Shown piece after piece: positions 1 to 64,000 of a stretch of 64,000 bases of DNA (position 1 is the first letter of the stretch; each line of letters starts with the position of its first letter). The stretch lies in contig NZ_JACBZT010000001.1 in NCBI RefSeq assembly GCF_013408985.1, positions 3,720,001-3,784,000 of the forward strand, given 5' to 3'. This DNA comes from Petropleomorpha daqingensis. Its GTDB lineage: Bacteria; Actinomycetota; Actinomycetes; Mycobacteriales; Geodermatophilaceae. Made by a program: the position numbers and the translations under genes. Below the pieces are notes generated by a model. It saw only the letters and a program-made list of their open reading frames with translations, had not been told where the DNA came from and did no database searches.

Positions 1-86
1 TCGAGGTGGCCGGCGCGACGCGGCGGCACCACAACAACACCCTGCGCGCCTTCGACAGCCTGCCGCTGCGCATGCACCTCGCCTGA
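1..86 (+). CDS. C-terminal end of an unidentified protein (cut by window edge)
   Basis: An open frame enters from the left edge and ends with TGA at 84-86. Only 27 residues are visible, with a His/Asn-rich stretch (RRHHNNTLRAFD), too little to assign a family. A strong hairpin starts four bases after the stop, which supports this being a real gene end rather than a chance frame. Confidence 0.5.
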   Translation, partial: EVAGATRRHHNNTLRAFDSLPLRMHLA

Positions 87-89
87 TCC

Positions 90-128
90 GGAGGCTGGGA
101 GCGCAGGTTTCCTGCGCTCCCGGCCTCC
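90..128. terminator. Hairpin terminator between convergent genes
   Basis: An 11-bp perfect stem (97-107 with 111-121, TTT loop) is extended by a second 6-bp stem (90-95 with 123-128) across a one-base bulge on each side. It lies between the stop of the left-edge gene and the stop of the minus-strand lipid kinase, so it can serve both. There is no T-tract, as is common in high-GC actinobacteria. Confidence 0.7.
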
Positions 129-130
129 GC

Positions 131-1459
131 TCAGCCGGTCGGGACCGTCGGGCGCGGCCGGGCCGCTGCGGCGCGCGGATCGCGGCCGGCGGCGATGACC
201 GCCAGGGACCGCAGCGCGGCCACCGCACCCACCGGCTCGATCGCCGACGGCGACGCGCCGTGGTGGTGCCGGTAGATGCGCACCCGCAGCGCCGCCGGCC
301 GGCTGCGGAAGTGCACCGGGGGCTCCAGGACGACGGCCTCGCCGTCGATGCCCGCGGGCACCGGCCCATCGGAGTCGACGGTGAACTCCGGCTCGGTGAA
401 CTGCCGCCAGGGCAGCGGCCCCCCGGGCCCTTCCGAGGCGGAGCTGCGGGGGTCGAGCACGGTGACCCCGAGCAGGCCGTCGGTCAGCGACGGGCGGCTG
501 CCGGCCCCCGCCGCTCCGCCGAGCCGGTACTGGCCGTTGGAGACCAGCACGACCGCGGCGCCCTTCTTGACCCGCCCACCCGGTGTGGTCCACCGCAGCG
601 GCGGGCAGTCGCTGGACGGGCTGACCACCATCGGGACCGTGGCCAGCAGGGTGCGGATCTTCCGCTGCCGGTAGCCGGCCTGCTGCACGGCCTCGGCGTA
701 GATGCCGAGCGACACGTTGTTCACGAACACCCGGCCGTTGACCTCGCCCAGGTCGACGACTCGTTCGCCGCCGTCGACGAAGGCGTCGAGCGCGCCGACG
801 ACGTCCTCCCGGTCGACCCCGAGGTCGAGCGCGAAGTGGTTGCGGGTCCCCGACGGGATGCAGGCGTAGGGCAGGCCGTGCTCGGCGGCGACGGCCGCGA
901 CGATCGCCTGCGAGCCGTCGCCGCCCGCCATCGCGAGCCCGTCGGCACCACCGGCGACCGCGTCGCGGACCAGCTCCTCGAGGTCGTCGCCGGGGTGCAG
1001 TTCGACCGTCGCGATGTCGCGGGCCTTCGCCTGCTCGACCAACCCGACGCGGGCCGCCTTCCCGTCGCCGGACCGCGGGTTGACGAACAGCACCGGCCGC
1101 TGCGGGGGCACGGCGTGGGGCAGCGCCACGTGGGTGTCGAAGGCGATGCGGGCACCGACGTGCCACACCAGCACCCCGAGGGCGAACAGCAGCAGCAGCC
1201 GCAGGAACCCGTCGTCGGCCAGCGCCCAGAACATGCCGGCCAGTGCGGCCAGGGCGAGGAGGATCGCGCCGGAGCGCGCCCAGCCCCGGCGGAGCACGGT
1301 CTCCCACGTCGCGCCGACGGCCAGCAGGCCGCCGCCGAGGAACACCAGGCCGCGGGGGAAGTCGTCGAACGCGGCGACGAGCGCGACGCCGAGCGTCCAC
1401 ACCGCTGCGGCGAGGGCGATCGCCGCGGCGGCACGGCGGCCCGTGGTCCTTCGGTGCAC
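131..1459 (-). CDS. Diacylglycerol kinase-family (YegS-like) lipid kinase with N-terminal membrane region
   Basis: Predicted to phosphorylate a lipid or sphingoid-like substrate at the membrane. The first ~105 residues hold about four hydrophobic segments (roughly 12-30, 37-50, 64-80, 86-104). A DAGK catalytic domain begins near residue 121 (FVNPRSGDGK), has the nucleotide-binding GGDGS at 179-183 and PSGTRNHFA at 202-210. At 442 aa it is longer than soluble YegS/DgkB (~300 aa) because of the membrane part. The GTG start has AGGAGG 8-9 bases upstream. The substrate cannot be read from sequence. Confidence 0.85.
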   Translation of the reverse strand: MHRRTTGRRAAAAIALAAAVWTLGVALVAAFDDFPRGLVFLGGGLLAVGATWETVLRRGWARSGAILLALAALAGMFWALADDGFLRLLLLFALGVLVWHVGARIAFDTHVALPHAVPPQRPVLFVNPRSGDGKAARVGLVEQAKARDIATVELHPGDDLEELVRDAVAGGADGLAMAGGDGSQAIVAAVAAEHGLPYACIPSGTRNHFALDLGVDREDVVGALDAFVDGGERVVDLGEVNGRVFVNNVSLGIYAEAVQQAGYRQRKIRTLLATVPMVVSPSSDCPPLRWTTPGGRVKKGAAVVLVSNGQYRLGGAAGAGSRPSLTDGLLGVTVLDPRSSASEGPGGPLPWRQFTEPEFTVDSDGPVPAGIDGEAVVLEPPVHFRSRPAALRVRIYRHHHGASPSAIEPVGAVAALRSLAVIAAGRDPRAAAARPRPTVPTG

Positions 1460-1548
1460 GGCTCACACCTCCTGGCCCCCGCGGGGAGGTGCCCGACGTT
1501 CCCGAGGACGGCGGCCCCCGTCAAGGGGCCGTCGTCACCGGTCGGGGC

Positions 1549-1755
1549 TCAGCAGGGAGTGGCCGGGCCGACCTCGGCGCACCCGTCGTCGACAGTGGTC
1601 AGCGGGCCGCCGGGGGAGGGCACCGACGAGTTCCGGGGCACGGCGACGAGGACGACGGCGACGGTGACCGCGGCCAGGACGGCGACGGCGAGCACGAGCA
1701 GGAGGCGGTGGGCGGCGGCCCAGGCGGCGGGGGAGGGGTGGACGGTGGTGGACAT
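1549..1755 (-). CDS. Small single-pass membrane protein, 68 aa
   Basis: The ATG at 1753-1755 is preceded by GAGGAG at good spacing. One hydrophobic helix covers about residues 17-39, followed by a short tail that ends in Cys and has two Cys in its last ten residues. It sits upstream of the lipid kinase on the same strand, about 90 bases away, and divergent from the LuxR regulator. I recognise no family; envelope-localised small protein is the most that can be said. Confidence 0.6.
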   Translation of the reverse strand: MSTTVHPSPAAWAAAHRLLLVLAVAVLAAVTVAVVLVAVPRNSSVPSPGGPLTTVDDGCAEVGPATPC

Positions 1756-1914
1756 CGCTGGCTCCTCGGCGGGACGGCGGGCCCGAGCGGACCCGCCGTC
1801 CACGCTCGCCACTGCCCGACCGGCGCGACATTCGCCTTCGGGCGTATTTCTCGCGGCGCCGAACCGGCCTACCGTCGTCGTCCAGTCCGGTGGAACCTGC
1901 CTTCCGGAGGCGCC

Positions 1915-2688
1915 ATGGACAGCGGCCACCTGCGGGAGAAGGACGCCGACCTCATGCTGCGGGTGATCGAGGAGAGCCTGCGGGATCCGCAGGGGCCGGC
2001 CATGCCGGATGCGCTGCTCATCGGCCTGCAGGAGCTGGTCCCGTGCGATCACGGGGTGAGCTACCAGCACCACCGGCCCGGGGCCCACGAGTGCCGGGTG
2101 ATCCACTGGGCCGACCCAGGCGGGCCCACGGGGGTGGAGTGGCCGGGGCGGTCACCGGCCGCCGAGCCGTTGTGGCAGCTCTGGCCGACGGCCATGTGCT
2201 CGTGGCCGCAGCGCGCCGGCGATCTGCGCACGGTCATCCACAGCGACGACTTCTACCCGACCGACCGGGCCTGGCGGGCGGACCCGCTGAGCGAGGTCAT
2301 GAGCGAGGTCCGGTACTCGATGATCGTGTCGCTGCCGGCGCCGCGCAGCGAGGCCCGCCGGCTGTGCTTCCAGCGCAGCGCGGACCCGGCCTTCACCGAG
2401 CGGGACCGGCAGGTGGTCGCGCTGCTGCGCCCGCACCTGCAGGAGATCTGGCTGGCCGCCGAGCAACGGCGGCGCGGCGTCCCGGACCTCACGCCGCGGG
2501 AGTGGGAGGTGCTGGAGCTGGCGGCGGCGGGGTTCGCGTTCGCCGAGATCGCCGCGCAGCTATACGTGTCGGTGGGCACCGTCCGCAAGCACATGGAGCA
2601 CGTGCGCGAGCGGCTCGGCGTGCACAGCGTGGCGGCCGCGGCAGCGATCGCGCTGCCGCGGCCGCCCGCTCAGCGCTCCCGCAGGTAG
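1915..2688 (+). CDS. LuxR-family transcriptional regulator
   Basis: A 257-aa regulator with an N-terminal sensor-like region of no clear family and a C-terminal LuxR/GerE helix-turn-helix at about residues 193-250: LTPREWEVLELAAAG, then FAEIAAQLYVSVGTVRKHMEHV, the usual recognition-helix pattern. There is no receiver Asp pocket, so it is not an obvious response regulator and may bind a ligand or partner directly. ATG chosen for the CCGGAGG ribosome site just upstream. It is divergent from the small membrane protein and convergent with the lipase gene. Confidence 0.85.
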   Translation: MDSGHLREKDADLMLRVIEESLRDPQGPAMPDALLIGLQELVPCDHGVSYQHHRPGAHECRVIHWADPGGPTGVEWPGRSPAAEPLWQLWPTAMCSWPQRAGDLRTVIHSDDFYPTDRAWRADPLSEVMSEVRYSMIVSLPAPRSEARRLCFQRSADPAFTERDRQVVALLRPHLQEIWLAAEQRRRGVPDLTPREWEVLELAAAGFAFAEIAAQLYVSVGTVRKHMEHVRERLGVHSVAAAAAIALPRPPAQRSRR

Positions 2689-2704
2689 GCCGCCGCCGTC
2701 GACT

Positions 2705-2744
2705 CGGAGTGCCACGGCGCGGTTTCTGCGCCCCTGGCACTCCG
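2705..2744. terminator. Bidirectional hairpin terminator
   Basis: A 10-bp stem (2705-2714 with 2735-2744) encloses an inner 5-bp stem (2716-2720 with 2728-2732). It lies between the stops of the convergent LuxR regulator and lipase genes. Confidence 0.7.
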
Positions 2745-2745
2745 T

Positions 2746-3510
2746 TCAGTCGTCGGGGAAGAGGACGCCGAGGCCGAGGCGGGTCGGACGGCGGAACGGC
2801 CGCCACGCGTCGGCCGGCTGGGCGAGCCGGTCGGCGACCACCCACAGCACGGCCGGATCGAGCCCCATGCCCAGGTGGCTCGCCCGGACGGCGATGTTCT
2901 CGCTGGTCGGCCCGGTCTCCTGCAGGCACGCCCGCCAGGGGACGACGCCGTCCCAGCGGGAGTAGATCGACGTGCTCGGCATCGGCAGCGCGCGGCGCAG
3001 CGGAGTCCGGGACGTCGACAGCCGCCGGGTCGAGTGCAGCGGCCGGTAGCGCTCGAACACCCGCGCGGCCGGCGAACCCGGCTCCGGCCGGGAAGCGGCG
3101 AACGGCGAGCCGAGGGTGATCACCTGCCGGACCTGGGCCGGCGCACGCAGCGCCAGCCGCCGGGCGTAGATGCCGCCGAGGCTCTGCCCGACGATGCTCA
3201 CCGGCGACCCGTGCTGCGCGTGCAGCCGCGCGAGCAGACGCGGCAGCTCGTCGACCACCTCCTGGGTCGGCCCGCGGTTGCGGCCCAGCTCCCAGCCGAC
3301 GACGGGATAGCCGAGACTGCGCAGCCAGCGGCGCAGCGTCCCGGTGGACAGGTCCGTCGCCCCCAGCCCCGGCAGCACCAGCACGGGGTGCCGGTCGCCG
3401 CGCGGGGCGAAGGCGAGCACCGGCAGGGCAGCGGCGAACGCGCCGGCGCTGGCGGCGGCGCGCAGCGGCTCGGTCGCCGCCAGCAGCCGGCGGTCGATCG
3501 GGCGGCTCAC
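2746..3510 (-). CDS. Small alpha/beta-hydrolase, lipase/esterase-like
   Basis: A 254-aa hydrolase with VLVLPGLG near residue 45, the nucleophile elbow VGQSLGG (Ser110), a candidate acid near SRWDG (about 187) and a candidate His at ASHLGMG (about 212). It is clearly homologous to the protein at 47347-48156: both share HPVLVLPGL, GRN.GPT, VRQVITLGSPF, TSIYS and ENIAV.ASHLG. The GTG start overlaps the TGA of the upstream small membrane protein gene (GTGA), which implies translational coupling. Lipase-type esterase of uncharacterised substrate is the best call; no signal peptide is evident. Confidence 0.8.
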   Translation of the reverse strand: MSRPIDRRLLAATEPLRAAASAGAFAAALPVLAFAPRGDRHPVLVLPGLGATDLSTGTLRRWLRSLGYPVVGWELGRNRGPTQEVVDELPRLLARLHAQHGSPVSIVGQSLGGIYARRLALRAPAQVRQVITLGSPFAASRPEPGSPAARVFERYRPLHSTRRLSTSRTPLRRALPMPSTSIYSRWDGVVPWRACLQETGPTSENIAVRASHLGMGLDPAVLWVVADRLAQPADAWRPFRRPTRLGLGVLFPDD

Positions 3511-3812
3511 TCGGTCGGCGGGAGCAGTCGGGGGAGGAACACCTCGTCGATCGGCCGGGGGCCGATGTACTGCCGGCAGGTGCACGGCACCCAGGTGTGG
3601 CCCGCGAAGCGACCGCGACGGTCGAAGGTCTCGCGGCGCAGTTCGGCGTAGCAGGTCGAGGTCTCGGTGTCGTGCTGGCTCAGGGGGTGCCCGCAACCGC
3701 AGATCGGGGTCACCGGCGGGGGCGGCCCGGTCGGGCGGCGACGCGACAGCCGCCCGCCCACGAAGCCCGCGGCCAGCAGCGCCGCACCCACCACCAGGGT
3801 GATTGGTTCCAC
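3507..3812 (-). CDS. Small membrane-anchored Cys-rich protein
   Basis: A 101-aa protein with one N-terminal hydrophobic segment (about 3-20) followed by a positively charged stretch and a Cys/His-rich region: CGCGHPLSQHDTE, a middle Cys, then CTCRQYIGPRP. The Cys pattern suggests a zinc-ribbon-like metal site, but I recognise no named family. GTG start with GGAGGAGGG upstream. Its stop overlaps the lipase start by four bases, so the two are probably made together. Confidence 0.65.
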   Translation of the reverse strand: MEPITLVVGAALLAAGFVGGRLSRRRPTGPPPPVTPICGCGHPLSQHDTETSTCYAELRRETFDRRGRFAGHTWVPCTCRQYIGPRPIDEVFLPRLLPPTE

Positions 3813-3931
3813 CGGTGTCCCTCCTCCTCGCTCGCGTCCGACGGTAGCGCCGAGGAGCCCCGCGTGGAGCGGCGTCCCACCGACGACCCCCAGGCGGACC
3901 GATCTCGTCCGAAATTCCTCGTCCGGCGGGA

Positions 3932-4237
3932 TTGATCGCTTGTGAGGTGGGGCACAGCACTCCCGTGGAGAGCTACGCCGTCGGGTTCGCGCGACCCGAC
4001 CGCCGGTCCTGGGGGAGGCCGGTCGAGGACACCCGGCCCTGGCACGCAGTCGCGGCCCACCGGCCGCCGGACGAGCTGGACGGGGAGGTGGAGCTCGCGG
4101 TCTGCGGGGCCATCGTGCAGGTGTGGGGATCGCAGCACTGGGAGCGCGTCGGCGTCGGCCGCACCGCGTGCCCGGACTGCGTGCGCATCACCGCCGTCGT
4201 GCCGGTGCTCACGAAGACGCTGACGACCGCGAGCTGA
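3932..4237 (+). CDS. Hypothetical small protein with a CPDC-type motif
   Basis: An open frame of 101 codons from TTG at 3932, or about 90 from an in-frame GTG at 3965. It reads as a real soluble protein (VCGAIVQVWGSQHWERVGVG then TACPDCVRI), with three Cys that could form a small metal or redox site. I do not recognise the family. It faces the acyl-CoA dehydrogenase, with stops only eight bases apart. The start is uncertain; GTG 3965 follows a GAGGTGGGG stretch at long spacing. Confidence 0.55.
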   Translation: MIACEVGHSTPVESYAVGFARPDRRSWGRPVEDTRPWHAVAAHRPPDELDGEVELAVCGAIVQVWGSQHWERVGVGRTACPDCVRITAVVPVLTKTLTTAS

Positions 4238-4244
4238 CGCGCGG

Positions 4245-5429
4245 TCAGCGGCGGTCGGGGCGCCGTCCGCTGATCGCCGACAGGCCGGTGATCTCCCGGC
4301 CGACGATGAGGGCCTGCACGGAGTCGGTGCCCTCGAAGGTGAACACCGCCTCCATGTCCGCGTGGTGCCGGGCGACGTGGTGCTCGAGCAGGATCCCGTC
4401 GCCGCCGAGGATGTCGCGCGCGTCGGCGACGATCGCCCGCGCTTTCGCGGCGTGGTTCATCTTCGCCATCGAGGCCATCGCCGCGGTCATCCGGCCCTCG
4501 TCGGCGAGCTTCGACAGCCGCCAGCACATGAGCTGCATCGCGGTGATCTCCGCCAGCATCCGGGCCAGCTTGTCCTGCACCAGCTGGTAGCCGGCGATCG
4601 GCTGCCCGAACTGCTCGCGCTCCAGGGCGTGCGCCAGGGCCAGCTCGTAGGACGCCGTCGCCAGGCCGAGGGCACGCCAGGCGACGGTGTACCGGGTGCG
4701 GTCGAGCACCGTCGAGACGTCCTTGAACGAGCGGCAGTTCTCCAGCCTGTTCTCGGCCGGCACCCGGACGTCGTCGAGGGTGATCTCGGCCTGCCACACC
4801 GCCCGCAGCGCCGTCTTCCCGGTCATCACCGTCGCCGTGTAGCCCGGGGTGCCCTTCTCGACGACGTACCCGCCGACGTTCCCCTCCTCGTCGCGGGCCC
4901 AGATGAGCACGTAGTCGGCGATCGACCCGTTGCCGATCCACTTCTTCTGGCCGTTCAGGACGTAGGAGTCGCCGTCCCGGCGGGCCGAGGTCTCCAGGCC
5001 GACGGCGTCGGAGCCGTGCCGCGGCTCGGTGAGCCCGAACGCGCCGATCTTCTCCAGCCGAGCCATCTGCGGCAGCCAGCGCTCCCGCTGCTCCGCCGAG
5101 CCCAGCATCGCGATCGACTGCATCGCCAGGAAGCTGTGCACCCCGTAGAAGGTGCCGATGCTGCCGTCGGCGCGCGCCCACTCGGCGGCGACGAGACCGG
5201 CGGCGACCGCGCTCATGCCCGGCGACCCGTAGCCCTCGACGGTGCCGCCGGAGATGCCCAGCTCCGCGATCTTCGGCACCAGCTCGAAGGGGAACTGCGC
5301 GCGCTCCCAGTAGTCGTTGATCCGCGGGGTGACCTCCTGCTCGCAGAAGGCGCGCACCCGGTCGCGGATCGCGATCTCGTCGGGTTCCAGCAGGTCCTCG
5401 AAGGCGTAGAAGTCGGTCGGCGAGGTCAC
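4245..5429 (-). CDS. Acyl-CoA dehydrogenase, glutaryl-CoA dehydrogenase-like
   Basis: A 394-aa flavoprotein that should oxidise an acyl-CoA to the enoyl-CoA and pass electrons to ETF; glutaryl-CoA dehydrogenases also decarboxylate. It has GAFGLTEPRHGSDA (FAD region), QKKWIGNGSIADY, and FEGTDSVQALIVGREITG, where the Glu matches the catalytic base of the GCDH branch. GTG start. It stands alone, with no ETF or glutarate genes nearby, so the substrate is inferred from similarity only. It diverges from the DUF1326 gene across 113 bases. Confidence 0.85.
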   Translation of the reverse strand: MTSPTDFYAFEDLLEPDEIAIRDRVRAFCEQEVTPRINDYWERAQFPFELVPKIAELGISGGTVEGYGSPGMSAVAAGLVAAEWARADGSIGTFYGVHSFLAMQSIAMLGSAEQRERWLPQMARLEKIGAFGLTEPRHGSDAVGLETSARRDGDSYVLNGQKKWIGNGSIADYVLIWARDEEGNVGGYVVEKGTPGYTATVMTGKTALRAVWQAEITLDDVRVPAENRLENCRSFKDVSTVLDRTRYTVAWRALGLATASYELALAHALEREQFGQPIAGYQLVQDKLARMLAEITAMQLMCWRLSKLADEGRMTAAMASMAKMNHAAKARAIVADARDILGGDGILLEHHVARHHADMEAVFTFEGTDSVQALIVGREITGLSAISGRRPDRR

Positions 5430-5542
5430 GGCGCGACGCTAACGGGACACGGTCGGTGCCGCTCGTCGGTGATCACTTCCGGCGCCGTTGACCGGTCGGA
5501 GAGGGCGGGTCGACACTGACCGGCGCGCGGAAGGAGCCCGCC

Positions 5543-6145
5543 ATGTCGTGGAACCTGAAAGGCAGCTACGCGGAGACCTGCTCCTGCGAGCTGATGTGCC
5601 CGTGCAACACGTCGCTCGACCACGGCGCCACCTACGACTACTGCCGGGTGGTCCTCGCCTGGGACATCCGCGAGGGGCAGGTCGAGGGCACGGATGTCGG
5701 CGGCCGCCGGGTCGTGCTGATCGCCGACACCCCGAAGGTGATGACCGACGGCAACTGGCGGCTGGGCGTGTTCATCGACGACGGCGCGTCGGACGAGCAG
5801 TTCGACAAGCTCGTCCAGGTCTACGGCGGCCAGCTCGGCGGCCCGATGGCCGCGCTCGGCCCGCTGGTGGGGGAGATGCTCGGCGTGGAGCGGGCGCCGA
5901 TCACCATCTCCGGAGACGGGCTGCGGCACGGGGTGCGCGTCGGCGACGTCATCGACTTCGAGATCGAGGACATCGTCCCGTTCGGCAAGCCGGACGGGAC
6001 GCCGGTCCGCTTCGACGGCATGTTCCACCCCGTCGCCCCGAACCTGACGATGGCCGAGGCGAAGCGCTCGCGCATCGACGCCTTCGGCATCCGCTACGAG
6101 GGGAAGACCGGACTGTCCACGTCGGAGTTCAGCTGGGCCGCGTGA
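5543..6145 (+). CDS. DUF1326 domain protein
   Basis: A 200-aa DUF1326 protein recognised from its N-terminus (GSYAETCSCELMCPCN, four clustered Cys) and FRFDGMFHP-type C-terminal region. ATG start with AAGGAG upstream. The Cys cluster could bind metal or form disulfides. It is followed after four bases by a DUF2182 membrane protein, a pairing I know from other bacteria but without an established biochemical role. Confidence 0.85.
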   Translation: MSWNLKGSYAETCSCELMCPCNTSLDHGATYDYCRVVLAWDIREGQVEGTDVGGRRVVLIADTPKVMTDGNWRLGVFIDDGASDEQFDKLVQVYGGQLGGPMAALGPLVGEMLGVERAPITISGDGLRHGVRVGDVIDFEIEDIVPFGKPDGTPVRFDGMFHPVAPNLTMAEAKRSRIDAFGIRYEGKTGLSTSEFSWAA

Positions 6146-6149
6146 CGGC

Positions 6150-6968
6150 GTGAGCGCCCCGGCGCAGGCCCGGGCCGCCGGCGAGGGACTGGCCCCCGCC
6201 TTCGCCGCCGTGCGCGTGCGGCTCGGCCTCGTCGCGCTGCTGTTCGTCCTGGCCGCGGTCGGCTGGTGGTGGACGGTCCGCGAGATGCAGGGCATGGACG
6301 ACGGCCCGTGGACCGCCCTCGGCGCGCTCGGCTGGTTCCTCGGCGTCTGGGTCGTGATGATGGCCGCGATGATGTTCCCGTCGGTCGCGCCGACGGTGGC
6401 TCTCTACTCCCGCATGACCCGCTCGCGCGCGCCGCTGCAGCCGCTGGTCTTCGTCGCCGGCTACCTGCTCACGTGGGCCGTCGCCGGCCTCGTCGCCTTC
6501 GGAGCCGTGGCGCTGGTGAACGCGCTGGCCGGCGACGTGCTCGCCTGGGACCGCGCCGGCCGCTGGGTCGCCGGGACGACGCTGATCGTCGCCGCCGTGT
6601 ACGAGCTGACCCCGCTCAAGGACGTGTGCCTCGGCAAGTGCCGCAGCCCGCTCGGGCTGCTCCTCGGCTCGTGGCGCGACGGCCCGGCCGGCGCGCTGCG
6701 CATGGGCGCGAAGAACGGCGCCTGGTGCGTCGGCTGCTGCTGGGCGCTGATGGCGTCGCTGTTCGCGCTCGGGGTCATGAGCATCGTCTGGATGGCCGTC
6801 GTCGCCGGGATCATCGCCGTGGAGAAGACGCTGCCCTGGCGGCGGGTCGCGACCTACGGGACGACGGCGCTGCTGCTCGCGCTCGGCGTGCTGCTCCTCG
6901 TCGCGCCCGACGCCATCCCGGCGCTCACCGTGCCCGGCAGCGCCTCGATGACCGAGATGGCGCCCTAA
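6150..6968 (+). CDS. DUF2182 polytopic membrane protein
   Basis: A 272-aa membrane protein with about seven hydrophobic segments. It carries the family's VVMMAAMMFPS motif near residue 70 and Cys pairs in LKDVCLGKCRSP and GAWCVGCCWALM, which could bind metal. The GTG start lies four bases after the DUF1326 stop, so the two form an operon and probably act together in the membrane. The function of the pair is unknown. Confidence 0.85.
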   Translation: MSAPAQARAAGEGLAPAFAAVRVRLGLVALLFVLAAVGWWWTVREMQGMDDGPWTALGALGWFLGVWVVMMAAMMFPSVAPTVALYSRMTRSRAPLQPLVFVAGYLLTWAVAGLVAFGAVALVNALAGDVLAWDRAGRWVAGTTLIVAAVYELTPLKDVCLGKCRSPLGLLLGSWRDGPAGALRMGAKNGAWCVGCCWALMASLFALGVMSIVWMAVVAGIIAVEKTLPWRRVATYGTTALLLALGVLLLVAPDAIPALTVPGSASMTEMAP

Positions 6969-7240
6969 CCGGGGTCCGGCGGTGTCAGGCCGGCCCGTCG
7001 GCGGATGTCCGCGAGAGCATCCGCCGGGATGTCCTCGGGGGACACCGGCTGGAGGTCCTCCCGAGCGAACACACCGAGACCAGCGCCGGCCTGGGCGACC
7101 AGCAGCCCGCCGACGGGCAGGCTCTCCCCGACCATGCCGAACGGCGGATTGCCGTCCGCCTGGTCGTGGGCGTGCGGGAGTATCCGCACGTAGTCGCCCT
7201 GCTTCGGCGTGGGTCCCCCGCTGCCGCCCGGCTCGACCAC
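6965..7240 (-). CDS. Hypothetical protein, probably leaderless
   Basis: A 91-aa open frame with protein-like composition (YVRILPHAHDQADG, REDLQPVSPEDIPADAL). The GTG at 7238-7240 has no ribosome site, but TAGCCT, a good actinobacterial -10 box, lies seven bases upstream, so transcription would start at the GTG and the mRNA would be leaderless. It overlaps the DUF2182 stop by four bases from the opposite strand. No family recognised. Confidence 0.5.
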   Translation of the reverse strand: MVEPGGSGGPTPKQGDYVRILPHAHDQADGNPPFGMVGESLPVGGLLVAQAGAGLGVFAREDLQPVSPEDIPADALADIRRRAGLTPPDPG

Positions 7241-7296
7241 GTCGCGCAGGCTAACGGTCGCTCGCTGGGCCCGATGGCCGGCGCGTCGTCGACCGC

Positions 7297-7800
7297 CTAG
7301 GTGAGCAGACCGCGCAGGTAGGCGGCCTGGCCGGTGTGCTGCAGGTCGTCGGAGAGCACGCTCACCAGGCGGACGCCGAGGGTGACCGGCGGGTCCCAGC
7401 GCTCGTCGACGACCCGGTCGAGGTCGTCGTCCGAGAGCCCCCGCAGGAAGTCCTTCGACTGCTCGTGGACGGCGGCCGCGTAGTCGAGCAGCAGCTGCGG
7501 CGACTCGACGCGGACGGCGGCGACGTCGTCCGGACCGAAGCCGTAGCCGGTGGCGTCGTCGTCGAAGGGCAGGTCGAAGCGACGGGCCCAGCCGCCCGCC
7601 TTCCAGACCTGCTCCCGGCCGGCGACCTCGGCGACGTGGTCGTCCTGCACCCGGACCAGGTGCCACGCGAGCCAGGCGATGGTGTTCGCCTCGGGCCCGA
7701 CCCGGGCGGTGAGCTGCTCGGCGGTCAGCCCGTCGAGGGCGCGCTTCAGGGTGCCCTGGATCTGGTCGTAGGCGTAGAGCAGCAGGTCTCGGCTTCGCAT
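7297..7800 (-). CDS. DinB/DUF664 family protein
   Basis: A 167-aa protein of the DinB superfamily (DUF664 branch), a four-helix bundle related to mycothiol-dependent enzymes. The visible pattern is TIAWLAWHLVRVQDDHV, with a His for metal binding, and SDDLQHTGQAAYLRG near the C-terminus, with a second His. In actinobacteria such proteins are suspected thiol-dependent transferases or isomerases, but none of that is shown here. ATG at 7798-7800. It is divergent from the kinase gene. Confidence 0.75.
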   Translation of the reverse strand: MRSRDLLLYAYDQIQGTLKRALDGLTAEQLTARVGPEANTIAWLAWHLVRVQDDHVAEVAGREQVWKAGGWARRFDLPFDDDATGYGFGPDDVAAVRVESPQLLLDYAAAVHEQSKDFLRGLSDDDLDRVVDERWDPPVTLGVRLVSVLSDDLQHTGQAAYLRGLLT

Positions 7801-7906
7801 GCGCTGCCGCTACCCCCGGTGCGGTGCGGCGAACACCGGAGGGTGGACGACGGCCCCCGGAATGCCGACACTGCCCAGCACGGGTCGGCCGACGACGGGG
7901 ACGGGC

Positions 7907-9433
7907 GTGGAGATCTCGACGGGCACGGTCATCGGCGGCTACGTCGTCCGCGAGCAGCTCGGCGCCGGCGGCATGGGCTCGGTCTACCTCGTCCGGCACC
8001 CCACGCTGCCCCGCGACGTCGCCCTCAAGGTGCTGCACGCGGGCCTGTCCGCCACCCCCGCGATGCGCGCCCGGTTCGAGCGGGAAGCCGAGCTGCTGAG
8101 CCGCCTGTCGCACCCCAACGTGGTCGACGTGCGCGACCGCGGGCAGCAGGGCGACCTGCTGTGGATGGCGATGCAGTACGTCCCCGGGCCCGACCTCGCC
8201 ACGCTGCTGGAGCGGTCCGGGGCGCTGCCGCCCGAGCGCGCCCTCGACATCGTCGCGGCCATCGGCAACGCCCTGGACCACGCGCACGCGTGCGGGCTGC
8301 TGCACCGCGACGTCAAGCCGGCCAACATCCCGCTGGCCCAGATCCCGGGCGGCGGCGAGCGGGTGATGCTCACCGACTTCGGCATCGGCCGGGACATGAC
8401 CGCCTCCTCGGCGCTCACCCAGGACGGCGAGGTGGTGGCCTCCTTCGCCTACGCGGCCCCGGAGCAGGTGAGCGGCGCGGCGATCGACGCGCGGGCCGAC
8501 GTCTACTCGCTCGGCGCCGTCCTGTTCGAGCTGCTCACCGGGCGCCGCGCCTTCGACGCCGACTCGCTGCCCGCTCTCCTGTACGCCGTCGTGCACGCGC
8601 CGCCGCCGGACGTGCGTGCCGTGCGGCCCGACCTCCCGCCCGCGATCAGCGGGGTGCTTGCCCGCGCGATGGCCAAGGACCCGGCCGACCGCTACCGCTC
8701 CTGCGCGGAACTCGTCGCCGCGGCCCGCGCCTGCTGGCCGGCGCGGGTGCCGGCGCCGGAGACCTCGGTCGGACCGGTGCCGGTGCCGCCTCCTCCGCAG
8801 CACCCGACCGCCCCGGCCCGGTCGCGACGCGGTCCGCTGGTGGCCGCCGCTGCCGTGCTGGTCGTGATCACCATCGGCGTCGCGGTGCTCGTGATCGCGC
8901 CGTGGCGGGGGGAGGCGGAGGACCCGGGGAACGGCCCGGCCGCGACCGGTTCGACCTCGCAGTCCCGCTCTGGCGGGCTGCAGGACTGGGGCCAGGCGCA
9001 GTTCGTCGTCGACGACTTCCCGAGCCTGCTGCCGGCAACGCCGGCCGATGAGGGCTGGGGCGGCGGCTCCTGCGCGCCCACCGCGTTCGCCGACGACGTG
9101 CACGCCGACGTCGGCGTCACCTGCAGCTACGACAACGGCATCACCGCCGAGGTGACGCACTACCCGGACGTCGCGGCACGCGACGCGCGGCGGGCTGAGC
9201 TGGAGCAGGGCGACGCCGCCGACTCGCCGCAGAGCTGGGGGATCGGCAACGCGCGGGCGGGGATCCGGCTGCTCAGCGAGGACGACCCCCAGTTCATCTG
9301 GCAGTGGATCATGTTCAACCAGCCCGACAAGGCGCTCTACGTGGTGATCCTGGAGTGGGCGGAGCACACCCACGCCGAGCTGGCCGAGGAGTGGTTCAGC
9401 CAGGCGCCGTTCACCGGACCGGCCGGCACCTGA
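7907..9433 (+). CDS. Membrane Ser/Thr protein kinase (PknB-like) with extracellular domain
   Basis: The kinase domain runs from about residue 10 to 270: Gly loop GAGGMGSVY (19-27), Lys41, HRDVKPAN (133-140, catalytic Asp135), DFG (157-159), AAPEQ and a DVYSLGAVLFELLTG segment. One hydrophobic helix follows near residues 305-328, then about 180 residues of likely extracellular sensor domain of no family I know, with two Cys. A longer frame is open to 7799, but the GTG at 7907 places the kinase domain close to the N-terminus, as in relatives, after a GGGGA stretch. The position after HRDVKPAN reads IPL, not the usual ILL. Confidence 0.85.
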   Translation: MEISTGTVIGGYVVREQLGAGGMGSVYLVRHPTLPRDVALKVLHAGLSATPAMRARFEREAELLSRLSHPNVVDVRDRGQQGDLLWMAMQYVPGPDLATLLERSGALPPERALDIVAAIGNALDHAHACGLLHRDVKPANIPLAQIPGGGERVMLTDFGIGRDMTASSALTQDGEVVASFAYAAPEQVSGAAIDARADVYSLGAVLFELLTGRRAFDADSLPALLYAVVHAPPPDVRAVRPDLPPAISGVLARAMAKDPADRYRSCAELVAAARACWPARVPAPETSVGPVPVPPPPQHPTAPARSRRGPLVAAAAVLVVITIGVAVLVIAPWRGEAEDPGNGPAATGSTSQSRSGGLQDWGQAQFVVDDFPSLLPATPADEGWGGGSCAPTAFADDVHADVGVTCSYDNGITAEVTHYPDVAARDARRAELEQGDAADSPQSWGIGNARAGIRLLSEDDPQFIWQWIMFNQPDKALYVVILEWAEHTHAELAEEWFSQAPFTGPAGT

Positions 9434-9437
9434 CCCG

Positions 9438-9821
9438 TCACGCGGGCTGGTCGGCCGTGATCCAGCACAGGCAGAAGGGGTGCCCGGCGGGGTCCGCGTA
9501 GACCTGGAAGGCGTCCGGCGCGGGCCCCTCCTCGACCGGCTTCAGCACCGTCGCGCCCAGCGACGTCACGGTGGCGTGCGCCTCGTCGAAGTTCTCGACC
9601 CACAGGTCCAGGTGGATCTGCTGCGGCGGCGTGCCGTCCGGCCAGTCCGGCGGCACGTGGTCCGGCGCGAGCTGGACGCCGACCCGCGGTGCGCCGTCGA
9701 CCATCACCATGTGCCAGTCGTCCTCGGCGTCGACGGTGCCGCCGAGCACGCCCGCCCAGAATCGGCTCTCGGCCTCGAGGTCGGCCGCGTCGAACACGAC
9801 CACCTGGTGGTTGATCTTCAC
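9438..9821 (-). CDS. VOC (glyoxalase/bleomycin-resistance) family protein
   Basis: A 127-aa VOC-superfamily protein with two beta-alpha-beta-beta-beta modules. It opens with NHQVVVFDAADLEAESRFWA and has PQQIHLDLWVENFDEA (metal-ligand His) and QVYADPAGHPFCLC near the end, typical of the glyoxalase-like group. The substrate is not predictable. GTG start. It is convergent with the kinase gene, with four bases between the stops, and downstream of the second kinase on the same strand. Confidence 0.8.
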   Translation of the reverse strand: MKINHQVVVFDAADLEAESRFWAGVLGGTVDAEDDWHMVMVDGAPRVGVQLAPDHVPPDWPDGTPPQQIHLDLWVENFDEAHATVTSLGATVLKPVEEGPAPDAFQVYADPAGHPFCLCWITADQPA

Positions 9822-9852
9822 GCGCGCATCCTGCGTCCTCCTGCCGACAGGT

Positions 9853-10994
<1,142 letters not shown>

Positions 10995-10998
<4 letters not shown>

Positions 10999-11150
10999 CG
11001 CTCCTCCTCCTGGTCGGCGGTGCCGGCCTCGGGGCTGCTCTGCGCCTCCAGCTCCTCGGCCTGCTCCGGGGTCTCCATCTCCAGCGCGATGTCGCGCGGC
11101 TCGGGCAGGCTGGGCGGGGCGGTGGTCTCGTTGGGTTCGGGCGTCGTCAT
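10995..11150 (-). CDS. Small acidic hypothetical protein, 51 aa
   Basis: ATG at 11148-11150 opens a 51-residue, Glu/Pro-rich protein with no hydrophobic segment (ALEMETPEQAEELEAQ). Its TAA stop overlaps the presumed first codon of the kinase, so the pair looks co-translated. It is divergent from the carboxylase gene, with 43 bases between the start codons. No family recognised; it may be disordered. Confidence 0.5.
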
Positions 11151-11180
11151 GGCGCGGATCTGCCCCGTGACCTCGCGACC

Positions 11181-11186
11181 TACACT
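11181..11186 (+). promoter_or_regulatory. -10 box of a leaderless promoter for the carboxylase gene
   Basis: TACACT fits the TAnnnT -10 consensus and lies seven bases before the ATG at 11194. Transcription would then start at or next to the ATG, giving a leaderless mRNA; no ribosome site is present. No convincing -35 box is visible. Confidence 0.5.
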
Positions 11187-11193
11187 CCGGCGG

Positions 11194-14100
11194 ATGCCGA
11201 TCACCCGGCTCCTGGTGGCCAACCGGGGCGAGATCGCCGTCCGCATCCTGCGGACGGCGGCGGCCCTCGGACTGCGCACGGTCGCGGTCGCCCCGGCCGA
11301 CGACGCCGGATCGCTGCACGTGCGACGCGCCGACGACGCCGTCCGGCTGGCCGGCGCCGGACCGGCCGCCTACCTCGACGTCGCGGCGATCGTGGCGGCC
11401 GCGACGCGGTCGGGCGCCGACGCCGTCCACCCGGGCTACGGGTTCCTCGCCGAGTCAGCCGAGCTGGCCCGCCGCTGCGCCGAGGCCGGGCTGGTCCTCG
11501 TCGGCCCCGACCCGTCGGCGCTGGAGCTGTTCGGCGACAAGGGCCGCGCGCGGGCACGGGCGCGGGAGCTCGGCGTCCCGGTGCTCCGTGCGACCGACGG
11601 CCCGACCGACCTGGACGAGGCCCGTGCGTTCCTGCGCGAGGTCGGACCGGTCATGGTCAAGGCGCTGGCCGGGGGCGGTGGCCGCGGCCAGCAGCCGGTG
11701 CGGTCGGCCGAGGAGCTGCCCGAGGCGCTCGATCGGTGCCGGTCGGAGGCCCGCGCCGCCTTCGGCGTCGCCGACGTGCACCTCGAGGAGCTGTGGACCG
11801 GAGCGCGGCACGTCGAGGTGCAGGTGGCCGGGGACGGCGAGACGGCGGTCGCGCTCGGCGACCGCGACTGCAGCGTGCAGCGCCGGCGGCAGAAGCTGGT
11901 CGAGATCGCCCCGGCCCCGGCGCTGGACCCCACGCTGCGCCGTCGGCTGACCGAGGCCGCGGTCGCCCTCGGCCGGTCGGTCGGCTACCGCGGGCTGGCC
12001 ACCGTGGAGTTCCTCGTGCGCGGCGGCGAGTGCGCCTTCCTCGAGGTCAACCCGCGACTGCAGGTGGAGCACACGGTCACCGAGGAGGTCACCGGCCTGG
12101 ACCTGGTGGAGGTCGGGCTCCGGCTCGCGGGCGGCGCCACGCTGGCCGACCTCGGTCTCGACCGGCCGGTCGAGATCCGCGGCGCCGCCGTCCAGGCGCG
12201 GGTGAACGCCGAGACCCTGCGCCCCGACGGCACCGTGCACCCCGCCGCCGGCCGCCTGGAGCGGTTCGTCCCGCCGGCCGGCCGGGGCGTGCGGGTGGAC
12301 GCCGGCGTGGTCGCCGGGGACGAGGTCAGCCCGCGCTACGACTCGCTGCTGGCCAAGGTCGTCGTCGCCGACCGCGACCTGCCGCGCGCTCTCGCCGCCG
12401 CCGGCCGCGCGGTCGCCGAGTTCGAGGTGGCCGGCCCGGCGACGAACCTGCCGCTGCTCGCCGCGCTGCTGGCCCGCCCGGAGCTCGCCGACGCGACGAT
12501 GACCACCGACTTCCTCGACGCCCACCTGGCCGAGCTGCTGCCTCCGGCGCTCGCCGAGCGGCCGACCGACGCCGACGTCGTCGCCGCACCGCTGCAGGGC
12601 GTCGTCGTCGAGATCGCGGTGGCCGAGGGCGACCGCGTGCCCGCCGGCACGACGCTGCTCGTGCTCGAGGCGATGAAGATGGAGCACGTCGTCCGGGCGC
12701 CGGCGGCGGGGGAGGTGAGCGGCCTGCGGGTCGCCGTCGGCGACGTCGTCGCCGAGGGTGACGTGCTCGCCCGGCTGTCCCCGGCCCCCGACGAGGCGGC
12801 CGCCGAGGAGGACGCCGGCGAGGTCGATCTCGACGCGATCCGGCCCGAGCTGGCCGAGTCGCTGGAGCGGCACCGCACCGGTCTGGACGATGCCCGCCCG
12901 GACGCCGTGGCCGCGCGGCACGCCGCGGGCCGGCGGACCGCGCGGGAGGTGGTCGCGGCGCTGTGCGACGAGGGGTCCTTCGTCGAGTACGGCGCGCTGG
13001 GCCTCGCCGCGCAGCGCCGGCGGCGGTCGCTCGAGGAGCTGGTCGCCCGCACGCCCGCCGACGGCATGGTGACCGGGATCGGCGAGGTCGACGGGGTGCC
13101 GTGCGCCGTCCTGGCCTACGACTACACCGTGCTGGCCGGCACTCAGGGAAAGGTCAACCACGCCAAGACCGACCGGCTGCTGACCCTGGCCGAGCAGCGC
13201 CGGCTGCCGGTGGTGCTGTTCGCCGAGGGCGGTGGTGGGCGGCCCGGGGACACGGACACGTCCGGCGTCTCGCTGCTCGACGTCCCGACCTTCACGACGA
13301 TGGCCCGGCTGGCAGGGAAGGTGCCGACGATCGCGGTGGTGAGCGGCTACTGCTTCGCGGGCAACGCCGCCCTGGTCGGCGTCTGCGACGTGATCGTCGC
13401 GACCGAGGGCAGCAGCATCGGCATGGGCGGCCCGGCGATGATCGAGGCCGGCGGGCTGGGCGTCGTCGCGCCCGAGGACGTCGGCCCGGTGCGGGTGCAG
13501 ACGGCCAACGGGGTGCTCGACGTCGTGGTCCCGGACGACGACGCCGCGGTCGCCGCCGCCCGCGCCGCGCTCGGCCTGCTCACCGGACGGGTCGTGCCGG
13601 GGGAGGGCGCGGACCAGCGGCGGCTGCGGCACCTGCTGCCGGCCAACCGGGTGCGCAGCTACGACGTCCGGCCGGTGCTGGAGACCCTCGCCGACGCCGG
13701 CAGCGTGCTCGAGCTGCGGCCCGCCTTCGGCCGGGGGATCGTCACCGCTCTGGCCCGGCTCGACGGGCGGCCGGTCGGGGTGCTGGCCAACGACCCGCGG
13801 CATCTCGGCGGCGCGATCGACGCCGAGTCGGCGGACAAGGCCGCGGCGTTCCTGCGGCTGTGCCAGACGCACCGGCTGCCGGTGCTCTCCCTGGTCGACA
13901 CCCCCGGCTTCATGGTCGGCCCGGAGTCGGAGACGACCGGGACCGTCCGCCGCTTCGGCGGGCTGTACGTCGCGGGTGCCGCGCTCACCGTGCCGCTGGT
14001 GGCCGTCGTCCTGCGCAAGGCCTACGGCCTCGGCGCGATGGCGATGACCGGCGGCGACATGCGCGCACCGCTGCTCACCGTCGCCTGGCCGACCGGCGAG

Positions 14101-14340
14101 TTCGGGCCGATGAGCCTGGAAGGCGCCGTCCGGCTGGGCTACCGCCGCGAGTTCGAGGCGCTGCCCGACGACGCCGCCCGTTCCCGGCGCTTCGCCGAAC
14201 TGGTCGCGCAGGCCTACGAGCAGGGCAAGGCGCTCAACGTCGCCTCCGTGTTCGAGATCGACGACGTGATCGACCCGGCCGACACCCGCGCGGTGATCAG
14301 CGCGGCGCTGGCGGCGGCCGGCCGGGATCAGCTCCCCTGA
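11194..14340 (+). CDS. Single-chain biotin-dependent acyl-CoA carboxylase (BC-BCCP-CT)
   Basis: A 1048-aa enzyme that holds every step of acyl-CoA carboxylation. Biotin carboxylase spans about 1-450 (ANRGEIAVRI, ATP-grasp GGGGRG at 160-165, EVNPRLQVEHTVTE at 284-297). The biotin carrier is about 462-528 with EAMKM, biotinyl Lys495. The carboxyltransferase N and C halves fill 540-1048. Single-chain long-chain acyl-CoA carboxylases are known in actinobacteria and this resembles them; acetyl-, propionyl- or long-chain-CoA cannot be separated by eye. The gene stands alone with its own leaderless-type promoter and a strong terminator. Confidence 0.9.
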   Translation: MPITRLLVANRGEIAVRILRTAAALGLRTVAVAPADDAGSLHVRRADDAVRLAGAGPAAYLDVAAIVAAATRSGADAVHPGYGFLAESAELARRCAEAGLVLVGPDPSALELFGDKGRARARARELGVPVLRATDGPTDLDEARAFLREVGPVMVKALAGGGGRGQQPVRSAEELPEALDRCRSEARAAFGVADVHLEELWTGARHVEVQVAGDGETAVALGDRDCSVQRRRQKLVEIAPAPALDPTLRRRLTEAAVALGRSVGYRGLATVEFLVRGGECAFLEVNPRLQVEHTVTEEVTGLDLVEVGLRLAGGATLADLGLDRPVEIRGAAVQARVNAETLRPDGTVHPAAGRLERFVPPAGRGVRVDAGVVAGDEVSPRYDSLLAKVVVADRDLPRALAAAGRAVAEFEVAGPATNLPLLAALLARPELADATMTTDFLDAHLAELLPPALAERPTDADVVAAPLQGVVVEIAVAEGDRVPAGTTLLVLEAMKMEHVVRAPAAGEVSGLRVAVGDVVAEGDVLARLSPAPDEAAAEEDAGEVDLDAIRPELAESLERHRTGLDDARPDAVAARHAAGRRTAREVVAALCDEGSFVEYGALGLAAQRRRRSLEELVARTPADGMVTGIGEVDGVPCAVLAYDYTVLAGTQGKVNHAKTDRLLTLAEQRRLPVVLFAEGGGGRPGDTDTSGVSLLDVPTFTTMARLAGKVPTIAVVSGYCFAGNAALVGVCDVIVATEGSSIGMGGPAMIEAGGLGVVAPEDVGPVRVQTANGVLDVVVPDDDAAVAAARAALGLLTGRVVPGEGADQRRLRHLLPANRVRSYDVRPVLETLADAGSVLELRPAFGRGIVTALARLDGRPVGVLANDPRHLGGAIDAESADKAAAFLRLCQTHRLPVLSLVDTPGFMVGPESETTGTVRRFGGLYVAGAALTVPLVAVVLRKAYGLGAMAMTGGDMRAPLLTVAWPTGEFGPMSLEGAVRLGYRREFEALPDDAARSRRFAELVAQAYEQGKALNVASVFEIDDVIDPADTRAVISAALAAAGRDQLP

Positions 14341-14348
14341 TCGTGACT

Positions 14349-14382
14349 GTTCCTGGCTCACGCCGGGAGGTGAGCCAGGAAC
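14349..14382 (+). terminator. Terminator after the carboxylase gene
   Basis: A 13-bp perfect stem (14349-14361 with 14370-14382) with an 8-base loop starts eight bases after the carboxylase stop. Confidence 0.8.
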
Positions 14383-14427
14383 CGCTGTGCTGAGCCCGGA
14401 CGTTGCCGGCGGACCTTTGGTTCCTCT

Positions 14428-14438
14428 ACGGTAACCGT
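14428..14438. promoter_or_regulatory. Candidate ArsR operator
   Basis: ACGGT-A-ACCGT is a perfect small dyad five bases before the ArsR start codon, inside the expected promoter. Autoregulation by the ArsR protein is a reasonable inference from position alone. Confidence 0.35.
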
Positions 14439-14443
14439 CACCC

Positions 14444-14770
14444 ATGAGCAACCAATCGGCCGCAGACGGCGCGTTCGACGCTCTCGGCGACCCGATGCGG
14501 CGCCGGATCCTCGAGTGCCTGCGCGACGGCGCGCTGCCGGTGGGGGAGCTGGCCGGCCGGTTGCCGGTGGGCCGCCCCGCCGTCAGCAAGCACCTGCGCG
14601 TGCTTGAAGGCGCCGGGCTGGTCGAGCACCGCTCGCGCGGCACCCGCAACCTGTACGCGCTCGCTCCGGGCGCCCTCGCGCCGCTGCAGCAGTGGCTCAC
14701 CGGGGTGTGGGACACCGCGCTGGCGTCCTTCGCGCAGTTCGTGGACGACGAGGAGAGGAACCGCCCGTGA
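14444..14770 (+). CDS. ArsR-family transcriptional regulator
   Basis: A 108-aa winged-helix regulator: AFDALGDPMRRRILECLRDG, then VGELAGRLPVGRPAVSKHLR as recognition helix, then GLVEHRSRGTRNLYAL as wing. There are no Cys residues, so it is not a thiol metal sensor; it fits the ArsR subgroup that sits beside AHSA1 (SRPBCC) genes. Its TGA overlaps the next gene's GTG (GTGA), so regulator and AHSA1 protein are coupled. Confidence 0.85.
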   Translation: MSNQSAADGAFDALGDPMRRRILECLRDGALPVGELAGRLPVGRPAVSKHLRVLEGAGLVEHRSRGTRNLYALAPGALAPLQQWLTGVWDTALASFAQFVDDEERNRP

Positions 14771-15480
14771 GCACCGTCCGGCCCGTCCGCCGTCAGGTCG
14801 TCGTGGGCGCCCCGCCCGAGCGCGCGTTCGCGCTGTTCACCGAGCGCATCGGCGAGTGGTGGCCGCTCGGCGCAGGCCACAGCGTCTTCGGCGAGGGCGG
14901 CACGGTCGCCTTCGAGGGCGGGGAGCTGGTCGAGCGGTCCGGAGACCGGGTCGCGGTATGGGGGAAGGTGCTCACCTGGGAGCCGCCCGGCACCCTCGAG
15001 CTCACCTGGCACCCCGGTCGCGCGGCGGAGATCACCACCCGCGTCCGCGTGACCTTCGAGCCCGACGACGAGCGCACCCTCGTCACGCTCGAGCACGACG
15101 GCTGGGAGCGGCTGGCCGAACCGCAGGCCGCCCGCGACGACTACGACGAGGGCTGGCCGGTCGTCCTCGCCCGGTTCGCCGCCCTGCTCGAGGACCGCTG
15201 GTTCGCGCTGCTGCACCGGCCGGGTCCCTCGCTCCCGGAGGGCGCCTCGATCTTCGCCCAGCCGGAGTTCGCCGAGCACCTGGCGTTCCTGGGCCGGCTG
15301 CGCGAGCGCGGGCTGCTGGTGGCCGCCGGCCCGGTGCTCGGCGGCGAGGACGGCTCGGGGATGACCGTCGTCCGGGTGCGGCCCGAACACGGGGACGTCG
15401 ACGTCGAGGAGCTCGCCACGAAGGACGACCTCTGCGTCGCGCAGGGCTTCCTCGCCGTCGAGGTCCGCCCTGGCGTGTGA
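14767..15480 (+). CDS. AHSA1/SRPBCC protein fused to a YCII domain
   Basis: A 237-aa protein. Residues 1-140 form an SRPBCC/AHSA1 fold (APPERAFALFTERIGEWWPL, WHPGRAAEITTRV, LEHDGWERL), a hydrophobic ligand pocket. Residues 150-237 look like a YCII domain (WFALLHRPGPSLPEG, FAEHLAFLGRLRERGLLVAAG). The GTG start overlaps the ArsR stop. ArsR plus AHSA1 pairs are common in actinobacteria; the YCII fusion adds a second small-molecule domain. Ligand unknown. Confidence 0.8.
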   Translation: MSTVRPVRRQVVVGAPPERAFALFTERIGEWWPLGAGHSVFGEGGTVAFEGGELVERSGDRVAVWGKVLTWEPPGTLELTWHPGRAAEITTRVRVTFEPDDERTLVTLEHDGWERLAEPQAARDDYDEGWPVVLARFAALLEDRWFALLHRPGPSLPEGASIFAQPEFAEHLAFLGRLRERGLLVAAGPVLGGEDGSGMTVVRVRPEHGDVDVEELATKDDLCVAQGFLAVEVRPGV

Positions 15481-15649
15481 TGCTCATCGCCTGAGGCACC
15501 TCAGACCGTCTCTCAGGTGCTCTGCGCTGCGGAAATGAGGGGTCAGCCGCACCGGAACTCAGGATTTCGGCGGGGGCCGCTACCTGCGTTTCTAGCGTCG
15601 TCACCGTCCGGCCATCCAGCGTGCCGGCGGACCGCCGGAAGGCCCTCTC

Positions 15650-17791
15650 GTGAACGCCCAGACCCGGAACCTCCGCGGCCGGACCGGCCGCCGCATCGCT
15701 CCACTCGCCGCCCTGGTCACCGGCCTGGGCTCTGCCGCCATCGCATTGGCACCAGCAGCGCAGGCGGAGACGACGACGCAGTTCTTCTCCTACACCGGCG
15801 GAGAGCAGACGTTCGTGGTCCCGGACGGGGTGACCAGCATCCACGTCCTCGCCGTGGGCGGACACGGCGGAGAGGTGGAGCAGTCGCCGCCGATCCGCGG
15901 CGGCTCCGGCGCGGTCGTCGAGGCAGACGCGGACGTTGCTCCTGGCCAGACGCTGTACGTGAACGTGGGTGGCAACGGCGTCGCAGCTCAACCCACCACC
16001 GCCGTCGGGCTGGTTCCAGGCGGATTCAACGGGGGCGGCGCGGGAAGCAATTCCGGCGGCTCCGGCGGTGGCGGCGCCTCGGACGTGCGGACCACGTCCC
16101 GCATGGCGAGCGAATCCCTCGAGTCGCGCGTACTCGTGGCCGGCGGCGGGGGCGGCGCCTCCAGCGTGGGGGCGGGAGGCTCCAGTTCCGAGATCGGGCA
16201 GGACGGGGGATCCGGGGCCATCGTCGACGGGCAGGGAGGTCATGGCGCCACCGCGGCGGCAGGAGGCGCCGAGGGGCTGGGCACCGGGATGGTCGCGACG
16301 GCCGGCGCTCTGGGGACTGGCGGGGACGGCGGCTATACCCCGTCCGGCCTCTATGCCTCCGGTGGTGGTGGCGGCGGTGGAGGCGGCTACCACGGTGGCG
16401 GCGGTGGAGGCGGCGGCGACCCTCGCGCGGGGGGTGGAGGCGGCGGCGACCCTCGCGCGGGGGGTGGTGGCGGTGGCTCCAGCTTCGTGAACCCCAAGGT
16501 CGGTCAGGCGTTCTCCTTCGCCACCGACACCAGCGGCACGCCGCGGATCGTGATCAGCTATGTCGTCCCCGTCCCGCCGCGGGCCACCACCACGCCGGCC
16601 AGCGGCGTCGGCCAGACCGGCGCCACCCTCAACGGCGTGGTCGACCCCGAGGGTCTGCCGACCACGTACGACTTCGAGTACTGGACCGACGGCACCCATC
16701 CCGTCAGCACCGACGCCGGCGATGCCGGCTCGGGCACGGCGCTGCGGGCCGTCTCCAGCACGATCACCGGGCTGGCGCCGAGCACGGAGTACCACTACCG
16801 GCTGGTCGCCACCAACGGCACCGGCCAGTCGGCCGACGGCGGCGAGGTCACGTTCACCACGGCGGCGGCACCGACCCAGGCACCTCCCACCGTGACGACC
16901 GGTTCGGCCAGCGGCGTCGGTCAGACCGGCGCCACCCTCAACGGCGTCGTCAACCCGAACGGCGCTCCCACGAGCTACCAGTTCGAGTACGGGACGAACC
17001 CCTTCGGCCTCGGGTCCGTCACCGACCGGCCCGACCTGCCCTCGCCCACGGGCCAGCAGTTCGTCTCGCTCCCGCTGAGCGGACTCGCCCCGGGGACCGA
17101 GTACTTCTACCGGCTGGACGCCTTCGCCGACAACGGCATGATCACCGTCGGAGAGGTCCGGAGCTTCACCACCGCGGCCGCCCCCGTGCAGTCGCCGCCC
17201 CTGGTGACGACCAGTGCGGCGAGCTCGGTGAGCCAGACCGGCGGCACGCTCAACGGTGTGGTGAACCCGCAGGGTGCCGGCACGACCTACCACTACGACT
17301 ACGGCACGGGGACCGGGTACGGGTCCTCGACCCCGGAGACCGGTCTGTCCGCCACCACCGGCCAGCAGTTCGTGACCGCGCCCGTGTCCGGTCTCGCCCC
17401 TGGCACCACGTACCACTACCGCCTGGTCGCGACGAACACCGGTGGGACGACGACCGGTGACGACCGCACCTTCACGACCGCCGCCGCTCCGAAGCCGCCC
17501 GCGCCGCAGGCCAGCACCTCGCCGGCCACGGGCGTCGGGACCACCGAGGCCACGCTGCACGGCGCGGTCAACCCCCGCGGCTCGACCACCGTCTACTTCT
17601 TCCAGTACGGCACGACCACCAGCTACGGGCAGAGCACGTCCAAGGCGTCCGCCGGCTCGGGGACGACGAGCAAGACCGTCCAGAGCGCGCTCTCCGGGCT
17701 CAAGCGGCACACCACCTATCACTTCCGGGTGGTCGCGGTGAGCGCCAACGGAGTCACGTACGGCGCCGACCGGACGTTCCGCACGAGCTGA
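15650..17791 (+). CDS. Large secreted glycine-rich protein with Fn3-like repeats
   Basis: A 713-aa exported protein. A signal peptide spans about 1-40 (basic start, hydrophobic core, cleavage near AQAE). Residues 45-290 are extremely glycine-rich around a beta-sandwich-like FSYTGGEQTFVVPDGVTSI module. Then come four ~95-residue repeats sharing the pattern GVGQTGATLNGVV.P, Y.F.YGT, GLAPGTEYHYRL and FTTA, an Fn3-like fold. No cell-wall sorting motif was seen. The GTG start has no clear ribosome site; TAGCGT at 15593-15598 is a candidate -10 box. An adhesive or matrix role is a guess. Confidence 0.75.
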   Translation: MNAQTRNLRGRTGRRIAPLAALVTGLGSAAIALAPAAQAETTTQFFSYTGGEQTFVVPDGVTSIHVLAVGGHGGEVEQSPPIRGGSGAVVEADADVAPGQTLYVNVGGNGVAAQPTTAVGLVPGGFNGGGAGSNSGGSGGGGASDVRTTSRMASESLESRVLVAGGGGGASSVGAGGSSSEIGQDGGSGAIVDGQGGHGATAAAGGAEGLGTGMVATAGALGTGGDGGYTPSGLYASGGGGGGGGGYHGGGGGGGGDPRAGGGGGGDPRAGGGGGGSSFVNPKVGQAFSFATDTSGTPRIVISYVVPVPPRATTTPASGVGQTGATLNGVVDPEGLPTTYDFEYWTDGTHPVSTDAGDAGSGTALRAVSSTITGLAPSTEYHYRLVATNGTGQSADGGEVTFTTAAAPTQAPPTVTTGSASGVGQTGATLNGVVNPNGAPTSYQFEYGTNPFGLGSVTDRPDLPSPTGQQFVSLPLSGLAPGTEYFYRLDAFADNGMITVGEVRSFTTAAAPVQSPPLVTTSAASSVSQTGGTLNGVVNPQGAGTTYHYDYGTGTGYGSSTPETGLSATTGQQFVTAPVSGLAPGTTYHYRLVATNTGGTTTGDDRTFTTAAAPKPPAPQASTSPATGVGTTEATLHGAVNPRGSTTVYFFQYGTTTSYGQSTSKASAGSGTTSKTVQSALSGLKRHTTYHFRVVAVSANGVTYGADRTFRTS
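16403..16462 (+). repeat. Perfect 30-bp tandem duplication inside the glycine-rich gene
   Basis: Two identical 30-bp units (16403-16432 and 16433-16462) encode GGGGGDPRAG twice. The exact identity suggests recent slippage; it stays in frame. Confidence 0.85.
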
Positions 17792-17804
17792 CCGGTTCCG
17801 CCAG

Positions 17805-17840
17805 GCCGCCCGTCGTCGGGAAATCCGGACGACGGGCGGC
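17805..17840 (+). terminator. Terminator after the secreted repeat protein
   Basis: A 13-bp perfect stem (17805-17817 with 17828-17840) and a 10-base loop start 14 bases after the stop at 17791. Confidence 0.75.
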
Positions 17841-17851
17841 TTCGTGCGCAC

Positions 17852-17857
17852 TAGCGT
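17852..17857 (+). promoter_or_regulatory. -10 box, leaderless promoter of the hydrolase gene
   Basis: TAGCGT within the sequence CTAGCGTCG lies eight bases before the GTG at 17866. The same 9-mer occurs upstream of the secreted repeat protein (15592) and the ABC transporter (22573), and TAGCGT occurs before cbtB (21046). Confidence 0.5.
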
Positions 17858-17865
17858 CGCCCGCC

Positions 17866-18663
17866 GTGGACGGCGTCCGCGAGGTGGTCTGCAGCGACGA
17901 CGGCACCCCGATCGGCCTGGTGACGGCGGGGTCCGGCCCGCCGCTGCTGCTGGTGCACGGCGGGCTGTCCGGCCGGTGGCGCTTCGCGCCGCTGTGGGCG
18001 CAGCTCGTGCCGCACTTCCGGGTCACCGCGATCGACCGGCGGGGGAGGGGGAGCAGCGGCGACGGTGCCGAGTACGCGTTGCAGCGGGAGTTCGAGGACG
18101 TGCGCGCGGTCGCCTCGCACCTGACGACGGACGGGCCGATCGACGTCTTCGCGCACAGCATCGGCGGCGTCGTCGTCCTCGGCGCCGCGGGCCTCGGTGC
18201 GCCGCTGCGGCGGATCGCTCTCTACGAGCCGCCCGGACCGGTCACCGTGACCGCCGACTGGCTGGACCGGTTGCGGGCGCTGATCGCGGCCGGCCGCCCG
18301 GGTCCGGCGATCGCGAGCTTCCTGATCGAGGTGATCGGCCTGACGCCGGAGCAGGTGGCCGAGCTGCGCGACGCGCCGCCCGGGCCGGACGACGTCCTGG
18401 CCATCGCCTCCCGGACGCTCGTGCGCGAAGGCGAGGCGCTCGCGGCCCTCGACCTGGCCGCGCTGGCCGGTCCGGTGGTGCAGCCGGTCCTGCTGATGCT
18501 GGGTTCCGCGAGCCCGCCGTGGGCAGCATCCGTGGTCCGGGACCTGAGCACGGCCCTGCCCCGCGCCGACGTGGTCGAGATGGCCGACGCCGACCACGAG
18601 GGCGTCGACACCGCCGCGGAGACGGTGGCCGAGCACCTGGTCCGGTTCTTCGGACTGGCCTGA
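17866..18663 (+). CDS. Alpha/beta hydrolase
   Basis: A 265-aa alpha/beta-hydrolase with LLLVHGG (oxyanion region), AIDRRGRGSSG, nucleophile elbow AHSIGG (Ser98), a candidate acid in the SASP/DVVEMAD region and a C-terminal ADHEGVDT His. The GTG start directly follows a -10 box, so leaderless initiation is likely. It is convergent with the Pro/Thr-rich gene with stops two bases apart. Substrate unknown. Confidence 0.8.
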   Translation: MDGVREVVCSDDGTPIGLVTAGSGPPLLLVHGGLSGRWRFAPLWAQLVPHFRVTAIDRRGRGSSGDGAEYALQREFEDVRAVASHLTTDGPIDVFAHSIGGVVVLGAAGLGAPLRRIALYEPPGPVTVTADWLDRLRALIAAGRPGPAIASFLIEVIGLTPEQVAELRDAPPGPDDVLAIASRTLVREGEALAALDLAALAGPVVQPVLLMLGSASPPWAASVVRDLSTALPRADVVEMADADHEGVDTAAETVAEHLVRFFGLA

Positions 18664-18664
18664 G

Positions 18665-19519
18665 TCAGGGCGTCGAGGTCGGGGTGGCCGGGGCCTCCGC
18701 CGGCTCGCAGGTCGGCGCTGCGGGGTCGGTCGCCGGGTCGGTGACGGTGGGGTCGGTGACCGCTGGGTCGGTCGTCGGATCCGTCGGCTCGGTGGCCGGG
18801 TCGTCCGCAGGTGCGCACGGATCGGGCGGGCAGGCCGTCGTCGGATCGGTCGTGCCGTCGGTCGTCGTCGAGTCGGTCGTGCCATCCGTTGGTGCGGCAG
18901 GGCAGCTGGGATCGGTCGGCGTCTCGCTCGGCGTCTCGCTCGGTGGCGGGGTCTCCGTCGTCGGTGGCGGGGTTTCCGTCGTCGGCGGCGGCGTCTCGGC
19001 GACCGGCGGGTTCTCGGTCGGGGACGGCGTCTCGGTCGCCGGCTGCGTCGGCGTCGTCGTCCCGTCGTCCGGCGGCTGCGCGGGCGAGGTGCCGGGGTCG
19101 GCCGGAGGCGCGATCGGGTCCTGCGCCGGAGGATCGGCCAGGACCGGCCCCGGGTCGGGCGGCGTGCCGGGGTCGACGACGTCGAGCGAGGGCGGGAGGT
19201 CGACGAACCACGACGCTGGCAGGAGCGCGGGCGGCACGGTCGTCGTCGGCGGCGGGCTGAGAGCGACGGTCAGGTAGGGGTCGTCGAACCCTGGGGCGAC
19301 GACGCCGATGGTCGGGATCTCCAGCGGGCCGGCGGTCGGCGACGCCTCGTCGCCGGAGACCGGCCGGCTGGTGGCCGAGAGCGAGGTCGCGCCGGAGGCC
19401 GGGGGCAGACCCGCCTGGAGGGCGGCGACGAGGGCGGCGGCGCCGAGCACCCCGGCGCCCGCGCCGATCACGGAGGTGCCGCGGCCGGCGCGACGGTGCC
19501 TGCCTGGTGGTCTGCTCAT
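18665..19519 (-). CDS. Secreted or anchored Pro/Thr-rich low-complexity protein
   Basis: A 284-aa protein. A basic N-terminus leads into a hydrophobic segment at about 17-40, a signal peptide or anchor. Residues 65-140 are Pro-rich but varied (IPTIGVVAPGFDDPYLTVAL). From 140 on it is low-complexity Thr/Pro/Asp with repeats of TETPPPT and TDPTVTDP, plus a few Cys. Such regions often span the cell wall or carry glycosylation; no catalytic domain is visible. Confidence 0.6.
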   Translation of the reverse strand: MSRPPGRHRRAGRGTSVIGAGAGVLGAAALVAALQAGLPPASGATSLSATSRPVSGDEASPTAGPLEIPTIGVVAPGFDDPYLTVALSPPPTTTVPPALLPASWFVDLPPSLDVVDPGTPPDPGPVLADPPAQDPIAPPADPGTSPAQPPDDGTTTPTQPATETPSPTENPPVAETPPPTTETPPPTTETPPPSETPSETPTDPSCPAAPTDGTTDSTTTDGTTDPTTACPPDPCAPADDPATEPTDPTTDPAVTDPTVTDPATDPAAPTCEPAEAPATPTSTP

Positions 19520-19672
19520 CCTGCGACCCCCCCGAGCCTCGGAACACCTCCGGCGGCAATCCTGGGCTGCCCCGCCACCGACCGTCCACGGGTCGGGCGA
19601 CGGGAGGGCGAACGAATTGCGTCGCGGCGGCGTCCGTCGAGCGTGCGACCGGGTGGTCGTGACGCCGAGTGA

Positions 19673-19861
19673 TCAGCTGCGATCGATGCGCTTCAGCAGC
19701 CGGTCGACCGCCTCGTCCTCCAGGAACGCGATCGGCCCGTCGTCCGGCGGGAGCTCCACGGAGAGCTGGTCGGGCTCGACGTAGGCGACCCAGCCGTCGT
19801 CGATCGACTTCGTGACGACGTCGATCGGGCCGTACTTGGTGTCGAGCCGGTACTCAGCCAC
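19673..19861 (-). CDS. Small conserved-looking hypothetical protein, 62 aa
   Basis: GTG start at 19859-19861. The 62 residues read as a compact beta-rich protein (EYRLDTKYGPIDVVTKSIDDGWVAYV split here by family-unknown sequence) with an acidic C-terminal helix. I recognise no family. It sits 12 bases after the stop of the next upstream gene on the same strand, so they may be co-transcribed. Confidence 0.55.
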   Translation of the reverse strand: MAEYRLDTKYGPIDVVTKSIDDGWVAYVEPDQLSVELPPDDGPIAFLEDEAVDRLLKRIDRS

Positions 19862-19873
19862 GGGGCGAGGCTC

Positions 19874-20254
19874 TCATGTCGCGTCGAAGTACGTCACCCG
19901 GTCCGGCCGGGCGGTGAACGGGTTCGCCCACTCCGACGCCGCCCCGGTGATCGGCTGGGCGTCGGTGACGACGACGAACGGCGCGCCCGGGTAGATCGCC
20001 AGCACGCGCGAGGACGACGACAGCTCCTCGGTGCGCTCGATGAGCTCGCCGCGGCGCAGCTGCTGCGTCGTCCGCCGTCCGGAGAGCTCCTCGCCGACCG
20101 CGGCGACCCACTCGGCGCCCTCGTGGGTGAACGTCATCGACTGCACCCGCTGCCCGTGAGGGGCGGGCTCGGTGCCGGCGAACTCGGCGAGCGCGTCGTA
20201 CAGCCGCTCGGCCTGCTCGTCGTCGCTCGCCCGCGGGAGGAAGAAGGCAGCCAT
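19874..20254 (-). CDS. Hypothetical protein, 126 aa
   Basis: ATG at 20252-20254, with GGAGG nearby upstream on the minus strand not obvious. The sequence starts AAFFLPRASDDEQAERLYDA and has a beta-rich middle (SMTFTHEGAEWVAAVGEEL, VLAIYPGAPFVVVTD). It looks like a soluble cytosolic protein of unknown family. It is downstream of the ferric-reductase gene by 35 bases on the same strand. Confidence 0.6.
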   Translation of the reverse strand: MAAFFLPRASDDEQAERLYDALAEFAGTEPAPHGQRVQSMTFTHEGAEWVAAVGEELSGRRTTQQLRRGELIERTEELSSSSRVLAIYPGAPFVVVTDAQPITGAASEWANPFTARPDRVTYFDAT

Positions 20255-20289
20255 GCAGCCGATTCTCGCCGCCGCGTCCGACAGTCCGG

Positions 20290-20997
20290 TCAGCGGAAGC
20301 CGGGCGCGGCCCGTTCGAGCAGGGCCCGCCGCTCGCCGGACGGGCGACGGGGACAGGAGGTGCAGAGGTCGCCCCCGGCGCGGTAGAGCAGGCAGCAGGA
20401 GCTGCGGACGAGGAAGCGGGCGCCGACGACGTCGACGAACCGGGGCACGGGGACCGGCGCCCCGCTGGAGACGACGAGCTCCTGGGCGAGCGTCGTGGCG
20501 AGGTCCAGCCGGTGCTGAGCCCGCCCGAGCGCGAGCAGCCGGGTCGCCAGCGAGTCGGTGGCGATCGCCCAGAGCGGCCGCGGACGCAGACCGCTGAGGG
20601 CGCAGAGGCCGTCGACGAGCAGGCCGAAGGTGGCGCCGAGCGCCGGGCCGGCGTCGTCCGGACCCAGCCTGCGGGAGACCGCGGCGGCCGGCATGCCCGC
20701 CGGACCGACGTGCAGGTCGAGGTCGTCGGGATCGGCGGACAGCGGCACCCCGGCCAGGGCGCCGGCCGCCGGCGGACCGGCCAGGACGGCGGAGGCGAGG
20801 TACCACCAGACCGTCGTCGCCACGCCGATCGAGGCACCCGGGTAGAGCGCCGCGTGCGCGGCGACGATCTCACCCAGCCGGTCGACATCGGCGAGCTCGC
20901 GGACCGGGAGCGGGGGAGAGCCGGGCGGGGCGACCAGGCCGTAGGCGGCCGCCGGTGGGAGGGCGGCGACGACCTGCCGCTGCGCCTCGCCGTCCAC
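20290..20997 (-). CDS. FhuF-like [2Fe-2S] ferric iron reductase
   Basis: A 235-aa protein ending in the FhuF-type cluster motif C-C-x9-C-x2-C (Cys201, Cys202, Cys212, Cys215), which binds a [2Fe-2S] centre used to reduce ferric siderophore iron in the cytoplasm. The rest matches the (2Fe-2S)-binding FhuF-like length. GTG start at 20995-20997; no ribosome site is visible. It is divergent from the riboswitch-cbtBA unit, which puts an iron gene back to back with a cobalt gene. Confidence 0.75.
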   Translation of the reverse strand: MDGEAQRQVVAALPPAAAYGLVAPPGSPPLPVRELADVDRLGEIVAAHAALYPGASIGVATTVWWYLASAVLAGPPAAGALAGVPLSADPDDLDLHVGPAGMPAAAVSRRLGPDDAGPALGATFGLLVDGLCALSGLRPRPLWAIATDSLATRLLALGRAQHRLDLATTLAQELVVSSGAPVPVPRFVDVVGARFLVRSSCCLLYRAGGDLCTSCPRRPSGERRALLERAAPGFR

Positions 20998-21021
20998 GGC
21001 GTCAGTGTGTCGGACGACGGA

Positions 21022-21051
21022 ATTGACGTCGCTGCGGCCGCCCCATAGCGT
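21022..21051 (+). promoter_or_regulatory. Promoter of the riboswitch-cbtBA operon
   Basis: TTGACG (21022-21027) and TAGCGT (21046-21051) are separated by 18 bases, a good sigma-70-type promoter. The predicted start near 21058 is where the cobalamin element begins. Confidence 0.6.
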
Positions 21052-21057
21052 CTGGCC

Positions 21058-21200
21058 CAGCGGGAGCGGCGAGAAGCTGGTGAGAGTCCAGCGCGGTCGC
21101 GCCACTGTGACCCGGCAGCAGTGCCGGGGAGTCAGACCTTGCTCCTCCCGCCACCCATATCCCGAGCGGGGACGCGGAATCCCCGGAGGAAGGTCAAACG
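21058..21200 (+). promoter_or_regulatory. Cobalamin (B12) riboswitch
   Basis: The leader has the hallmarks of a cobalamin element: GGTGAGAGTCC (21080s), the conserved GCCACTGTGA at 21101-21110, and the B12-box-like AGTCAGACCT at 21130-21139. Downstream, a GGGGA/TCCCC hairpin abuts the GGAGGAAGG ribosome site of cbtB, which suggests control of translation. Adenosylcobalamin binding should shut the operon off; that is family knowledge. Confidence 0.8.
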
Positions 21201-21202
21201 CC

Positions 21203-21421
21203 ATGAGCAGCATGTCCAGCACCCCCACCGCCGCCCGGACGCCGGTCGTCGTCTCGCTGCCCAGCGCGGCGATGTGGCTGGTCGGCACCGCCGTGCTGGC
21301 CGTGCTCGCCTACTACTTCATCGGCGTCGACCAGGGCATGACCTCGGTGTTCGGCAACAACACCGTCATCCACGAGTTCGTGCACGACGCGCGGCACTTC
21401 CTCGGCTTCCCCTGCCACTGA
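21203..21421 (+). CDS. cbtB: CbtB, small subunit of cobalt transporter
   Basis: A 72-aa protein with one transmembrane helix (about 19-41) and a C-terminal His-rich tail, HEFVHDARHFLGFPCH, the CbtB signature and likely metal site. It is the first gene behind the cobalamin riboswitch and lies just upstream of cbtA, as in other actinobacteria and proteobacteria. CbtAB is a predicted cobalt uptake system for B12 synthesis. ATG with GGAGGAAGG upstream. Confidence 0.9.
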   Translation: MSSMSSTPTAARTPVVVSLPSAAMWLVGTAVLAVLAYYFIGVDQGMTSVFGNNTVIHEFVHDARHFLGFPCH

Positions 21422-21438
21422 CTCCGGCGGCGAGCGCA

Positions 21439-22293
21439 GTGCCGCACCCTCGCTCGTTCATCGCGTTCGGCGTCCTCGCGGGGGCGATCGGGGGCCTCCT
21501 GGCCTTCGTCTTCGCGTGGATCTTCGCCGAGCCGCTGATCCAGCAGGCCATCGACTACGAGTCCGGTCGCCACGAGGCGCAGGAAGCGCTGGACCGCGCC
21601 GCGGGCGTGTCCACCGGTGACCACGAGCACGAGATCTTCAGCCGGGCGGTGCAGGGCAACCTCGGCGCCGGCGTCGGCATCGTGCTGTTCGGCGTCGCCA
21701 TGGGCGCGCTGGTCGCCGTCGTCTACGTCGTCCTGCTGGGCCGGGTCGGTCAGCTGGGCCCGCGGTCGCTGGCGCTGCTGGTCGCCGGCGGCGGCTTCCT
21801 CGGCGTGTTCCTCGTGCCGTTCCTGAAGTACCCGGCGAACCCGCCGGCCATCGGGCACGAGGAGACCATCACCGTCCGCGGGACGCTGTACCTGGTCATG
21901 GTCGCCACCTCGATCGTGCTGCTGATCGTCGCGGTGGCGGTCGGCCGGCGGCTGCAGGCCCGGCTGGGCACCTGGAACGCCTCGCTCGCCGGCGGCGCCG
22001 TGTTCGTCGTCCTCATCGGGATCGTCATGGCGGTGCTCCCCTCGGCCGGCGACCTCGCGGCCAACGTGGCCATCTACGGTCACCACGCCACCGAGACGCC
22101 GCTGCCGCTCGAGGACGCCGAGGGCACGATCGTGTTCCCAGGCTTCCCGGCCGACGTGCTGGCCGGCTTCCGGCTGTACTCGCTGCTCGCCCAGGTCATC
22201 CTCTGGGGCGCGATCGGACTGGTCTTCGGCGTGCTGGCCGACCGGCTGCTCCGGCGGTCCGCGGAGCGGTCGCCCAGCTCCGTTCACGCCTAG
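21439..22293 (+). CDS. cbtA: CbtA, membrane subunit of cobalt transporter
   Basis: A 284-aa membrane protein with about six hydrophobic segments and cytosolic or periplasmic His/Glu-rich loops (GDHEHEIF, YGHHATETPLPLEDAEG). It is the CbtA partner of cbtB, 17 bases downstream, so both are under the cobalamin riboswitch. GTG start at 21439; no strong ribosome site, so coupling to cbtB translation is likely. Confidence 0.9.
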   Translation: MPHPRSFIAFGVLAGAIGGLLAFVFAWIFAEPLIQQAIDYESGRHEAQEALDRAAGVSTGDHEHEIFSRAVQGNLGAGVGIVLFGVAMGALVAVVYVVLLGRVGQLGPRSLALLVAGGGFLGVFLVPFLKYPANPPAIGHEETITVRGTLYLVMVATSIVLLIVAVAVGRRLQARLGTWNASLAGGAVFVVLIGIVMAVLPSAGDLAANVAIYGHHATETPLPLEDAEGTIVFPGFPADVLAGFRLYSLLAQVILWGAIGLVFGVLADRLLRRSAERSPSSVHA

Positions 22294-22335
22294 CTCGCCC
22301 GGTGGTCGCAAGCGTCTGACCAGCAGAAACGGGGG

Positions 22336-22409
22336 TGGGGCGGGTGGGGCTCGAACCCACGACCCAGGGATTATGAGTCCCATGCTCTGACCAGCTGAGC
22401 TACCGCCCC
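22336..22409 (-). tRNA. tRNA with CAT anticodon (Met, or Ile2)
   Basis: On the minus strand the 7-bp acceptor stem GGGGCGG/CCGCCCC, a D arm, the anticodon loop CTCATAA, and a T arm with TTCGAGC are all present, 74 bases with discriminator A. CAT reads Met, or Ile if the C is modified to lysidine. No CCA is encoded. The GGGAC/TCCC-type anticodon stem resembles elongator tRNA-Met, but the two cannot be separated with certainty by eye. Confidence 0.9.
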
Positions 22410-22586
22410 GGCGCGGTCCCCAGGCCCTCTGTCCGCAGGGGAGCGCCTCACCAGCCTGCCAGACGCTCCGGTGGCGGAGGTCAGCCGATGGTCGTAGCCG
22501 CGAGCCGGGAGTCGTAGGGGAGCAGGCGGCCGGGTCCAACCGGTCGACGGATGGCAGGAGCGGTCGTCGTCCCTAGCGTCGTGGTC

Positions 22587-22610
22587 ATGAGAACCAGGAG
22601 TGCCTCGTGA
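22587..22610 (+). CDS. Seven-codon leaderless upstream ORF
   Basis: ATG at 22587 opens MRTRSAS, then TGA at 22608-22610 overlaps the ABC ATPase GTG (GTGA). A TAGCGT -10 box lies at 22574-22579, eight bases before the ATG, so the mRNA would start at this ATG. The uORF contains CCAGGAG, which can act as the ribosome site for the ATPase. A leaderless uORF that feeds ribosomes to the downstream start is a reasonable inference; no homologue check was possible. Confidence 0.4.
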   Translation: MRTRSAS

Positions 22611-23536
22611 TCGAGGTCCGCGGGCTGACCAAGCGCTACGGCGAGAAGACCGCCGTCGACGGGCTGACCTTCAGCGTCAAACCCGGCGTCGTCACCGGCT
22701 TCCTCGGCCCGAACGGCGCCGGGAAGTCCACGACGATGCGGATGGTGCTCGGCCTCGACCGCCCCACCGCCGGGACGGCGACCATCGGCGGCCGGCCCTA
22801 CGCCGACCAGCCCGCGCCGCTGCACGAGGTCGGCGCGCTGCTCGAGGCCCGAGCCGTGCACACCTCCCGCTCGGCCCGCAACCACCTGCGCGCGCTGGCC
22901 GCCACGCACGGCATCCGCCGCAGCCGCGTCGACGAGGTCATCGACCTGGTCGGCCTCGCAGACGTCGCGCGCAAGCGGGCCGGAGGCTTCTCCCTCGGCA
23001 TGGGCCAGCGCCTGGGCATCGCCTCGGCGCTGCTCGGTGACCCGCCGACGCTCATCCTCGACGAGCCGGTCAACGGCCTGGACCCCGAGGGCATCCGCTG
23101 GGTGCGCGAGCTGCTCAAGGGGCTCGCGGCCGAGGGGCGCACCGTCTTCGTCTCCAGCCACCTGATGAGCGAGATGGAGGACACCGCCGAGCACGTGATC
23201 GTGGTGGGCCGCGGCCGGCTCATCGCCGACACCTCGATCGCCGACCTCATCCGGAGCGCCTCGGGGAGCTCGGTGCTCGTCCGCAGCCCGGAGGCGCAGC
23301 GGCTGCGCGGCGCGCTGGCGGCGCCCGACGTGACCGTCTCCAGCACCGAGGACAGCGTCCTGCACGTCACCGGGCTGACCGCCGCCCACATCGGCGACGT
23401 CGCCCGCGACCTCGGCGTCGCCGTGCACGAGCTGACCCCGCAGCAGGCCTCGCTCGAGGAGGCGTTCATGACCATGACCCGCGACGAGGTCGAGTACCAC
23501 GCGCACACGACCACGGAAGGACCGGCGACGGCATGA
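22607..23536 (+). CDS. ABC transporter ATP-binding protein
   Basis: A 309-aa ATPase of the DrrA/CcmA-like exporter type. Walker A is GPNGAGKST near residue 37, the signature reads FSLGMGQRL (LSGGQ variant), Walker B is LILDEP with NGLDPEG after it, and the H-loop is SSHLMSEME. The C-terminal ~80 residues are a regulatory extension. It is the first gene of an operon with the permease (4-base overlap) and a two-component system, the usual arrangement for a drug or peptide resistance exporter. Confidence 0.9.
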   Translation: MIEVRGLTKRYGEKTAVDGLTFSVKPGVVTGFLGPNGAGKSTTMRMVLGLDRPTAGTATIGGRPYADQPAPLHEVGALLEARAVHTSRSARNHLRALAATHGIRRSRVDEVIDLVGLADVARKRAGGFSLGMGQRLGIASALLGDPPTLILDEPVNGLDPEGIRWVRELLKGLAAEGRTVFVSSHLMSEMEDTAEHVIVVGRGRLIADTSIADLIRSASGSSVLVRSPEAQRLRGALAAPDVTVSSTEDSVLHVTGLTAAHIGDVARDLGVAVHELTPQQASLEEAFMTMTRDEVEYHAHTTTEGPATA

Positions 23537-24360
23537 CCACCGCCACCGCGCCGGCCACGAGCCGACCGCCCGCCGACACCCGCCGCGAGCGGGTGACCTT
23601 CCCGCGGGCCGTGACGTCCGAGTGGATCAAGCTGTTCTCGCTGCGCTCGAGCTGGATCACCCTCGCCGTCGCCGTGCTCGCCGTGATCGGCCTCGGGGCG
23701 TTGTTCTCGGCCGTCACCAACGCGCACTGGTCGGAGATCCGGCCGGAGGAGCGGCTGAACTTCGACCCGGTCGGCGTCAGCCTGCGCGGGGTGATGCTGG
23801 CGCAGCTGGTCATCGGCGTGCTGGGTGCGCTGGTGGTCACCGGCGAGTACGCCACCGGCATGATCCGCTCCAGCCTCATGGCCGTGCCGCGCCGGTGGCC
23901 GGTGCTGGGCGCGAAGGCCGTCGTCTTCGCCGCCGTGACGTTCGTGCTCATGCTCGTCTCCGCGTTCGTCGCCTTCTTCATGGGCCAAGCGGCGCTGGGC
24001 TCGCACGGCACGACGCTCGGCGCGGCGCACGCTCTCCGGCCGATCGTGGGCGTGGCGCTGTACCTCACGGTCGTGGCGCTGTTCGCGCTCGGGCTCGGGT
24101 TCGCCCTGCGCAACACGGCCGGGACGATCGCGACCCTGTTCGCTCTGCTCCTCGTGGTGCCCGGACTGGCCCAGCTGCTGCCCACCAGCTGGCAGCCGCA
24201 CGTGCTGCCCTACCTGCCGAGCAACGCCGGGGCCTCCGTGTTCCAGGTGCACCCGGACACCGGCATGCTCAGCACGTGGACGGGCTTCGCCGTGTTCTGC
24301 GCGTGGGCGGCGGCCGCTCTGGTGGCGGGGCTGGTCGTGCTGAAGAAGCGCGACGCCTGA
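23533..24360 (+). CDS. ABC transporter permease
   Basis: A 275-aa ABC-2-type permease with six hydrophobic segments and a cytosolic N-terminus (FPRAVTSEWIKLFSLRSSW, a common start of these permeases). ATG overlaps the ATPase stop (ATGA). It should dimerise and pair with the ATPase to export an unknown substrate. Confidence 0.85.
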   Translation: MTTATAPATSRPPADTRRERVTFPRAVTSEWIKLFSLRSSWITLAVAVLAVIGLGALFSAVTNAHWSEIRPEERLNFDPVGVSLRGVMLAQLVIGVLGALVVTGEYATGMIRSSLMAVPRRWPVLGAKAVVFAAVTFVLMLVSAFVAFFMGQAALGSHGTTLGAAHALRPIVGVALYLTVVALFALGLGFALRNTAGTIATLFALLLVVPGLAQLLPTSWQPHVLPYLPSNAGASVFQVHPDTGMLSTWTGFAVFCAWAAAALVAGLVVLKKRDA

Positions 24361-24368
24361 CCGCGCCC

Positions 24369-25562
24369 GTGCCTGTCGCTCACCCCGTCGCCGCACCCGG
24401 GCCCTCCCGGGTGCGGCGGTGGGGTGCCCGGCACCCCTGGGTCGTGGACGGCGGCGTCGCGTGCCTGGTCGCGCTGACCGGCCTGCCGACCACGCTCCAC
24501 CACCCGACGCTGGGCCCGTGGACCTGGCTGCTCAGCCTCGCCTTGGCGGTGCCGCTGGTGTGGCGGAGGCGGGCGCCCGCCGTCGTCTTCGGTGTGGTCG
24601 CGGCGATCGGGTTCCAGCAGTGGCTGATCGGCTTCCCGATCCCGGCCGACGCCGCGGTGCTCGTCGCGCTGTACACCGTCGCCGCCTACCGGCCGCGCCG
24701 CTGGGCGTTGGTGGCAGCGGCCGTCGTCGAGCTCGGGGTCGTGCTCGTCGCCGTCCGGTTCCTCCCGGCCGGTGACGTCTGGGGCTCCCTGATCTTCCTC
24801 TCCGGCCTCGTCGCGGCCGCCTTCTTCACGGGCACGAGCGTGCAGAACCGCCGCGCCTACCTCGGTGCGCTCGTCGACCGCGCCACGTCTCTCGAGCGCG
24901 AGCGCGACCAGCACGCACGGCTGGTCGCCACCGCCGAGCGCGCCCGCATCGCCCGGGAGCTGCACGACATCGTGGCGCACAGCCTGACCGTGGTCGTGAC
25001 GATGTCGGAGGCGGCCGCCGTCGCCGTCGACTCCGACCCCGCCGCCGCGCGCGGGGCGATGACGCAGGTCGCGTCCACCGGCCGGACGGCACTGGGGGAG
25101 ATGCGCCGGCTCCTGGGTGTCCTGCGGGCCGACGAGCAGCAGGCGGACCCGGGCGCCACGCGCGCCCCGGCGCCCGGCCTCGACCGGGTGGACGACCTGG
25201 TGGCCAGCGCACGGGCGGCCGGACTCCCGGTCCGGCTCACCGTGAGCGGCCCGGCCCGGCAGCTGCCCTCCACCCTGGACGTGACCGCCTACCGCGTCGT
25301 CCAGGAGTCGCTCACCAACGCGCTCAAGCACGCTCACGACCCCACCGGCGTCCACGTCCGCCTGCGGTGGGACGACGACGACCTCGCCATCGACGTCACC
25401 GACGACGGGCGGCCCGCCGACTCCACGGGCGGACCGCCGGGGCACGGCCTGACCGGCATGCGGGAGCGCCTCGCCCTCTTCGGCGGGACGGTCTCCTCCG
25501 GTCCGACGGCGTCGGGCGGATGGCGGGTGCGCGCCGTCGTCCCCCTGGAGGCGGCACCGTGA
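24369..25562 (+). CDS. Sensor histidine kinase (NarL/DesK-type)
   Basis: A 397-aa kinase. The first ~155 residues hold five or six hydrophobic segments. HisKA_3 motif ERARIARELHDIVAHSL has phospho-acceptor His199. The ATPase domain has VQESLTNALKHA (N box) and DDGRPADSTG followed by GHGLTGMRERLALFGG (G boxes). GTG start, nine bases after the permease. It is coupled to the response regulator by a GTGA overlap. It likely senses the exported compound or membrane stress; that is inference from context. Confidence 0.9.
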   Translation: MPVAHPVAAPGPSRVRRWGARHPWVVDGGVACLVALTGLPTTLHHPTLGPWTWLLSLALAVPLVWRRRAPAVVFGVVAAIGFQQWLIGFPIPADAAVLVALYTVAAYRPRRWALVAAAVVELGVVLVAVRFLPAGDVWGSLIFLSGLVAAAFFTGTSVQNRRAYLGALVDRATSLERERDQHARLVATAERARIARELHDIVAHSLTVVVTMSEAAAVAVDSDPAAARGAMTQVASTGRTALGEMRRLLGVLRADEQQADPGATRAPAPGLDRVDDLVASARAAGLPVRLTVSGPARQLPSTLDVTAYRVVQESLTNALKHAHDPTGVHVRLRWDDDDLAIDVTDDGRPADSTGGPPGHGLTGMRERLALFGGTVSSGPTASGGWRVRAVVPLEAAP

Positions 25563-26221
25563 CCCCGGTGCGCGTCCTCCTGGCTGACGACCAGGAGCTG
25601 CTCCGGACCGGGTTCCGCATGATCCTCTCGGCCCAGCCCGACCTCGAGGTCGTCGGTGAGGCCGTGGACGGCGCCGACGCGGTCCGGCAGGTCGGCCGCC
25701 TCCGGCCGGACGTCGTCCTCATGGACGTCCGGATGCCGGGCATGGACGGGATCGAGGCCACCGCCGCGATCACCGCCACCCAGCCCACCCGGGTCCTGGT
25801 GCTCACCACCTTCGACCTGGACGAGTACGCCTTCGCGGCGCTGCGGGCCGGTGCCAGCGGGTTCCTGCTCAAGGACGTCCCACCGGCTGCGCTGGCCGAC
25901 GCGATCCGCTCGGTGGCCGCCGGGGACGCCGTCGTCAGCCCGCGGATCACCCGTCAGCTGCTGGACCGCTTCGCGGCGCGGCTGCCCGCGACGAGTGCTC
26001 CCGCCCGGGACGACGGCGCGCTCGCGACGCTCACCGACCGGGAGCGGGAGGTCTTCGCCGAGGTGGCCCGCGGGCACACGAACGGCGAGATCGCGGGCCG
26101 TCTGCACCTGTCCGAGGCGACCGTGAAGACCCACCTCACCCGCGTGCTGGCCAAGCTCGCCCTGCGCGACCGCGTGCAGATCGTGATCTTCGCCTACCAG
26201 AACGGGCTGATCGACGGCTAA
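25559..26221 (+). CDS. NarL/FixJ-family response regulator
   Basis: A 220-aa regulator. The receiver domain has acidic Asp10/Asp11, phospho-acceptor Asp56 (VVLMDVRMPGMDG) and Lys in FLLKDVP. The LuxR-type helix-turn-helix is at about 153-210 (LTDREREVFAEVARG, NGEIAGRLHLSEATVKTHL). GTG start overlaps the kinase stop. It probably controls the ABC operon it belongs to. Confidence 0.9.
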   Translation: MTPVRVLLADDQELLRTGFRMILSAQPDLEVVGEAVDGADAVRQVGRLRPDVVLMDVRMPGMDGIEATAAITATQPTRVLVLTTFDLDEYAFAALRAGASGFLLKDVPPAALADAIRSVAAGDAVVSPRITRQLLDRFAARLPATSAPARDDGALATLTDREREVFAEVARGHTNGEIAGRLHLSEATVKTHLTRVLAKLALRDRVQIVIFAYQNGLIDG

Positions 26222-27108
26222 CCGCGGCCGAAGAGCCGCCCCAGCACCCCGCTCGCGCCGCCGACCGTCTTCGCGGCCAGCTGCAGGATCGGCCCTCCGG
26301 GGATGCCCGGCACCGCCTGCACGATCGGCGCCAGCTTCAGCAGCCCGCCGATCTCGCGCACCTTCAGCCGGCGCCGGGCGACGGCCGGCACCGGGTTGAT
26401 CCGGCCCGACGCCGCCTCGAGCAGCACGGCGGCCGGTGCCTCCACCGTCGCCCCCGACGCCTCGCCGGGGCCGACCTGCGTCACCGTCCAGCCCTGGGGG
26501 TCCGCGGCGAACCGCCATCCGCCGTCCGGCGTGGTCAGGGTCGCGCCCCCGGTGATGCCGCAGGCCGCGGCGAGCGCCCCGGTCACGTCGGCGAGCGCCG
26601 CCAGGCCCGACAGCAGCACCTCGTCCGGCACCGGCGGCGCGCCGAGGTCGGCCAGGTCGAGCCCGTGCACGGCCAGCTCGTACGCCTGCCCCAGGACGAC
26701 GGTGAGCAGCGGCAGCCGGCCGACCACCGAGACGGTCGGCGCGGTGTCGAGGTCCTCGGGCTCCTCGGTGAGGTAGCGCTCGGTGGCCTCCCGGTTGGCG
26801 CGCAGCGCGGCGAGCACGTCGGCCCGCGAGGCGTCCCGGTGGGCGGCGACCACCCGCGCGTTCACCGCGTCGACGTCGGGCTGCGGGCCGTCCCCTCCCG
26901 CGCGAGCCGACGCGATGAGGTCGGCCATCGCCGTGTTCTCCGGCCAGAGCCCCAGGTGCACGCAGATCTCCTGCGCCCGCCAGCCCGGCAGCCGCGAGGT
27001 CCGGGAGAGGTCGACGTCCTCGGCCTGGGCGAGGAAGGCGTCCCACGCCGGCAGCACCATGCCGGCGATCTCCTTCCGCCCGGCGTCGGCCATCCCGTGC
27101 GTGCGCAT
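26218..27108 (-). CDS. Maleylpyruvate-isomerase-family mycothiol-dependent enzyme
   Basis: A 296-aa protein of the DinB-like mycothiol family. The N-terminal ~150 residues hold the four-helix domain with metal-ligand pattern LPGWRAQEICVHLGLWPEN, with a second His in YELAVHGLDLADLG, and the C-terminus an SCP2-like domain. Such enzymes use mycothiol as cofactor, but the reaction here is unknown. An ATG at 27124-27126 gives six more residues, but the ATG at 27106-27108 has GGAGA at good spacing. It overlaps the response-regulator stop by four bases from the opposite strand. Confidence 0.8.
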   Translation of the reverse strand: MRTHGMADAGRKEIAGMVLPAWDAFLAQAEDVDLSRTSRLPGWRAQEICVHLGLWPENTAMADLIASARAGGDGPQPDVDAVNARVVAAHRDASRADVLAALRANREATERYLTEEPEDLDTAPTVSVVGRLPLLTVVLGQAYELAVHGLDLADLGAPPVPDEVLLSGLAALADVTGALAAACGITGGATLTTPDGGWRFAADPQGWTVTQVGPGEASGATVEAPAAVLLEAASGRINPVPAVARRRLKVREIGGLLKLAPIVQAVPGIPGGPILQLAAKTVGGASGVLGRLFGRG

Positions 27109-27231
27109 GCCGTCGTCTCCAGCCATGGAGGGCGCGTACCCGCGCACATGCCACGGCAGGCCTGTGAACCGCCACACCCGAACGGGTGAACCCCGGTCAA
27201 GGACCGGTCCGCGGATCCCGATCGCCCAGGT

Positions 27232-28347
27232 GTGGACCGAACCGCGGCAGGGGACCGCCGGGCGACGGACGCGCAGCCGCGCGTCCACCGCCGGCTGGGT
27301 GCTGCCCTGCGCGCGGCGCTCTACCGCAGGCTGGCCGAGGACGACGACCGCGCCGCCTACTGGGTGCGCCACGTCCGCATCGGCGTCCTGCTCACCGAGA
27401 CCGCGTGCGCCGTCTCGCTCGGCTATGTGCTGCTGACCGACACGGCGGCGCACGCGTCGCTGGTCGTCCACTGCCTGCTGGCGGTGGCCGCGTTCGGAAC
27501 CCCTGGCCTGCTCCTGCTCCCGCTGGCGACGTGGATGCGCGACTCGCGCGGTTCGCTGCTGTTCTACGGCTGGAGCCTGGCGGTCACCGTCATCGTCGCC
27601 GGCGTCTCCCGGATCGACGGAGGCAGCTCCAGCCCCCTGTACTCCCTGCTCTTCCTCACCCTGGCCTACATGGCCCTGGCCTATCCCCCGGCGGGTGTGG
27701 TCGTGACGGGCACGCTCATGGCCGGCACCTACGTGTTCGTCGTCGCGCCGCCGCACATCACGCTGTCGGTGCTTTACATCGCGGTCATCATGGGTGCGTT
27801 CACGACGGCCTGCGCCATGGCCTCGGCGAACTCCTGGGACGCCTACGAGCGCCAGATCCAGCTCCTCCGGGCACATCAGGCCCTGGCGTCCACCGATCCG
27901 CTCACCGGCTGCTCGAACCGGCGCGCGTTCCTGAGCCGGCTCGAGACCGCGGTGGAGGAGACCACGCCGACCGTCGTCTGCCTGGTCGACCTCGACGGCT
28001 TCAAGGGCGTCAACGACCGCGGCGGCCACGCCGAGGGCGACCGGGTCCTCCAGCAGGTCACCGCGGCGCTGAACGCGGCGGTGCGCGAGTCCGACACGGT
28101 CGCGCGGCTGGGCGGCGACGAGTTCGCCGTCCTCGCCGAGGTGACGACGGTGCTGCCGGCCGCCGATCTCGCCGAGCGGCTGCGGCAGGCCGTCGCCTTC
28201 GTCGGGCAGCACTGCGGGGTCACCGCCAGCGTCGGTGTCACCGAGGTCGTCCCCGGGGACGACGTCCACGACCTGCTCTTCCGCGCCGACGCCGCGATGT
28301 ACCGGGCGAAGACCGCCGGCGGCAACCGGGTCACCGCCCCCGCCTGA
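27232..28347 (+). CDS. Membrane diguanylate cyclase (GGDEF)
   Basis: A 371-aa protein. About six hydrophobic segments occupy residues 48-200, followed by a GGDEF domain with the intact GGDEF at 294-298 and an inhibitory I-site RESD at 285-288, exactly five residues before it. This should make c-di-GMP from two GTP and be product-inhibited. There is no EAL domain. GTG start; ribosome site weak. The membrane domain looks like a sensor of unknown input. Confidence 0.85.
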   Translation: MDRTAAGDRRATDAQPRVHRRLGAALRAALYRRLAEDDDRAAYWVRHVRIGVLLTETACAVSLGYVLLTDTAAHASLVVHCLLAVAAFGTPGLLLLPLATWMRDSRGSLLFYGWSLAVTVIVAGVSRIDGGSSSPLYSLLFLTLAYMALAYPPAGVVVTGTLMAGTYVFVVAPPHITLSVLYIAVIMGAFTTACAMASANSWDAYERQIQLLRAHQALASTDPLTGCSNRRAFLSRLETAVEETTPTVVCLVDLDGFKGVNDRGGHAEGDRVLQQVTAALNAAVRESDTVARLGGDEFAVLAEVTTVLPAADLAERLRQAVAFVGQHCGVTASVGVTEVVPGDDVHDLLFRADAAMYRAKTAGGNRVTAPA

Positions 28348-28384
28348 CCTTGCCGCGGGTCGGCGACCCGGCCAGCCTGGGGCG

Positions 28385-28636
28385 ATGGCGCGCAGTGGGC
28401 AGAGCCTCGGCACGGTCGTCCGGTGGGACGACGACGCCGGCCGCGGCTGGATCGACCTCCCGGAGCTGCCGGGGGAGTGCTGGGTCGACGCGGCCGTCGT
28501 CCGGCACAGCACCGGTGCGGAGGCGCTCCGGGCCGGTCAGGTGGTCGCCGTCGAGTGGGCGGAACCGGACGACGGCGGGATCCGCGCCGTCCGGGTGACG
28601 CCACGGGAGGACCTGCAGGCCGGCCTCGGCGGGTGA
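28385..28636 (+). CDS. Cold-shock-domain-like small protein
   Basis: An 83-aa protein whose layout follows the CSD fold: GTVVRWDDDAGRGWIDLP in place of GTVKWFNxxKGFGFI, then WVDAAVV, LRAGQVVAVEWAE and GIRAVRV. The aromatic RNA-binding residues are mostly not conserved (WIDL instead of FGFI), so RNA binding is doubtful. ATG start; it is 37 bases after the GGDEF gene on the same strand. Confidence 0.55.
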   Translation: MARSGQSLGTVVRWDDDAGRGWIDLPELPGECWVDAAVVRHSTGAEALRAGQVVAVEWAEPDDGGIRAVRVTPREDLQAGLGG

Positions 28637-29015
28637 GCTGCCGTCGGCGTGGCGTCGGCGAGTCCGCGCTCGCGCCGGCTACTGTGCGTGATCGACGGGC
28701 GGGGGCCGGCGACACGCCGTCCGGGGCACTCGGCGCGTGCTTGACACGACGTCGCAGCACCCGTTCGGAACCGGAAAGGGCCGGTGGACGACGCGCCGCA
28801 GGTCGTGATATAGGCCGTTGACCAGCGGTAAGAGGTAACACACGTCACCTTGCGTCACATTCGGCGCATCCGCCCCACCCCCACTGGCGCGATGGGGTGT
28901 CCATCGGGCAGACTGTCTGCGGGAGCCCTGCTCCGTCATTGCCGAATACAGCGCGTCACCGAATCGGTGGGTCCGTAGGGGAAGACGAGACCGGTCGATT
29001 CGATGGAGGTGCCTC
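28637..29015 (+). other. Non-coding 379-bp region before the DUF3145 gene
   Basis: I see no credible gene here. It is locally less GC-rich than its surroundings. It holds a TTGACA (28741-28746), a TTGACC (28818-28823) and two small perfect dyads, GCAGAC-T-GTCTGC (28908-28920) and CACCGA-A-TCGGTG (28957-28969). No clear -10 box pairs with either TTGACA-type element, so a regulatory leader for DUF3145 is plausible but unproven. Confidence 0.4.
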
Positions 29016-29516
29016 GTGCAGCGACGGTCTACCCAGGGTGTCGTCTTCGTGCACGCGTGCCCGAAGGCGCTCTGCCAGCACGTCGAGTGGGCGCTGGAAC
29101 GCGTCGTCGGCGCGCCGGTGTCCCTGTCGTGGGCCGAGCAGCCTGCGGCGCACGGGTCGTACCGTGCCGAGGTCGCCTGGACGGGCGCACCCGGCACCGG
29201 TGCGAAGCTGGTTGCTGCCCTGCGGGCGTGGCCGATGCTCCGGTTCGAGGTGACCGAGGAAGCCAGCCACGGCAACGACGGCGAGCGCATGTCCTACGTG
29301 CCCGGCCAGGGCGTCTACCGCGCCCCGACCAGCGCCAACGGCGACCTCGTGGTGACCGAGCAGCAGCTGCGCCACCTGGCCGCGACCGCCACCTCCATCG
29401 AGGCGTTCCGGCACGGCGTCGACGAGCTGCTCGGTGCGGCCTGGGACGCCGACCTCGAGGTCTACCGCCACGCCGGCGACGGCAGCCCGGTCACCTGGCT
29501 GCACCAGGTCGTCTGA
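29016..29516 (+). CDS. DUF3145 family protein
   Basis: A 166-aa protein of an actinobacteria-restricted family recognised by its opening TQGVVFVHACPKALCQHVEWA and ERMSYVPGQGVYRA. GTG start with GGAGG six bases upstream. The family is nearly universal in actinobacteria and has no assigned function. A strong terminator follows. Confidence 0.9.
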   Translation: MQRRSTQGVVFVHACPKALCQHVEWALERVVGAPVSLSWAEQPAAHGSYRAEVAWTGAPGTGAKLVAALRAWPMLRFEVTEEASHGNDGERMSYVPGQGVYRAPTSANGDLVVTEQQLRHLAATATSIEAFRHGVDELLGAAWDADLEVYRHAGDGSPVTWLHQVV

Positions 29517-29589
29517 GGAGGAATCCGCAGGTCACGATCTCGCTACGACACACCCGGCCGGGCCGGGACGGCATCGTAGTCTGAGGGTC

Positions 29590-29632
29590 CGGCCGTCCGG
29601 ACGCCGTCGGGGAAGCGGCGTCCGGACGGCCG
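29590..29632. terminator. Strong hairpin terminator
   Basis: A 17-bp perfect stem (29590-29606 with 29616-29632) and a 9-base loop. It lies between the DUF3145 stop and the convergent accD gene, so it can stop transcription from both sides. Confidence 0.85.
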
Positions 29633-29673
29633 TTCCACGTGTCGCCCTCGCCGTGTGGCCGCCAGCCTCGGGG

Positions 29674-29718
29674 CACACCGCGAGGGGCGCCACCACACCG
29701 CGAGGGTGAGGCGCCCCT
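29674..29718. repeat. Short direct repeat and hairpin at the accD stop
   Basis: The 13-mer CACACCGCGAGGG occurs at 29674-29686 and 29694-29706. A 9-bp stem (29683-29691 with 29710-29718) runs into the accD stop codon. It may aid termination of the fatty acid operon; no other role is seen. Confidence 0.4.
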
Positions 29719-31129
29719 ACAGCGGGATGTTGCCGTGGGCGCCGCGGCCGGCGGACGCCGTCGCCAGCGCCTCGACCAGCCGGCGCCTGGTGCAGGTCGG
29801 CTCCACGACCTCGTCGACCACGCCGATCTGCAGCGCCCGGTTCACCCCGCCGGCGATCCTCTCGTGCTCGGCGGCCAGCTGCTCGTGCAGCGCGTCGCGC
29901 TCCCCGGGAGGCGCTGCGGCCAGCTTCTTGCGGTGCAGGATGCCGACGGCGGCCTTCGCGCCCATCACCGCGACCTCGGCGCCCGGCCAGGCGAAGACCT
30001 TGGTCGCCCCGAGCGAGCGGGAGTTCATCGCGATGTAGGCGCCACCGAACGACTTGCGGGTCACCAGGGTCACCCGGGGGACGACGGCCTCGGCGAAGGC
30101 GTGCAGCAGCTTCGCCCCGCGGCGGACGACGCCGTCCCACTCCTGCCCGACCCCGGGCAGGTAGCCCGGGACGTCGACGACGACGAGCAGCGGGACGCCG
30201 AACGCGTCGCACATCCGCACGAACCGCGCCGCCTTCTCCGCCGACGCGGAGTCCAGGCAGCCGCCCAGCCGCAGCGGGTTGTTGGCGATCACCCCGACCG
30301 TCCGCCCGGCGATGCGGCCCAGCGCGGTGACGATGTTCGGCGCGAAGCGCGGGTGCAGCTCCAGGCCGGGGGAGTCGAGGAGCGCGGCCACCAGCGGCTT
30401 GACGTCGTAGGCGCGTTGCGGCTGGTCAGGCAGCAGCGCGCGCAGGTCGACGTCCGGCTCGTCCACGGCGGGGGCGAACGCCCCCTGGTTCGCCAGCAGG
30501 TCGACCGCCTGCCGTGCGGTGTCGAGCGCAGCGGGCTCGCTCTCGGTGACCACGTGGACGACGCCGGAGCGGCGGCCGTGGGTGTCCGGACCGCCGAGCT
30601 GCTCCTGGTCGACGACCTCGCCGGTGACCGAGCGGACGACGTCCGGGCCGGTGACGAACACCCGCCCGGCCGGGCCCATGATCACCAGGTCGGTGAGCGC
30701 GGGACCGTAGGCGGCACCGCCGGCGGCCGGCCCCAGCACGACCGAGATCTGCGGAACCCGCCCCGAGGCGCGCACCATCGCCGCGAACACCTCACCGACG
30801 GCGTGCAGCGCGACCACGCCCTCGGCCAGCCGCGCCCCGCCGGAGTGCCAGATGCCGACCACCGGCACCCGCTCGCGGACGGCGGTGTCGATCGCGTCGA
30901 CGATGTGCCGGCAGCCGTCGACGCCCATCGCGCCGCCCATGACGGTTGCGTCGCTGCAGTACGCGACGGCCGGCGCGCCCTCGACCGTGCCCCGCGCCGC
31001 CAGCACCCCGGAGTCGTCGGCGGGCACCAGCAGCTGCATCGACCCTTCGTCGAACAGCCGCAGCAGCCGCGCCGCCGGGTCCCGGGGGTCGGCGACGGGG
31101 GCCGGGGGAGCGGCCTGCAGCGTCGTCAC
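29717..31129 (-). CDS. accD: Acyl-CoA carboxylase carboxyltransferase (beta) subunit
   Basis: A 470-aa carboxyltransferase. It has the N-half CSDATVMGGAMG and WHSGGARLAEGV, and the C-half NNPLRLGGCLDSASAEKAARF, VPGYLPG and VTRKSFGGAYIAMNSR; the Gly-Gly-rich loops form the acyl-CoA and biotin oxyanion holes. It needs a biotinylated alpha subunit, which is not in this operon. GTG start overlaps the fabF stop (GTGA). Last gene of the fab operon, so it likely supplies malonyl-CoA for fatty acid synthesis. Confidence 0.9.
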   Translation of the reverse strand: MTTLQAAPPAPVADPRDPAARLLRLFDEGSMQLLVPADDSGVLAARGTVEGAPAVAYCSDATVMGGAMGVDGCRHIVDAIDTAVRERVPVVGIWHSGGARLAEGVVALHAVGEVFAAMVRASGRVPQISVVLGPAAGGAAYGPALTDLVIMGPAGRVFVTGPDVVRSVTGEVVDQEQLGGPDTHGRRSGVVHVVTESEPAALDTARQAVDLLANQGAFAPAVDEPDVDLRALLPDQPQRAYDVKPLVAALLDSPGLELHPRFAPNIVTALGRIAGRTVGVIANNPLRLGGCLDSASAEKAARFVRMCDAFGVPLLVVVDVPGYLPGVGQEWDGVVRRGAKLLHAFAEAVVPRVTLVTRKSFGGAYIAMNSRSLGATKVFAWPGAEVAVMGAKAAVGILHRKKLAAAPPGERDALHEQLAAEHERIAGGVNRALQIGVVDEVVEPTCTRRRLVEALATASAGRGAHGNIPL

Positions 31130-32367
31130 GCCGTCGTGAACACCAGGGCGATGTTGTGCCCGCCGAAGCCGAAGGAGTCGTTGACGGCGGCGGAGAACGA
31201 CGCCTTGCGCGGCTCGCGACGCACGATGTCGAGGGCCTGGACCGCGGCGTCGTCGTCCGGGTCGTCGAGGTTGGCCGTGGCCGGCACGATCTGGTCGCGC
31301 AGGGCCAGGATCGTGAACACCGACTCCAGGGCGCCGGCGGCGCCGAGCAGGTGGCCGGTCTGGCTCTTCGTGGCGGTCACCAGCACGTGCTCGCCGATCG
31401 AGCTGCGGATCGCCGCCGCCTCGGCGGTGTCGCCGACCGGTGTGGAGGTCGCGTGCGCGTTGACGTGCCCGATGTCGGACGGCGACAGACCCGCGTCGCG
31501 CAGCGCGGCGCCGATGGCCCGCGCGGCGCCCTCGCCCTCGGGGTGCGGGGCGACCAGGTCGTAGCCGTCGGCGGTGGCACCGGCACCGGCCACCCGCGCG
31601 TACACCGTCGCGCCGCGGGACTTCGCGGAGTCGGCCCGCTCGAGGACCAGGGCCGCCGAGCCCTCGCCGAGCACGAAGCCGTCGCGGGCTTTGTCGAACG
31701 GCCGCGAGGCGCGCTCGGGCTCGTCGTTGCGGGTGCTCATCGCCCGCATCGCGGCGAAGCCGGCCATCGGCAGCGGGTGGATGCAGGCCTCTGTGCCGCC
31801 GACCAGGACGACGTCCGCCCGGTCGAAGCGCAGCAGGTCCAGGCCCCAGCGGATCGCCTCGGCGCCCGAGGCGCAGGCCGAGACGGGCGCGTGCACCCCG
31901 CCCTTGGCGCCGATCGCGAGGCCGACCGCGGCGGCCGGTCCGTTCGGCATGAGCATGGGGATGGTGAAGGGCGAGACCCGCTTGGGGCCCTTCTCCTCCA
32001 GGACGTCGTCCTGGCCCAGCAGGGTCAGCGCCCCGCCGATGCCGGTGCCGAAGACGACGGCGATGCGCTCGGGCGCGACGTCGAGCTGCGCGGCGCCGGA
32101 GTCCTCCCAGGCCTCCTGCGCGGCGACGACGGCGGCCTGCTGGCTGCGGTCGAGCCGGCGGGCGCGGACCCGGTCGAGCTGCTCGACGGGGTCGCTCGCC
32201 ATGCGCGCGACGAGCTGGGCCGGGTACTCCTTGGCCCAGTCGTCGGTGATCCGGCTGACGCCCGACCGCCCGGCCAGCAGCGCCTCCCACGTGCTGGCCA
32301 CGTCCCCGCCGAGCGGCGTGGTGGCGCCGAGGCCGGTGACGACGACGTCACTGGTTGACGTGCTCAT
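31126..32367 (-). CDS. fabF: 3-oxoacyl-ACP synthase II (FabF/KasA-B)
   Basis: A 413-aa condensing enzyme with the Cys-His-His triad: Cys165 (VSACASGAEA), His305 (VNAHATSTP) and His339 (SQTGHLLGAAG), plus Lys334. It elongates acyl-ACP with malonyl-ACP in the cytosol. ATG with GAGGGA upstream, 45 bases after the ACP gene. Length and motifs are typical. Confidence 0.93.
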   Translation of the reverse strand: MSTSTSDVVVTGLGATTPLGGDVASTWEALLAGRSGVSRITDDWAKEYPAQLVARMASDPVEQLDRVRARRLDRSQQAAVVAAQEAWEDSGAAQLDVAPERIAVVFGTGIGGALTLLGQDDVLEEKGPKRVSPFTIPMLMPNGPAAAVGLAIGAKGGVHAPVSACASGAEAIRWGLDLLRFDRADVVLVGGTEACIHPLPMAGFAAMRAMSTRNDEPERASRPFDKARDGFVLGEGSAALVLERADSAKSRGATVYARVAGAGATADGYDLVAPHPEGEGAARAIGAALRDAGLSPSDIGHVNAHATSTPVGDTAEAAAIRSSIGEHVLVTATKSQTGHLLGAAGALESVFTILALRDQIVPATANLDDPDDDAAVQALDIVRREPRKASFSAAVNDSFGFGGHNIALVFTTA

Positions 32368-32412
32368 GTCTGTTCCCTCCAGAAGGAGATGGCCGGGCAG
32401 TCGGACGGGGCC

Positions 32413-32658
32413 TCAGCCTTGGTTCTTCTCGATGAAGCTGATCGCGTCGCCGACGGTCTTGATGTTGCCGAGCTCGTCGTCGGGGATGGCGACACCGAAC
32501 TTGTCCTCGACGGCGGTGGCGATCTCGACCATCGACAGCGAGTCGACGTCGAGGTCCTCGGTGAAGGACTTCTCGGGAGTGGCGTCGGCGGGGGTCACGC
32601 CGGCCACCTCCTCCAGGATCTCGCCGAGTCCGGCCTGGATCTCCTGGGTGCTGGCCAC
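32413..32658 (-). CDS. acpP: Acyl carrier protein
   Basis: An 81-aa acidic four-helix protein. Ser40 in DVDSLSMVEI takes the 4'-phosphopantetheine arm that carries growing acyl chains. The frame is open further upstream, but the GTG at 32656-32658 with GAGAGAGGA before it gives the normal ACP length. It lies between fabH and fabF as in Streptomyces. Confidence 0.92.
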   Translation of the reverse strand: MASTQEIQAGLGEILEEVAGVTPADATPEKSFTEDLDVDSLSMVEIATAVEDKFGVAIPDDELGNIKTVGDAISFIEKNQG

Positions 32659-32713
32659 GCGGGGTCCTCTCTCTCGGAAGGTGGCGGCATCCACGTCGGA
32701 CGCCGCCGTCGTC

Positions 32714-32731
32714 CCGGGACGGGTGTCCCGG
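32714..32731 (-). other. Intra-operon stem-loop between fabH and acp
   Basis: A 7-bp perfect stem (32714-32720 with 32725-32731) with a 4-base loop lies in the 87-base gap before acp. It could be an attenuator or an RNA processing or stability element, which would fit the high need for ACP; that role is inference. Confidence 0.4.
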
Positions 32732-32745
32732 CTGACGACAGGATT

Positions 32746-33714
32746 TCAGGGAAGGCGCAGAACCTGCCCGGCGAAGGTGAGCCCGGCGCCGTAGCCGAGC
32801 ACCAGCGCGAGGTCGCCGGACTTCGCCTCGCCCGACTCCAGCAGCGCCGACAGCGCGAGCGGGATCGAGGCGGCCGAGGTGTTGCCGGACTGGACGATGT
32901 CGCGGGCGATCACGGTGCGCTCGGGCAGCCCCAGCTTCTTGACCATCGACTCGACGATGCGCAGGTTCGCCTGGTGCGGGGCGAAGACGTCGATGTCCTC
33001 CGGCCCGACGCCGGCGCGCTCCATCGCCTCGACCAGGGTCTCGGTCAGCTTCGTCGTCGCCCAGCGGTAGACCGCCTGGCCGGCCATCGCCATGAAGCCG
33101 GTGCCGGCGACGATCTCGATCGCGTTGTGCTGGTCGCCGTCGCTGCCCCAGGCCACCGGGCCGATGCCCGGCTCGTCGGAGGCGCCGACGACCGCCGCGC
33201 CGGCCCCGTCGGCGAAGATCACCGCGGTGGCCCGGTCGGTCATGTCGGTGACGTCGGTCAGCCGCTCGACGCCCACGATCAGCGCGTTGCGCACCGACCC
33301 GGCGCGGATCGCGTCGTTGGCCAGGCCGAGGGAGTAGCAGAACCCCGCGCAGCCGGCGTTGAGGTCGAAGGCGCCGGGGCGCCGGATGCCCAGCCGGTAG
33401 CCGACCTGCGGGCCGATGCCCGGGATGGGGTGCCGGAGGCTGGCGCTGGCGGCGATGACCATGTCGATCTCGTCGGGGTCCAGCCCGCTGGCCGCGATCG
33501 CCTTGCCGCCGGCGGCGACAGCCATCTCGACGAGCGTCTCGTCCTCGCCGGCCCAGCGCCGCTCGGCGATGCCGACGCGGGACTGGATCCACTCGTCGTT
33601 GGTGTCCATCACCTGGGCGAGCTCGTGGTTGGTGACCCGCCGGCGCGGGCGGTAGCCGCCGATGCCGAGGATGCGGGCGCCGGGGGCGCCCTGACGCTGC
33701 TGGAGCGTGGTCAT
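32746..33714 (-). CDS. fabH: 3-oxoacyl-ACP synthase III (FabH)
   Basis: A 322-aa KAS III that starts fatty acid synthesis by joining an acyl-CoA primer to malonyl-ACP. The triad is Cys122 (NAGCAGFCY), His247 (PHQANLRI) and Asn278 (SGNTSAAS). ATG overlaps the upstream lipoyl-like gene's stop (ATGA). Length is typical. Confidence 0.93.
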   Translation of the reverse strand: MTTLQQRQGAPGARILGIGGYRPRRRVTNHELAQVMDTNDEWIQSRVGIAERRWAGEDETLVEMAVAAGGKAIAASGLDPDEIDMVIAASASLRHPIPGIGPQVGYRLGIRRPGAFDLNAGCAGFCYSLGLANDAIRAGSVRNALIVGVERLTDVTDMTDRATAVIFADGAGAAVVGASDEPGIGPVAWGSDGDQHNAIEIVAGTGFMAMAGQAVYRWATTKLTETLVEAMERAGVGPEDIDVFAPHQANLRIVESMVKKLGLPERTVIARDIVQSGNTSAASIPLALSALLESGEAKSGDLALVLGYGAGLTFAGQVLRLP

Positions 33715-33965
33715 GCCGAGACCTCCGGGTAGAGACGGGCCAACGGGTCGCCTGCGTCGACCAGGTCGCCCTCCTGCACGAGCCACTCGGCGAGTACCCC
33801 GTCGTAGCCGGCCGAGACGTCGACCTCCTCGCGCCGGCTGCGCACGCGACCCAGCGGCGTGCCGGCGGGGAGGAGGGTGCCCTCGGCGACGTCCGCCGGG
33901 CTCACCGTGCCGCGCACGGGAGCCACGACGACACGCCAGCCGAAGAAGCTGCCGAGATCAACCAC
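33711..33965 (-). CDS. Lipoyl/biotinyl-like domain protein lacking the acceptor lysine
   Basis: An 84-aa protein with the lipoyl-domain outline: VAPVRGTVSPADVAEG, GTPLGRVRSRREEVDV, then GVLAEWLVQEGDLVDAGDPL. In true carriers the hairpin reads ETDKATVEV or EAMKME; here the aligned position is Arg45 (RSRREEVDV) and no Lys occurs in the protein at all. So it cannot be biotinylated or lipoylated in the normal way. GTG start overlaps the fabD stop by eight bases and its stop overlaps fabH, so it is tightly embedded in the fab operon. A structural or scaffold role is inference. Confidence 0.7.
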   Translation of the reverse strand: MVDLGSFFGWRVVVAPVRGTVSPADVAEGTLLPAGTPLGRVRSRREEVDVSAGYDGVLAEWLVQEGDLVDAGDPLARLYPEVSA

Positions 33966-34905
33966 GAGCCGCCCCCAGCAGCTCCCGCGCCCGGTCGAGG
34001 TCGGCGGGGCCGGAGACGGCGAGCACCTCGATGTCGCTGCCCTTCCACTCGCGCTTGGCCAGCCCGGCCAGCGCGCCGGCGGGCGGCAGCTCGACCGCCG
34101 CGGTCACGCCGAGGTCGCGCAGGGTGGCCAGGCAGGCGTCGAAGCGGACCGGGCTGGTGATCTGGCTGACCAGGCGCGAGAGGGCCTCCGCGCCGCTGCC
34201 CACGGCCTTGCCGTCGGCGTTGGACAGCAGCTGGCGGCTGGGATCGGCCGGCCGCAGCCCGGCGACCAGGCCCTCGAGCTCCTCGCGCGCCGGGGCCATG
34301 TACGCGGTGTGGAAGGCGCCGGCCACCGACAGCGGCAGCACCCGCGCCTTGGCCGGCGGGTCGGCCTTCAGCGCGGCCAGCCCGTCGAGCGAGCCGGCCA
34401 CCACGACCTGGCCGCCGCCGTTGTAGTTGGCGCCCTGCAGCCCGTGCTGCTCCAGCGCGGCCTGCAGCTCGTCGGGGTCGCCACCGAGGACGGCGGACAT
34501 GCCGGTCGGCGTCTGCGCGCAGGCGGCGGCCATCGCCCGGCCGCGGACGGCGGTGAGCGCGATGGCGGCCTCGACGCTCAGCACACCGGCCAGCGCGGCC
34601 GCGGTCAGCTCGCCGACGCTGTGCCCGGTGATGACGACGTCGTCGGCCGGCGCTCCCGGCTCGGGCAGCGCGCCAAGCTCGCGGGCGATGAACAGGCTCA
34701 TCGCGACCACCAGCGGCTGCGTGACCGCGGTGTCCTTGATCGCCTCGGCGTCGCCGGTCGTGCCGAGCGTCAGCAGGTCGGCGTCGGCGATGGCACCGGC
34801 CCAGTGGAAGAAGGACTCGGCGCCGGGGAGGTCGAGCCAGTCGGCGAGCATCCCGGGCTTCTGAGCACCCTGTCCGGGGGCGAGGACGGCGAGCACGTCC
34901 CTCAC
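33958..34905 (-). CDS. fabD: Malonyl-CoA:ACP transacylase
   Basis: A 315-aa transacylase that loads malonyl onto ACP. It begins VLAVLAPGQGAQKPGM, with nucleophile elbow GHSVGE (Ser96) and His199 (AGAFHTAYM). The GTG at 34903-34905 is used here; a second GTG nine bases on (34894-34896) is possible. First fab gene behind the FasR-like regulator. Confidence 0.92.
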   Translation of the reverse strand: MRDVLAVLAPGQGAQKPGMLADWLDLPGAESFFHWAGAIADADLLTLGTTGDAEAIKDTAVTQPLVVAMSLFIARELGALPEPGAPADDVVITGHSVGELTAAALAGVLSVEAAIALTAVRGRAMAAACAQTPTGMSAVLGGDPDELQAALEQHGLQGANYNGGGQVVVAGSLDGLAALKADPPAKARVLPLSVAGAFHTAYMAPAREELEGLVAGLRPADPSRQLLSNADGKAVGSGAEALSRLVSQITSPVRFDACLATLRDLGVTAAVELPPAGALAGLAKREWKGSDIEVLAVSGPADLDRARELLGAARG

Positions 34906-34963
34906 CCTGCCGGAGATCACCGCCGTCCGCGCCCGGGGAGCGGCACGAAAGGACACCGGTGAT

Positions 34964-34984
34964 CTTTGGAGGGTTCCTACAAAG
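34964..34984 (-). promoter_or_regulatory. Candidate FasR operator upstream of fabD
   Basis: A 21-bp imperfect dyad, CTTTG-n-AGG-nnn-CCT-n-CAAAG, lies 59 bases before the fabD start in the 130-base gap after the FasR-like gene. It is unusually AT-containing for this DNA. A second dyad, GTGGT-AGAG-ACCAC, sits at 35019-35032. Position next to the regulator suggests FasR binding; sequence match to a known FasR box was not tested. Confidence 0.45.
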
Positions 34985-35035
34985 CTGTGACGCATCTGGC
35001 GGGATGGACAGCCGATTCGTGGTAGAGACCACACG

Positions 35036-36214
35036 TCAATGCCAGAGCGAGCTGTCCTTGCCGAGGTTCGCGAGCGCCAGGGCCACCTGCAGGGTCCAGG
35101 CACCGCGGGGGTCGGTGGCCGAGAGCCCGGTCAGCTCCGCCGCCCGGCGCAGCCGGTAGCGGACCGTGTTCGGGTGCACGAACAGCGCCCGCGCGCTCGC
35201 CTCGAGGTTGCCGCCCCCGGCGAGCACCGCGCGCACCGTCTCGAGCACCTCGCCGCCGGCCGCCTGCAGCGGGACGGCGACACGCTCGTTCAGCGCGGTC
35301 CGGGCCAGCGGATCGCCGTCCAGGGCTCGCTCGGCCAGCAACGCGTCCGCGGCGACCGGCCGGGGGGCGCCCGGCCACGCGGGCGCGGCCCGCAGGCCGG
35401 CCAGCGCCGCGGCCGCCGACTCCGCGGCCCGGGACAGGCCGTCGACCACCGGCCCGGTGACCACCGCGCCGGGCCCGAACTCGTCGCTGAGCTTCTCGGC
35501 CACCGTGTCGAGGTCGTCGGAGCCGCCGAGGACGACGACCAGCTGGTCGGCGTGCACGCCGACCAGCACCTCGGCGCGCATCGAGCGCGCGGTGCGGCGG
35601 ACGAGCGAGTGCGCGTCGACCCCGGCCGGCGCCCCGCCCACGACGACGACCACCGGGCTCATCGCCGCCCAGCCGAGAGCCGCGGCCCGGCCGGGCAGCT
35701 CCTCGGAGCGCTCGCCGCGCACCAGGGCGTCGACGACCAGGGCCTCAAGGCGGGCGTCCCAGGCACCGCGGTTCTCCGCGAAGCTGGCGTAGACGTGCGC
35801 GGTGGCGAAGGCGACCTCGCGGCTGAAGGTCAGCACGGCGATGCGCAGCGCCTCGGCCTCGTCGGGCTCGGCGACCGAGTCGACGTTCTCGTCGAGCACC
35901 TCGACGGTGGTCTTGATCAGGTCGACGGTGTGCCGCAGCGGCACGGCCCGGACCAGCTCCCGCGGCGCCGCGCCGAACACCTCGCCGGTCAGCCGCGGCG
36001 GCTTGTCGGGGTTGCGGCACCAGTCGACGAGCGAGGCGATGCCGTTCTGCGCGACGAGCACGACCCACGAGCGCTGGTCGGCCGGCATGGTGCGGAACCA
36101 CGGCAGCTGCTCGTCCATGCGGGCGACGGCCCGGGTGGCGAGCCGGCCCGAGGCCCGCTCGAGCCGCCGGAGGGTCGCCTCGCTCGGCGGGTGGTTGCTG
36201 ACCCGGCCGCTCAC
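35036..36214 (-). CDS. fasR: FasR-like PucR-family activator of fatty acid synthesis
   Basis: A 392-aa regulator. The C-terminus has a PucR-type helix-turn-helix (ARALFVHPNTVRYRLRRAAELTG), and the N-terminal ~250 residues form the sensor part (PWFRTMPADQRSWVVLVAQNGI). The gene sits directly before fabD as fasR does in Streptomyces, where FasR activates fabD-fabH-acpP-fabF. The ligand is not known from sequence. GTG start at 36212-36214; divergent from the PAP2 gene. Confidence 0.85.
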   Translation of the reverse strand: MSGRVSNHPPSEATLRRLERASGRLATRAVARMDEQLPWFRTMPADQRSWVVLVAQNGIASLVDWCRNPDKPPRLTGEVFGAAPRELVRAVPLRHTVDLIKTTVEVLDENVDSVAEPDEAEALRIAVLTFSREVAFATAHVYASFAENRGAWDARLEALVVDALVRGERSEELPGRAAALGWAAMSPVVVVVGGAPAGVDAHSLVRRTARSMRAEVLVGVHADQLVVVLGGSDDLDTVAEKLSDEFGPGAVVTGPVVDGLSRAAESAAAALAGLRAAPAWPGAPRPVAADALLAERALDGDPLARTALNERVAVPLQAAGGEVLETVRAVLAGGGNLEASARALFVHPNTVRYRLRRAAELTGLSATDPRGAWTLQVALALANLGKDSSLWH

Positions 36215-36258
36215 CGGTTCAGCCTGTCATGCGGCCGCAGGTCGGGGAGAGTGGACAC

Positions 36259-36957
36259 GTGGAGGTTCGTCCGGACGGCGCATCGCGGTTCCCGCGACGG
36301 GGGGCCCTGATCGCCGCGGCCGCGTGCGTCGCCGTGCTCGTGGTGCTCGGGATCGGCGTGGCCACGAAGTTCGGCCCGCAGCTCCGGCTGGACAGCACCG
36401 TCAGCCGGGCGCTGTACGCCGGCGACGGGCGGTCGGCCGTGGTGAACGACCTGCTGCAGGTGCTCACCTCGCCCGGGCTGACCGTGTTCCGCGTCGTCGT
36501 CCTGCTGCCGGTGGTGGTCTGGCTCGTCCTGCGCCGGCTCTGGTGGACCGCGGCCTGGGTGCTGACCGCGATCGTGCTCATCGCCCCCCTGACGACGGCG
36601 GTCAAGGAGCTCGTCGGCCGGGTGCGGCCGGACTTCGTCAACGGCGGGGCACGGCTGGAGTCGCTGAGCTTCCCCAGCGGTCACTCCTCGGGCAGCGCCA
36701 CGCTGGTCACCGTCGTCCTGGTGCTGACCTGGCCGCTGCTGACCCGCACGGGACGGCGGATCTGCCTCGGGCTCGGGATCGCGCTCGCCCTCCTCGTCGG
36801 GCTGACCCGGATGTGGCTGGGCGTGCACTTCCTCTCCGACGTCCTCGGCGGGTGGGCGCTCGGCGTCGCGTGGACGCTGTTGGTCGCAGTGGCGTTCGGG
36901 GCGCTGCCCGGCGGGCGGGCGGCGCTGCCGGCGCGGGACCGGGCGGAGGTGGCGTGA
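36259..36957 (+). CDS. PAP2-family membrane phosphatase
   Basis: A 232-aa membrane protein with about five hydrophobic segments and the three PAP2 motifs: KELVGRVRP, SFPSGHSSG and TRMWLGVHFLSD. The usual Ser of the third motif (SRxxxxxHxxxD) is Thr here. It should remove phosphate from a lipid phosphate or undecaprenyl pyrophosphate outside the membrane. GTG 36259 chosen because GGGGAGAG lies at correct spacing; an ATG at 36229 in frame has none. Confidence 0.85.
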   Translation: MEVRPDGASRFPRRGALIAAAACVAVLVVLGIGVATKFGPQLRLDSTVSRALYAGDGRSAVVNDLLQVLTSPGLTVFRVVVLLPVVVWLVLRRLWWTAAWVLTAIVLIAPLTTAVKELVGRVRPDFVNGGARLESLSFPSGHSSGSATLVTVVLVLTWPLLTRTGRRICLGLGIALALLVGLTRMWLGVHFLSDVLGGWALGVAWTLLVAVAFGALPGGRAALPARDRAEVA

Positions 36958-37439
36958 TGGTCGAGGGTCGGGTGGTGGCCGCGCCGGAGGACGGCTCGCT
37001 CGGGCCGCTGCTGCGGCTGGCCGACGACCGGCTGGCGCCGGGGGAGGGCTACGGCCGGCACGCGCACCGGGCGGTCGACGTCGTCGCCGTCGTCCTCGCC
37101 GGGTCGCTGCGGCACGCGTGGGCGGACGAACCCGTGATGGAGGCCGGGGACGTCGCCGTGCTGCGCGCGGGGGAGGGGCTCGACCACGACGAGATCGCCG
37201 GGGACGACGGCGCCCGGGTGCTGCAGGCCTACCTGCGGCCGGTCGACCCGTCGGCGCCGCCGTCGCACGTCGTGCACCGGGCGGTCGCCGGCTGGGTCGA
37301 TCTCGGCCGGCCCGACGCGCGGCTGTGGGTGGGCCCGCCCGGGGCCGACGTGCCGGACGGCCGGCTCGACGTGGACGCCGGCGACCGGGTCGTGGTCTGG
37401 CGGACCAGCACCGACCGCCCCGACTGGGCCGGCTTCTGA
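36957..37439 (+). CDS. Pirin-like cupin protein
   Basis: A 160-aa cupin. Metal-ligand His cluster GYGRHAHRAVDVVAVVLAGSLRH is followed by the second cupin motif region. Only one cupin barrel is present, shorter than two-barrel pirins (~240-300 aa), so it resembles the N-terminal half of a pirin. ATG overlaps the PAP2 stop (TGATG), so co-translation is likely. Function unknown. Confidence 0.65.
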   Translation: MVEGRVVAAPEDGSLGPLLRLADDRLAPGEGYGRHAHRAVDVVAVVLAGSLRHAWADEPVMEAGDVAVLRAGEGLDHDEIAGDDGARVLQAYLRPVDPSAPPSHVVHRAVAGWVDLGRPDARLWVGPPGADVPDGRLDVDAGDRVVVWRTSTDRPDWAGF

Positions 37440-37460
37440 CCCTGCGGTGAGGATGGGGGC

Positions 37461-38666
37461 ATGCCCACCAGCGCCGCCGATCTCCTCGCCGCCGCCTACT
37501 CCGACGCCGACCGCACCATCGACCTGCGCCGGCGGTTGCACCGCCGTCCGGAGATCGGCCTGCACCTGCCGCAGACGCAGGCCACGGTGGTCGACGCGTT
37601 CGACGGTCTGCCGATCGAGGTGACGACGGGGAAGTCGACCAGCTCGGTGGTCGGGGTGCTGCGCGGCGCGCGGCCGGGGCCGACCTTCCTGCTCCGCGGC
37701 GACATGGACGCGCTGCCCGTGCACGAGGACACCGGGCTGCCGTTCGCCTCGGAGATCCCCGGCGCCATGCACGCCTGCGGGCACGACACCCACGTCGCGA
37801 TGCTCCTGGGCGCGGCCCGGCTGCTCGCCGAGCGCCGCGACGAGCTCGCCGGCCAGGTGGTGTTCATGGTCCAGCCGGGGGAGGAGGGCTTCCACGGCGC
37901 CCGGTACATGCTCGACGAGGGGCTGCTCGAGGCCGTCCCCGAGGCGCCGGTGAGCGGCGCGTTCGCGCTGCACATCACCTCGACGTTCGCCAGCGGCACG
38001 ATCAACGTCCGGCCGGGCCCGATGATGGCCGCCGCCGACCAGTGGAAGATCACCGTCCGCGGCCGCGGCGGGCACGCCTCGATGCCGCACGCCGCGAACG
38101 ACCCGATCCCGGTCGCCGCGGAGATCGTGCTGGCCCTGCAGTCGATGGTCACCCGCCGGGTCGACGTGTTCGACCCCGCCGTCGTCACGGTCGCGCACAT
38201 CGAGGCCGGGTCGACCAACAACGTCATCCCCGACTCGGCGTTCCTCGAGGGCACGATCCGGACGCTCTCGGCGGACACCCGCGCCGCGGTGGTGGCCGGC
38301 GTGCAGCGGGTCGCCACGGCGCTGGCCGGTGCCCACGGCATGACCGTGGAGTTCGAGCACGTCGAGGGCTACCCGGTGACGGTGAACGACCCGCGCGCGG
38401 CCGCGACCGTGCTGGAGACGTCCGCGGCGCTGCTCGGTGCGCAGGCCGCGGCCCCGATGGCCGTGCCGCTGATGGGCGCGGAGGACTTCTCCTACGTGCT
38501 GCAGCGGGTGCCGGGCGCGCTGGCGTTCCTCGGTGCCTGCCCGCCCGGGACCGATCCGTCGGAGGCCGCGCCCAACCACTCCAACCTCGTCGTCTTCGAC
38601 GAGGAGCCGCTGCCCGCCGGCGTCGCCCTCTACGCCCGGATGGCCCTGGACGCCCTCGCCGGCTGA
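37461..38666 (+). CDS. M20-family metallohydrolase (amidohydrolase/aminoacylase-like)
   Basis: A 401-aa M20D-type hydrolase. Metal site: RGDMDALPV, HACGHDTHVAML (metal Cys/His), VQPGEEGFHGA (catalytic Glu-Glu). A dimerisation domain (VRGRGGHASMPHAANDPI) sits in the middle and the last metal region is MGAEDFSYV. It should cleave an N-acyl amino acid or a similar amide. GGGGG lies seven bases before ATG. The substrate is open. Confidence 0.9.
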   Translation: MPTSAADLLAAAYSDADRTIDLRRRLHRRPEIGLHLPQTQATVVDAFDGLPIEVTTGKSTSSVVGVLRGARPGPTFLLRGDMDALPVHEDTGLPFASEIPGAMHACGHDTHVAMLLGAARLLAERRDELAGQVVFMVQPGEEGFHGARYMLDEGLLEAVPEAPVSGAFALHITSTFASGTINVRPGPMMAAADQWKITVRGRGGHASMPHAANDPIPVAAEIVLALQSMVTRRVDVFDPAVVTVAHIEAGSTNNVIPDSAFLEGTIRTLSADTRAAVVAGVQRVATALAGAHGMTVEFEHVEGYPVTVNDPRAAATVLETSAALLGAQAAAPMAVPLMGAEDFSYVLQRVPGALAFLGACPPGTDPSEAAPNHSNLVVFDEEPLPAGVALYARMALDALAG

Positions 38667-38671
38667 GCGGT

Positions 38672-38746
38672 GATCAGGTGACCTGATCGAAGGCTGTCCT
38701 CCTGCGCCAGCGTTGCTGAAGGAGGACAGCTGTTGGTGCAGGGGGA
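38672..38746 (+). repeat. Left palindrome-rich terminal repeat of the AbiEi/DUF559 unit
   Basis: From outside inward: the 17-bp dyad GATCAGGT-G-ACCTGATC (38672-38688), GAAGG, a hairpin CTGTCCTCCT/AGGAGGACAG (38694-38703 with 38720-38729) with a small inner stem, and a half-unit TGTTGGTGCAGGGGGAC (38730-38746). The inverted copy lies at 39877-39952. Confidence 0.8.
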
Positions 38747-38758
38747 CGGCGCTGCGGC

Positions 38759-39772
38759 TCAGCTCGCCTGCGCCCGCGGAACCCTGCGGAGTCCGCCCTG
38801 CCAGAACTCCGTCCGGTACCTCGGCGCGGCACGACGACCGCGGGCCAGCAAGGCCGCCAGGCGCTCGAGCTTCTGATCCCGGCGTTCCCAGAGGTCGTCC
38901 GGGGCGACGCGCAGCCCGTTCAGGTCGAGGTCGAGCAGGGCGTCCTGCCGCTGCTTCTCCTCCCACAGCACCTGCGCCGGCGTGCGATCCCGCCAGGGGT
39001 CGGTGTACTTCACTTTCCCGTCGCACTCGACGAAGACGCCGTGGTCCGGCCAGTACATGTCCAGGACGGCGACCAGCCGCGCGCCGACGTAGACGGCCTG
39101 CTGCAGCAGTGGCTCCGGTAGCCCTGCCTTCAGGATCGCCAGGCGGGTGAGCGTCTCGTGCGGCGAGTGCGCGCCGATCCGGGCCGACGACAACGCTCGT
39201 GCTGCGCGGCCGCAGTTGATCCAGTGCGTCTGAGCCAGCGATGCGCCTGTCAGCTGCTCGGTTGTGACGCGACCGTCCGCCAGCGCGTCGTCCGCCGCGA
39301 TGACCGTGTCGACCAGCGCCCACTCCCGTCCGACGTCGGCGAGGGTGCGGCTCAGCGTGGTGACGTGCAGGCCGTCCAACACGACGACGTCGTCCGGTGG
39401 GAGGGCGGCGACCCTGATCCGGTACGCCTTGCCGGTCCGGAACTGCTCGGGATCGGTCAGCTGCACCTCGTCCTCAGCCGCTCGTGGGAGAACCAGTCCG
39501 TGGAGTCGTGCCGCCGAGCTGTGGCTGATGACCACGCCCTTCCGTTCGAGGCGACGCAGGACCGCGGCGCACGACAGCCGGTGCGTCGTCCCGGTGCTCT
39601 CGTGCCGGCGCCACACGTCCGCGGTGGTGTAGACGCCGTACCGCAGCCGCCGCCACTGCCCGGTGCGCAGGAGGGGGCCGATGGCGTTGCGGTCGATGCC
39701 GGCGGCCAGCGCGTCGGCGGTGGCGAAGACGCCATGGTGGCGGGTCATCGCGGCGGCGAGGAGCGGTTCCAC
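38759..39772 (-). CDS. AbiEi-like wHTH plus DUF559 (Vsr-like nuclease) protein
   Basis: A 337-aa protein. The N-terminus (about 5-60) resembles the AbiEi-antitoxin winged-helix type (HHGVFATADALAAGIDRNAI, WRRLRYGVYTT). The C-terminus (about 200-300) has DUF559 features: SPHETLTRLAIL, RLVAVLDMYWPDHGVFVECDGKVKY (shown in part; Asp238, Glu249, Asp251) and KQRQDALLDL with REE-like Lys273, a PD-(D/E)xK nuclease pattern. There is no obvious partner toxin gene. GTG start at 39770-39772. It is the only gene inside matching inverted palindromic ends. Confidence 0.7.
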   Translation of the reverse strand: MEPLLAAAMTRHHGVFATADALAAGIDRNAIGPLLRTGQWRRLRYGVYTTADVWRRHESTGTTHRLSCAAVLRRLERKGVVISHSSAARLHGLVLPRAAEDEVQLTDPEQFRTGKAYRIRVAALPPDDVVVLDGLHVTTLSRTLADVGREWALVDTVIAADDALADGRVTTEQLTGASLAQTHWINCGRAARALSSARIGAHSPHETLTRLAILKAGLPEPLLQQAVYVGARLVAVLDMYWPDHGVFVECDGKVKYTDPWRDRTPAQVLWEEKQRQDALLDLDLNGLRVAPDDLWERRDQKLERLAALLARGRRAAPRYRTEFWQGGLRRVPRAQAS

Positions 39773-39876
39773 GCGGGCACCGTCCCCGAGGCAGACCGCG
39801 GTGGGAACCGCTTGCGGATACCTGTGGACGACGCGGCCACCTGTGCAAGCGCCGCGGAACTGCGACCGCTGACGAC

Positions 39877-39952
39877 GTCCCCCCGCAGCAACGACTGTCC
39901 CCCCGCACCAACGTTGGTGCGGGGGGACAGTTTTCGATCAGGTCACCTGATC
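39877..39952 (-). repeat. Right palindrome-rich terminal repeat (inverted copy)
   Basis: Read from outside inward on the minus strand it matches the left end: GATCAGGTGACCTGATC (39936-39952), GAAAA, a perfect 36-bp palindrome (39895-39930, 18-bp arms), then TCGTTGCTGCGGGGGGAC (39877-39894 region). The order and spacing of the three parts are the same at both ends. Confidence 0.8.
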
Positions 39953-39969
39953 AGTGCTGCCTCCGACGA

Positions 39970-42777
39970 TCAGGTCGCGGGGCTGGGGTCGGACCGCTGC
40001 TCCGCGGGCGCGGCCTGCACGTCGCGGATCTGGTACTTCTCCACGGCCTGGCGGACGACGTCCCGGTCGAGCCAGCCCCAGTCGGCCAGCGAGGCGAGCG
40101 TCCGGACGACGATCGACTCGGCGTCGACGTGGAAGTGACGGCGCAGCGCCGGACGGGTGTCGGACAGACCGAACCCGTCGGTGCCCAGCGACTTCATGCC
40201 GTGCGGCGCGTACGGCGCGATGAGGTCGGGCACCGCCCGCATGAAGTCCGACACCGCGACGACCGGGCCCTCGGCGTCCCGCAGCCGCCGGGTCACGTAG
40301 GGCACCTTCGGCTCGGCCTCGGGGTGCAGCAGGTTGTGCTCCTCGGCCTCGACCGCGTCGCGGCGCAGCTCGGTCCAGGAGGTCACCGACCAGACGTCGG
40401 CCGAGACGCCCCAGTCCTGCGCCAGCAGCTCCTGCGCGCGCAGCGCCCACGGCACCGAGACGCCGGAGGCGAGGATCTGCGCCTTCTTGCCGTTCTCGAT
40501 CTGCGGACCCTCGGCGTAGCGGTACATGCCGGCGAGCAGGCCCTGCAGGTCGAGGTTCTCCGGCTCGGCCGGCTGGTTGAACGGCTCGTTGTAGACCGTC
40601 AGGTAGTACATGACGTCGGGGCTGCGGTGCCCGCCGAGCGGCGCGCCGGGGTCGTCGCCGTACATCCGCACCAGGGCGTCCCGGGTGATGTGCGCGACCT
40701 CGAAGGAGAACGCCGGGTCGTAGGTGACGACCGCCGGGTTGGTGGCGGCCAGCAGCAGGGAGTGGCCGTCCTCGTGCTGCAGCCCCTCGCCGTTGAGCGT
40801 CGTGCGCCCCGCGGTCGCGCCGAGCAGGAACCCGCGGGCCATCTGGTCACCGGCGGCCCAGAACTCGTCGCCGGTCCGCTGGAACCCGAACATCGAGTAG
40901 AAGATGTAGATCGGGATCATGTGCTCGCCGTGGGTGGCGTAGGAGGTCCCGGCGGCGGTGAACGAGGCCGCCGAACCCGCCTCGTTGATGCCCTCGTGCA
41001 GGATCTGGCCCTGCTCGGACTCCTTGTAGGCCAGCATCAGCTCGCGGTCGACCGAGGTGTAGCGCTGGCCGTGCGGCGAGTAGATCTTCTGCGTCGGGAA
41101 CAGCGAGTCCATGCCGAAGGTGCGCGCCTCGTCGGGGATGACCGGCACGAACCGCGGGCCGAGCTCCGGGTCCTTGAGCAGCTCCTTGAGCAGGCGGACG
41201 AACGCCATCGTCGTCGCGACCTCCTGCTTGCCCGAGCCGCGGCGCAGGACGTCGAGCGCCTTGTCCTCCGGCGCCTTGAGCGGCTTGGCCAGCACCTGCC
41301 GGCGCGGGATCGAGCCGCCCAGCGCCCGGCGCCGCTCGAGCATGTACTGCATCTCGTCGGAGTCCGGCTCGGGCTTGTAGTACGGCGGCAGGGTCTTGTC
41401 CAGCGCCTCGTCGGGGATCGGCAGGTAGAGCCGGTCGCGGAAGGCGACGAGGTCCTCGGCGGTCAGCTTCTTCATCTGGTGGGTGGAGTTGCGGGCCTCG
41501 AAGTGGCTGCCCAGCGTCCAGCCCTTGATGGTCTTGGCGAGGATGACCGTCGGCTGCCCCTTGTGCTCGCTCGCCGCCTTGTACGCCGCGTAGAGCTTGC
41601 GGTAGTCGTGGCCACCGCGGGAGAGCTCCCAGACCTCCTTGTCGGAGAGGTGCTCGACCATCTTGCGGGTGCGCGGGTCACGGCCGAAGAAGTGCTCGCG
41701 CACGAACGCGCCGTCCTCGGCCTTGTAGGTCTGGTAGTCGCCGTCGGGGGTGACGTTCATCAGGTTGACCAGCGCGCCGTCGCGGTCGGCGGCCAGCAGC
41801 GGGTCCCACTGCCGCCCCCAGATCACCTTGATCACGTTCCAGCCGGCGCCGCGGAAGAACGACTCCAGCTCCTGGATGATCTTGCCGTTGCCGCGGACCG
41901 GCCCGTCGAGCCGCTGCAGGTTGCAGTTGATGACGAAGGTGAGGTTGTCCAGCTCCTCCCGGGCGGCCAGCCCGATGGCGCCCAGCGACTCGGGCTCGTC
42001 CATCTCGCCGTCGCCGAGGAACGCCCAGACGTGCTGGTCGGAGGTGTCCTTGATGCCGCGGTCGTGCAGGTAGCGGTTGAACCGCGCCTGGTAGATCGCG
42101 TTCATCGGGCCCAGGCCCATGGAGACGGTGGGGAACTCCCAGAAGTCCGGCATCAGCCGGGGGTGCGGGTAGGACGACAGCCCGCCGCCGGGGTGGCTGA
42201 CCTCCTGGCGGAAGCCGTCGAGCTGGTGCTCGGTCAGCCGTCCCTCGAGGAAGGCTCGGGCGTACATGCCGGGGGAGGCGTGGCCCTGGAAGTAGATCTG
42301 GTCGCCGCCGCCGGGGTGGTCCTTGCCGCGGAAGAAGTGGTTGAACCCGACCTCGTACAGCGACGCGGAGGACGCGTAGGAGGAGATGTGCCCGCCGACG
42401 GCGATCCCGGGCCGCTGCGCGCGGTGCACCATGATCGCGGCGTTCCACCGGATGTAGGCGCGGATGCGCTTCTCCACGAACTCGTCGCCCGGGAACCAGG
42501 GCTCCTGCTCCGGCGGGATCGTGTTGATGTAGTCGGTGCTGCGCAGCGACGGGACGCCGACCTGCTGCTCGCGGCTGCGCTGCAGCATCCGGAGCATCAG
42601 GTACCGAGCGCGGGTCCGCCCCGCGTGGTCGACGACCGCGTCGAGCGAGTCGACCCACTCCTGGGTCTCGTCGGGGTCGGTGTCGACCAGCTGGCTCGGC
42701 AGTCCTGCGGTGATGACCGCGCGGGGGGTGGTGGCGTCGCGGGCGGGGTCGCCGTCCGGCTGCTGCGGTGCGCTCAT
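39970..42777 (-). CDS. aceE: Pyruvate dehydrogenase E1, homodimeric
   Basis: A 935-aa TPP enzyme that decarboxylates pyruvate and passes the acetyl group to E2. It has the TPP motif start GDG at 255-257 ([12 protein letters not shown]), [18 protein letters not shown], and a full-length transketolase-like layout. ATG at 42775-42777, preceded by GGGGGT. E2 and E3 genes are not in the window. Downstream is the DUF559 unit; upstream divergent is DUF3052, a pairing often seen in actinobacteria. Confidence 0.95.
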
Positions 42778-42887
42778 ACCCCCATCGTCGTACGTCAGAG
42801 GTTCCGACGTCACGCGAGGGACCCGTGTCCCGGTCGATACGCCGCCGTACCGGCGTGTTCCCGGCGGTGCGCGTGCCCTGGGGAGGC

Positions 42888-42915
42888 TTGCGCCCGGCCC
42901 GGCATGCCCTACGCT
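42888..42915 (+). promoter_or_regulatory. Candidate promoter for the small peptide and DUF3052 genes
   Basis: TTGCGC (42888-42893) and TACGCT (42910-42915) are spaced by 16 bases. The predicted start is near 42922, upstream of the 29-codon frame at 42969. Confidence 0.45.
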
Positions 42916-42968
42916 TCCGCCAACGCCAAGCCCGGTCCACCGGGCACGAGGAGATCCAGAGGGGTGAC

Positions 42969-43058
42969 ATGACCAGGGTGCGGGCAACCTTCCCGCTGGT
43001 CGTGTCCGCCGTCGCCGCCGTCGTCGTCTTCCCCTCGTTCCCGAGCGCGCGCTCGTGA
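42969..43058 (+). CDS. Possible 29-aa hydrophobic peptide
   Basis: ATG at 42969 with AGAGGGGTG upstream opens [20 protein letters not shown] and ends PSARS. It looks like a lone signal-anchor helix. The ribosome site and the promoter upstream favour expression, but the frame is short and family evidence is absent. Confidence 0.35.
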
Positions 43059-43146
43059 GCCGTCGTCGCGCGCCGGGTTCTCCCACGGTGCACCATGTCG
43101 CAGACAACCGGTCAGCAGAGGACCGTTCCACGGAGGAGCAGCAGGG

Positions 43147-43572
43147 ATGAGCGTCGACTCGGGCAGCGCCAGCCTGGCGGCCCGGTTGGGCATCAAGCCG
43201 GGGATGGTCGTGCAGGAACTCGGCTGGGACGAGGACGCCGACGAAGACCTGCGCGACGCCATCGTCGAGGCCATCGGCAGCGACATGGTCGACGAGGACA
43301 CCGACGAGGTGGCCGACGTCGTCCTGCTCTGGTGGCGGGAGGACGACGGCGATCTCTTCGACGCCCTCACCGACACGCTGACCTCGCTCGCCGACGACGG
43401 CGTCGTGTGGCTGCTGGTGCCGAAGTCCGGCCGGCCCGGGCACGTCGAGCCCGGCGACGTCACCGAGGTGGCGCCGACCGCGGGGCTGCAGCAGACCAGC
43501 AGCATCTCGGCGGCCAAGGACTGGTCGGGGATCCGCCTGGTCACCCCCAAGGCCGCCCGCTCCCGGCGCTGA
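43147..43572 (+). CDS. DUF3052 family protein
   Basis: A 141-aa actinobacterial protein with the family pattern [40 protein letters not shown] and a C-terminal [15 protein letters not shown] with GGAGCAGCAGGG upstream. Family members commonly lie beside aceE; the role is not known. Confidence 0.88.
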
Positions 43573-43586
43573 GGGACGATCGGGTC

Positions 43587-44048
43587 ATGACCGTCTCCGT
43601 CGGCGACACAGCACCCGACTTCAGCCTCCCGGACCAGGACAAGCAGGTCGTGACCCTGACCGACCTGCGCGGCGCCCCGGTGCTGCTGGTCTTCTACCCG
43701 TTCGCGTTCTCCGGCATCTGCACCGGTGAGCTCTGCCAGCTGCGCGACGAGCTCGCGACCTACACCGACGCCGGGGTGAAGGTGCTGGCGGTCAGCACCG
43801 ACCCCGTGTTCAGCCTCAAGGCCTTCCGCGAGAAGGAGGGCCTGGACTTCCCGCTGCTGTCCGACTTCTGGCCGCACGGCGCGACCGCCCAGACCTACGG
43901 CGTCTTCAACGAGAAGGCCGGCATGGCCCTGCGGGCGACCTACCTGCTCGACGCCGACGGCGTGGTGACCTTCGCGCAGGTGAACCAGCCGGGCGACGCC
44001 CGTGAGCAGTCGGCGTGGAAGGACGCGGTCGGCCAGCTGGCCGCCTGA
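43587..44048 (+). CDS. ahpE: AhpE-type peroxiredoxin
   Basis: A 153-aa peroxiredoxin that reduces peroxides. VFYPFAFSGICTGELCQLRD gives peroxidatic Cys45 and a second Cys50, the AhpE signature. Length typical. ATG, 14 bases after DUF3052, so likely co-transcribed. Mycobacterial AhpE is reduced by mycothiol/mycoredoxin; the same is possible here. Confidence 0.9.
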   Translation: MTVSVGDTAPDFSLPDQDKQVVTLTDLRGAPVLLVFYPFAFSGICTGELCQLRDELATYTDAGVKVLAVSTDPVFSLKAFREKEGLDFPLLSDFWPHGATAQTYGVFNEKAGMALRATYLLDADGVVTFAQVNQPGDAREQSAWKDAVGQLAA

Positions 44049-44061
44049 CGAGGCAGGCCTG

Positions 44062-45132
44062 GTGACCGGGGCCACGGGGACGGGAGCTGCCGTCCTCGTG
44101 GTCGTCCGGACGCGGGACCGCCCGGTGCTGCTCGCCCGCGCACTGGCCGACGTCTGCGCGCAGACGTTCCCGGACTGGCACCTCGTCGTCGTCGACGACG
44201 GCGGGGACGCCACCGAGGTCGACCGGCTGGTCGAGGAGTGCCCCGGCCTGACCGGCCGGGTCACGGTGCTGCACAACGACGTCGGCCGCGGCATGGAGGC
44301 GGCGGCCAACCAGGGCGTCGGCGCCCTCGACGCGGAGTTCGTCGCGATCCACGACGACGACGACACCTGGCACCCGGCGTTCCTCGAGCGCACGGTCGCG
44401 CACCTGCGCACGAGCGACGACGTCGCGGTCGCGGTCCGCACCGAGATGGTGTCGGAGAGCATCGACGGCGACGCCGTGGTGGAGCGCGGCCGGGAGGTCT
44501 TCTCACCCGACGTCCACTCGTTCACCCTGTTCGACCTGCTGCGCAGCAACCGGTTCGTGCCGATCTCGGTGGTCTACCGGCGCCGCCTGCTCGAGGACCT
44601 CGGACCGTTCCGGGAAGACCTCCCCGTGGTCGGCGACTGGGAGTTCCACCTGCGCCTGGCCCAGAGCGGGCACGCGGTGGGCTTCCTCGACGGCGAGCCG
44701 CTCGCGTTCTGGCACCAGCGGCCCGAGGCACGCGGCACGGACGCCAACAGCGTCATCGACCGCAGCGACGAGCACCTCGGGCGCGACCTCGAGGTGCGCG
44801 ACGCCGCCCTGCGCGACTACGTCCGGCAGCACGGCGCCGGCGGGCTGCTGTACGTGACCAGGTACTTCCAGCGGGAGATCGACCTGCTGCACGAGCACGT
44901 CGAGCGCGTGCACGCGCGCGCCGGCGAGGTGCCGCCACGCCTGCAGGAGATCGAGCGCGCGCTGGCGGCGCAGGGCGCGACGTCGGCGCGGACCGGGGAG
45001 GTCCTCGAGCAGCTGGTCGGGCGGTTGGACCGCCTCGAGACGGCCGTCTCCGACGCCAGCCTGGTGAGCCTGCTGCGCCGCCGCTACCGGCGGTGGAAGG
45101 CGCGGGTGCAGGGGCTGGCCCGGCGGGGCTGA
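44062..45132 (+). CDS. Family 2-like glycosyltransferase
   Basis: A 356-aa GT-A-fold enzyme. Nucleotide-sugar region VLVVVRTRDRPVLLARALADV, DDGGDATEVDRLVEE, then DXD-like HDDDDTWHP near residue 95, and GDWEFHLRLA. The C-terminal ~100 residues are helical (QREIDLLHEHVERVHAR) and basic at the end, which may attach to membrane or another protein. GTG at 44062. It follows ahpE by 13 bases. The acceptor is unknown. Confidence 0.8.
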   Translation: MTGATGTGAAVLVVVRTRDRPVLLARALADVCAQTFPDWHLVVVDDGGDATEVDRLVEECPGLTGRVTVLHNDVGRGMEAAANQGVGALDAEFVAIHDDDDTWHPAFLERTVAHLRTSDDVAVAVRTEMVSESIDGDAVVERGREVFSPDVHSFTLFDLLRSNRFVPISVVYRRRLLEDLGPFREDLPVVGDWEFHLRLAQSGHAVGFLDGEPLAFWHQRPEARGTDANSVIDRSDEHLGRDLEVRDAALRDYVRQHGAGGLLYVTRYFQREIDLLHEHVERVHARAGEVPPRLQEIERALAAQGATSARTGEVLEQLVGRLDRLETAVSDASLVSLLRRRYRRWKARVQGLARRG

Positions 45133-45182
45133 GCCCGCGCCTGCGCACCGGCCGGCCGCTCGCACCTTAGGCTGGGCCCGCG

Positions 45183-45254
45183 GGGCGCGTAGCTCAGCGG
45201 GAGAGCTCTCGCCTTACAAGCGAGCGGTCGCCGGTTCGATCCCGGCCGCGCCCA
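45183..45254 (+). tRNA. tRNA-Val (TAC)
   Basis: Acceptor GGGCGCG/CGCGCCC, D arm, anticodon loop CTTACAA (anticodon TAC, Val) and T loop TTCGATC are all present; 72 bases with discriminator A. CCA is not encoded. Confidence 0.95.
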
Positions 45255-45291
45255 CATTTTCTGTCGCTGCGTATTGAGTTGATCTCGCACT

Positions 45292-45636
45292 GTGACCGAC
45301 CATGGTTGTGTGGTCGCTACCGTTCCGATAACGCTTCCGTCGGCGGGCAGCATCACCGTCGAGGCCCGAGACGGCGCCCCCGTGCTGCGACTGGTCGGCG
45401 AGGTCGACCTGGAGACCGTCGCCGCCTTCCAGAGAGCGCATCCGCCGGTGGCGGTCGCGGCGGTGGACCTGACCGACGTCCGCTTCCTCTCCTCCAGTGC
45501 CGTGTCCTTCCTGCTCCGGCAGACGCAGCCCGTGCGGGACCGGGGGCAGCTGCCTGCCGTTCTCGGTGCCAGCGCCCAGGCCCGGCGGGTGCTCGAGCTG
45601 ATCGGTGTCGTGGAGCTCTTCGCGCTCGCCTCCTGA
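45292..45636 (+). CDS. STAS-domain protein (anti-sigma antagonist-like)
   Basis: A 114-aa STAS protein: LRLVGEVDLETV, VDLTDVRFLSSSAVSFLL and VLELIGVVELF. The Ser run at 66-68 is where SpoIIAA-type proteins are phosphorylated. It may act in a sigma-factor switch or a stress cascade, but no partner kinase gene lies next to it. GTG start, 37 bases after tRNA-Val. Confidence 0.75.
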   Translation: MTDHGCVVATVPITLPSAGSITVEARDGAPVLRLVGEVDLETVAAFQRAHPPVAVAAVDLTDVRFLSSSAVSFLLRQTQPVRDRGQLPAVLGASAQARRVLELIGVVELFALAS

Positions 45637-45805
45637 CGCCGTCGTCGAGGAGTTCCGCCGGGGCGCGGGTGGGCCGCCCGGGTCGTGCGCCGGGCGCACT
45701 TGCGGACGAATCAGTCCTGAGGATTGACCGCAACCTTCGCGGGTAAGGCTCGTTTCGCTTGACAACGGGGAACTCCAAGACACACGTATCACGTCGAGGA
45801 AGACG

Positions 45806-47284
45806 GTGCGCAGGTCGATGGTGCTCGCCTTCGATCGGACCGAGCAGGGGTCCGACGCCCAGCAGGACAGGCCCACTCCGTACCCGCGCGCGCAGCGCCC
45901 GGCCGCGGCGGAGCCCGCGCCGCCGCCGCGCCGCGTGCGGCGCCGCCGGCGCTGGCCCGTCGCCCTGGCGGCGGCCGCCGCGCTGGGCGCGGTGTTCGCG
46001 CCGCCACCGGAGCACCACCTGGACCCGGTGGCGCAGCTCAACGACGCCTCCCTGCCCTGGGACGTCGCCGCGCGGCAGCAGAACCAGCAGCTGTCCGCCG
46101 GCGCCCCGGTCGGCGCGCTGACGCTGACCGCGATGCCGGTGCAGGTGGCCCAGACGCAGCAGGCCGGCCCGCCGGAGATCACCGGCCTGGCCTCCAACGG
46201 CATCCCGAACGTCGCGCTCAACGCCTACCGGGTGGCGGCCGCCCGCATGGCCAACGCCGATCCGTCCTGCGGCATCGACTGGTCGCTGCTGGCCGGCATC
46301 GGCCGCATCGAGTCCAACCACGGTCGCTTCGGCGGCGCCACGCTCAACCCCGATGGCAGCACGACCCCGAAGATCATCGGCCCGCCGCTGGACGGCGGGC
46401 AGTTCGCCTACATCGGCGACACCGACGGCGGCACGTGGGACGGCGACACCCGCTACGACCGCGCCGTCGGCCCGATGCAGTTCATCCCCTCGACCTGGCG
46501 CGCCTACGCGGTGGACGGCGACGGGAACGGCACGACCGACCCGACCAACATCAACGACGCGGCGCTCGGCGCGGCCCACTACCTCTGCGTCGCGGGCGGT
46601 GACCTGCGCACCAGCGCCGGCCAGCACCGCGCGGTCATGGCCTACAACCACTCCGACAGCTACGTCGCCGAGGTGCTCGCGCTCGCGGCGGCCTACGCCT
46701 CCGGCATCCCGGTGGCCGACCTGCCACCGCTGGTCGGCAACACCAGCGGCGGCCTCCCGGCGCCGTCGGGTTACTGGGCGGCCCCGGCCGCACCTGGCCC
46801 CGCCATGGGTGCTCGCGACACCACGACGTCGTCCGGCGACACCACCTACAGCCAGAACATCCAGCCGGCCACGGCGTCGGGCGGCTCCTCGCCGAACGGC
46901 AGCGCGGCGCCGGCGGCGAGCGGCGGTTCCTCGGGGACCTCGGGGAGCTCCTCCGGCAGCGCCGGTGGGTCCGGCGGTGGCGGCTCGACCCCGGTCGGCG
47001 GGAGCGGCGGCTCCTCCGGCGGGAGCTCCGGCTCTGCGCCGGCGCCCGCACCCGCGGCCCCGGCCGCTCCGGCGCCGAGCGTCCCGCTGCCGCCGGTCCA
47101 GGTCCCGTCGGTCCCCCTGCCGGTGCCGGCCCCCGCGCCCGCTCCTGCACCGGCGCCGGCTCCGGCCCCGACGGTGCCGCAGGTGGTGGACCCGGTCACC
47201 GGCGCGCTGGTCGACGCCGTCCGGGGCGTGACGTGCGACGACCTCGCGCTGACACCGCTGCCGGTCTGCCCGGCCGGGGTCTAG
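45806..47284 (+). CDS. Secreted lytic transglycosylase with Pro/Gly-rich tail
   Basis: A 492-aa exported protein. N-terminal basic stretch and hydrophobic helix (about 50-64) anchor or export it. The transglycosylase (MltB/SLT-like) domain, about 150-310, has catalytic Glu169 in GRIESNHGRFGG and RAVGPMQFIPSTWRAY. Gly/Ser runs and (AP)n repeats fill 350-470, likely spanning the wall. Two Cys sit near the end (CDDLALTPLPVC). GTG with GAGGA upstream; an ATG 12 bases on is possible. It cuts peptidoglycan during growth or division (family inference). Confidence 0.85.
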   Translation: MRRSMVLAFDRTEQGSDAQQDRPTPYPRAQRPAAAEPAPPPRRVRRRRRWPVALAAAAALGAVFAPPPEHHLDPVAQLNDASLPWDVAARQQNQQLSAGAPVGALTLTAMPVQVAQTQQAGPPEITGLASNGIPNVALNAYRVAAARMANADPSCGIDWSLLAGIGRIESNHGRFGGATLNPDGSTTPKIIGPPLDGGQFAYIGDTDGGTWDGDTRYDRAVGPMQFIPSTWRAYAVDGDGNGTTDPTNINDAALGAAHYLCVAGGDLRTSAGQHRAVMAYNHSDSYVAEVLALAAAYASGIPVADLPPLVGNTSGGLPAPSGYWAAPAAPGPAMGARDTTTSSGDTTYSQNIQPATASGGSSPNGSAAPAASGGSSGTSGSSSGSAGGSGGGGSTPVGGSGGSSGGSSGSAPAPAPAAPAAPAPSVPLPPVQVPSVPLPVPAPAPAPAPAPAPAPTVPQVVDPVTGALVDAVRGVTCDDLALTPLPVCPAGV

Positions 47285-47343
47285 TCCCCGACGACCGAGG
47301 GCGGTTCCCCCGCGGGGGAACCGCCCTCGGTCGTCCTGGGGAC
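47284..47343. terminator. Very strong bidirectional terminator
   Basis: A perfect 22-bp inner stem (47290-47311 with 47314-47335) with a two-base loop is extended by an outer 6-bp stem (47284-47289 with 47338-47343). It lies between the convergent transglycosylase and lipase genes. Confidence 0.9.
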
Positions 47344-47346
47344 GGG

Positions 47347-48156
47347 TCAGGCGGCGGGGTCGGCCGCCTGCGCCGGGACCGGGACCACCGGCTGGTCGGG
47401 GTGCGGGAAGGCCGGCCGCAGGAACAGCGGGGCCTTGAACGGCTTCCAGGTGCCCTCGGGCTGCGCGAGCCGGTCGGCGATCGCCCAGATCGCCGCCGGG
47501 TGGTGGCCGAGGCCGAGGTGGCTGGCCATCACCGCGATGTTCTCGCAGCGCTCGCCCGGCAGGTCGAGGCAGGTCCGCCAGTGCACGATGCCGTCGAAAT
47601 GCGAGTAGATCGAGGTCGCCGGTACCGGCAGCGGTGTCGCCTCGCTCTCCAGGGGCAGCGTGCGGTGCTCGACGTGCAGGTGCGAGTACCGGTCGAAGAC
47701 CTTGGTCGCCCGGCTCTGCCCGTTGTGCGCCAGCCGGAACGGGCTGCCCAGGGTGATCACCTGGCGGACCGACTCGGGGGAGCGTCGGGCGATGTCACGG
47801 GCGAAGATGCCGCCGAGGCTCCAGCCGACGAGCGTGACCGGCCGGCCGTAGCGGTCGGAGAGCTCCTCCATCCGGTCGCGCAGCCCTGCCACGCACGCCG
47901 CGGTCGGGCCGATGTTGCGGCCCAGCCGCCAGCCGTGCACGCGGTAGTCGAGCCGGCGCAGCACCCGCCGCAGGATCCGGGTGGACACGTCGTCGGCGAG
48001 CAGGCCCGGCAGCACCAGCACCGGATGGCCGTCGCCGTGCGGCAGGCGGTCCAGCAGCGGGCGGGTGGCCAGGTACAGGCCGTAGTCCGCCGCCGCGCGA
48101 CCCGGCTCGCTGAGGTACAGCGGGAGCGCGGGGCCCTCGACCTGCCGTCCTGCCAC
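47347..48156 (-). CDS. Small alpha/beta-hydrolase, paralogue of 2746-3510
   Basis: A 269-aa lipase/esterase-like protein with Ser113 in VGWSLGG, SHFDG (acid candidate) and ASHLGLG (His candidate). It shares the same blocks as the protein at 2746-3510 and could be an ancient duplicate. GTG at 48154-48156 with AGAGGAGG upstream. A dyad operator lies just before it (48183-48200). Confidence 0.8.
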   Translation of the reverse strand: MAGRQVEGPALPLYLSEPGRAAADYGLYLATRPLLDRLPHGDGHPVLVLPGLLADDVSTRILRRVLRRLDYRVHGWRLGRNIGPTAACVAGLRDRMEELSDRYGRPVTLVGWSLGGIFARDIARRSPESVRQVITLGSPFRLAHNGQSRATKVFDRYSHLHVEHRTLPLESEATPLPVPATSIYSHFDGIVHWRTCLDLPGERCENIAVMASHLGLGHHPAAIWAIADRLAQPEGTWKPFKAPLFLRPAFPHPDQPVVPVPAQAADPAA

Positions 48157-48182
48157 GTGTCCTCCTCTGTTCGACGTCCTGC

Positions 48183-48200
48183 TGGTACAGACCTGTACCA
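48183..48200 (-). promoter_or_regulatory. Perfect dyad operator candidate before the lipase gene
   Basis: TGGTACAG-AC-CTGTACCA is an 18-bp perfect dyad, 27 bases before the lipase start. TetR-type repressors often bind such 16-18-bp dyads, but no such gene is adjacent. Confidence 0.45.
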
Positions 48201-48340
48201 AGATGGGGCGCCCGTCACACTCCGTTCTTATCGGCGACAACGTCTCGACATGAAGTTGTGATGCAGAACACGTCGAGGTCCATGGTGGCGCTCGACCCGC
48301 GGGAGTGGGGCGGTTCGCGCCCGGGGTAGGAAGAGAGACG

Positions 48341-49246
48341 ATGACTGCTCAGCTCGGCACCAGCGCCACGCTCGACTGGGACGGCCCGGTCCACTACGTC
48401 GATTTCGGCGGCAACCCCGACGGGCCCACGTTCGTGCTGGTCCACGGTCTGGGCGGCTCGCACCTCAACTGGGACCTGCTGGCCCCGCTGCTCACGCCGC
48501 ACGGCCGGGTCCTCGCGCTCGACCTGCCCGGGTTCGGCCGCAGCGAGCCGGGCAGCCGCCGCGCCACGGTGCAGGCCAACGTCGCCGTCCTGCGGCGGTT
48601 CCTGCGCGAGGTCGCCGCGGCGCCGGTGGTGCTCGTCGGCAACTCGATGGGCGGGATGATCTCGATCTTCACCGCGGCGTCCGCACCGCGGGCGGTGCGC
48701 GGCGTCGTCCTCCTCGACCCGGCGCTGCCCGGCGGGCGGCGGTCGCTCGACGGCGTGGTCGCCGGGCAGTTCCTGCTCTACGCGCTGCCGTTCGTGGGGG
48801 AGCGGTTCCTGTGGCTGCGCCGCCAGCGGTCCACCCCGCTGCAGCGGGTGCGGGACATGCTGCGGCTGGTCGGCGTCGACCCCGACGAGCTGCCCGCCGA
48901 GGTGATCGACCGGTCGGTCACCCTGCTCGAGGAGCGGCAGGACGTCGCCGGCATGGACAAGGCGTTCCTCGTCGCGGCCCGGTCGCTGCTGAAGATCCTG
49001 GTGGACCCGCGGCCCTACCGCGGCGCGATGGCGGCCATCCGGGTGCCCGTGCTGCTGGTCCAGGGCGACCGCGACCGGCTCGTCCCGGTGGCCGCGGCCC
49101 GCTCGGTCGCCGAGGCGCACCCGCACTGGACCTACGTCGAGCTCGCCGACGTCGGCCACGTGCCGCAGCTGGAGGTGCCCGACCGCGTCGCGGCCGAGGT
49201 GCTCGGCTGGCTCGAGGCGACCGCCGGGACGCCGTCCCCGGCCTGA
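48341..49246 (+). CDS. Alpha/beta hydrolase
   Basis: A 301-aa hydrolase: VLVHGLGGSHLNWD, LDLPGFGRSE, nucleophile elbow GNSMGG (Ser102), acid in QGDRDRLV and His in DVGHVPQLE. It is convergent with the fused lipid-assembly gene, stops two bases apart, which places it in the acylglycerol neighbourhood; a lipase or monoacylglycerol hydrolase role is possible. ATG with GGAAGAGAG upstream. Confidence 0.82.
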   Translation: MTAQLGTSATLDWDGPVHYVDFGGNPDGPTFVLVHGLGGSHLNWDLLAPLLTPHGRVLALDLPGFGRSEPGSRRATVQANVAVLRRFLREVAAAPVVLVGNSMGGMISIFTAASAPRAVRGVVLLDPALPGGRRSLDGVVAGQFLLYALPFVGERFLWLRRQRSTPLQRVRDMLRLVGVDPDELPAEVIDRSVTLLEERQDVAGMDKAFLVAARSLLKILVDPRPYRGAMAAIRVPVLLVQGDRDRLVPVAAARSVAEAHPHWTYVELADVGHVPQLEVPDRVAAEVLGWLEATAGTPSPA

Positions 49247-49248
49247 GG

Positions 49249-52170
49249 TCAGCGCCCGAGCGCGACGATCTCGTCGAGCCCGGCCTGCAGGTCGGCGACC
49301 AGCCCGGCCGGGTCGGACACGGCGGACGAGTCCAGGTTGATCCCGATGCAGCAGGTGCCCTCCTGCGAGAGCAGGGTGACCATCGCGGCGCAGCCGGGCA
49401 GCGGCCCGAACGGGAACATCCGCTCGATGCGCGAGCCGGCGATGTACACCGGCTGGGTCACCCCGGGCACGTTGGACACCTGGACGTCGTTGCCGCTGGT
49501 CAGCGCGCCGGAGACGGCCCCGAGGACCGGTGCGGGCAGCCAGCCGAGCACCGGGCCGACGAGGTCGTTGACCGCCGAGGCACCGCCGGAACCTGCGCTG
49601 CGGACCGACAGCACGAACTCGCGGACCGCCGCGATGCGGGCCGCCGGGTCGGCCTCGGCCAGGTCGGCGGTGAAGCGTGCGCCGGTGAACCGGTTGCCGC
49701 CCTGCGGGTCGTCCTGCGCCCGGAGGCTGATCGGGATGCCGAGCGTGAGGCCGCCCAGCGGGGCGCCGAGCCGCTCGTGGTAGCGGCGGAAGCCGCCCAC
49801 GACCGCGGCGAGGTAGCCGTCGTTGAGCGAGCCGCCGCCGGCCTTGGCCCCGGCCTTGAGGTCGGCCAGCGGCACCTCGAGCACCTCGAGGTGCCAGTCG
49901 CCGCCGCGCGGGGTCAGCAGCTCGGAGCCGCCGTGGGCGCCGAGGCTGTGGGTGGCCGAGCGCGCGGTCCCGACGACGGTGTCGACGGCGGCGCTCGCCG
50001 CGTCCAGGGGCCGGAGCAGCCCGCCCAGCGCCCCGACACCGCCGCGGAGCACGGCGAGCGGGGCGGCCCGGACGACGTCGCTGACGTGCTCGGCGGCCAC
50101 CTCCAGCGGCGTGACCTCCTCGGGCGCGGGCACCGGCGGCTCGGGCCGGGAGGGGTCGTGCTCGGGCGAGTGGCTGTGCAGCCGGCTCATCAGCTGGACC
50201 GCGCCCAGCCCGTCGGTCGTGCTGTGGTGGGTCTTCACCACGTAGCCGGCGCGGCCGTCGGCGAGGCCCTCGACGAGCAGCACCTGCCAGAGCGGGTGGT
50301 CGCGGTCCAGCGGCCGCGAGATGAACTGGCCGACCACGTCGAGCAGCTGCCGCATCTCGCCGGGCGGGTCGAGCACCACGCGGTGCACGTGCTGGTCGAG
50401 GTCGAGCTCGGCCACGGTGACCCAGCGCGGTGCGCCCAGGCCGAGCGCCGGCTCGACGACCCGCTGGCGCATCCGCGGCACCATCCGCGACGCCCACTCG
50501 TGCGCGCCGCGCAGCCGTTCCCAGTCGGGCGCGGAGTCGAGGATCTCCAGCAGGGCGACGTTGGCGCGCAGCCGCGGGTCGGCGGCCTCGGCCCGCCACA
50601 TCGCCGTCTCCAGGGGGTTCATCTCCGCGGAGATGCCCCAGTCCAGCGGCGCGGCCGGCGGCGGGGGGCCGTCCATGCTCGCCGTCGGCTCGTGGACGTC
50701 GACCGGCTGCCCGCTGCGGCCGGTCCAGTGGGCGAGCGCGTCGACGTAGGCCGCGCGGACCTCGCCGACCTTCTCGTCGAGGCCCTCGGGGCTCCAGCCC
50801 TCCGTGGGGATCGGCGGCAGGACGCGGACCTGCACGGTCCCCGGGTGCAGCGTCGCCGCGCCGCGCCACATCAGCTCGCCGGCGTTGCGGATGACGATCG
50901 GCACGATCGGCACGCCGGCCTGCATCGCGACGTGGAAGGCGCCCTTCTTGAACGGGCCGAGCGACGGCGTGGCCGAGCGGGTGCCCTCCGGCGCGATCAC
51001 CAGCGACAGGCCCTCCTTGAGCCGCTGCACGGCCGGTTCGAGCGCCTTGCGCGCCTGGTCCTTGTCACCGCGGTCGACGAAGGCGACGTCGGCCAGCCGG
51101 AAGGCCAGCCCGAAGCCCGGGGCGTGCGCGAGCTCCTTCTTCGCGACCCCGGTGATCCCGCCGTGCAGCAGCTTCGCCAGCACCAGGACGTCGAGCTGGC
51201 TCTGGTGGTTGAACAGGAAGACGGCGGGGCGGGCGGCCAGGTGCTCGGCGCCCTGGACCTCGAGGCGGACCCCGGCCAGCGCGCTGCCGAGCTCGCCGGC
51301 GAGGGTGATGCCGAGGTCGACGGCCTCGCGGCGTGATCCGCTCAGGGAGCCCACGGCCAGCCCGGCGGCGAACCCGCCGAGCATCCCGCCCACCCCCGCG
51401 GCGGTGCGGGCGATCTCGATGGGACCGCCCCGGCCGCGCCGGCGGAAGCGGGCGATCGGCCAGGAGTAGTGGCGGGCGGCGGCGGCCAGGTCGCGGCCCG
51501 GGTTGAGCGCGCGGGCGCGCCCGACGGTGCGCAGGAAGGGCACGTCCTCGTCGCCGTTGCTGTAGGCGTAGCTCTGCGCCAGGTCGATGTCGTGCTCCTC
51601 GGCGAAGGCCTGCACCGCGGCGACCTTGCCCGCCCGCCAGAGCAGCGCGCCGCCGGGGCGGCCGGTGCACACGCCGTCGACGATCTCGACCGGCGAGACC
51701 AGCACGTGCTCGACGCCCATCGCCCGGGCCGCGGGCTCGACCTGGAACCGGGTGGCCGAGGAGGCGAGCACGACCGTGTGGCCGGCGTCGAGGTGCGCCT
51801 CGACCAGCCGCCAGGCCTCCGGGTAGAGAGCACCGGCGATGCCCTGGACGAACAGCCGCTCGCCCAGCTCGGTCAGCTCGTCCTCGGTCCGCCCGGCCCA
51901 GGCCCGCATGCCGACGACGGTGAGCCGCTCGAAGTCCTCCTCGCTGGTCACCCCGCGCAGGCCGATGAGCAGCAGCTCGCCGAGGGCGGCCGGGGTGACG
52001 TCGAGCGAGCGCAGGTGGTGCCGGGCGAAGGACGCCAGCGAGTAGCCGTCGATGACCGTGCCGTCGAAGTCGAAGAAGGCGGCGACCCGGGGCCCGGGCG
52101 GCGACGCGGCGACGTCGGCGACCAGCTGCTCCTCGGTCCACACGCCGGCGGTCGGCTGTCCGTTCGTCAC
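49249..52170 (-). CDS. HAD phosphatase-PlsC-WS/DGAT three-domain protein
   Basis: A single 973-aa frame. HAD-IB (about 28-240): DxDxT at Asp34/Asp36/Thr38, Ser137-138, Lys182, NGDEDVPF. PlsC (about 290-480): NHQSQLD (His322-Asp327), FVDRGDKD, PEGTRS (394-399), VPIVPI. WS/DGAT (about 500-973): PLW (626-628), HHSTTDG (648-654), SLNDGY (781-786). Actinobacteria usually encode HAD-PlsC and WS/DGAT as separate neighbours; here no stop separates them. GTG start overlaps plsB (GTGA). Together these could make phosphatidate, dephosphorylate it and acylate DAG to TAG. An internal ATG (Met499) could also start a separate WS/DGAT. Confidence 0.85.
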   Translation of the reverse strand: MTNGQPTAGVWTEEQLVADVAASPPGPRVAAFFDFDGTVIDGYSLASFARHHLRSLDVTPAALGELLLIGLRGVTSEEDFERLTVVGMRAWAGRTEDELTELGERLFVQGIAGALYPEAWRLVEAHLDAGHTVVLASSATRFQVEPAARAMGVEHVLVSPVEIVDGVCTGRPGGALLWRAGKVAAVQAFAEEHDIDLAQSYAYSNGDEDVPFLRTVGRARALNPGRDLAAAARHYSWPIARFRRRGRGGPIEIARTAAGVGGMLGGFAAGLAVGSLSGSRREAVDLGITLAGELGSALAGVRLEVQGAEHLAARPAVFLFNHQSQLDVLVLAKLLHGGITGVAKKELAHAPGFGLAFRLADVAFVDRGDKDQARKALEPAVQRLKEGLSLVIAPEGTRSATPSLGPFKKGAFHVAMQAGVPIVPIVIRNAGELMWRGAATLHPGTVQVRVLPPIPTEGWSPEGLDEKVGEVRAAYVDALAHWTGRSGQPVDVHEPTASMDGPPPPAAPLDWGISAEMNPLETAMWRAEAADPRLRANVALLEILDSAPDWERLRGAHEWASRMVPRMRQRVVEPALGLGAPRWVTVAELDLDQHVHRVVLDPPGEMRQLLDVVGQFISRPLDRDHPLWQVLLVEGLADGRAGYVVKTHHSTTDGLGAVQLMSRLHSHSPEHDPSRPEPPVPAPEEVTPLEVAAEHVSDVVRAAPLAVLRGGVGALGGLLRPLDAASAAVDTVVGTARSATHSLGAHGGSELLTPRGGDWHLEVLEVPLADLKAGAKAGGGSLNDGYLAAVVGGFRRYHERLGAPLGGLTLGIPISLRAQDDPQGGNRFTGARFTADLAEADPAARIAAVREFVLSVRSAGSGGASAVNDLVGPVLGWLPAPVLGAVSGALTSGNDVQVSNVPGVTQPVYIAGSRIERMFPFGPLPGCAAMVTLLSQEGTCCIGINLDSSAVSDPAGLVADLQAGLDEIVALGR

Positions 52171-54428
52171 TGCTGCGCTCCCACGATCTCCCGCTGCGCG
52201 GCGGCGTCCAGCTCGCCGATCACCACGACCCGGGCGACGACGTCGCGGACCTGGGCGGCCCACTCCTGCCGGCGTCGGGCGAGATCTTCCCGTCCGGGGT
52301 CGACCAGGTCGAGGTTGGCCGCCAGCCGCAGCGCGGAGCCGAACAGCTCGCGGGACAGCGACTCGGGGCTGCTCAGCCGGCCCTGCAGCAGCATCTGCTG
52401 GCCCACGCCGCTGCACTCGGCCAGGAAGTCGGACTCGACCACCGGCGTGCGCGGGTTGCGCGCCGCGAGCCGCTCGGCGACGACGAGCTGGGCCTCGACG
52501 AAGGACCGCAGCGCCCGGTGGGCCACCCGCAGCGGCGCGCGGCAGAGGACCTCGCGGCCGTCGGCGGTCTCCCAGTCCGGGTCCAGCCGCGCCAGCTCGG
52601 CGGACAGCCGCTCCCGGAAGGCGTCGCGCTCGGGGAAGAAGAACTCGAACTTCAGCAGGTCGCGCAGCCGCAACGCCTCGTCCCAGCGATCGGCCGGGTC
52701 GTGCAACAGCACCAGCTCCGCGATCGCCCGGTCGACGAAGTGGTGGATGGCGCTGTTGCGGTAGAACGCCGCGACGAGGTGCTGCCCCCGCTCGATGGAG
52801 TACACGGGCTCCTCGCCGCCCTCGTACACGGTCACGACCCCCTGCTGGGCGAGCGCCCCGAGCACCCGCCGTGCCCCGCGGGCGGTGCCGAGCACCGATC
52901 CGGAGTGCGGCAGGTCCCGCTCGGTCAGGTAGCCGACCAGCGGCGCGACCACCTGCTGCACCTGGCCGAGCGTCAGCGCCCGGCCCTGACCCCCGAGCAG
53001 CGCCACGGTGATCAGCGCCGTCGCCGTCGCGGGGGTGACCGAGTTGATCCCGACGGCGACCTGGAAGGCCACCTTCTGCAGGGTGAGCCGTCGTGCGTCG
53101 GGGTCCGTCGGGTCGGCGCCCGCCTGCAGCGCCGCGGCCAGCGACAGCGGCTCGGCGAACGACACGTGCACCGTCCCCAGCGGGGTGCTCACCTGCTCGC
53201 GGGCGTAGGTGGCCAGCCAGGACAGCCCCTCGCCGCGCTTGGCGGCGCCGCGCTGCTCGGCGGCCATCAGGGAGACCTCGCGCAGCTGGTCGTAGGTGAT
53301 CGAGACCGGGACGACGAAGACGTCGTCCACGCGGCCGCGCTCCACCGCGTCGGCGACGTAGCGCAGCAGGCCGTGCCGCGGCGGGCGCAGCTTGCCGGTG
53401 CGCGACCGGCCGCCCTCCATGTACCACTCGAGGTTGAACCGCTTGGCCAGCAGGAAGGCGAAGTACTCGCGGACCGCGAGCTTGTAGACCCCGTCGTCCC
53501 CGAACGTGCGGCGGATGAAGACGATGCCCGCGCGCTTGGCCAGCGACCCGAGCGGCCAGAAGCTCAGGTTGTCCCCGCCCAGCACGTGGTTGCGCGGGAA
53601 GTCGTGGCGCGCGAGGACGTCGGCCAGGACGAGGGGGTCGACGTAGGAACGGTGGCTGGGCAGGAAGACCAGCGGGGCGCGGCGGTTGAGCTCGCGCAGC
53701 CGCGCCAGCCCGGCGGTGTCGGCGTCCACGGTCCACGCGCGGGCGTGCAGCGGCCGGAAGATCGACCGGAACAGCTCCACCGCGGCCGGGTCGATGGCCG
53801 CGACCAGACCGTGCAGGTCGGCGACCGCCTCGGCGAGGACCTCGTCCTCGGGTCGCTCCAGCCGCTCGGCGAGGGCGCGGACCTCACGGTGGAACTCGGG
53901 GCTGGCCTCGATCGCCTCGACGACCTGCCGCGGCACCTTGACCCGGTCACCGACGACGCTGCGCTCGGCGCGGTCGAGGGCGAGCTCGGCCTGGGCGGCG
54001 ACGAAGCCGGCCAGCGATCCCGCGCCGTCCCAGCGCCGGGCGAGCTCGGCGACGGTGGCCGGCTCGGCGACGACGACCCGCGCGCGCTCGGGATCGCGGC
54101 GCAGCGCCGCCGCCTGCATCGGCCGCGGCGGCCGGCGGGGGATCGGGGGAGCGGCCGAGGTGAGCCGGGCCCGCCGCCCCCGGCGGCGCCCCTGCCCCTC
54201 GTCGGTCTGCCGCGGGCGCCAGGCGACCCGCAGGGCGGTCACGACGGTCTCGGGACCGGCCGTCGGCAGCAGGTCGCGCAGCGCGTCGCCGTGGAGCGGC
54301 AGGACCGCGGCGTCGGCACCGCCGTCGAGCTCGCCCAGGGCCTCGGTCAGCAGGCGCCGCTCCACCTCGCTCCTGGCGTCGGTGAGCACGAGGAGTGGGG
54401 TGTCGGTCCGGCTCGACAGTGCGGTCAT
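52167..54428 (-). CDS. plsB: Glycerol-3-phosphate acyltransferase
   Basis: A 753-aa PlsB-type acyltransferase that makes lysophosphatidate from glycerol-3-phosphate. The catalytic block is LPSHRSYVDPLVL (His259-x4-Asp264), then FIRRTFG and YMEGGRSRTGK. The length fits mycobacterial PlsB2 (~790 aa). ATG with GGAGAGG upstream. It immediately precedes the fused HAD-PlsC-WS/DGAT gene, so the product feeds the next enzyme. Confidence 0.9.
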   Translation of the reverse strand: MTALSSRTDTPLLVLTDARSEVERRLLTEALGELDGGADAAVLPLHGDALRDLLPTAGPETVVTALRVAWRPRQTDEGQGRRRGRRARLTSAAPPIPRRPPRPMQAAALRRDPERARVVVAEPATVAELARRWDGAGSLAGFVAAQAELALDRAERSVVGDRVKVPRQVVEAIEASPEFHREVRALAERLERPEDEVLAEAVADLHGLVAAIDPAAVELFRSIFRPLHARAWTVDADTAGLARLRELNRRAPLVFLPSHRSYVDPLVLADVLARHDFPRNHVLGGDNLSFWPLGSLAKRAGIVFIRRTFGDDGVYKLAVREYFAFLLAKRFNLEWYMEGGRSRTGKLRPPRHGLLRYVADAVERGRVDDVFVVPVSITYDQLREVSLMAAEQRGAAKRGEGLSWLATYAREQVSTPLGTVHVSFAEPLSLAAALQAGADPTDPDARRLTLQKVAFQVAVGINSVTPATATALITVALLGGQGRALTLGQVQQVVAPLVGYLTERDLPHSGSVLGTARGARRVLGALAQQGVVTVYEGGEEPVYSIERGQHLVAAFYRNSAIHHFVDRAIAELVLLHDPADRWDEALRLRDLLKFEFFFPERDAFRERLSAELARLDPDWETADGREVLCRAPLRVAHRALRSFVEAQLVVAERLAARNPRTPVVESDFLAECSGVGQQMLLQGRLSSPESLSRELFGSALRLAANLDLVDPGREDLARRRQEWAAQVRDVVARVVVIGELDAAAQREIVGAQQ

Positions 54429-54481
54429 GCCTCTCCTCGGGAGGAGCCGATCCCACACCGACCCGGGGAGCCGCGACCCGA

Positions 54482-55498
54482 TCACCGATCACCCGGGTCG
54501 GTGCGCAGGGTGGCGCGCAGGGCCTCCAGGCCGCTGTAGCGAGGCCGCCAACCTAGCCGCTCCCGGGCCTTGGTGGTGTCCATGATCGCCGGGTGGCTGA
54601 ACGCCTCCACCCACTCGGCGGCCGGGGGCAGGAAGGGCAGCCGCGAGATCGCGCGGGCGGCGAGCTCGGCCGGCGCGGCCGGCACCGGGATCGGCAGCGC
54701 CCCGTACTCGCGGGCGACGTCGACGGCGGTCAGCACGCCGTCCCCGGCGATGTTGTAGGCCCCCGGCGGCCCTTCGCCGAGCGCGCACAGCAGCAGGGCC
54801 CGGCCGACGTCGTCCTCGTGCACGAACTGCACCGGCATCCTCGGCACCACGACCGGCACCGGGACGGGCAGCCGGCGGTTGGCCGCCTCGGCGAGCCGGC
54901 GGCCAAGGGGCGCGAGCGGCCCGGGCAGCAGGTCCTTGGCCCCGACGGTGTTCGGACCGAGCACCACCGGCGGCCGCAGCAGGTAGAGGTCGAGCTCCGG
55001 GTGCTCGGCCGACTCGGCCGCCAGCAGCTCCTCGACCTCGGCCTTCTCCTGCGCGTAGAACAGCCGGGCCGCCGGTCGCACCGGCCAGTCCTCGGTCATC
55101 CCGATCGGGTTGTCGCGGTGGAAGCCGTAGGCGGCGATCGACGAGGCGTAGACCAACCGGCGCGCCCCGGCCTCGGCCGCGGCGCGGAACACGTTGAGCG
55201 TGCCCTCGACGTTGATCGCGCGGGCGGTCTCCCGGGGGGCGTTGCCGGTGATCAGGAAGGCCAGGTGGACGACGACGTCGGCGCCGGCGAACGCCTCGCG
55301 CAGGGTGTCCGGGTCGCGGACGTCGCCGCGGCGGTAGGCCATCTTCGTCCAGCCGCGCTCGGCCGGGTCGAACGGCCGCCGGGCCAGCCCGAGGACCCGC
55401 TCCACGCGGGGTTCGTCCTGCAGCAGCGGCACCAGTCCCGAGCCGAACGTGCCCGTCGGACCGGTGACGGCGACGGTCAGGCCCCGCTCGGGGCTCAC
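54482..55498 (-). CDS. NAD-dependent epimerase/dehydratase-like SDR
   Basis: A 338-aa extended SDR: Rossmann TGPTGTFGSGL near residue 12, VVHLAFLI, YASSIAAYG and the Tyr-Lys pair in FYAQEKAEV. It could reduce a ketone or modify a sugar or lipid. Between plsB and the second WS/DGAT. GTG start overlaps the upstream gene's stop. Confidence 0.8.
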   Translation of the reverse strand: MSPERGLTVAVTGPTGTFGSGLVPLLQDEPRVERVLGLARRPFDPAERGWTKMAYRRGDVRDPDTLREAFAGADVVVHLAFLITGNAPRETARAINVEGTLNVFRAAAEAGARRLVYASSIAAYGFHRDNPIGMTEDWPVRPAARLFYAQEKAEVEELLAAESAEHPELDLYLLRPPVVLGPNTVGAKDLLPGPLAPLGRRLAEAANRRLPVPVPVVVPRMPVQFVHEDDVGRALLLCALGEGPPGAYNIAGDGVLTAVDVAREYGALPIPVPAAPAELAARAISRLPFLPPAAEWVEAFSHPAIMDTTKARERLGWRPRYSGLEALRATLRTDPGDR

Positions 55499-56931
55499 TG
55501 CTGGGCCGCCGCCGACTCCTTGGCCGGCTTCTCCTTCGCCGGCGCCTTGCCGGCCAGCTCGGTGAGCTCGTCGACGCCGCGCCGGATGCCCGTGGCGAGG
55601 ACGTCGACGTCCGGGAAGGCGTCGAAGTCGGCGTTGATCCCGAAGGTCATCGTGTTCAGGTAGGAGAAGATCCCGATCGACACCCGGGTGCCGCCGCCGA
55701 TCGGCACGTAGGCGTGCGCGGAGACCATCCGCTTGCCGAGCACGTACAGCGGCACCCGCGGGCCCGGCACGTTCGTGGTCACCGCCTGCGCCCAGAACTG
55801 GCCCAGCTCCATGGCCGCCCGCACGCCGAGGGACAGCAGCGTCGGCGCCACGAAGTCGGCCATCGCGATGATCGAGCGGGCGTCGACCGCCTGCATCGAG
55901 CGCTTGTAGTCGTCCATCTGCCGGCGGATCCGGGCCAGCCGCTCGGCCGGGTCCGGCTCGCCGACCGGCAGGTCGACGAACACGGCGGACACCCGGTTGT
56001 CGAGGGAGCCGCGCTCGCCGGGACGGCGGACCGAGACCGGCACCATCGACCGGACGACGGCCTTGTCCGACAGCGCACCGCGGCCCTGCAGCAGGTCGCG
56101 GAACCCGCGGGTGATCGCGGTCAGGACGACGTCGTTGACCGTGCCGCCCAGCGCCGTCCGGGCCGCTTTGAACTCCTCGAACTGCGCGTCGGTCCACGCC
56201 CAGCGCCGGTGCGGGCCGATCGGGCCGGTGAGCGTGCGGGCCATGGGGGTGGTGGCCTGCCGGGCCAGCGACGGCAGGCTGGAGGCCAGTGACTTGCCCG
56301 AGCCGAGCAGCCCCTTCGCCGTCCTGGTCGCGGTGCCGGACCCGGGCAGCGCGGTGAGCTGGCGCAGCGGGTGGGCGAGGGCGTCCTGGACGGCCCCGGC
56401 CAGCAGCTCCGCCGAGGAGGGGCTGCGCTGCGCCGTCCACTCCTTGGGCTCGGCCTGCTTCACGTCGGGGCTGAGGTCGAAGATCACCTGCATCAGGTCG
56501 GTGCCGGCGATGCCGTCGACCATGCAGTGGTGGACCTTGGAGATGATCGCCCAGCGGTCGTCCGCCAGGCCCTCGACGAGCCAGACCTCCCACAGCGGCT
56601 TGGCCATGTCCAGACGCTGGCCGAGCACGCGGCCGGCCAGGTTGCGCAGCTGCTCGTCGCTGCCCGGCCGGGGCAGGGCGGTGTGCCGCACGTGGTACAG
56701 GATCTGGAAGTGCGGGTCGTCGACCCACATCGGGCGGCCGAGGTTGAGCGGCACCTCCCGGACCCGCTGCCGGTAGCGGGGTACCAGCGGCAGCTTCGAC
56801 AGCAGCAGCCGGACGAGGTCGCCGTAGGAGGGCGCGGGGCCCTCGAAGACGGCGACCGATCCCACGTGCAGCGGGGTGTTCTCGCCCTCTGCGTAGTAGA
56901 AACCGGCATCGGTCGGGCTCATGCGGTCCAC
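55495..56931 (-). CDS. Wax ester synthase/diacylglycerol acyltransferase
   Basis: A 478-aa WS/DGAT with catalytic HHCMVDG at 134-140, KPLWEVWLVEGL (PLW), GGTVNDVVLTAITRGFR and NVPGPRVPLYVLG. It makes storage TAG or wax esters from acyl-CoA. A second, complete WS/DGAT beside the fused one shows redundancy or different substrate choice. GTG with AGGGAG upstream; an ATG nine bases on is possible. Confidence 0.9.
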   Translation of the reverse strand: MDRMSPTDAGFYYAEGENTPLHVGSVAVFEGPAPSYGDLVRLLLSKLPLVPRYRQRVREVPLNLGRPMWVDDPHFQILYHVRHTALPRPGSDEQLRNLAGRVLGQRLDMAKPLWEVWLVEGLADDRWAIISKVHHCMVDGIAGTDLMQVIFDLSPDVKQAEPKEWTAQRSPSSAELLAGAVQDALAHPLRQLTALPGSGTATRTAKGLLGSGKSLASSLPSLARQATTPMARTLTGPIGPHRRWAWTDAQFEEFKAARTALGGTVNDVVLTAITRGFRDLLQGRGALSDKAVVRSMVPVSVRRPGERGSLDNRVSAVFVDLPVGEPDPAERLARIRRQMDDYKRSMQAVDARSIIAMADFVAPTLLSLGVRAAMELGQFWAQAVTTNVPGPRVPLYVLGKRMVSAHAYVPIGGGTRVSIGIFSYLNTMTFGINADFDAFPDVDVLATGIRRGVDELTELAGKAPAKEKPAKESAAAQQ

Positions 56932-57027
56932 GATCAGCTCCCTTGCCGTCTCCGCGCGCCTGGCCGCCGAAGTTATGGGCCGAGGGCCGCGTGTGCAACC
57001 CGAGCCGTACCCGCCGGTAACACGTAC

Positions 57028-59471
<2,444 letters not shown>

Positions 59472-59476
59472 GCGTC

Positions 59477-59522
59477 GCGCTTTATCGCGATGAAGCACGC
59501 GTGCTTTATCGCGATAAAGCGC
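59477..59522. terminator. 46-bp near-perfect palindrome
   Basis: Arms of 23 bp pair with one mismatch and no loop. It nests two copies of TTTATCGCGAT and an inner GCACGCGTGC. It lies between the stops of argG and the FUSC gene; a bidirectional terminator is the simplest role. Confidence 0.7.
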
Positions 59523-59525
59523 AGC

Positions 59526-61463
59526 TCACCGGCCGGGGGCGGCTTCTCTCACCAGGCGGCGGGCGGCGTCCACCTCGCGGGCGACGGGCGCGAGCACGCC
59601 CTCGGCGAGGATCTCCGCGTCGTCGGGCAGCCGGTGCACACGGACGTCGTCCTCCAGCTGCCGGATCGCCCGGCGCAGGACGGCGACCTGCGCGAGGTCC
59701 GGCGCGGGCTCGCCAGAGCGGATCGCGATGACCGCCTCGGTGACCGCGTCCGAGGTCCGCTCCAGCTGCACGATCACCGGCCACCACGCGCCGGCCCGGG
59801 TGCTGATCGGCGGCGGCTCGGCCAGCCGGCGCTGCAGCTGCGTCTGCACCTCGGTCAGCGCCCGGTAGCAGCGGCGGCGGGCGCGGCGGCGCTCGGTCGG
59901 CGTCCCGGTGAACGCCGCCGCGACGAACTCGTCCAGCGCCAGCGTGGCGGCGCGCAGCGCCTCGTCCAGTGGCGCCCGCCAGGTCTGCGGCCAGAGCAGG
60001 TAGCCGAACACGAGCACGATCGCGCAGCCGATCAGCGTGTCGAGCAGCCGCGCGACCACCAGCCCCGAGCCGCTCGGGACGGCGAGGTCGAGCAGCAGGA
60101 TGACCAGCGGGGTCAGGAACACCGAGAACAGGCCGAAGTTCGCCCCGCGCGCCCACGGCAGCACGGCCGCGGCCGCGGCCATCGCGACCAGGATCCAGGG
60201 GGAGCGGGGGAGCACGGTCAGCAGCAGCGACCCGACCAGGACGCCGAGCACCGTGCCGACCCCGCGCTGCACCGCCCGGGTGAACACCGAGCCGAAGTCG
60301 GGCTTGAGCACGATCGCGACGGTGAGCAGCACCCAGTACGGCCGCGGGATGGGCAGCAGCTGGCGGGTGACCTCGGCGATCGACATGCACAGCGCCAGCC
60401 GGACGGCGAACGAGCGGCTCTCCGGGCTGGCGATCGTGCGGTCGGCCAGGTCGCGGGCCCGCGTGCGCCAGTCGAGGTCCTCCCGCACGACCGCCGCCCC
60501 GGCGCGTTCCTCGGGGTCGCCGACGACGTTCCACACCAGCCGGATGCCGTGCCGGGTCGCCCGTCGTCCCGGCGGCCCCTCCTCGAGCGCCGGCGGGCGC
60601 TCGGGCGGCAGCTCCCGCTCGCCGCGCACGGCCGCGGCGAGGGCGGTCACCGCGGCGACGTCCTGCGGATCGGCCGCGACCCCTGCCCGAGCGGCCGCCA
60701 CCGCCCCCTCGACCAGGGGCGCCGCGGCGTTGAGGATCCCGGCCAGCTCCGACAGCTCGCGCGAGCGCCCGGCCGAGCGGCTGCGGCTGCGGATCACCCG
60801 GTCGTAGCCGGCGTTGAGCGCGGTGGTCAGCTCGCGGCGGGCGTCGTCGGCGGCGTCGGTGCCGCTGGCGCTGAGCAGCGCCGCGATCTTCGTGCAGACC
60901 GCCGCCACGGCCGAGCGGTCCGGATCCTCCGGCTCGAACCACCACTGCACCAGCGTGGTCAGCGTCGCCCAGCAGGCACCGGCGAAGAAGAACCCGATCT
61001 CGGCGTAGGTCGGCAACGGGGTGACCAGACCCGACGAGAGCGCCGTGTAGACCAGCAGCTGCAGCGCGCCCAGCGACAGCGCCGCGTTGATCCCGCTGAG
61101 CAGCCCCGACAGCGCCGACAGCAGCGCGATGACCACGACCGGCTGCCAGCCGCCGCCCTCCGCGTACTGCCCGGCGAGCAGGCCGACCACGCCGAACCCG
61201 GCCGCGGACGCGATCCGGCGCAGCTTGTCCCGCAGCGGCCCGTCCTGCGGGGCGATCGTCCCGACGAGCGCACCCGTCGTCCCGAACACCCCGGCGCCGA
61301 GGGCGGGGCCGTTGGTGAGCCCGCCGCCCACCAGCAGCGCGACGGCCAGCGGCATCGGGATCGTGACGGCGAATCGGACGACGTCGGGCCACGGCACCGG
61401 CGGGCGCTGGGTGCGGACCAGCTCCTCCAGCCAGGCCGGCGCCCGCACACCCCGCTCCGCCAC
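59526..61463 (-). CDS. FUSC-family membrane transporter
   Basis: A 645-aa protein with two membrane halves (about 30-175 and 345-500), each of about six segments, and cytosolic helical parts after each. Related to aromatic acid exporters and aluminium-activated channels. GTG at 61461-61463. It likely exports an organic acid or a toxic compound; no partner periplasmic gene is visible. Confidence 0.75.
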   Translation of the reverse strand: MAERGVRAPAWLEELVRTQRPPVPWPDVVRFAVTIPMPLAVALLVGGGLTNGPALGAGVFGTTGALVGTIAPQDGPLRDKLRRIASAAGFGVVGLLAGQYAEGGGWQPVVVIALLSALSGLLSGINAALSLGALQLLVYTALSSGLVTPLPTYAEIGFFFAGACWATLTTLVQWWFEPEDPDRSAVAAVCTKIAALLSASGTDAADDARRELTTALNAGYDRVIRSRSRSAGRSRELSELAGILNAAAPLVEGAVAAARAGVAADPQDVAAVTALAAAVRGERELPPERPPALEEGPPGRRATRHGIRLVWNVVGDPEERAGAAVVREDLDWRTRARDLADRTIASPESRSFAVRLALCMSIAEVTRQLLPIPRPYWVLLTVAIVLKPDFGSVFTRAVQRGVGTVLGVLVGSLLLTVLPRSPWILVAMAAAAAVLPWARGANFGLFSVFLTPLVILLLDLAVPSGSGLVVARLLDTLIGCAIVLVFGYLLWPQTWRAPLDEALRAATLALDEFVAAAFTGTPTERRRARRRCYRALTEVQTQLQRRLAEPPPISTRAGAWWPVIVQLERTSDAVTEAVIAIRSGEPAPDLAQVAVLRRAIRQLEDDVRVHRLPDDAEILAEGVLAPVAREVDAARRLVREAAPGR

Positions 61464-61518
61464 GATCCGGAGCTTCCCACCCCGGTTGGGTTCCACCCGG
61501 CTCGGGCACGCAGGCCCC

Positions 61519-62622
61519 ATGGACCTGGTCACAGATGCGCCCTGCGGCGACCTCGAGCTCGTGCACGCCTTCGCCGACGGACCGATGCCCACCGGCGTCT
61601 CCGTGTCGCACGCGGGGCGGATCTTCGTGAACTTCCCGAAGTGGGGCGACGACGTCCGGTTCACCGTCGGCGAGCTCCGCGACGGGCAGGTCGTGCCCTA
61701 TCCCGACCAGACGTGGAACAGCCCCGACGGGGACGACGACGAGACCGCCTTCGTGAGCGTGCAGAGCATCGTCGTCGACCCGGCCGACCGGCTCTGGGTG
61801 CTCGACACCGGCTCGCCGATGTTCCAGCCGACGAAGGTCGGCGGCCCGAAGCTGGTCTGCGTCGACCTCGCGACCGACACGGTGGTGCAGACGATCGTGT
61901 TCCCGCGGGAGACGGCGCTGGAGACGACCTACCTCAACGACGTCCGCTTCGACCTGCGCCGCGGCGAGGGCGGCATCGCCTACATCACCGACTCCTCCGA
62001 CCAGGGCGAGAACGCGATCATCGTGGTCGACCTGGCGTCGGGGGAGTCGTGGCGGGCGCTGCGCGACCACCCCTCGACCACGGCCGAGCAGCCGCCGGCG
62101 TTCGTGCCGATGGTGGAGGGCCGGCCGTTCGTGGAGCAGGAGGAGCCGGACGGCGAGCGGCAGCCGATCACGATGGGCGCCGACGGCATCGCGATCTCCG
62201 CCGACGGCGCCCGGCTCTGGTACTGCCCGCTGGCCTCCCGGCACTGGTACAGCGTCCCGACCGACGCGCTGGTCGACCGGTCGCTGTCGGCCGACGAGGT
62301 GGGTGCGCAGGTGGTCGACGAGGGCGACAAGGGCAGCGCCGGCGACGGCCTGGAGACCGACGAGACCGGGACGATCTACGCCACGGCGGGGGAGCAGAAC
62401 GCGATCCTGCGGCGCCGTCCGGACGGCGTGGTCGAGACCCTGGTCCACGACTCGCGGCTGCTCTGGCCCGACACCATGTCGGTCGCCGCCGACGGCCACC
62501 TCTACGTGACCGCCAACCAGCTGCACCGGCAGGAGAAGTACCGCGGCGGCACCGACGAGCGCGTCTACCCGTACGCGCTGTTCCGCACCCGGATCGGCGC
62601 CGGGCCGGTGCGGCTGCGCTGA
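61519..62622 (+). CDS. Major-royal-jelly/Yellow-like beta-propeller protein
   Basis: A 367-aa protein of the MRJP/Yellow family: GVSVSHAGRIFVNFPKWGDD, VQSIVVDPADRLWVLDTG, TYLNDVRFD, GIAYITDSSDQG and ADGIAISADGARLWYCPL. These form a six-bladed propeller with possible lactonase-like metal residues. ATG start. There is no signal peptide, so it acts in the cytosol. Divergent from the FUSC transporter. Confidence 0.8.
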   Translation: MDLVTDAPCGDLELVHAFADGPMPTGVSVSHAGRIFVNFPKWGDDVRFTVGELRDGQVVPYPDQTWNSPDGDDDETAFVSVQSIVVDPADRLWVLDTGSPMFQPTKVGGPKLVCVDLATDTVVQTIVFPRETALETTYLNDVRFDLRRGEGGIAYITDSSDQGENAIIVVDLASGESWRALRDHPSTTAEQPPAFVPMVEGRPFVEQEEPDGERQPITMGADGIAISADGARLWYCPLASRHWYSVPTDALVDRSLSADEVGAQVVDEGDKGSAGDGLETDETGTIYATAGEQNAILRRRPDGVVETLVHDSRLLWPDTMSVAADGHLYVTANQLHRQEKYRGGTDERVYPYALFRTRIGAGPVRLR

Positions 62623-62636
62623 TCCAGGATCGGTGC

Positions 62637-63461
62637 ATGACCGCAACGCTCGGCGAGGTCATCGCCGCCCTCGACGCCCGCTACGCCCCCGCGCTCGCCG
62701 AGGGCTGGGACGCCGTCGGCCTGGTCTGCGGCGATCCGGCGGACCCGGTCGAGCGGGTGGTCTTCGCCGTCGACCCGGTCGCCGAGGTCGTGGACGAGGC
62801 GCTCGAGGCCGGCGCGCAGCTCGTGGTCACCCACCACCCGCTGTTCCTCACCGCGGTGCACGGCGTGCCCGCCGACGACCCCAAGGGCCGGGTGGTGCAC
62901 CGGCTGGTCCGCGCCGGCGCCGCGCTGTTCGTGGCGCACACCAACGCCGACCGCGCCGCGGACGTCGGCGTGAACGACGCCCTCGCCGCCGCCGTCGGGC
63001 TGGTGGCCGCCCGGCCGCTCGAGCCGGTCGCCCCCGGCAGTCGCCAGGGTCTCGGCCGGGTGGGCCGGGTGGCCGGCGAGCCGACGCTGCGGGAGTTCGC
63101 CGAGCGGGTCGCCCGGGTGCTGCCGGCGACGGCGGGAGGGGTGCGGGTGGCCGGCGATCTCGGGCGTCCGGTGCGGACGGCGGCCGTGTGCGGAGGCAGC
63201 GGCGGCTCGCTGTGGGAGGCGGCCACCGCGGCCGGCGCCGATGTCCTCCTGACGAGCGACCTCAAGCACCACGTCGTCTCAGAACGGCAGCAGTCGACAG
63301 GCGCGGCGCTGTGCGATGTCGCACACTTCGCCTCGGAGTGGCCATGGTTGCCGGTCGCCGCGGAGACGCTCTCCGGGGACCTCGACGGTCGGGTGGAGGT
63401 GCTCGTCTCCTCGCGGCGGACCGATCCGTGGACCGCTCTCGTGGAACAGGAGAGGAGCTGA
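62637..63461 (+). CDS. Nif3-like dinuclear metal-centre protein
   Basis: A 274-aa NIF3/YbgI-family protein. Metal ligands: VTHHPLFL (His-His), VAHTNAD and DVAHFASEW. The fold binds two metals; some relatives act as GTP cyclohydrolase-like enzymes. ATG at 62637, 14 bases after the propeller gene. Confidence 0.88.
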   Translation: MTATLGEVIAALDARYAPALAEGWDAVGLVCGDPADPVERVVFAVDPVAEVVDEALEAGAQLVVTHHPLFLTAVHGVPADDPKGRVVHRLVRAGAALFVAHTNADRAADVGVNDALAAAVGLVAARPLEPVAPGSRQGLGRVGRVAGEPTLREFAERVARVLPATAGGVRVAGDLGRPVRTAAVCGGSGGSLWEAATAAGADVLLTSDLKHHVVSERQQSTGAALCDVAHFASEWPWLPVAAETLSGDLDGRVEVLVSSRRTDPWTALVEQERS

Positions 63462-63464
63462 TCC

Positions 63465-63761
63465 GTGGCCACCGCCTCGACACCGCCGTCGACGCCCGGA
63501 CCCCAGGACGCCGCACCGCGGCGCAGCGACCGCAGCCCGTGGAACTGGCTGCTGCTGATCCCCATCGTCGTGCCGCTGATCGTGCCGCTGTACAACGCCG
63601 TCGACCCGAAGTGGGGCAGCTTCCCGCTGTTCTACTGGCTGCAGCTGGCGTTCGTCGCCCTCGGCGTCGCGACCACCGCACTCGTCTACCGGATGACCCG
63701 CCGCCCCGCGGCCGAGCGGGAGGCCGCCGCCCGCGCGGCCACCCGGGACCGGGAGGGCTGA
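63465..63761 (+). CDS. DUF3311 small membrane protein
   Basis: A 98-aa protein with two hydrophobic helices (about 29-45 and 55-75) and the DUF3311 pattern LLLIPIVVPLIVPLYN. GTG, three bases after the Nif3-like gene. DUF3311 genes normally precede a sodium:solute symporter gene, as they do here. Confidence 0.85.
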   Translation: MATASTPPSTPGPQDAAPRRSDRSPWNWLLLIPIVVPLIVPLYNAVDPKWGSFPLFYWLQLAFVALGVATTALVYRMTRRPAAEREAAARAATRDREG

Positions 63762-63764
63762 CCC

Positions 63765-64000
63765 GTGAAGGACGTCAACGTCGTCGAGCTGGTCATCGTC
63801 GTCCTCCTCTTCCTCGTCGTCACCGTCATGGGCTTCGCCGCTGCCCGCTGGCGGCGGGCGGAGAGCCTCATGCACCTCGACGAGTGGGGTCTGGGCGGCC
63901 GCAGCTTCGGCTCGTGGATCACCTGGTTCCTGCTCGGCGGTGACCTCTACACCGCCTACACGTTCGTCGCCGTCCCGGCGCTGATGTTCGGCGCGGGCGC
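63765..64000 (+). CDS. Sodium:solute symporter (SSS family), N-terminal part
   Basis: The first 78 residues of a transporter cut by the right edge. It starts with a hydrophobic helix and has WGLGGRSFGSWITWFLLGGD followed by LYTAYTFVAVPALMFG, typical of monocarboxylate/amino-acid SSS symporters of the MctP type. GTG, three bases after DUF3311. Confidence 0.85.
   Translation, partial: MKDVNVVELVIVVLLFLVVTVMGFAAARWRRAESLMHLDEWGLGGRSFGSWITWFLLGGDLYTAYTFVAVPALMFGAG

Follow-up and report, generated by a model that had tools for sequence, protein, structure and literature searches.

The question raised by this locus is whether one unbroken reading frame of Petropleomorpha daqingensis, lying in the 64,000-nucleotide stretch of DNA analysed here (the window), encodes a real three-domain protein and, if so, what such a protein would make. 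We put at about 0.55 the probability of the explanation developed below as a whole: a single protein of 973 residues, born of one fusion event, in which three successive Kennedy-pathway activities would lead from lysophosphatidate to triacylglycerol. The gene and its parts are as follows:

49249..52170, minus strand: fused gene, HAD-IB phosphatase / PlsC / WS/DGAT, 973 aa, GTG start
51529..52080, minus strand: HAD domain, residues 31-214 (PF12710, 1.5e-33; TIGR01490 HAD-IB-hyp1, above cut-off), motif DFDGT at 34-38
50890..51267, minus strand: PlsC acyltransferase domain, residues 302-427 (PF01553, 1.1e-33; TIGR00530, above cut-off), motifs NHQSQLD (321-327) and EGTRS (within 393-399)
50623..50724, minus strand: Pro/Ala-rich linker, residues 483-516
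49819..50622, minus strand: WS/DGAT catalytic domain, residues 517-784 (PF03007, WS_DGAT_cat, 2.9e-49), motif HHSTTDG at 648-654
49267..49698, minus strand: WS/DGAT C-terminal domain, residues 825-968 (PF06974, WS_DGAT_C, 2.8e-15)

The first-pass annotation had described 973 codons with intact HAD-IB, PlsC and WS/DGAT motifs and left the strand unstated. This is confirmed by translation of the window, in which the minus strand runs from 52170 to 49249 through 973 residues to a stop, while the plus strand of the interval is interrupted by a stop; all four Pfam matches of the protein (HAD, Acyltransferase, WS_DGAT_cat and WS_DGAT_C) lie above cut-off. A long open frame alone is little proof, because at a GC of about 74% (0.743 for the window, with 12 stop-free stretches of at least 900 codons across six frames) such frames are common here by chance. 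The three-domain frame is nonetheless real, since it is conserved in 20 of the best 80 relatives, third-position GC remains coding-like through the linker (0.98, 1.00 and 0.98) and every domain is under purifying selection (see below). That a stop or frameshift at the junction was missed in sequencing or assembly is extremely improbable: nothing was found at the junction, and although a frame break does occur in one relative (G327), it lies near codons 721-745, inside a WS/DGAT loop, whereas the uninterrupted frame recurs in those 20 relatives from other records and, within the family, in 14 out of 112 genomes, that of the window included. This conservation rules out both an artefact and a chance frame.

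The 20 fused relatives (18 complete, two ending at contig ends) all belong to Geodermatophilaceae or Pseudonocardia (loci L007-L025 and L027), and the comparison of junctions proposed at first pass disclosed no stop in any of them. In the family, only 15 of the 112 genomes carry a copy, one of them with a frame break. The expectation that HAD-PlsC and WS/DGAT are usually adjoining separate genes holds for some other lineages, seven of the 80 loci having the two side by side in the same order and further ones being split by a stop; such split neighbours would represent the precursor state for the fusion. Fusion in more distant lineages was considered and rejected, because L026, L029, L040, L043 and L082 match both halves but are each interrupted at the junction by one or more in-frame stops and were thus counted as split. 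Loci were classified in one pass over L007-L086 and in a later pass over every locus matching at E 1e-40.

In trees built from chosen rows, the fused forms came together each time: 21 of 21 among the 55 rows for HAD-PlsC (SH-aLRT 100), where their clade is placed among split forms, 19 of 19 among 48 for WS/DGAT (SH-aLRT 100), and 19 of 19 among 26 in the joint tree (100/100). Loci L023 and L025, which end at contig ends, were left out of the WS/DGAT tree, the motif table, the start-site test and the rate table, and the own-genome paralogs L002 and L005 were left out of the WS/DGAT tree, no HHxxxDG frame having been found in the DNA examined. By their topology, these trees show a single origin of the triple fusion, which would have come about when two adjacent genes lost, once, the stop that separated them. 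A transfer from Pseudonocardia to Geodermatophilaceae is suggested by the quick HAD-PlsC tree, which has SH-aLRT values only, but not by the joint tree, in which the fused forms of the two groups are sister clades (97/93).

A frame may be open and two proteins may still be present in the cell, through an internal start or cleavage of the linker. In the predicted structure each domain is confidently folded and the linker is disordered; of the segments with pLDDT below 50 (1-7, 484-500, 703-715 and 819-826), 484-500 is the sole one between domains, so that the Pro-rich stretch, proposed earlier as a domain joint, is a disordered one in the model (the domain arrangement, with a pTM of 0.57, was left unused). 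The disorder would suit a two-protein outcome, and so would the conservation of Met517 in 19 of 19 fused proteins and the persistence, in Pseudonocardia L014 and L015, of a linker GTG with a strong ribosome-binding-like site (-12.7 and -10.0). However, Met499 and Met517, the only candidate starts found in the scanned stretch of the window, have energies of -2.2 and -4.7 (background mean, -4.0), whereas among the nine split WS/DGAT genes examined six have an upstream start with an energy of -8.3 or stronger (nine of the ten same-order split loci were used, L124 being left out). Met499, the start put forward at first pass for a separate WS/DGAT, was rejected on this weak energy and on its presence as M in only one of 19 fused proteins. 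Because of this poor conservation, and with no strong ribosome-binding-like site before the WS/DGAT half, a separate WS/DGAT polypeptide is unlikely in the window organism, and we consider the two-protein explanation as a whole very improbable.

The genes upstream of the fused gene form a likely operon with it:

52167..54485, minus strand: plsB-type glycerol-3-phosphate acyltransferase, 772 aa (NF002886, above cut-off; PF19277)
54482..55498, minus strand: NAD-dependent epimerase/dehydratase family protein, 338 aa (PF01370, 4.9e-27), GTGA overlap with plsB
55495..56931, minus strand: second, free-standing WS/DGAT, 478 aa (TIGR02946, above cut-off; PF03007, 2e-68), GTGA overlap with the epimerase-family gene
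57028..58035, minus strand: alpha/beta hydrolase (PF12697, 6e-24), syntenic in six of six Geodermatophilus loci, perhaps the operon's first gene

As first noted, plsB is directly upstream: its stop overlaps the start of the fused gene by 4 bp (GTGA, 52167-52170), like the GTGA overlaps that run along the likely operon, and it holds this place in all 20 fused loci. We infer from this arrangement that translation of the fused gene may be coupled to that of plsB. In the proposed pathway, PlsB would supply lysophosphatidate, which the PlsC domain would acylate to phosphatidate; dephosphorylation by the HAD-IB domain would then yield diacylglycerol, to which the WS/DGAT domain would add a third acyl group, taken from acyl-CoA, to form triacylglycerol (TAG). 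The gene content fits the earlier idea that two polypeptides, PlsB and the fused protein, could cover the acyl steps. The protein would probably act at the membrane, and intermediates may be handed over between its domains.

The steps of this pathway differ in strength. For PlsC and WS/DGAT, the chemistry is established at the level of the domain families. The PlsC domain scored 106.7 bits against TIGR00530 (cut-off, 102.95), its solved relative is 5kym (PlsC of Thermotoga maritima), and NHQSQLD and EGTR are present in 19 of 19 fused proteins; DFDGT is likewise invariant in 19 of 19, and the HAD domain scored 140.6 bits against TIGR01490 (HAD-SF-IB-hyp1; cut-off, 98.3). Of the first-pass proposal that the chimera could convert lysophosphatidate into TAG, the conserved three-domain frame stands, while phosphatidate as the HAD substrate and TAG as the main product are inferred. 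Only tentatively do we propose that a single polypeptide takes lysophosphatidate to TAG, its own domains passing on phosphatidate and diacylglycerol with a HAD-type phosphatidate phosphatase midway.

The substrate of the HAD domain might instead be a different phosphate (lysophosphatidate, a lipid resembling phosphatidylglycerol-phosphate, or a small soluble phosphate), with PAP2 enzymes making the diacylglycerol and the fusion merely coupling PlsC with WS/DGAT. The genome has ten PAP2 matches, so that HAD is not needed as a phosphatidate phosphatase and its choice by elimination, as the only candidate, was ruled out. In addition, the curated enzyme models that the domain matches best are histidinol-phosphatases, with scores far under cut-off, the title of the nearest solved chain (3fvv) says unknown function, HAD also occurs without PlsC, because many of the listed matches cover the HAD part alone, and the accessible text of PMC10351704 describes the functionality of AGPAT-HAD as still to be elucidated. 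On the other hand, HAD and PlsC were matched jointly in 80 of 80 relatives (a count biased by ranking on the match to the fused query), and WS/DGAT adjoins HAD-PlsC in several lineages, which points to the glycerolipid path. Moreover, among nine Geodermatophilaceae proteins HAD is the most constrained domain, with a pN/pS of 0.22 as against 0.31 for PlsC, 0.30 and 0.33 for the WS parts and 0.73 for the linker, values that show all three domains to be under purifying selection in the sequences of this family. On balance, the action on another phosphate appears doubtful, and we retain phosphatidate as the putative substrate.

The WS/DGAT half calls for similar caution. Both Pfam domains and the HHxxxDG, PLW (within 620-628) and ND (within 781-789) motifs are present in the window protein, and by fold its solved relatives are 6chj and 7nxg, a typical WS/DGAT fold. 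Against NCBIfam TIGR02946, however, it scored 307.6 bits, just under the cut-off of 309.95, compared with 420 for the free-standing WS/DGAT of the likely operon; the genome holds five further WS/DGAT-type matches. It could thus be argued that this domain is no TAG synthase and acylates another alcohol, or that it is an accessory part lost or re-purposed in some lineages. Some Pseudonocardia have lost its motifs (ND in five of 19 fused proteins, HHxxxDG in one), the altered rows being L017-L020, L022 and L024, and since DFDGT and NHQSQLD are invariant there, the third domain may be dispensable or changed in them; SHxxxDG also replaces HHxxxDG in four of four split counterparts from same-order genomes. 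Three Pseudonocardia groups, picked for rates after the motifs were seen, gave a pN/pS of 0.72 for the C-terminal WS part in L017/L019/L024 (three pairs), 0.26 and 0.34 in L018/L020/L022 (three pairs), a constraint on an altered domain as expected of a changed function, and 0.38 and 0.36 in L014/L015/L016/L021, similar to Geodermatophilaceae. This last constraint and the fold, together with motifs that are intact and under purifying selection both in the window protein and in the eight other aligned Geodermatophilaceae, argue against the domain being anything but a TAG synthase, an alternative that we judge unlikely.

Because HAD, PlsC and WS/DGAT occur together in a natural protein, the source of diacylglycerol could be examined by purifying just this protein and introducing three point changes, with those Pseudonocardia forms whose WS/DGAT motifs are altered as natural controls. 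The protein may also find use in producing oil. Eukaryotic PAP1 is of the HAD type. According to the accessible parts of the literature, PAP1 enzymes are absent in prokaryotes (PMC8225852), and the source of diacylglycerol for actinobacterial TAG is unsettled, PAP2 contributing and HAD being proposed only (PMC4850399, PMC10351704, PMC8225852); the proposal that the phosphatase of the pathway is the HAD part of PlsC comes from Amara 2016 (PMC4850399, accessible text). The HAD-PlsC fusion, this idea and the adjoining WS/DGAT gene are already published. No report of the triple fusion was found in the open-access literature, and what is new here is the triple fusion, its single origin, the finding that in the window's family all three domains are under purifying selection, and the fact that some Pseudonocardia have lost WS/DGAT motifs.

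Among known systems, the HAD-PlsC core is shared, as far as the accessible text of PMC4850399 describes them, with PlsC of Rhodococcus jostii RHA1 (a predicted AGPAT-HAD of the atf9-plsB-plsC operon) and Rv2483c of M. tuberculosis, as are the partners plsB and WS/DGAT and the proposed role as phosphatidate phosphatase, but WS/DGAT is a separate gene there, whereas here it is fused in as the C-terminal half. With HAD-PlsC in one polypeptide and plsB and WS/DGAT beside it, yet without the separate WS/DGAT gene of atf9-plsB-plsC operons in that place, the locus is a variant and not the standard form. The WS/DGAT and AGPAT-HAD clusters of Actinomycetota, Alpha- and Gammaproteobacteria likewise have the two genes close and led to the same pathway inference, although the genes are separate and, in the accessible text, fusion is mentioned only for AGPAT and HAD (PMC10351704). 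ElbD of Myxococcales (FarA, FadD, ACP and PlsC-like domains) resembles the fused protein in being a multi-enzyme lipid protein that includes a PlsC-like domain, but it serves an ether-lipid path, and the accessible text names no HAD or WS/DGAT for it (PMC11948995). The WS/DGAT of Marinobacter aquaeolei (6chj) and Acinetobacter baylyi (7nxg) match the C-terminal half in fold and sequence, but are stand-alone enzymes that, when aligned by structure, are about 20% identical to it. Finally, the same genome holds a separate PAP2_3-WS/DGAT fusion (G000:C1:3454769-3456859), another case in which a phosphatase-type domain has been joined to WS/DGAT, which differs in having PAP2_3 in place of HAD and no PlsC, and is not near the operon.

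The fused gene runs from 52170 to 49249 of the window, on the minus strand; the source genome consists of one contig of 5.38 Mb, of which the window represents positions 3,720,001-3,784,000. Translation of the gene yields 973 residues from a GTG start. The first-pass annotation described a HAD-IB phosphatase, a PlsC acyltransferase and a WS/DGAT in one unbroken frame, and this is confirmed here by the same frame in relatives and by four Pfam domains above cut-off (protein coordinates, gene on the minus strand):

Residues 31-214: HAD domain
Residues 302-427: PlsC-type acyltransferase
Residues 517-784: WS_DGAT_cat
Residues 825-968: WS_DGAT_C

The catalytic motifs of all three enzymes were intact. 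With NCBIfam, HAD-IB-hyp1 and AGP_acyltrn both exceeded the cut-off, and the WS/DGAT model fell slightly short of it (307.6 bits versus 309.95). The AlphaFold2 model (47-row alignment) had a mean pLDDT of 86.3 and a pTM of 0.57, so that the relative placement of the domains is not given by it. Four segments had pLDDT values under 50, and the only interdomain one (484-500) supports, as far as the model goes, the proposal that the Pro-rich linker is a domain joint. A structure search with this model placed the WS/DGAT structures 6chj and 7nxg at the top, with HAD 3fvv and PlsC 5kym at lower ranks amid many condensation domains.

Since the window has a GC content of 0.743 and contains 12 stop-free stretches of at least 900 codons over its six frames, an open frame is by itself weak evidence, and the proof of this one is its conservation. 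From at least 551 relatives in the genome collection the best 80 were taken, a selection biased towards fused forms, and 20 of them (18 complete and two truncated by contig ends) carried both halves in one frame, eight being from Geodermatophilus or Blastococcus and 12 from Pseudonocardia. Among the remaining 60, the WS/DGAT gene directly followed HAD-PlsC in seven, the adjoining separate genes described in the first-pass annotation, lay 1.0-1.2 kb away in three, preceded it in one and was on the opposite strand in one. No WS/DGAT was detected at E 1e-40 in the flanking DNA examined of the other 48; at least four of these (L029, L040, L043 and L082) presented a sequence like the WS/DGAT half right past an in-frame stop. 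The proposed check of the junction in related genomes gave both outcomes, with and without a stop.

At the level of whole genomes (E 1e-100), 14 of 112 Geodermatophilaceae carried the complete fused gene, two had HAD-PlsC alone and 95 gave no match; in one more (G327, loci L120 and L123) the gene showed a frame break near codons 721-745, in a WS/DGAT loop, which is either an error or a pseudogene. A sample of the order (249 genomes) gave 12 genomes with a match at 1e-140, seven of them fused and all seven from Geodermatophilaceae. In a phylum sample, 157 of 296 genomes matched at 1e-20, and among the matches listed only the window's own genome had the fusion. There was no fusion among five matches at 1e-150 in 120 genomes of presumed Pseudonocardiaceae, a sample that we take to be thin for Pseudonocardia, the genus name borne by 12 fused loci elsewhere.

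The fused proteins formed one clade in the HAD-PlsC tree (21/21; 55 rows), in the WS/DGAT tree (19/19; 48 rows) and in a joint tree (19/19; 26 rows; support 100/100), the first two being quick trees with SH-aLRT only, whose outer rows drew a long-branch warning from the program. The fusion is real, conserved, three-domain and evolved once; most simply, a stop between adjacent genes in the same order was lost a single time. Same-order split genes persist in some Pseudonocardia, a Nocardioides, Panacagrimonas and a deltaproteobacterial bin, and in one split form (genome G545) a single TAG codon separates two genes that share a frame. The quick HAD-PlsC tree nested Geodermatophilaceae within Pseudonocardia and the joint tree made the two fused forms sisters (97/93); the gene may have moved between the two groups, in either direction.

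On the minus strand, the order is alpha/beta hydrolase, a second WS/DGAT, an epimerase-family gene, plsB and the fused gene, the last four being joined by three GTGA overlaps:

55495-56931, minus strand: the second WS/DGAT, a free-standing protein whose gene probably shares an operon with the fused gene

The position of plsB immediately upstream, noted in the first-pass annotation, held in 20/20 fused loci. The longer cluster was kept in 6/6 Geodermatophilus loci and was not seen in the flanking DNA examined of two Blastococcus and 12 Pseudonocardia loci.

Met499, suggested earlier as a separate WS/DGAT start, did not stand, being present in 1/19 fused proteins with a ribosome-binding-like energy of -2.2 in the window. 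Met517 was found in 19/19, with -4.7 in the window and a mean of -4.7 versus a background of -4.0, 38% of background sites being equal or stronger. Of nine split loci, six had an in-frame start ahead of the WS/DGAT domain at -8.3 or stronger, and the other three were weaker; an equally strong start codon within 45 codons before Met517 occurred in 4/19 fused genes (L011, L014, L015 and L024). Since in L014 (residue 490) and L015 (residue 495) this strong site accompanies a GTG inside the linker, internal initiation is possible in these two, and the GTG is possibly the remnant of a former WS/DGAT start. The linker was variable (pN/pS 0.73) yet had a third-position GC of 1.00.

The key WS/DGAT motifs are given as HHxxxDG, PLW and ND in PMC4520822. 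Altered WS/DGAT motifs were observed in six Pseudonocardia fused loci (L017, L018, L019, L020, L022 and L024): HHxxxDG was replaced by HQSVTDE in L019, and ND was missing in L018, L019, L020, L022 and L024. DFDGT and NHQSQLD were unchanged in 19/19 fused proteins. In groups picked once the motifs were known (3 to 36 pairs each), pN/pS values were 0.22 (HAD), 0.31 (PlsC) and 0.30 and 0.33 (WS parts) for nine Geodermatophilaceae proteins; the WS parts gave 0.38 and 0.36 in Pseudonocardia L014, L015, L016 and L021, and rose to 0.54 and 0.72 in L017, L019 and L024 (HAD 0.34, PlsC 0.41). Judging from these sequences, the WS/DGAT half looks functional in Geodermatophilaceae, whereas some Pseudonocardia seem to have it relaxed or altered. 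In L018, L020 and L022 the altered WS parts kept their constraint (0.26 and 0.34), and this favours a changed role over plain decay. Separately, the split WS/DGAT beside HAD-PlsC in L090, L092, L093 and L094, from genomes of the same order that we take to be mycobacteria, displayed SHxxTDG at the active site, where most rows had HHxxxDG.

We believe that the best reading is a lysophosphatidate-to-triacylglycerol function, for which we infer both the phosphatase step and the product; the fused protein would carry out the whole conversion on one polypeptide. Since the genome also holds 10 PAP2 matches, six WS/DGAT C-terminal matches (fused gene counted) and 10 acyltransferase matches (fused gene and plsB counted), no step can be assigned to it by elimination. 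Against this reading count the nearest curated enzyme models for the HAD domain, histidinol-phosphatases with scores far under cut-off, the HAD-only matches in other genomes of the phylum sample and the patchy presence in the family. The presence of HAD on one polypeptide with PlsC and WS/DGAT favours it, and so, independently, does a second, different phosphatase-type-WS/DGAT fusion of the same genome:

G000:C1:3454769-3456859 (own genome; L143:1770-3860), plus strand: 696-aa frame, PAP2_3 at the N-terminus and WS/DGAT at the C-terminus

NCBI annotation has its own name for PAP2/O-acyltransferase fusions. A plasmid search with this one gave no match at E 1e-20.

No report of the triple fusion was found in the literature, as seen in part and covering mostly open-access and few subscription papers. 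PMC8225852 describes M. smegmatis as having two functional PAP proteins and says that prokaryotes lack PAP1 enzymes, PMC11948995 presents ElbD as a multi-domain protein including a PlsC-like part, and PMC10699116 and PMC6333902 list Rv2483c and/or Rv2484c. Closer to our case, Amara 2016 (PMC4850399) predicts PlsC to be an AGPAT-HAD fusion within an atf9-plsB-plsC operon and proposes HAD-type hydrolases as phosphatidate phosphatase, in which case one operon would encode the whole of triacylglycerol synthesis; PMC10351704 notes WS/DGAT near AGPAT-HAD in several groups, with functionality still to be elucidated. The triple fusion is a variant of this already known arrangement of HAD-PlsC plus WS/DGAT.
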